Assembly: GCA_002367355.1 (NCBI GenBank)
Contig: DFBQ01000242.1
Coordinates: forward strand, 1 to 16,638
DNA from: Deltaproteobacteria bacterium UBA3076
GTDB taxonomy: Bacteria > Desulfobacterota > Dissulfuribacteria > Dissulfuribacterales > UBA3076
Direction of reading: 5' to 3'
Length of the DNA: 16,638 nt
Below are positions 1-16,638 of the stretch, piece after piece; position 1 is the stretch's first letter; each line of letters opens with the position of its first letter. The notes under the pieces are model-generated. The model ran no database searches. It was not told where the DNA came from and saw only the letters and a program-made list of their open reading frames with translations. Position numbers and translations under genes: made by a program.

Positions 1-465
1 TTGTTTTTTTCCAAATCCCTTATATGTATTGTTTGAAGATTTTCCTCTGTAAGGGCGTAGATTTTATTGCATACACTTTCAAGACAATTCTTTGCTCGAA
101 ATATACTTATCAAGGGCTCTCCGGGCTAGGTGAGTGATGTAAATGACCGCAAATGATAACGCCGATGCCATAAATTGTCCATTCCATCTTAGATCTCGAA
201 GCCGTGCGTGAACCGATCGTCGCGAGATCGGCGGCAAGGGAGCCTATATATACGTTGCTTCAACTTTGAATGGCCAAGGAAGAACCCCGTGGCCCTTTCG
301 CCGAAAAGATACCGTGCAAATGAAAAAAATGTCTTTAAACTGTATTTTAAATAAAAATATTCAGCAGTAATATCTACATCTTCTTTCCGATTATAATGGT
401 TGATATTGTCAAGGTTGACATCCGGTATAAATGCTGAATAGATAATAAATGCCAATCCGTCGACA
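1..465. other. Gene-poor left edge with possible minus-strand gene remnants
   Basis: I find no convincing intact gene here. On the minus strand, short overlapping frames between about 195 and 79 read as the start of a small membrane protein: a start at about 194 gives MEWTIYGIGVII, and a second frame continues with VIYITHLARRALDKY. They are joined only by a frame change. A third frame runs off the left edge. These could be remnants of a disrupted gene but match no family I can name. No clear promoter or strong ribosome site for the following gene is visible. Confidence 0.3.
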
Positions 466-471
466 TTGAAA

Positions 472-1098
472 ATGACAAGCCTGTTTAAAAAACCCACATC
501 CATCCAGCTAATTGTGGCTGGATTTCTTTTTCTGATTTTTATCGGCGCTTTTCTTCTAACCCTGCCGGCTGCCTCTTCCAGCGGATATGGTCAAACATTT
601 TTGGATGCTTTGTTTACAGCCAGTTCCGCCATCACTACAACCGGATTGGTGGTTGTGAACACAGGATCATTCTATTCCAGCTCCGGACAAATTATTATCC
701 TTGCGCTTTTTCAAATCGGCGGTTTGGGATATATGATAATAATAACCCTCGTAGTTTTAGGCATAGGCGGCAGGCTGTCTATCAGCGGCCAAACTTTGCT
801 GAGACAATCAATAACACGGCCAACCTCTGTAGACATGATCCGCTTTGCAAAAATCATCCTCCTTTTCACTCTTGTATTCGAGCTGGCCGGAACCATTTTC
901 CTTGGACTTTCCTGGATGCGATTTTTCCCGTGTGGAAAAGCTTTTTACATGGCCGCTTTTCACTCAGTGTCTGCCTTTTGCACCGCCGGCTTCTCCCTTT
1001 TCCCCGATAGCCTTAAAGCTTACAATGAATGCTTTTCTATCAACCTCATAATCAGTCTTCTTGCCTTAGCCCCACTTTCGCACTTTTTTAAAATGTAG
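472..1098 (+). pseudogene. KtrB/TrkH-type potassium uptake channel, C-terminally truncated
   Basis: This encodes the first half of a Trk/Ktr membrane subunit, which conducts K+ (often with Na+) across the inner membrane and normally works with a cytoplasmic TrkA/KtrA partner. From the ATG at 472 (a TTG lies two codons upstream) there are 208 residues; the family usually has about 440-480. Visible are a hydrophobic first helix ending GAFLLTLP, the first selectivity-filter loop TTTGLVVV (about 55-62), the QIGGLGYM stretch, and a second pore loop CTAGF (about 170-174). Similarity to the family stops near LLALA, about nine residues before the stop, so two of the four membrane-pore-membrane repeats are missing. 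No trkA/ktrA gene is adjacent. It is most likely a broken, non-functional gene. Confidence 0.8.
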
Positions 1099-1149
1099 TT
1101 GATATTATTGAGAATTTTTCCACAGATACTACAGGCATCCCTCACTTTT

Positions 1150-1278
1150 TTATTTGACTAAAAATCGTAACAGATCGATGAGCGTAATATCAGCAACCAC
1201 CCTTTTTTTATCATCTACATGCATCTCATGCACATTGGTCCTGATCATTTTCTTCAATACCATCCTCACCTGTTCATT
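1150..1278 (-). pseudogene. C-terminal remnant of a CBS-domain protein
   Basis: On the minus strand, the 43 codons ending in TAA at 1150-1152 read as the tail of a CBS domain. The typical ending is seen: a DDKKRVVADITLIDLLRFL stretch, resembling the beta-alpha end of a second CBS motif. There is no start codon with a ribosome site at the head, and an in-frame stop lies just upstream. The remnant begins exactly where the ~200 bp repeat (copy A) starts, so a rearrangement or insertion probably removed the rest. The original protein cannot be identified; CBS domains usually bind adenosine nucleotides and regulate attached enzymes or transporters. Confidence 0.6.
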
Positions 1279-1479
1279 AAACGTTCATGAGGTGGCTTTT
1301 GTCACCCCCGAGCATGAAAATTAACCGCTCACTCGTTGCGCTCGCTCGACGCACGCGGACGAGCGCAGACTCCGGCATCTGCCAAACCGGCAAATAGCCC
1401 GATAAGCTATTTTTCCTCCGCCATATCGGCGGGGAAAACGTCTGTGTATGTCTGTGTGTGTGGCTAATTCAAAAAGTAT
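1279..1479 (+). repeat. ~200 bp intergenic repeat, copy A
   Basis: This segment closely resembles 14245-14448 in the same orientation. Both begin AAACGTTCATGA, carry a CACTCG(T/C)TGCGCTCGCTCGAC-like middle, then a (T/A)TGCCAAACC(G/A)GCAAAT block, then GGGGAAAACGTCTGTG, and end GTGGCTAATTC followed by AAAAAGTAT. Small indels separate the copies, about 201 versus 204 bp. No terminal inverted repeats or long open frame were seen. It directly abuts the CBS-domain remnant. Confidence 0.8.
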
Positions 1480-1494
1480 GTTTTTTCTTTTAGC

Positions 1495-1534
1495 TTGACA
1501 ACGCTCATCGGAAAAGTAATACTCATAGTAATAC
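1495..1534 (+). promoter_or_regulatory. Likely promoter and operator of the VapBC-type pair
   Basis: A perfect -35 hexamer TTGACA lies at 1495-1500. A weak -10 candidate TAATAC follows at 1517-1522 with a 16 nt spacer. An 8 bp direct repeat AGTAATAC occurs at 1515-1522 and 1527-1534. Each contains the odd-length palindrome GTA-N-TAC, with centres 12 bp apart. AbrB-type antitoxins commonly repress their own operon by binding such paired palindromes, so this is a sensible operator candidate; the binding itself is inferred. Confidence 0.5.
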
Positions 1535-1552
1535 ATAAATGGACAATAAAAA

Positions 1553-1795
1553 ATGCCAAAAGTAACTCAAAAAGGCCAGGTAACCATTCCTCAACAGATA
1601 AGGATTATGCTGGGCATCAAAACTGGCGATCAAGTTAATTTTGAGGTCGACGCAGGAACAGTTTATCTTAGGAAAAAACAGGCTTCAGTAGAAAATCTTA
1701 AAAGATATGTAGGCTATCTTTCGCATCTAAAAGGTAAAGAACCAGAAGATATTATAGATGAATTGAGGGATACCGCAGATGATTTTGGCCGTTGA
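1553..1795 (+). CDS. AbrB/MazE/SpoVT-type antitoxin (VapB-like)
   Basis: An 80-residue protein whose first ~45 residues match the swapped-hairpin AbrB/SpoVT DNA-binding fold: MPKVTQKGQVTIPQQIR, then LGIKTGDQVNFEV and GTVYLRKK. The remaining ~35 residues are acidic and probably wrap around the toxin. It would neutralise the PIN ribonuclease encoded next and repress the operon through the palindromes at 1515-1534. The gene overlaps the toxin gene by 17 nt, the usual antitoxin-first arrangement. The ribosome site is weak. The alternative, a stand-alone AbrB regulator, is less likely because of the overlapping PIN gene. Confidence 0.88.
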   Translation: MPKVTQKGQVTIPQQIRIMLGIKTGDQVNFEVDAGTVYLRKKQASVENLKRYVGYLSHLKGKEPEDIIDELRDTADDFGR

Positions 1796-2255
1796 TACCA
1801 ACATATTACTTGATATCTTGATCCCGAATACAAAACACGTTCATTCTTCTCTGAACTGCTTATTGAGTCTTGGTATCAGCGATAAGCTTATTATCAGTGA
1901 AATCGTGTTTGCCGAATTGGCTGCCCAGTTTCTATCCTTTCAGGATCTGAAGCAATTCTTAGATGATACTGGTATTACACGTGTCCCTTCAAACGAGACA
2001 TCACTATACGAAGCCAGCCGGGCTTGGAAAAAATATTCATCCCCAAAAAAGGGGCTCCTCATTTGTCCGGCCTGTGCGAAAAAGCAAAAAGCTTTCTGTC
2101 AATACTGTAAGGAAGTTATACCGCTTAGGCAGCATGTTCTGGCTGACTTCCTAATCGGTGCCCATGCGAAAATTCAGGCTGACATGCTCATAACAAGGGA
2201 TAGAGGCTTTTATCGTACTTATTTTAAGGGCTTGTTGATCAAGAAACCAAAATAG
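1779..2255 (+). CDS. PIN-domain ribonuclease toxin (VapC-like) with a zinc-ribbon-like insert
   Basis: A 158-residue PIN-domain protein, the toxin half of a VapBC-type module. The four acidic residues expected to bind Mg2+ and cut RNA are visible: Asp6 in AVDTN, Glu46 in FAEL, Asp123 in LADFLIGAHA and Asp141 in TRDRGF. Unlike the usual ~130-residue VapC, it carries an insert at residues 96-110 with two CxxC pairs (Cys96, Cys99, Cys107, Cys110) that could hold a zinc ion. The ATG at 1779 lies inside the antitoxin gene, suggesting coupled translation. The cellular target is unknown, but VapC toxins usually cleave tRNA or rRNA. All key residues are present, so it is probably active. Confidence 0.88.
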   Translation: MILAVDTNILLDILIPNTKHVHSSLNCLLSLGISDKLIISEIVFAELAAQFLSFQDLKQFLDDTGITRVPSNETSLYEASRAWKKYSSPKKGLLICPACAKKQKAFCQYCKEVIPLRQHVLADFLIGAHAKIQADMLITRDRGFYRTYFKGLLIKKPK

Positions 2256-2550
2256 CTTTTTGGTATGGATTTTTGGAACTCTTTGGGGTTTCGGGTCATA
2301 AACATAGTGAGGGAAGGGCATCCGTGGCAGAGATCATAATGAAGTGGGGCGTGCATATTTTGGAAAAATATGGGCTTTCTCATATCTTCCGACTATCAAG
2401 CAGAGCCGGTATGGCATCTGAGAGTCTCTCCATCTGCCATTTCCAGTGCGGTCAAGAAAACAGTGAAAGAAAATTCAACGCAGAAAAAGATGTTCCTCTT
2501 TCGCCTGACCAGGCAATCAATTTAATTTAATTTCTTCGGGAGGAGTAATC

Positions 2551-3676
2551 ATGCAATATGATCTAGTTTTTGAAGGTGGCGGAGCAAAGGGCTCGGTGTT
2601 TGTCGGCGCGTTACAGGAATTTTTTGCTCGGGGACATACCGCAAGACGGTTCATCGGAACATCTGCGGGGGCAATAACCGCCACCCTCATGGCCGCGGGC
2701 TATGGGCCTGAGGAAATGCTGGAAGCAGTTAATGAGAAACTGCCAAACGGAAAACCCCGTTTTTCAACTTTCATGGATATCCCGGAGAAATTCGATGATC
2801 CGGATATTCATAACAGCCTTACCTATGCCATATTCAAAAAAGTTGACATTCCATTCATTCCCCAGTTGATGGAAGGAGTAGTAGATGACCGCATCTTCAG
2901 CGCTTTAATGAAAATCGATGCCTACCGGGAAATGTTTTCTTTTATCGAAAGAGGCGGTCTGTATGCAGGCGATGAATTTCTTAAATGGCTTACAGAGAAA
3001 CTGAATGCCGGAGGTCGCAACCTCGGCCATACAACTTTGTCGGAATTCCAGGATTGTACTGAAAGCGACCTTTCGATGGTGGCTTCAGACACCGAGGCCA
3101 AGGAAATGCGGGTTTTGAACCACAGAACGGCCCCGGACTGCCCTGTCAAATGGGCTGTGCGGATGTCCATGAGCATTCCTTTTATGTGGCAGGAAGTCAG
3201 GTGGCAGGCACAGTGGGGACCATACCTTGGTGAAGACATAACAGGACATAAGTTCGTGGACGGCGGAGTCCTTTCAAACTTTCCTATAGACTTGCTTACC
3301 TCGCGAGACGCGGAGGTAGTCAAAATTATGGGGGACACCGATCCGGACGAGGTGCCGAACCTCGGTTTTCTGATTGATGAAAAACTCCCTGTCGAAGGTT
3401 CCGGAGAGGCGGAAATTGAAGAAGGCTCAGAAAGTTTAGAAGGCGGTTTTACTCGATAACATAAAGCGTTTTAAAACCATCCGACGTATCAGGTGCCTTA
3501 TAGACACCATGACCAGCGCGCATGACAGGCTTGCCATTGAAGCCCACGAAAAAGAAATTTGTCGTCTTCCCGCAAAGTCCTATGGCACTACCGAGTTCGA
3601 TATGAGCGACGCAAGACTGCAAGCACTTATTAATGCAGGTCGCAAGGCCATGAAAGAGTATTTTGACCATCAGTAG
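2551..3676 (+). pseudogene. Patatin-like phospholipase with a C-terminal frameshift
   Basis: A patatin-family serine acyl hydrolase that would deacylate lipids with a Ser-Asp dyad. Visible are the oxyanion loop EGGGAKG (residues 8-14), the nucleophile elbow GTSAG with Ser38, and the DGG motif with Asp237. A strong GGAGGAG ribosome site precedes the ATG. The first frame ends at 3459 after 302 residues. The conserved tail (IDTMTSAHDRLAIEAHEKE, LPAKSYGTTEFDMSDAR and KAMKEYFDHQ) continues one frame over and stops at 3676. The shift must occur between about 3440 and 3455, because the second frame has a stop at 3437-3439. The intact protein would have about 374 residues. The catalytic core is unaffected, so a shortened product might still fold. 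A sequencing error is possible. Confidence 0.85.
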
Positions 3677-4148
3677 CTGTCCTGCTTATGTCGCAGATAG
3701 GCTGACAGGAAATGCTGATACGTTGCACAAGCTCGTCGGTGGGAAATTGAAAGAAGCAGTCTAAATGCTCATGAGCTTTCAACTATTTGAAGGCAATGAG
3801 TTGTGTGGACAACTCCGACGTGGAGTGGCAATAAGTCGTTCAAACGGCAAAGCCAATGGAATCTGACCTGGCCGTAAGGACCAGGTTTTTGAGATTAGAA
3901 TATAATTATACAGGGAAAGAAGATTGACTTTGTGCTCTCTGTGCCTCTATGGTAAATTAAGATTTTTAAAATTTCGTGTCCATTTTTTCGGTCTGGATGG
4001 TATTGTATTTCAGGCATATCATCTGGTAGATAGGATACATAGTCATTTCCGCTTGCTCATAAATACCTGACTTGCTACAGAAATCTTGACTAAATCCTTA
4101 CCGTCGGTATTTGGGGACCTGGCCCGAGTCTTTGCGTAGAGCTTTCAA
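3677..4148. other. Intergenic stretch with a terminator and a hairpin
   Basis: I see no convincing gene in these ~470 bases. They contain a perfect 7 bp stem with a 4 nt loop at 3798-3815 (GAGTTGT/ACAACTC), the terminator listed separately, and a possible weak promoter: TTGACT at 3924-3929 and TATGGT at 3948-3953, spacer 18. A CTCTGTGCCTCTATGGT phrase resembles the simple-sequence spacers common in repeat-rich genomes. A short plus-strand frame ending GGKLKEAV at about 3763 lacks a start and a recognisable relative. Confidence 0.4.
3866..3890 (+). terminator. Rho-independent terminator
   Basis: The stem ACCTGGCC at 3866-3873 pairs with GG-A-CCAGGT at 3878-3886 around a GTAA loop, with one bulged base. 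A T-run ends at 3890. It sits about 190 nt after the patatin gene on the same strand and would isolate the methyltransferase genes from upstream transcription. Confidence 0.65.
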
Positions 4149-5039
4149 GTGAAGTCAAATATGATAGTGAGACAACGTGCGTTTCAATGGACGGATTACT
4201 GGATCCACGCGAATATAGTCGCTGCTGATATAGAGCATTATCGCGTTTATAATACAGGACTGGGGGTTTTGTATGGAGGAGACTGCCTTGAACTCTTACG
4301 ACTCATCAGAAGTGAGACGATCGATACCGTTTTTGCTGATCCTCCCTTCAATCTTGCCAAGAATTATGGATCAAGAGTAACCGACAAACTACCGGATGAT
4401 AAATATATAAACTGGTCCAAGGAGTGGCTCAGAGAATGCGTGAGGCTTCTCAAGCCGGGTGGCGCGCTCTTTGTATATAATTTGCCGAAGTGGAACCTTA
4501 TACTCGGCAATTATTTGATGGAAATGGGCCTGTTATTTCGTCATTCGATAGCGATTAACATTAAGTTAGGTCTGCCTATTCCGGGACGCCTTTACCCGTC
4601 GCATTATAGTTTGCTTTATTTCACTAAGGGAAAACCAAAGACCTTCCGAAAAATTCGAACACCCATTGAAAGATGTCGCCATTGTGGAGGGGAACTTAAG
4701 GATTATGGCGGACACAGAAACGCCATGAACCCGAAAGGCGTTAACCTCACGGATGTTTGGAATGACATCCCGCCAGTCAGACATTGGAAATTTAAGAGCA
4801 AGAAGAGGACGGCCAACCAACTATCCACTAAGCTTCTATATCGTGTTATTCAGCTTTCGACGAAAGAGCATGACATTGTCTTAGATCCTTTCGGAGGTAG
4901 CGGAACCACATATGACATATGTGAACGGACCAACCGCCATTGGATCGGAATCGAATTGGAAAGCTGCGAAGTCATCATCGAACGTTTGGAGAACCGAGAA
5001 CTGAGTCTTCACAAGTCAGAAGATTACGTCGAAGATTGA
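4149..5039 (+). CDS. DNA methyltransferase, beta-type motif order (N6-adenine or N4-cytosine)
   Basis: A 296-residue amino-methyltransferase that would transfer a methyl group from S-adenosylmethionine to an exocyclic amino group in DNA. The catalytic motif IV, DPPF (64-67), comes before the AdoMet-binding motif I, DPFGGSGTT (246-254), which is the beta-class order. Between them lie LKPGGALFVYN, the YFTKG strand and a CRHCGGELKDYGGH segment that may bind zinc. The GTG at 4149 is the first start after an in-frame stop at 4137; the ATG at 4161 is equally plausible, and neither has a strong ribosome site. It is followed after 1 nt by a second methyltransferase and faces a BamHI-family endonuclease, so it is probably a modification enzyme. 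Target base and sequence cannot be read from the protein alone. Confidence 0.88.
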   Translation: MKSNMIVRQRAFQWTDYWIHANIVAADIEHYRVYNTGLGVLYGGDCLELLRLIRSETIDTVFADPPFNLAKNYGSRVTDKLPDDKYINWSKEWLRECVRLLKPGGALFVYNLPKWNLILGNYLMEMGLLFRHSIAINIKLGLPIPGRLYPSHYSLLYFTKGKPKTFRKIRTPIERCRHCGGELKDYGGHRNAMNPKGVNLTDVWNDIPPVRHWKFKSKKRTANQLSTKLLYRVIQLSTKEHDIVLDPFGGSGTTYDICERTNRHWIGIELESCEVIIERLENRELSLHKSEDYVED

Positions 5040-5040
5040 A

Positions 5041-6420
5041 ATGAGGTTGAATGTGACTCCGGCTAGCGTCCTTGATGTCCTCTCACAAGATTTATCCAAA
5101 CAATTGTTTCCTGTTGAACGGCAACTCGTGCCGAATCTGGATGACGTTTATGAATTAGAACTCGCGTTCTATGAAAACCACCTCCTTGCCGACGAAGAAC
5201 TCATACGAAATGCAGCATATTTTGCCCGGATAGGTGACACCTACACTCGCCACTTCCTTATGTGCACTGGTGAATCGTTGAAGCTTCCTGAGCATTCGTC
5301 ATATAGGCTGAAGTCCTTTTTCGAAAGAAATCTATTCAGAACCGGCTATGCAACCCATGGCCTCTTTCCTTACCGGGGTAAATTTCATCCTCAAATGATC
5401 AAAGGCATCATAAATGTTATGGGGCTTAAGCCAGGCCATACGGTCTTGGACCCTATGATGGGTTCTGGCACTGTACTTGTCGAGGCGTGTTTGATGGGAA
5501 TAGGATCGATCGGCATAGACTTGAGTCCGTTCTGTAGATTCATGGCTCAGACGAAGATCGATGCACTTACAATGTCTTTGTCCCGAGCACGTAAGGCGCT
5601 CGAGAATTGTGAAGAGGTATTTGCATACTTTCAAAAACAGGTTGGCAAACCGCATCCTGGTATCAAAACCTGCAAAACTCCGACATCCAGGGGCATTATG
5701 GCGGTAATGGAGCCGGGTGCTGAATATGAAACTAAGAAAAACAGACCTCAGCTAACAGGAAAGGAGCGGGAAACTCGCGACACTTATAATCTCCTATTGC
5801 TGGCTTACCTGGATAGTGCCGGGTATTCCGAAAGAAGTCGCCGCAAGTCGCCGTTTGATCAGTTTAAGGCTATACTTGAGCGGTATCTGTTTGTTACAGA
5901 AAAGATCCAGAATGTTCTTAATAACGTAGAATTGGATCTTGCCCCTGCGAAAGCTCTTGAAGGTGATGCCAGGGCCCTTTCACTTGAGGACGCAAGTGTG
6001 GATGGTATAATTTTTTCTCCCCCATACAGTTTTGCCATTGATTACCTGAAAAACGATTCTTTCCATTTGAATTTTCTCGGAGTCGCAACTGATGACATTC
6101 GTAAGGATATGGTGGGCCTTCGTGGACATAAGTTGTCTGAGAAATTTGAACTCTATCAGCAGGACATGGACAAGGTGCTCTCAGAATGTGCACGGGTTTT
6201 ACGCCGAGGTCGTCTGTGTACAATCATTGTTGGGACAAATAACAACCAAATAGGAAAAGCCATGGGAGTATCTCCAAAAGAGGTTCGCGGCCTTCATGAA
6301 ATGCTAACCGATTTGAGCTCAAAACATGGTTTCCAACTAGTAAAAATGATGAGCCGACCCATCACGGGTATTTACAATACGATGCGGCGTGAATACATTT
6401 TGATGCTCTGTCGGAACTGA
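5041..6420 (+). CDS. Second DNA methyltransferase with SPPY motif (probably N4-cytosine)
   Basis: A 459-residue AdoMet-dependent methyltransferase. Motif I is DPMMGSGT (137-144), followed by the acidic residue of motif II in IGIDLSPF. The catalytic motif IV is SPPY (326-329), so the order is I then IV, the reverse of the preceding gene. SPPY is typical of N4-cytosine enzymes. The ~120 residues before motif I and the ~170-residue spacer probably carry target recognition. The ATG lies 1 nt after the upstream stop, so the two genes are co-transcribed. Its stop is only 4 bp from the stop of the convergent BamHI-like endonuclease. BamHI-type sites are protected by N4-cytosine methylation, which makes this a good candidate for the cognate enzyme, but the assignment between the two methyltransferases is inference. 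Confidence 0.85.
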   Translation: MRLNVTPASVLDVLSQDLSKQLFPVERQLVPNLDDVYELELAFYENHLLADEELIRNAAYFARIGDTYTRHFLMCTGESLKLPEHSSYRLKSFFERNLFRTGYATHGLFPYRGKFHPQMIKGIINVMGLKPGHTVLDPMMGSGTVLVEACLMGIGSIGIDLSPFCRFMAQTKIDALTMSLSRARKALENCEEVFAYFQKQVGKPHPGIKTCKTPTSRGIMAVMEPGAEYETKKNRPQLTGKERETRDTYNLLLLAYLDSAGYSERSRRKSPFDQFKAILERYLFVTEKIQNVLNNVELDLAPAKALEGDARALSLEDASVDGIIFSPPYSFAIDYLKNDSFHLNFLGVATDDIRKDMVGLRGHKLSEKFELYQQDMDKVLSECARVLRRGRLCTIIVGTNNNQIGKAMGVSPKEVRGLHEMLTDLSSKHGFQLVKMMSRPITGIYNTMRREYILMLCRN

Positions 6421-6424
6421 GGCT

Positions 6425-7033
6425 TTACTTAAGAGCCCTTCCGTCAGTACCTTTTTTTATCCGTGGCACATCCTGACTGACCGCATCGTGTTCTATAGCT
6501 ATGACGACTAGCAAACCTTCGTCAATATGAAGGGCTCTCCATAAAGGAAAGTAAGGTTCAATTTCAGGAAAATTGCCGATCCTATCCGTGAGATATTTAT
6601 ACATTTCTCTGGTAGGCACAATCAAGGCTCCACCGATCAGTATTTTCTTCAAAATACCCAACGCCATTTTGTTTATCGCACGATGGCTGGATGATACATT
6701 TCCTGTTTCCCACTCAACACAGAAGAGGCGGTCACCGACCGGACGAGTAGCATCCATCGGTCCTGGTCTTCTGACTGTTGCTATGTCAACAGGTGTTTCT
6801 AACTGCCAACCCAGAAATTTCAACTTGTGCATACAAGCCTCTTTTATGGGTTTGACACCGCTACCCCGGCCACGCTTTTTGCCAGGTTCATCGTAGAGCG
6901 TAAAAGAACCAGACCCCGGAGGCCATTCGACCGACTTAATTGCCTGGACGATGTGTCCCTCGATCTCTCTCCATTCATGAGAGTGGGAGAATGCCCCTGC
7001 GTCGATTATTGGCTCTATTCGGACGATTTTCAT
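6425..7033 (-). CDS. BamHI-family type II restriction endonuclease (predicted GGATCC)
   Basis: A 202-residue protein aligning well with BamHI (213 residues). Catalytic positions are kept: Glu65 (BamHI Glu77, PIKE motif), Asp94 (GPMDA), and Glu107 and Glu109 in VEWETGN (BamHI Glu111 and Glu113). The base-contacting residues also match: Asn112, Ser114 and Arg118 (BamHI Asn116, Ser118, Arg122), and Asp150-Arg151 in YLTDR (BamHI Asp154-Arg155). The C-terminal PRIKKGTDG stretch matches too. These comparisons are from memory of the BamHI sequence. I chose the ATG at 7033, 1 nt after the controller stop; the longer frame from 7099 would overlap the controller by 65 nt. It acts as a dimer making staggered cuts. 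GGATCC occurs at least twice here, at 4201 and 11892, so protection is needed. Confidence 0.92.
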   Translation of the reverse strand: MKIVRIEPIIDAGAFSHSHEWREIEGHIVQAIKSVEWPPGSGSFTLYDEPGKKRGRGSGVKPIKEACMHKLKFLGWQLETPVDIATVRRPGPMDATRPVGDRLFCVEWETGNVSSSHRAINKMALGILKKILIGGALIVPTREMYKYLTDRIGNFPEIEPYFPLWRALHIDEGLLVVIAIEHDAVSQDVPRIKKGTDGRALK

Positions 7034-7034
7034 A

Positions 7035-7328
7035 CTAAACTGAGTTGATTTTATGTCTGCTTTTGGAATGATAGGTGGCAAGAGACTGAACTCGCTCAAT
7101 CATCTCGGACGGCTCCACCTTTAACGCTTTGGCTAATTCAAAAATGGTGCGAAGAGACGGGCTTTTATGTCCCCGTTCAAGCAGACTTATGTATGTGCGG
7201 TGATACCCGCTGGCAAACCCAAGTTCTTCTTGAGAAAATTTACGGTCTCGGCGAAGTTGCTGGAGAACCTGGCCAAACGACTTGGTAATAGGCCTGTCTT
7301 CCGAGCCTTTTGAAGTGTTTTTCTTCAT
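7035..7328 (-). CDS. HTH (XRE-type) controller protein of the restriction-modification system
   Basis: A 97-residue Cro/C1-type helix-turn-helix protein. The HTH runs from about residue 19 to 75 (FGQVLQQLRRDRKFSQEEL, then HRTYISLLERGHKSPSL, then LAKALKVEPSEMI). Its size and position directly upstream of, and probably coupled to, the endonuclease gene match the C proteins of restriction-modification systems such as C.BamHI. These delay endonuclease expression and activate their own operon. The ATG at 7328 is preferred over the TTG one codon upstream. A repeated GACTATA element about 25-50 bp upstream is the likely binding site. The plus-strand NTPase gene diverges from it across 139 bp. Confidence 0.88.
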   Translation of the reverse strand: MKKNTSKGSEDRPITKSFGQVLQQLRRDRKFSQEELGFASGYHRTYISLLERGHKSPSLRTIFELAKALKVEPSEMIERVQSLATYHSKSRHKINSV

Positions 7329-7353
7329 CAAACATGATATGTGTTCGAATGCA

Positions 7354-7377
7354 GACTATAAATCTACAGACTATAGT
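7354..7377 (-). promoter_or_regulatory. C-box-like operator for the controller protein
   Basis: On the plus strand GACTATA occurs at 7354-7360 and 7369-7375, 15 bp apart. On the minus strand this reads TATAGTC, eight bases, TATAGTC. It closely resembles the C-protein operators known from Esp1396I-like systems, where GACT/AGTC half-sites surround TAT. It lies 26-49 bp upstream of the controller start, where autoregulation of a C-R operon is expected. It is also about 90 bp upstream of the divergent NTPase gene, so binding could in principle affect that gene too. Confidence 0.7.
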
Positions 7378-7467
7378 ATGAAGTCCCAGATTGAATAAAA
7401 AATTGTATTAACCACCTATCCAGATTTTGGTGTACATAATAGAATATTAAGAACAGGAGCCGAAAAA

Positions 7468-9582
7468 ATGGCCTCTTCAGAAAATATGATCTCTGAAACC
7501 GACAAGAAATTCGCTCAAAAGGCCTACAAGGTTTTTGTTTCGAGCACATATCTTGATAACAAAGCGAGGCGGAGAATAGTACAGGACGCCATAACCATGG
7601 CCGGGATGGTCTGGCACGGGATGGAGATATTTACTGCGAGCACCAGCCCCACGGTGGAAGAATGCCTGCGTTATGCCAGGGAAGCGGACCTCCTGGTGGG
7701 CGTCATTGCCTGGCGCTACGGGTGGGAGCCGGAGGGGCATGAAAAATCCATTACAGAAATGGAATATGACGCAGCCGCAGAGAGACTGATGTTCCTGATT
7801 GACCCGTTGCTACCGGTGTACCAGGACAAGGACTATGATCCTGGTCCGGACAGGTGGAAGAAACAGGAAAAACTGGAAGCCTTTAAAAAGCGGTTTTCCA
7901 AAGACCAGATGCCTGCATATTTCAATGAAACCACGTTACAGGCAAAGGTGCTTGCTGCACTGAACGAGTGGCGGGAGAAATGCGAAATAGGGAGAGGCGG
8001 GGAACCGGCTCCTGAACCCTATGCAGTATCCGGACCAGCACCCCTGCGCTACCCGGAACTGGATCAGGAAATCAAGACCTATTGCCAGAAGGCAGAGGCC
8101 CTGCACTCAACCTTGCCTGTGGCTGGTTTTGTCACTCAGCTCAAGGTAAGCATAGACATAGAGGACATTTTCGTTCCTCTGCGCGCCATGCTGGACTTGA
8201 GTGGAGTGGATGGGAAGCGGTTTCTCGGTGCGGACCATGCCGAGGAATATCTGAGGCGCAGTGACTCATGCCTTGAGATCTCGCTCCTTGAGGCCTTTCG
8301 CCAATCCGAACAACGCGGGCAAAAAGGCCTTGTCATTCTGGGAGATCCAGGGTCAGGCAAGACCACGCACTTGAAAAGGCTGCTGCTGTGGTGTCTGCAT
8401 AAAGGCCCCGAGACCTTGCATCTTCCAGCAGGAATGCTGCCGGTGTTCCTGCCTTTGAGGGAACTCAAGAATCTTGATCAGGGCCTGGACGCTTTTATTC
8501 AGTGCCAGTTTGACAGCCCTCACTATAAAACCCCAAAAGGTTTTGGCGAGCAGTTGCTTAAACGCGGCAATCTCCTTTTCCTGCTGGACGGACTGGATGA
8601 AGTGGCGGATCTCTCCCATCGTGAACAGGTGGCCAAATGGATTGTGGAGGCCCTGCGTTTTTATCCTGACTGCCGGTTCGCGATCACCTGCCGTTTCGCA
8701 GGGTACAGTCCCACAGTACGCCTCAGTGAGGGTTTTCTCGAGATGCACGTGCGGCCCCTTACAGAGGACCAGGTCGAGCGATTTGTCCACAACTGGTATA
8801 GGGTCGTGGAAAAGGGCCTGGCAAAAGACCCTAAGCTGGCCGAGTCCATTGCCGCGGAAAAGGCGGACAATCTGGTCAAGCGCCTTCAGGAGCCTGACTT
8901 CCGGGCACGCCGAGTATTTGAGCTTACCCGCAACCCCCTGCTGCTCACAAATATCTGTCTTGTGCACCGGCATAGGGGTAGCCTGCCGCGCAAGCGGGCC
9001 CGGCTTTACGAGGAGTGTATCGACGTGCTCCTGGAACACTGGCGGGAGGCAAAGGGGCTCAAGGTGGGCGTAACCGCCCGCGATGGCTGCAGGGCCCTGC
9101 AGCCCGCGGCATTTTGGCTGCATTCAGAGGAGGGAAGGACCCAGGCAACGGCCGAGGAACTTAAGCCTCATATTGAGCCTGTTCTGAAAGCCGTGGACTG
9201 GAAGGAAGGCACAACTGAGGATTTCCTCCGCACTATCCGCGACGACAGCGGCCTTCTGACAGGCTGGGATCAGGAACACTATGGCTTTATGCACCTTGGT
9301 TTTCAGGAATACCTGGCCGCGCGGGAGATCAGGAGCCGGTCGTTTGAAGATCCGGCTGTTCTGCAAGAGCTTGCACTGAGCTTCGGTGAATCATGGTGGC
9401 AGGAGGTTGGATTGCTTATGCTTGCCCTTGAGGACCCGTCTCGTTTTATTCCCTACATGCGCGAGCGAGGTGGTAAAGCAACCTGCCTTTGGCGAGGCAA
9501 GTCATTCAAATCTGGTGGAGGCATGCCTGGACGACGCAGCCGAGAAATCATCTCTGCCTTTTTTGGAACTTTTGCAGATTGA
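7468..9582 (+). CDS. DUF4062-NACHT STAND ATPase, N-terminal part of a frameshifted DGR-target gene
   Basis: A 704-residue frame with an AGGAG site 8 nt before the ATG. Residues ~20-105 form a DUF4062 domain (KVFVSSTYLD, YAREADLLVGVIAWRYGW, MEYDAA). A linker follows, then a NACHT ATPase: Walker A GDPGSGKTT at 292-300, Walker B LLFLLDGLDEV around 370-379, the sensor-like AITCRFAGY and the LTRNPLLLTNICLVHR helix. A winged-helix/helical region with FMHLGFQEYLAAREI closes the part. STAND ATPases switch from a resting to an oligomeric state on ligand sensing. From about codon 665 the frame changes: the last ~40 residues are out of frame, and the real continuation is read one base over (see the next entry). 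The shift lies at a GCGA tandem repeat (9461-9468). Removing 1 or 4 bases gives one protein of about 1,000 residues. It is either a pseudogene, an assembly error or a split gene. Confidence 0.88.
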   Translation: MASSENMISETDKKFAQKAYKVFVSSTYLDNKARRRIVQDAITMAGMVWHGMEIFTASTSPTVEECLRYAREADLLVGVIAWRYGWEPEGHEKSITEMEYDAAAERLMFLIDPLLPVYQDKDYDPGPDRWKKQEKLEAFKKRFSKDQMPAYFNETTLQAKVLAALNEWREKCEIGRGGEPAPEPYAVSGPAPLRYPELDQEIKTYCQKAEALHSTLPVAGFVTQLKVSIDIEDIFVPLRAMLDLSGVDGKRFLGADHAEEYLRRSDSCLEISLLEAFRQSEQRGQKGLVILGDPGSGKTTHLKRLLLWCLHKGPETLHLPAGMLPVFLPLRELKNLDQGLDAFIQCQFDSPHYKTPKGFGEQLLKRGNLLFLLDGLDEVADLSHREQVAKWIVEALRFYPDCRFAITCRFAGYSPTVRLSEGFLEMHVRPLTEDQVERFVHNWYRVVEKGLAKDPKLAESIAAEKADNLVKRLQEPDFRARRVFELTRNPLLLTNICLVHRHRGSLPRKRARLYEECIDVLLEHWREAKGLKVGVTARDGCRALQPAAFWLHSEEGRTQATAEELKPHIEPVLKAVDWKEGTTEDFLRTIRDDSGLLTGWDQEHYGFMHLGFQEYLAAREIRSRSFEDPAVLQELALSFGESWWQEVGLLMLALEDPSRFIPYMRERGGKATCLWRGKSFKSGGGMPGRRSREIISAFFGTFAD

Positions 9583-10468
9583 TCCTGGGAATGACACAGG
9601 ACTTTGGAAACGGCAGTTTGTAGCACTCCGCGTCCTGGAACGTCTGGACCCATCAGCAGTAAACGGTCTTAATTCAATACTTGAGCGACATCCCTATCCT
9701 GAAATCCGTCAACGGATCAAGGGCCGGGCTGAACAGGCTCTCCTGGATGTTTTCACAGCCGAACAGGGAGGCTACGAACTGATCAGGATTCCTGGATGGG
9801 TATTCATGATGGGCTCGCCTGAATCGGAAGCAGAGCGTTTTAGCGACGAGGGGCCTTTGCACAAGGTGACTGTCCCTGATTTTTACATTGGCCGGTATCC
9901 GGTGACCAATGAGGAGTATGGCCTGTTTCTGAAAAATAACCCGGATGTGCCGGAACCGAGATACTGGGCCCACAGGCAGTATAACCAGCCCAGGCAGCCA
10001 GTTGTGGGAGTGAGTTGGGATGACGCAAAGAAATACGCTGAATGGGCCGGTCTGCGCCTGTCCACTGAAGCGGAGTGGGAATATGCATGCAGGGCAAACA
10101 CACAAACCAGGTATTATCCGGGTGACAAGGAAGAAGACCTTGACCGTGCGGGCTGGTATGACAAAAATTCAGCTCACCGGCTCCATCCTGTGGGTGAAAA
10201 GGAGCCGAACAGCTTCGGTCTGTATGATATGCACGGAAATGTCTGGGAGTGGGTTGAGGATGGCAAGCACGATAATTACAATGGTGGACCGAGTGACGGA
10301 AGTGCCTGGATCGATAGCCCAAGGAGTTCTATCCGGGTAATCCGCGGCGGCAGTTGGGGCGGCGGCGCGCACCTCTGCCGGTCGGCGATTCGTCGCGGCT
10401 TCCCGCCCTACGACCGCAGTGACTACCTTGGCTTCCGCTTCTCCAAGTCTGTTTCCCTTGGCCCTTGA
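9386..10468 (+). CDS. FGE-sulfatase/C-type-lectin-fold domain with DGR variable region, C-terminal part of the same gene
   Basis: This frame is the continuation of the preceding ATPase. True homology starts near 9466 with EVVKQPAFGEASH; the nominal ATG at 9386 has no ribosome site and its first ~25 residues are out-of-frame NACHT sequence. After an all-helical stretch, an FGE-sulfatase domain begins near 9768 (ELIRIPGWVFMMGSPESE, then PVTNEEYGLF, LSTEAEWEYACRA, FGLYDMHGNVWEWV). It ends in the variable region VIRGGSW...LGFRFS at 10334-10468. Active FGEs use two cysteines in this final segment. Here those positions fall in a hypervariable segment, so ligand binding rather than formylglycine formation is expected. 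The domain would be the changeable sensor of the NTPase. If translated alone it would need re-initiation. Confidence 0.82.
   Translation: MNHGGRRLDCLCLPLRTRLVLFPTCASEVVKQPAFGEASHSNLVEACLDDAAEKSSLPFLELLQIDPGNDTGLWKRQFVALRVLERLDPSAVNGLNSILERHPYPEIRQRIKGRAEQALLDVFTAEQGGYELIRIPGWVFMMGSPESEAERFSDEGPLHKVTVPDFYIGRYPVTNEEYGLFLKNNPDVPEPRYWAHRQYNQPRQPVVGVSWDDAKKYAEWAGLRLSTEAEWEYACRANTQTRYYPGDKEEDLDRAGWYDKNSAHRLHPVGEKEPNSFGLYDMHGNVWEWVEDGKHDNYNGGPSDGSAWIDSPRSSIRVIRGGSWGGGAHLCRSAIRRGFPPYDRSDYLGFRFSKSVSLGP
10334..10468 (+). other. DGR-type variable region 1 (VR1)
   Basis: These are the last 45 codons of the first FGE domain, aligning without gaps to 13951-14085. Codons 9-11, 13-15, 21, 26, 28, 30 and 31 encode G,G,G,H,L,C,R,Y,R,D,Y here and N,F,V,L,Y,R,S,G,H,G,D in the second copy. 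All 22 codons end in C, and all 15 differences among them fall at first or second positions. Only seven other substitutions occur in the 135 nt. This is the signature left by adenine-specific mutagenesis of AAC-like template codons. No template copy is present here to prove it. Confidence 0.85.
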
Positions 10469-10572
10469 GTTCTTGGACCCTTGGCATTCGGCCCGCAGCG
10501 GAGGGAAGGGAGCGGAATAGCCGCCGAAGCGGAGCAGGCGGCATATGAGCGACCGGATTGCAGCGGAGGGCC
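10469..10572 (+). repeat. Conserved post-VR segment, copy 1 (IMH/hairpin-like)
   Basis: The 104 nt after the VR1 stop codon match the 104 nt after the VR2 stop (14086-14189) at 95 positions with no indels, although neither is coding. It contains a GCCGCC/GGCGGC stem (10520-10525 with 10537-10542). In known DGRs the 3' end of the VR carries the initiation-of-mutagenic-homing element and is often followed by a hairpin needed for target recognition. This segment fits that place; the role is inferred. Confidence 0.7.
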
Positions 10573-10652
10573 ATGAGTTGATTCCATGAGTCTGATTAAA
10601 TCGAAAGAAGAAAAAATATGAGACGAGGTGTCGAGCTCTCGGAGATGTTAAA

Positions 10653-11501
10653 ATGGTAATTCTTGAAGGGTTAATCACAAATATCATTGGTAAAATTGGA
10701 GAAATGGCGGCTGGGAAAGCATGGGCCTCCATGCCCAGGAATCATAAGGTTATGAAGCTTTTTAAGGCCGTTGGGCTCAAGCCCGGTAAACCAGAGCCGG
10801 ATTTTGATTCCGTATATGTGCATGCATTGGTCGAATATGGTGTTGAACAGCCGAAAAAATCTATTCTTGATTTCTTCAAGCATGAAGATATCCGTAAGGC
10901 CTTTAGGAATTCTTTTGATAATAATGACCTCGCGATCCTGCATAATGAGGCTGCAACCCTGATTAAATGGAACATGATCGGAGACGATTTACGTGATGAA
11001 GATATTGATCCGCGTCTTGAATTCGCCAGGTTCACCCTTGTATTTAATGAGATGGTGGACCGCACCCGGACCCCGGCTGAGGTCAGGAGGGAACATAAGC
11101 TTGACGAGATCCTGCAGGTTATAAAGGAAAGTGATCTGAATATAATCCGGGCCAAGCAGATTGAAATGATACAGGGCGGGCGTCCTGAACAATTGAAAAC
11201 CTGGTTTCAGACCCTGGGGTATAGTTTTGGAGGCCATGACATCTGCACGGATGAGTATTGTGAATGGATTATAAGAATTTCAACCCGGCGCGGATTTGAC
11301 AGCATCCTTGTAAGGTTTATTGAAAACCAGGCTGAACCTGAGGACATAAAAAGGGTTGAAGCGGCTGTAAAGCAACATCAAACTGAAGAAGGATGGCTCA
11401 TTGCCGCTCATAGAACATCCAGGTCTGCAAAGGAACTGGCGGAAAACAGTGATAAAATTTGGCATCCTTCATATCAAGCCAAAAGTAGTTTACATTTTTA
11501 G
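10653..11501 (+). pseudogene. N-terminal part of a second DGR-target NTPase: helical region plus restriction-endonuclease-like domain
   Basis: The 282-residue frame starts at an ATG 8 nt after GGAG. Residues 1-150 are mainly helical (KAVGLKPGKPEPDFDSVYVHAL, then HEDIRKAFRNSFDNND). Residues ~170-270 resemble the restriction-endonuclease-like/Mrr-type N-terminal domain of some NACHT proteins: GFDSILVRFIE, then EEGWLIAAHRTSRSAKELAEN. The natural reading continues DKIFCYTFDE into the next frame, but a 203 bp element inserted after 11460 adds about 13 foreign codons and a stop. Removing the element plus one target-site copy (211 bp) restores one open frame of 1,073 residues from 10653 to 14085. 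The predicted role is the effector nuclease-like end of a STAND NTPase. The catalytic residues are not clear to me. Confidence 0.78.
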
Positions 11502-11663
11502 GGGTAATATACCTCAAAAAATATGACTTGTGCGATTAGCTGTTAGATTTTAGCTTAACAGTCCGTTTTTATACAAAATTTTTACCTAATAGCTAACGGC
11601 TAACAGCTAATGGCTGGCATCCGTCTATGTTGAAAAAGTGTAAACTACAAAATGAAGGATGCC
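11461..11663. mobile_element. MITE-like insertion with perfect 8 bp target duplication
   Basis: A 203 bp element lies between two copies of TAAAATTT (11453-11460 and 11664-11671). Its ends are inverted: GGCATCCTTCAT at 11461-11472 against ATGAAGGATGCC at 11652-11663. A second inverted pair follows, GTAGTTTACA (11485-11494) and TGTAAACTAC (11639-11648); the left arm has about nine extra bases between the two. Inside are inverted motifs around TAGCTGTTAG (11532-11552 and 11586-11616). It is too short to encode a transposase, so it would be moved in trans by one recognising these ends. The family is unknown to me. Confidence 0.88.
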
Positions 11664-14085
11664 TAAAATTTTCTGTTATACCTTTGATGAGAAGCTTGAT
11701 GAGCAGGCGGATTTCAGCAGGTATTTCAATTGGCTTGAGTCCTTTGTAAAAGAGCGGCGTATTGATGCTGATTATGTGCCATTGGCGTGCAAACGTGAAA
11801 TAATCGATCAGACAACCGGGGAAAGGACAGGTGAAGAACGTTACGGCAAAGAGGAAGGATGGATAGAGGGTTATATTGACAGGTGGCTTGAGGATCCCTG
11901 CAAGGAACATATTTCCATTCTGGGTGAATTCGGCACCGGAAAGACCTGGTTCACCCATCATTATGCCTGGCAGGTAATGGAGAACTACATTGAGGCAAAG
12001 GAGAAAGGGCTGAAACGCCCCCGTCTGCCGCTTGTAATACAGCTCCGTGATTATTCAAAGGCCCTGAACAGTGAATCCCTTTTTTCCGATTTTTTCTTTC
12101 GCAAACATGAGATACCGCTTCCCGGATATTCTGCATTTGAGCAACTGAACCGCATGGGAAGGCTGCTTCTGATTTTTGACGGTTTTGACGAAATGGCCGA
12201 CAAGCTTGACCGTCAGAAAATGATCAACAATTTCTGGGAACTGGCAAGGGTCGTGGTTCCCGGAGCAAAGGCCGTGCTGACGTGCCGCACAGAGCACTTT
12301 CCCAATGCCAAAGAGGGAAGAGACTTGCTCAACGCAAAGTTGAAAGCTTCCACGAGATACCTGAGCGGTGATCCGCCCCAGTTTGAGATCCTGGAACTGG
12401 AGCAATTTAATGAGGACCAGATCCGTGACGCCCTTTTAAAAAGAACCGACCAAAAAACTGTTGATCTTATCATGAGCCATCAAGAGCTGCTTGATCTTGC
12501 CGGCCGTCCTGTAATGCTGGACTTTCTTGTGGAGGCCCTGCCGGATATAGAGGCGGAGAAGCCGGTGGATCTCTCAAGGATCTATTTTTATGCAACAAAG
12601 GCAAAGCTGGAAAGGGATATCAAGGAAAAGCGAACTTTCACTTCAATGGCGGATAAGCTTTATTTTCTGTGTGAATTGTCCTGGGAGATGTTGACTTCTG
12701 AAATGATGAGTCTCAACTACCGGCTTTTTCCGGACCGGCTCAGGAATCTGTTCGGCCCGGTGGTGTCTGATGAAAAAGATCTCGACCACTACCATTATGA
12801 CATGATGGGCAATACTCTCCTGACCCGGAATGATGACGGGGACTATTCTCCGGCCCACCGGTCATTGCTGGAATTCTTTGTTGCTTTTAAAGCCGTGGCA
12901 GAGCTTGGCGTGCTTCCTCCGGATTTTACCGCGGCTGCCGGGAGTCAGTCAAATATTAACGAACTTCGTGATCCCTTGGACTACACATGGGATTCCTATT
13001 TCCGGCGGGGGAAGGATGAAGACGGAAATATAAGGCAGATTTCGCCGTTAAAAGGCTTTCTGGCCGGGGACAGGGACAAGGTGCTGGAATCCCTGGGCCG
13101 TATGGGTGATGCGGTCTTGCGTTTTATTCACGAGATTACCAATGTCGAAGAGGTCCGGCCTGCTTTTCACGAAATGCTTGCAGGGGTTATGGACGAATTC
13201 AAGGATGGAAACCGTGATCCTGAAAAGCAGCAGAATATCATAAGTTTTATTCTGAAGTTCAGGAGACTCAGCCAGGAATGGGAGGAACAGGCAAATCAAG
13301 GTGATTCCATTCGTCGTTTCTGGTCAGATCATCTGGAAAGGGAACTAAGTGATGCAAGAGGAAAGACCTGGGTTGAGCCATTGTCTCTGGAGCGTCCAGG
13401 GGAGTCTCCCATAAAATTCGAGATGGTCCAGGTGCCTGCAGGTTCATTTCTAATGGGAGATGAATCAGAAGGGCCGATACTGAGGGCAGCTATTAGTGAA
13501 CCGTTTATGATTGCCACAGTGCCGGTTACCAATGCACTTTACAGCGCGGTCACAGGCCATACGCCCAGCCGTTTTGAAGGAGATGAACGGCCTGTGGAGA
13601 CTGTATTCTGGCTTGGTGCGGTCAGGTTTTGCAACAGCCTTTCAGAAAGGTTGGGCCTTGAATCGGCCTATGCAATTGACGGCGATAGGGTTGAATGGCT
13701 GCGGGCAAGCACGGGCTTCAGGCTTCCAACAGAGGCGGAATGGGAATATGCCTGCCGGGCTGGCACAACGACCCGTTTTTCCTGTGGCGACCTGGAGTCC
13801 GGTCTGGCGACCATGAGTTGGTATGCTCAAAACAGCAAAGGCGGAACCAAACCTGTGGGGCTGAAAAGACCAAACGCCTGGGGGCTGTTTGACATGCACG
13901 GAAATGTCTGGGAGTGGATTTGGGATTTGTACGAAGAAGGAGGCTCTGACCGGGTGATCCGCGGCGGCAGTTTGAACTTCGTCGCGCTCTACCGCCGGTC
14001 TGCGATTCGTAGCGGCTTCCCGCCCGGCGACCACAGCGGCGACCTTGGCTTCCGCCTCTCCAGGTCTGTTTCCCTTGGCTCTTGA
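11659..14085 (+). CDS. NACHT STAND ATPase with C-terminal FGE/C-type-lectin DGR variable domain (main part of second target)
   Basis: An 808-residue frame. Its ATG lies inside the right terminal repeat of the inserted element, so the start is accidental; the native sequence resumes at KIFCYTFDE. The order is a short linker (YVPLACKRE, GWIEGYIDRWLEDP), then NACHT with Walker A GEFGTGKTW (89-97) and Walker B LLLIFDGFDEMAD (D174, D177, E178), then LTCRTEHF and the helical region with SPAHRSLLEFFVAFKAV. From about residue 585 an FGE-sulfatase domain follows (EMVQVPAGSFLMGDES, VPVTNALY, LPTEAEWEYACRAG, FDMHGNVWEWIW). It ends in variable region 2. The fold suggests a binding module without formylglycine activity. 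Together with 10653-11460 it forms a predicted nuclease-NACHT-variable sensor protein, currently split. Whether this part is translated alone is unknown. Confidence 0.88.
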   Translation: MPKIFCYTFDEKLDEQADFSRYFNWLESFVKERRIDADYVPLACKREIIDQTTGERTGEERYGKEEGWIEGYIDRWLEDPCKEHISILGEFGTGKTWFTHHYAWQVMENYIEAKEKGLKRPRLPLVIQLRDYSKALNSESLFSDFFFRKHEIPLPGYSAFEQLNRMGRLLLIFDGFDEMADKLDRQKMINNFWELARVVVPGAKAVLTCRTEHFPNAKEGRDLLNAKLKASTRYLSGDPPQFEILELEQFNEDQIRDALLKRTDQKTVDLIMSHQELLDLAGRPVMLDFLVEALPDIEAEKPVDLSRIYFYATKAKLERDIKEKRTFTSMADKLYFLCELSWEMLTSEMMSLNYRLFPDRLRNLFGPVVSDEKDLDHYHYDMMGNTLLTRNDDGDYSPAHRSLLEFFVAFKAVAELGVLPPDFTAAAGSQSNINELRDPLDYTWDSYFRRGKDEDGNIRQISPLKGFLAGDRDKVLESLGRMGDAVLRFIHEITNVEEVRPAFHEMLAGVMDEFKDGNRDPEKQQNIISFILKFRRLSQEWEEQANQGDSIRRFWSDHLERELSDARGKTWVEPLSLERPGESPIKFEMVQVPAGSFLMGDESEGPILRAAISEPFMIATVPVTNALYSAVTGHTPSRFEGDERPVETVFWLGAVRFCNSLSERLGLESAYAIDGDRVEWLRASTGFRLPTEAEWEYACRAGTTTRFSCGDLESGLATMSWYAQNSKGGTKPVGLKRPNAWGLFDMHGNVWEWIWDLYEEGGSDRVIRGGSLNFVALYRRSAIRSGFPPGDHSGDLGFRLSRSVSLGS
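13951..14085 (+). other. DGR-type variable region 2 (VR2)
   Basis: These are the last 45 codons of the second target gene, starting VIRGGSL and ending LGFRLSRSVSLGS. It is collinear with VR1 to the base. Framework codons (RGGS, RSAIR, GFPP, LGFR, SVSL) are nearly unchanged, while eleven NNC codons differ only in their first two bases. Upstream, ATGCACGGAAATGTCTGG is also identical in both genes, as expected for the constant part that borders a VR. Confidence 0.85.
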
Positions 14086-14189
14086 GCCCTTGGACCCTTG
14101 GCCTTCGGCCCGCAGCGGAGAGAAGGGAGCGGAATAGCCGCCGAAGCGAAGCCGGCGGCGTATGAGCGACCGGATCACAGCGGAGGGCC
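14086..14189 (+). repeat. Conserved post-VR segment, copy 2 (IMH/hairpin-like)
   Basis: This is the partner of 10469-10572. The hairpin is one pair longer here: GCCGCCG (14137-14143) with CGGCGGC (14153-14159). A further small stem, GGCC-TTC-GGCC, lies at about 14100-14110 and is imperfect in copy 1. Similarity ends abruptly after GGAGGGCC in both copies. Confidence 0.7.
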
Positions 14190-14244
14190 GCCTGTATTCC
14201 CGGTGTCTGAATGAATTGTGAGAGCACAGGGTCGTGTGGAACCC

Positions 14245-14448
14245 AAACGTTCATGACAGGAGGTTTTCGTCACCCCGAAGATGAAAAATCGCCACCCGTT
14301 CGCTGCACTCGCTCGACACATACAGACGAACACAGATTCAGGCCATATGCCAAACCAGCAAATGGCTGGACAAACACTTTTTCCCTGCCATGTCGGCCGG
14401 GGGAAAACGTCTGTGCAAGTCTGTGGCTAATTCAAATTCAAAAAGTAT
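14245..14448 (+). repeat. ~200 bp intergenic repeat, copy B
   Basis: This is the second copy of the element at 1279-1479, in the same orientation. It shares the AAACGTTCATGA start, the CACTCGCTCGAC middle and the GGGGGAAAACGTCTGTG...GTGGCTAATTC end, with scattered substitutions and short indels. It lies 55 bp after the post-VR segment and about 50 bp before the duplicated DUF364 stub. I see no coding potential or terminal inverted repeats. Confidence 0.8.
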
Positions 14449-14500
14449 TTTCACGGGAAACCGTATATGGTCTATTGAACATACAAGTATGTCGTGTGCC

Positions 14501-14658
14501 TTTTTGAACATGTACAAATCCTGAGGAAGATTACATGGAAATACTCAATGATATTATCTCCATTGTAATTTCAACCATCACGTCCTTAATCCACAGCTTT
14601 TTGCCTTTTTCGTTGCTTTGGTTGGTAATGTTTGTCAATACGAAACAGTTTGAATAAA
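14501..14658 (+). pseudogene. Duplicated 5' stub of the DUF364 gene
   Basis: From 14501 to about 14567 the sequence matches the leader and first codons of the intact gene at 15828 with a constant offset of 1,293 and no gaps: TGAACATG, the GAGGAAGATTAC/AAGGAAAATTAC ribosome site and MEILN(D/N)IIS are shared. After codon ~10 the similarity ends. The stub continues as an unrelated hydrophobic 40-codon frame stopping at 14656-14658. It is either a broken duplicate or the original leader displaced when the toxin-antitoxin pair entered. A function for the short peptide cannot be supported. Confidence 0.65.
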
Positions 14659-14671
14659 TACGGAGGATGTT

Positions 14672-14974
14672 ATGGACATAGAAACTCAAGTCAAAAAATT
14701 AACAGGTATTTTCGGAGAGCCGAGAATCAGGGGTACGTTGAAGAAACTGGCCGAGATTGAAGCTGAAAACTGTTCAAAAAAAATCGAAAGAACAAAAAGA
14801 GAATTACTAGTATTTGAAAAACGCTTCAATAAGAACAGTAAGGCTGCATGGGATGAGTTTAACAAGGGTAAGCTTGGAGATAGTGCTGATATCATGGAAT
14901 GGATGGCTTTGTATGAGAATTTACTCGATTTTCAAGATCAGTATGACCGTATCAACAATAGCGACATATTATGA
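14672..14974 (+). CDS. Small helical protein paired with a DUF6516/TumE-like toxin (putative antitoxin)
   Basis: A 100-residue, highly charged, probably all-helical protein with a good GGAGG site before its ATG. Residues ~22-60 look like a coiled coil (KLAEIEAENCSKKIERTK). The C-terminal part (FEKRFNKNSKAAWDEF, then GKLGDSADIMEWMALYENL) resembles small proteins often encoded just before DUF6516 genes. Its stop overlaps the next start in an ATGA, so the two are translationally coupled. By position it should be the antitoxin or partner of the next product. No helix-turn-helix is evident, unlike the HTH antitoxin TumA of the described TumE-TumA pair. Confidence 0.7.
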   Translation: MDIETQVKKLTGIFGEPRIRGTLKKLAEIEAENCSKKIERTKRELLVFEKRFNKNSKAAWDEFNKGKLGDSADIMEWMALYENLLDFQDQYDRINNSDIL

Positions 14975-15384
14975 TTAGACACTATCTAGATGAGATAAAA
15001 GATCTCCTGTCATCGTATGAATGGATACGATTTGTTGAAATCATTCGTTGCGATTTTGAAGAGAATGACCAAAAGAGAATATTGTTCTATCGTTTTCGTG
15101 TTTATTTGTCAGACGGTAGCCGCCTGGAGATGGTCGAAAGGCTTGTTGAGTCAAAAAAAGATGGGAGTATTTATTCGACGAAATATAGTTTCCACTGGCA
15201 AGATCAGCACGGTCATCTCATCAGGCGTTGGGATAATGCGCCACATTATCCCAATCTCGATGACTTTCCATATCACATCCATATTGGAGAAGATGAAACT
15301 GTCGTTCCTGGAACGTCCATCAACGCAATGGAAATGCTTGCCGAGGTTGACAGGGAATTATCTGATGTCGTCGAAAAAGAATAG
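14971..15384 (+). CDS. DUF6516 family protein (TumE-like putative toxin)
   Basis: A 137-residue protein recognisable by its DUF6516 pattern: an N-terminal helix (YLDEIKDLLSSYEW), beta strands (KRILFYRFRVYLSDGSRLEMVERLV), KYSFHWQD with RRWDNAPHYP, then FPYHIHIGEDETV and a final helix. TumE-type members act as toxins in toxin-antitoxin pairs. The conserved His/Trp-rich HY-x-N-x-DDFPYHIHI segment is intact. It follows its putative antitoxin with a 4 nt overlap. The pair lies between two copies of the DUF364 leader, suggesting a mobile cassette. The biochemical activity cannot be stated from sequence. Confidence 0.75.
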   Translation: MIRHYLDEIKDLLSSYEWIRFVEIIRCDFEENDQKRILFYRFRVYLSDGSRLEMVERLVESKKDGSIYSTKYSFHWQDQHGHLIRRWDNAPHYPNLDDFPYHIHIGEDETVVPGTSINAMEMLAEVDRELSDVVEKE

Positions 15385-15623
15385 AATTACTGATGGGAAA
15401 AGCGGGACGCCATTGACTAGATTGAATGTAAGCTCAAACTGTTTTCAGAGAATATTTTATTTATAGTAAAAACAATGAGTTGAAAATGTATATATTACGA
15501 AATTAAACTGCGGCTTCGATAGTCATATTTTATGTATAGCAATAAATTCAAGAGGTTATACCTAATAGGCCATTTAGGGCTCTGAAATCAGTTTGAACTT
15601 AGCTGCCTTCGGCAGGACTTCTC

Positions 15624-15685
15624 TGACAGGATGAATAAGATTTACATGATTTTCATTCATCCTGATTATCCTGTTGATCCTGTCA
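15624..15685. repeat. Inverted repeat of CAGGAT/ATCCTG type
   Basis: The outer arms TGACAGGAT (15624-15632) and ATCCTGTCA (15677-15685) are perfectly inverted. An inner pair, CAGGATGAAT and ATTCATCCTG, gives an alternative fold. Repeats built on (A)TCCTGTTGATCCTGTCA are widespread short intergenic elements. It may form a hairpin or serve as a transcription end, but there is no T-run suited to rho-independent termination on the plus strand. Confidence 0.55.
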
Positions 15686-15796
15686 AAAAATGGAAATTCC
15701 TATACTATGAACTTACAAGAAGGTAAGGGTTTTTTGGGGAGTGCTCTTTCAAAAAATAGGGAAGAAGCTGAACCACGAAGGTGGTCGCAAAGCTTG

Positions 15797-15810
15797 TTGA
15801 ACATGTTCAA
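15797..15810. promoter_or_regulatory. 14 bp perfect palindrome, possible operator
   Basis: TTGAACATGTTCAA is a perfect palindrome 18 nt before the ATG of the DUF364 gene and next to its AAGGA ribosome site. The duplicated stub keeps it with one change (TTGAACATGTACAA at 14504-14517). A repressor dimer site is plausible, but no regulator is identified. Confidence 0.4.
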
Positions 15811-15827
15811 ATCTTAAGGAAAATTAC

Positions 15828-16538
15828 ATGGAAATACTCAATAATATTATCTCTGCTGTGACAGAGGATTATAAAATTCGTGAAGTTCATACCTGTATTC
15901 ATTGGACAGCAGTGGCCAGCAGTGGTTGCGGGTTATCTTCCACTTTTCAGGATAACCGCATTCCTCACGTGCCGGTCAAAGATGCAGGCAAATTGGCTCA
16001 AAAAACCGCATTAGAAGTGGTAGAATATGCTCGATCAGACAATCTTTTGGAGGCATCTATTGGCATGGCGGCCCTGAACTCCTTGATAGAGATTGATGAA
16101 GACCGTTGTGTTGAGCTGAATGCCTTTGAAATATTGGCAGAAAAAGGAAAGGGCAAAAACGTATGCGTCGTGGGCCATTTCCCATTTATTCCCAGGATGC
16201 GGAAATTGGCCAATAGACTCTGGGTGATAGAAAAAAGACCCCAGGAAGGGGATCTGTCGGCAGAAGAGGCTGAAAATGTACTGCCTATGGCTGATGTTGT
16301 AGCTATTACCGGTACGTCATTTATCAATCATACAGTAGATGAATTATTAAGTTTGTGCAGGAAGAGTTTTGTGGTGATGGTGGGAGCGACCTCGCCTTTG
16401 TCACCTGTGCTTTTTGACTACGGAGTTGATATGATTGCCGGTTCAAAAGTAGTTGATCCGCAAAAGGCTATTCAGTGTATAAGCGAAGGGGCTACATTTA
16501 AACAGATTAGGGGTATAAAGCACTTGATTATGACCTAA
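15828..16538 (+). CDS. DUF4213/DUF364 family protein (putative heavy-metal chelation)
   Basis: A 236-residue cytoplasmic protein with an N-terminal DUF4213-like part (residues ~1-105; ASSGCGLSSTF, ASIGMAALNSLIE) and a DUF364 domain (~108-230; VCVVGHFPFIPRM, ADVVAITGTSFINHTVDELL, VVMVGATSPLSPVLFDYGVDMIAGSKVVDP). Structures of the family led to the suggestion that the pocket binds metals or metallo-cofactors; the substrate is not established. AAGGA at 15816-15820 precedes the ATG at a good distance. Length is typical of the family and the gene looks intact. A truncated copy of its leader and first codons lies 1,293 bp upstream. Confidence 0.85.
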   Translation: MEILNNIISAVTEDYKIREVHTCIHWTAVASSGCGLSSTFQDNRIPHVPVKDAGKLAQKTALEVVEYARSDNLLEASIGMAALNSLIEIDEDRCVELNAFEILAEKGKGKNVCVVGHFPFIPRMRKLANRLWVIEKRPQEGDLSAEEAENVLPMADVVAITGTSFINHTVDELLSLCRKSFVVMVGATSPLSPVLFDYGVDMIAGSKVVDPQKAIQCISEGATFKQIRGIKHLIMT

Positions 16539-16542
16539 GTTG

Positions 16543-16576
16543 AGCGATTAGCTGTTAGCCATTAGGGTTTAGCTTT
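16543..16576. repeat. TAGCTGTTAGCC-type repeat core
   Basis: GCGATTAGCTGTTAG at 16543-16557 is identical to 11532-11546 inside the MITE-like element, and the following CCATTAGGGTTTAGCTT resembles that element's other inner arm. It may be the edge of a related element that continues past the window. The TIR sequence GGCATCC is not seen here. Confidence 0.45.
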
Positions 16577-16638
16577 GAAAAATCAAGGCATTACGTTAAT
16601 TAGAGATAACACCTAACGGGTGAAAGTTTGTAATAGCA

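Follow-up and report, generated by a model that had tools for sequence, protein, structure and literature searches.

Paired NNC-patterned variable regions at the 3' ends of two interrupted NACHT-FGE receptor genes in a deltaproteobacterial genome: possible relics of a diversity-generating retroelement

Two neighboring genes of Deltaproteobacteria bacterium UBA3076 end in a shared 45-codon repeat whose variation resembles the footprint of a diversity-generating retroelement (DGR). How did two receptor genes come to carry such variable regions (VRs) in a genome where no template repeat (TR) or DGR reverse transcriptase (RT) is detectable, and are these regions still being rewritten? We examined the window, that is, the whole 16,638-nt stretch of contig DFBQ01000242.1, together with genomes of the same genus and more distant relatives (Table 1).

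Table 1. Positions of the two receptor genes, their variable regions, and associated elements in the window.
Feature	Positions	Strand	Basis
Gene 1 first part: DUF4062-NACHT ORF, 704 aa	7468..9582	+	Pfam DUF4062, NACHT
Gene 1 second part: FGE-sulfatase domain ORF, 360 aa, with VR1	9386..10468	+	Pfam FGE-sulfatase, 188.7 bits
VR1	10334..10468	+	Hypervariable core, codons 8-31 (10355-10426)
Conserved 3' element after VR1, about 104 nt beyond stop	10469..10572	+	Comparison with VR2 copy
Gene 2 first part: NNH5 + NA-iREase1 ORF, 282 aa	10653..11501	+	Pfam NNH5, NA-iREase1
MITE-like insertion in gene 2, 203 bp	11461..11663	+	Terminal inverted repeats and flanking direct repeat
Gene 2 second part: NACHT-FGE ORF, 808 aa, with VR2	11659..14085	+	Pfam NACHT, FGE-sulfatase
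VR2	13951..14085	+	Hypervariable core, codons 8-31 (13972-14043)
Conserved 3' element after VR2	14086..14189	+	Comparison with VR1 copy and genus matches

VR1 and VR2 align without gaps over 45 codons, as the first-pass annotation of this DNA had described, and differ at 22 of 135 nt. Twelve of the 15 codons that change the amino acid are NNC in both copies. The earlier count of 11 NNC codons with 15 differences at positions 1 and 2 holds if codon 36 (TTC/CTC) is set aside; with this codon included, 12 NNC codons carry 16 such differences. The framework codons, previously called almost identical, are fairly but not exactly so, with six further differences at position 3 of codons 2, 17, and 29, position 2 of codons 8 (TGG/TTG) and 38, and position 1 of codon 44. 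The NNC pattern exceeds chance, since C is the third base of only 25-28% of codons in the two VR-bearing ORFs and differences are more frequent at presumed variable sites (13/30) than at framework sites (7/78; Fisher p = 1.2e-4, with site classes picked after inspection of five genus copies and homologs). VR1 and VR2 have identical variable codons at positions 19, 22, 23, 24, and 27. Such sharing would be rare under two independent rewritings, unless the template has no A there.

Does the same pattern hold beyond this pair? Across five genus copies, a set that excludes the copy L008, the third base of 13 hypervariable codons is C in 58 of 65 cells and T in the other 7; the variable but non-NNC codons 19 and 24 were not counted. 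Inside the core, differences move from position 3 to positions 1 and 2 in all three pairs compared (p = 0.006, 0.009, and 0.012). Adenine occupies 0 of 25 invariant columns in codons 8-31, compared to 15 of 76 in the 3' element (p = 0.019, gapped columns skipped); it is also scarce at the invariant columns from codon 32 to the stop (2/37), so the depletion is not sharply limited to the core. As no template was found to read against, we infer adenine specificity from the VR copies. At the protein level, the VR is the least identical section in 9/9 comparisons with related proteins. Gene 2 and its homolog P0121 share 720 of 769 residues (94%) upstream of the VR and 12 of 12 after it but differ at 12 of 24 within it, suggesting that diversification ran until fairly recently somewhere in the lineage. 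Furthermore, K, E, Q, M, and W, which NNC cannot encode, make up 88 of 1918 residues at 14 variable positions and 16866 of 74102 elsewhere in 137 homologs. The variable codons, apparently of AAC-to-NNC type and located in a C-type-lectin/FGE domain, thus point indirectly to DGR targets.

Both VRs lie at the ends of genes whose predicted products combine a NACHT NTPase with an N-terminal effector-like domain and a C-terminal FGE domain, an organization that, judged from Pfam matches and from single-chain P0121, corresponds to STAND/NACHT receptors. Compared with related sequences, both genes are interrupted, gene 1 by a frameshift and gene 2 by the MITE-like insertion. Gene 1 switches frame near 9455-9470, a point at which the related P0002 protein continues as one chain. 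The first part of gene 2 aligns to residues 1-269 of P0121 (1072 aa), a single chain with NNH5, NA-iREase1, NACHT, and FGE domains. The MITE-like element has 12-bp perfect terminal inverted repeats, is flanked by an 8-bp direct repeat, TAAAATTT (11453-11460 and 11664-11671), and has 58 matches in its own genome, many of them partial, as well as matches in 8/8 genus genomes. The ATG of the downstream ORF falls within the end of this element; that ORF has an uninterrupted reading frame and might be expressed. Among 395 phylum genomes, a search for gene 2 orthologs (E <= 1e-100) returned only the own genome. A protein search nevertheless listed homologs 65-70% identical, some of them named (Desulfococcaceae bacteria HSG7 and HSG9), so the phylum search, by its sample or its initial pass, had missed them. 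A planctomycete match (L019) was left out of the analysis. PADLOC gave one weak PDC-S60 match, for the DUF4062-NACHT ORF, and none for the NACHT-FGE, NNH5, or FGE ORFs or for P0121.

If a DGR wrote these tails, where are its template and its enzyme? The first-pass annotation had proposed a search for both, and that check failed. In the own assembly (95.1% complete, 244 contigs), BLAST and a degenerate framework pattern with at most 3 mismatches found only VR1 and VR2. RT searches with one DGR-RT protein and a 24-row DGR-RT alignment, both of which recover the DGR RT of the sister genome G002 as a positive control, had as their sole matches in the own genome an RT of group II-intron type and a Cas6-RT-Cas1 protein. 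No intact DGR RT was found in the four module-bearing genomes of the genus, the own genome included (95, 83, 92, and 94% complete). These negatives rest on the DGR-RT protein and alignment searches, because a genome search with Pfam RVT_1, rejected as sole detector, failed to list the DGR RT of G002 (C26), which hmmscan places above the RVT_1 cutoff. DGR RTs carry a GxxxSQ motif. C130 and C105 were rejected on their motifs, QGGIISP and SQGSVVSP, and C105 is Cas6-RT-Cas1 by Pfam; C342, the other RT of genome G003, has YADD and no GxxxSQ in its frame. The single bAvd match in the own genome scores 19.4 bits, far under the family cutoff of 40. L008, from genome G006, was rejected as a template, being an eroded VR-like copy that is not AAC-rich. 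Given an assembly of this completeness and fragmentation, the missing TR and RT do not strictly refute a DGR. The earlier DGR assignment is supported by the additional tests described above for the origin of the variable codons in the FGE/C-type-lectin-type domain, but nothing shows a working DGR in this genome.

We consider it most likely, by a modest measure, that VR1 and VR2 are relic or dormant DGR variable regions with their machinery presumably lost, or else outside the bin. This reading builds on the failure to find a TR or DGR RT in the assembly, on the interruption of both genes, and on drift in the VR frameworks. An AAC-rich template RNA would have been copied by reverse transcription that erred at adenines, and the resulting cDNA would then have replaced the 3' ends of the two genes, creating the NNC codons. 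These codons may fall in a ligand-facing loop of an FGE/C-type-lectin-type domain that would serve as the C-terminal sensor of NACHT (STAND-type) conflict receptors, with DUF4062 as the N-terminal domain in gene 1 and NNH5 plus NA-iREase1 in gene 2. Framework drift between VR1 and VR2 (7/78) is as large as the drift between their 3' flanks (9/104), which is not expected if one template had recently written both. In the complete DGR of Desulfobacterales bacterium HSG16, the frameworks of two VRs differ at 1/97, compared to 11/155 in a 160-nt flank (p = 0.03) or 5/100 in a 104-nt flank (p = 0.21). Drift in the window framework differs from that in the HSG16 framework with p = 0.02 (7/78) or, on a stricter count of 5/78, p = 0.09, a statistically modest contrast. 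Framework drift set against flank drift offers a simple template-free test, of modest power here, for continuing rewriting of a DGR target.

Could the VRs instead be targets of a working DGR? Its TR and RT would sit in an unassembled or unbinned contig, plasmid, or phage and act on the VRs in trans, which we regard as a real but less probable state of affairs. It would suit the incomplete assembly and the divergence of the P0121 VR, and Thiohalocapsa sp. PB-PSB1 is described as having remote (trans) targets and strains with and without the RT (PMC10907252). However, the four module-bearing genomes yielded no intact DGR RT, and the equal drift of framework and flank speaks against recent copying. 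Viral contigs held no exact-pattern match to the VR framework or to part of the 3' element, and plasmids gave no blastn match; a phage or plasmid source of the module was rejected on these searches.

The shared repeat does not end with the coding sequence. It runs past both stop codons to about 10572 and 14189 (253-column alignment, 86% identity). The 3' element has five matches in the genus (4/8 genomes), all adjoining VRs, and the same module of about 240 bp ends three NACHT-FGE gene types there, DUF4062-NACHT, NNH5/NA-iREase-NACHT, and HD-CE-NACHT, the last in G006 and G003. It was matched in 4 of 46 genomes of the order, all of the same genus, and none outside it. Because one module occurs on three gene types and no resident intact DGR was found, the VR plus 3' element could conceivably be a movable sensor-tail cassette, an unlikely proposal in which ready-randomized tails would spread among receptors by DNA recombination or be refreshed in trans by an RT on another replicon. 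The 3' element gave no sign of RNA structure or a cruciform, as five of five genus copies fold no better than shuffles (z = -0.04 to 1.64, single-stranded DNA parameters). Rfam gave no match at gathering score in the window.

The relic reading counts the interruptions as real. We doubt that both are assembly artefacts and that both receptors are intact and in use: the contig that supplies the window comes from a fragmented assembly, P0121 and P0002 show that uninterrupted homologs exist, and the MITE-like element is repetitive and so could be misassembled, but its matching terminal repeats and 8-bp flanking duplication within gene 2 are those expected of a real insertion, and the frame change in gene 1, judged by eye, looks as though several bases differ, unlike a slip in a homopolymer. 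Ordinary duplication, with gene conversion and diversifying selection acting on the sensor loop of an FGE domain and no DGR at all, is very improbable: the common 3' flank suggests that the module was duplicated as DNA, and no template was found in the genome, yet selection does not explain the third-base C of hypervariable codons, the depletion of K, E, Q, M, and W there, or the fact that relatives with a similar framework have AAC-rich templates whose mismatches fall mostly at A.

NACHT-FGE receptor genes ending in a VR are a published class of DGR target, and targets without nearby machinery have also been published. The NACHT-CLec targets of DGR 3 in Thiohalocapsa sp. PB-PSB1, as described by Dore et al. 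2024 (PMC10907252), likewise have a central NACHT and a diversified C-terminal lectin-type domain, and that account includes duplicated targets, MITE-like elements, and some loci that have lost RT or TR, as here. Unlike PB-PSB1, the host of the window is probably a Seep-SRB2-type sulfate reducer, its MITE-like element lies inside a target gene, its genome yielded no TR or DGR RT, and at the N-terminus its receptors carry DUF4062 or NNH5/NA-iREase1 domains. Kaur et al. 2020 (PMC7159879) describe a DGR-diversified FGS/FGE domain in NTPase-based conflict systems, as here, in systems that center on vWA-MoxR/VMAP ternary systems. Also comparable are the remnant DGR target all3226 of Anabaena (Nostoc) PCC 7120 and a degraded DGR in Anabaena sp. 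90 (PMC7517822), where a variable-protein paralog has remnant TR-VR homology but no nearby RT; these are cyanobacterial, and the term NACHT is absent from the main text of that paper, whose authors suggest that diversification components were removed after a good variant had been selected. A role of DGR-diversified NACHT receptors in a form of adaptive immunity has been put forward for multicellular bacteria and their consortia (PMC10907252), and Seep-SRB2 is described as one sulfate-reducing partner group in consortia with methane-oxidizing archaea (PMC10553843). If the relic reading is true, orphan and apparently frozen VRs would mean that diversification can be switched off with its products retained in the genome.

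The anatomy recurs in template-bearing DGRs of relatives, whose mismatches lie mostly at template A. The HSG16 DGR (L020, JAUCGE010000076.1) resembles the window in its VR framework (C-RSA-x-R ... LGFR), NNC codons, and several targets, and its four VRs have 57 mismatches at template A and 8 elsewhere. Unlike the window, it has a TR and RT at the locus and almost identical frameworks in two VRs, and among its targets the one examined pairs FGE with caspase instead of NACHT. A very strong hairpin follows the VR in the HSG16 copy L021, whereas folding of the 3' element of the window showed none. In the same genus as the window, the G002 DGR (L037) also has an FGE-domain target, with 21 VR/TR mismatches at template A and 0 elsewhere; its framework and TR differ from those of the window, and it has bAvd. 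The reading frame of its VR differs from that of the FGE ORF start. Its RT frame stops close to the contig end, downstream of the YVDD motif, and the C-terminal half was matched on another contig.

VR1 and VR2 form the 3' ends of two NACHT-FGE receptor genes (gene 1 and gene 2, respectively), and very probably both derive from a diversity-generating retroelement (DGR). Realignment confirmed the 45-codon alignment without gaps and the NNC pattern described in the first-pass annotation, and its count of 15 differences within 11 NNC codons was reproduced; 7 further differences lie elsewhere, for a total of 22 over 135 nt, and one of them falls in codon 36, which is NNC in both copies as well. Among the 15 codons with amino acid changes, 12 are NNC in both copies, the exceptions being codons 8, 38, and 44. 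The repeat extends ~104 nt beyond the stop codons, an extension absent from the earlier annotation; the VR and this conserved 3' element are referred to here as the module.

The DGR origin is supported by several tests that need no template. Five copies in codon register were compared (VR1, VR2, and those in the retrieved stretches L018, L023, and L024), excluding an eroded copy in L008. At the 13 hypervariable codons (9 to 11, 13, 14, 21 to 23, 26, 27, and 29 to 31), C occupies the third position in 58 of 65 cases and T in the remaining 7, while variable codons 19 (NTT) and 24 (CCG, TGG, CGA) depart from NNC; gene-wide, third-base C amounts to 25 to 28%. Differences at codon positions 1/2/3 number 7/9/2 in the hypervariable core (24 codons) versus 63/63/87 upstream (160 codons) for VR1-VR2, 9/9/4 versus 51/42/96 (301 upstream codons) for VR1-L018, and 13/6/8 versus 96/49/186 (904 upstream codons) for L023-L024 (positions 1 plus 2 versus 3, core versus upstream, P = 0.012, 0.006, and 0.009, respectively). 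Adenine is absent from the 25 invariant columns in codons 8 to 31 but occupies 15 of the 76 in the 3' element (P = 0.019), although codons 32 to stop are likewise low (2 of 37). The VR is the lowest-identity part in all nine comparisons with related proteins: identities upstream of, within, and after the VR are 94%, 50%, and 100% between gene 2 and the single-chain protein P0121 and 86%, 50%, and 85% between gene 1 and its single-chain counterpart P0002. Among the 240 proteins listed, a loose VR pattern fits 142 and a strict one 137. In these 137 homologs, which include the window's own protein and are related, hence not independent, residues inaccessible to NNC make up 88 of 1,918 at 14 positions with entropy of >3 bits versus 16,866 of 74,102 elsewhere in those proteins, with exceptions at positions 13 (20%) and 24 (18%).

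DGRs in relatives served as positive controls. Pattern scanning of contigs from named genomes yielded 7 stretches, of which Desulfobacterales bacterium HSG16 accounts for 3 (L020 to L022). L020 contains two VRs, a reverse transcriptase (RT) with a PIGNLISQ motif, and a template bearing runs of AAC. Mismatches to this template fall 57 times at A sites and 8 times elsewhere for four VRs in L020 to L022, and 31 times and once for the two VRs sharing its locus. In the sister genome G002, L037 carries an FGE target and a template together with a bAvd protein and an RT truncated near the contig end, and its VR differs from the template repeat (TR) at 21 A sites and nowhere else. The RT frame ends directly after YVDD, in sequence starting GTGCG, similar to a group II intron 5' end; the C-terminal half matches a separate contig, C2. 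The hairpin in HSG16 L021 exceeds in length the short ones known for phage DGR targets.

As a check, the first-pass annotation proposed looking for a TR next to a DGR-type RT; its DGR reading is supported here for the origin of the VRs only. In the own genome (2.6 Mb, 244 contigs, an estimated 95.1% complete), BLAST with VR1 and its flanks and a framework pattern allowing ≤3 mismatches found no match beyond VR1 and VR2. Used as queries, the HSG16 RT and a 24-row DGR-RT alignment both recovered the G002 RT, but in the own genome they returned only proteins on contigs C130 (group II intron type, by motif) and C105 (Cas6-RT-Cas1), neither a DGR RT. Because of the latter protein, CRISPR spacer uptake from RNA may be possible in this genome. 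The module occurs in 4 of 46 genomes of the order, all of the same genus (the own genome, G003, G006, and G007), and the 5 matches to the 3' element among the 8 genus genomes searched all adjoin VRs; viral contigs gave no exact-pattern match to the VR framework or to part of the 3' element, and plasmids gave no BLAST match. G006 and G007 gave no RT match. In G003, a 184-aa frame spans DGR-RT profile positions 174 to 265; its other RT, on C342, lacks the DGR motif. The reading frame abutting the RT fragment in L038 is presumably Sua5/YrdC-like.

Because a TR and an RT were sought and not found, the locus is not classed as a complete DGR; we regard VR1 and VR2 as orphan DGR-type variable regions at the ends of NACHT-FGE receptors, putatively with the function of a DGR-diversified NACHT sensor. 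This kind is already known. Dore et al. 2024 (PMC10907252) report targets of the NACHT-CLec type, targets served in trans, and arrays of MITE-like elements in place of RT or TR, and in PMC7517822 an Anabaena target retains remnant TR-VR homology but has no RT nearby. Domains of this type are placed in conflict systems by Kaur et al. 2020 (PMC7159879), and PMC8144416 states that contig-based surveys miss remote DGR targets. Most likely, the host is a sulfate reducer of the Seep-SRB2 type, and within a limited literature collection no paper was found on Seep-SRB2 together with diversity-generating elements.

Between VR1 and VR2, the framework differs at 7 of 78 sites and the flank at 9 of 104 (P = 1.0); codon 2 position 3 and codon 28 position 2 could be template adenines, and setting them aside gives a safer count of 5 of 78 (P = 0.78). 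At the HSG16 locus, the two VRs show 1 difference across 97 template-non-A sites, versus 11 of 155 in a long flank (plus 10 gap columns; P = 0.03) or 5 of 100 in a 104-nt flank (plus 8 gap columns; P = 0.21), and the window framework compares with the HSG16 framework at P = 0.02 (7/78) or 0.09 (5/78). Framework departures from the majority in the five genus copies number 3, 4, 3, 6, and 12 of 78. VR2 has W to L at codon 8 and C to R at codon 15, residues conserved in 129 and 133 of the 137 homologs. This drift is suggestive of dormancy, not proof of it, and two different templates would also explain the framework differences. On balance, we lean slightly toward VR1 and VR2 being relic or dormant in their own genome.

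Gene 2 is uninterrupted in relatives (a single chain, 1,072 aa in P0121) and is split in the window by a 203-bp MITE-like element. The terminal inverted repeats of this element are perfect over 12 bp, and an 8-bp duplication flanks it; the element may break the assembly, because several of its matches sit at contig ends. The window covers bases 1 to 16638 of contig C40 (17,373 bp). Gene 1 changes frame near 9455 to 9470 relative to P0002, and its relative in G007 (L018) is likewise in pieces. The module ends open HD-CE-NACHT-FGE frames of 1,057 aa in G006 and 944 aa in G003, the HD-CE match in G003 scoring 26.0 bits, below the cutoff of 27. An eroded relic lies shortly upstream of the 1,057-aa gene, which ends in an open VR.

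Features of the window and of related loci
Feature	Location	Strand	Remarks
VR1	window 10334-10468		
VR2	window 13951-14085		
MITE-like element	window 11461-11663		58 matches in own genome (many partial); matches in 8/8 genus genomes searched
Likely restriction-modification cluster	window 4149-7331		upstream of receptors; two DNA methyltransferases, BamHI-family restriction enzyme, small HTH protein
Likely toxin-antitoxin pair	window 1553-2255		MazE/PrlF-like antitoxin, PIN-domain protein
Patatin-like phospholipase ORF	window 2551-3459		weak similarity to PADLOC phospholipase effectors
Cas6-RT-Cas1 protein	own genome C105 1526-2149 (L004)		1,085 aa
HSG16 template	L020 4572-4630	minus	pattern match
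HSG16 HRDC-domain protein	L020 5651-6166	minus	adjoins DGR RT
HSG16 hairpin	L021 ~2110-2200	minus	very stable, long, directly after VR; z -6.85
Different DGR, G002	L037 4770-7155 (C26)		VR frame differs from start of its FGE ORF
DGR-like RT fragment, G003	L038 ~4320-5120 (C164)	minus	IGNLTSQ, YCDD; genome carries VR module
Eroded VR-like relic, G006	L008 ~1440-1620 (C63)		with part of 3' element
G007 VR			sequence agrees with JAJSZR010000048.1
G006 VR			sequence agrees with JAFDDO010000051.1
G003 VR			sequence agrees with QNAY01000105.1
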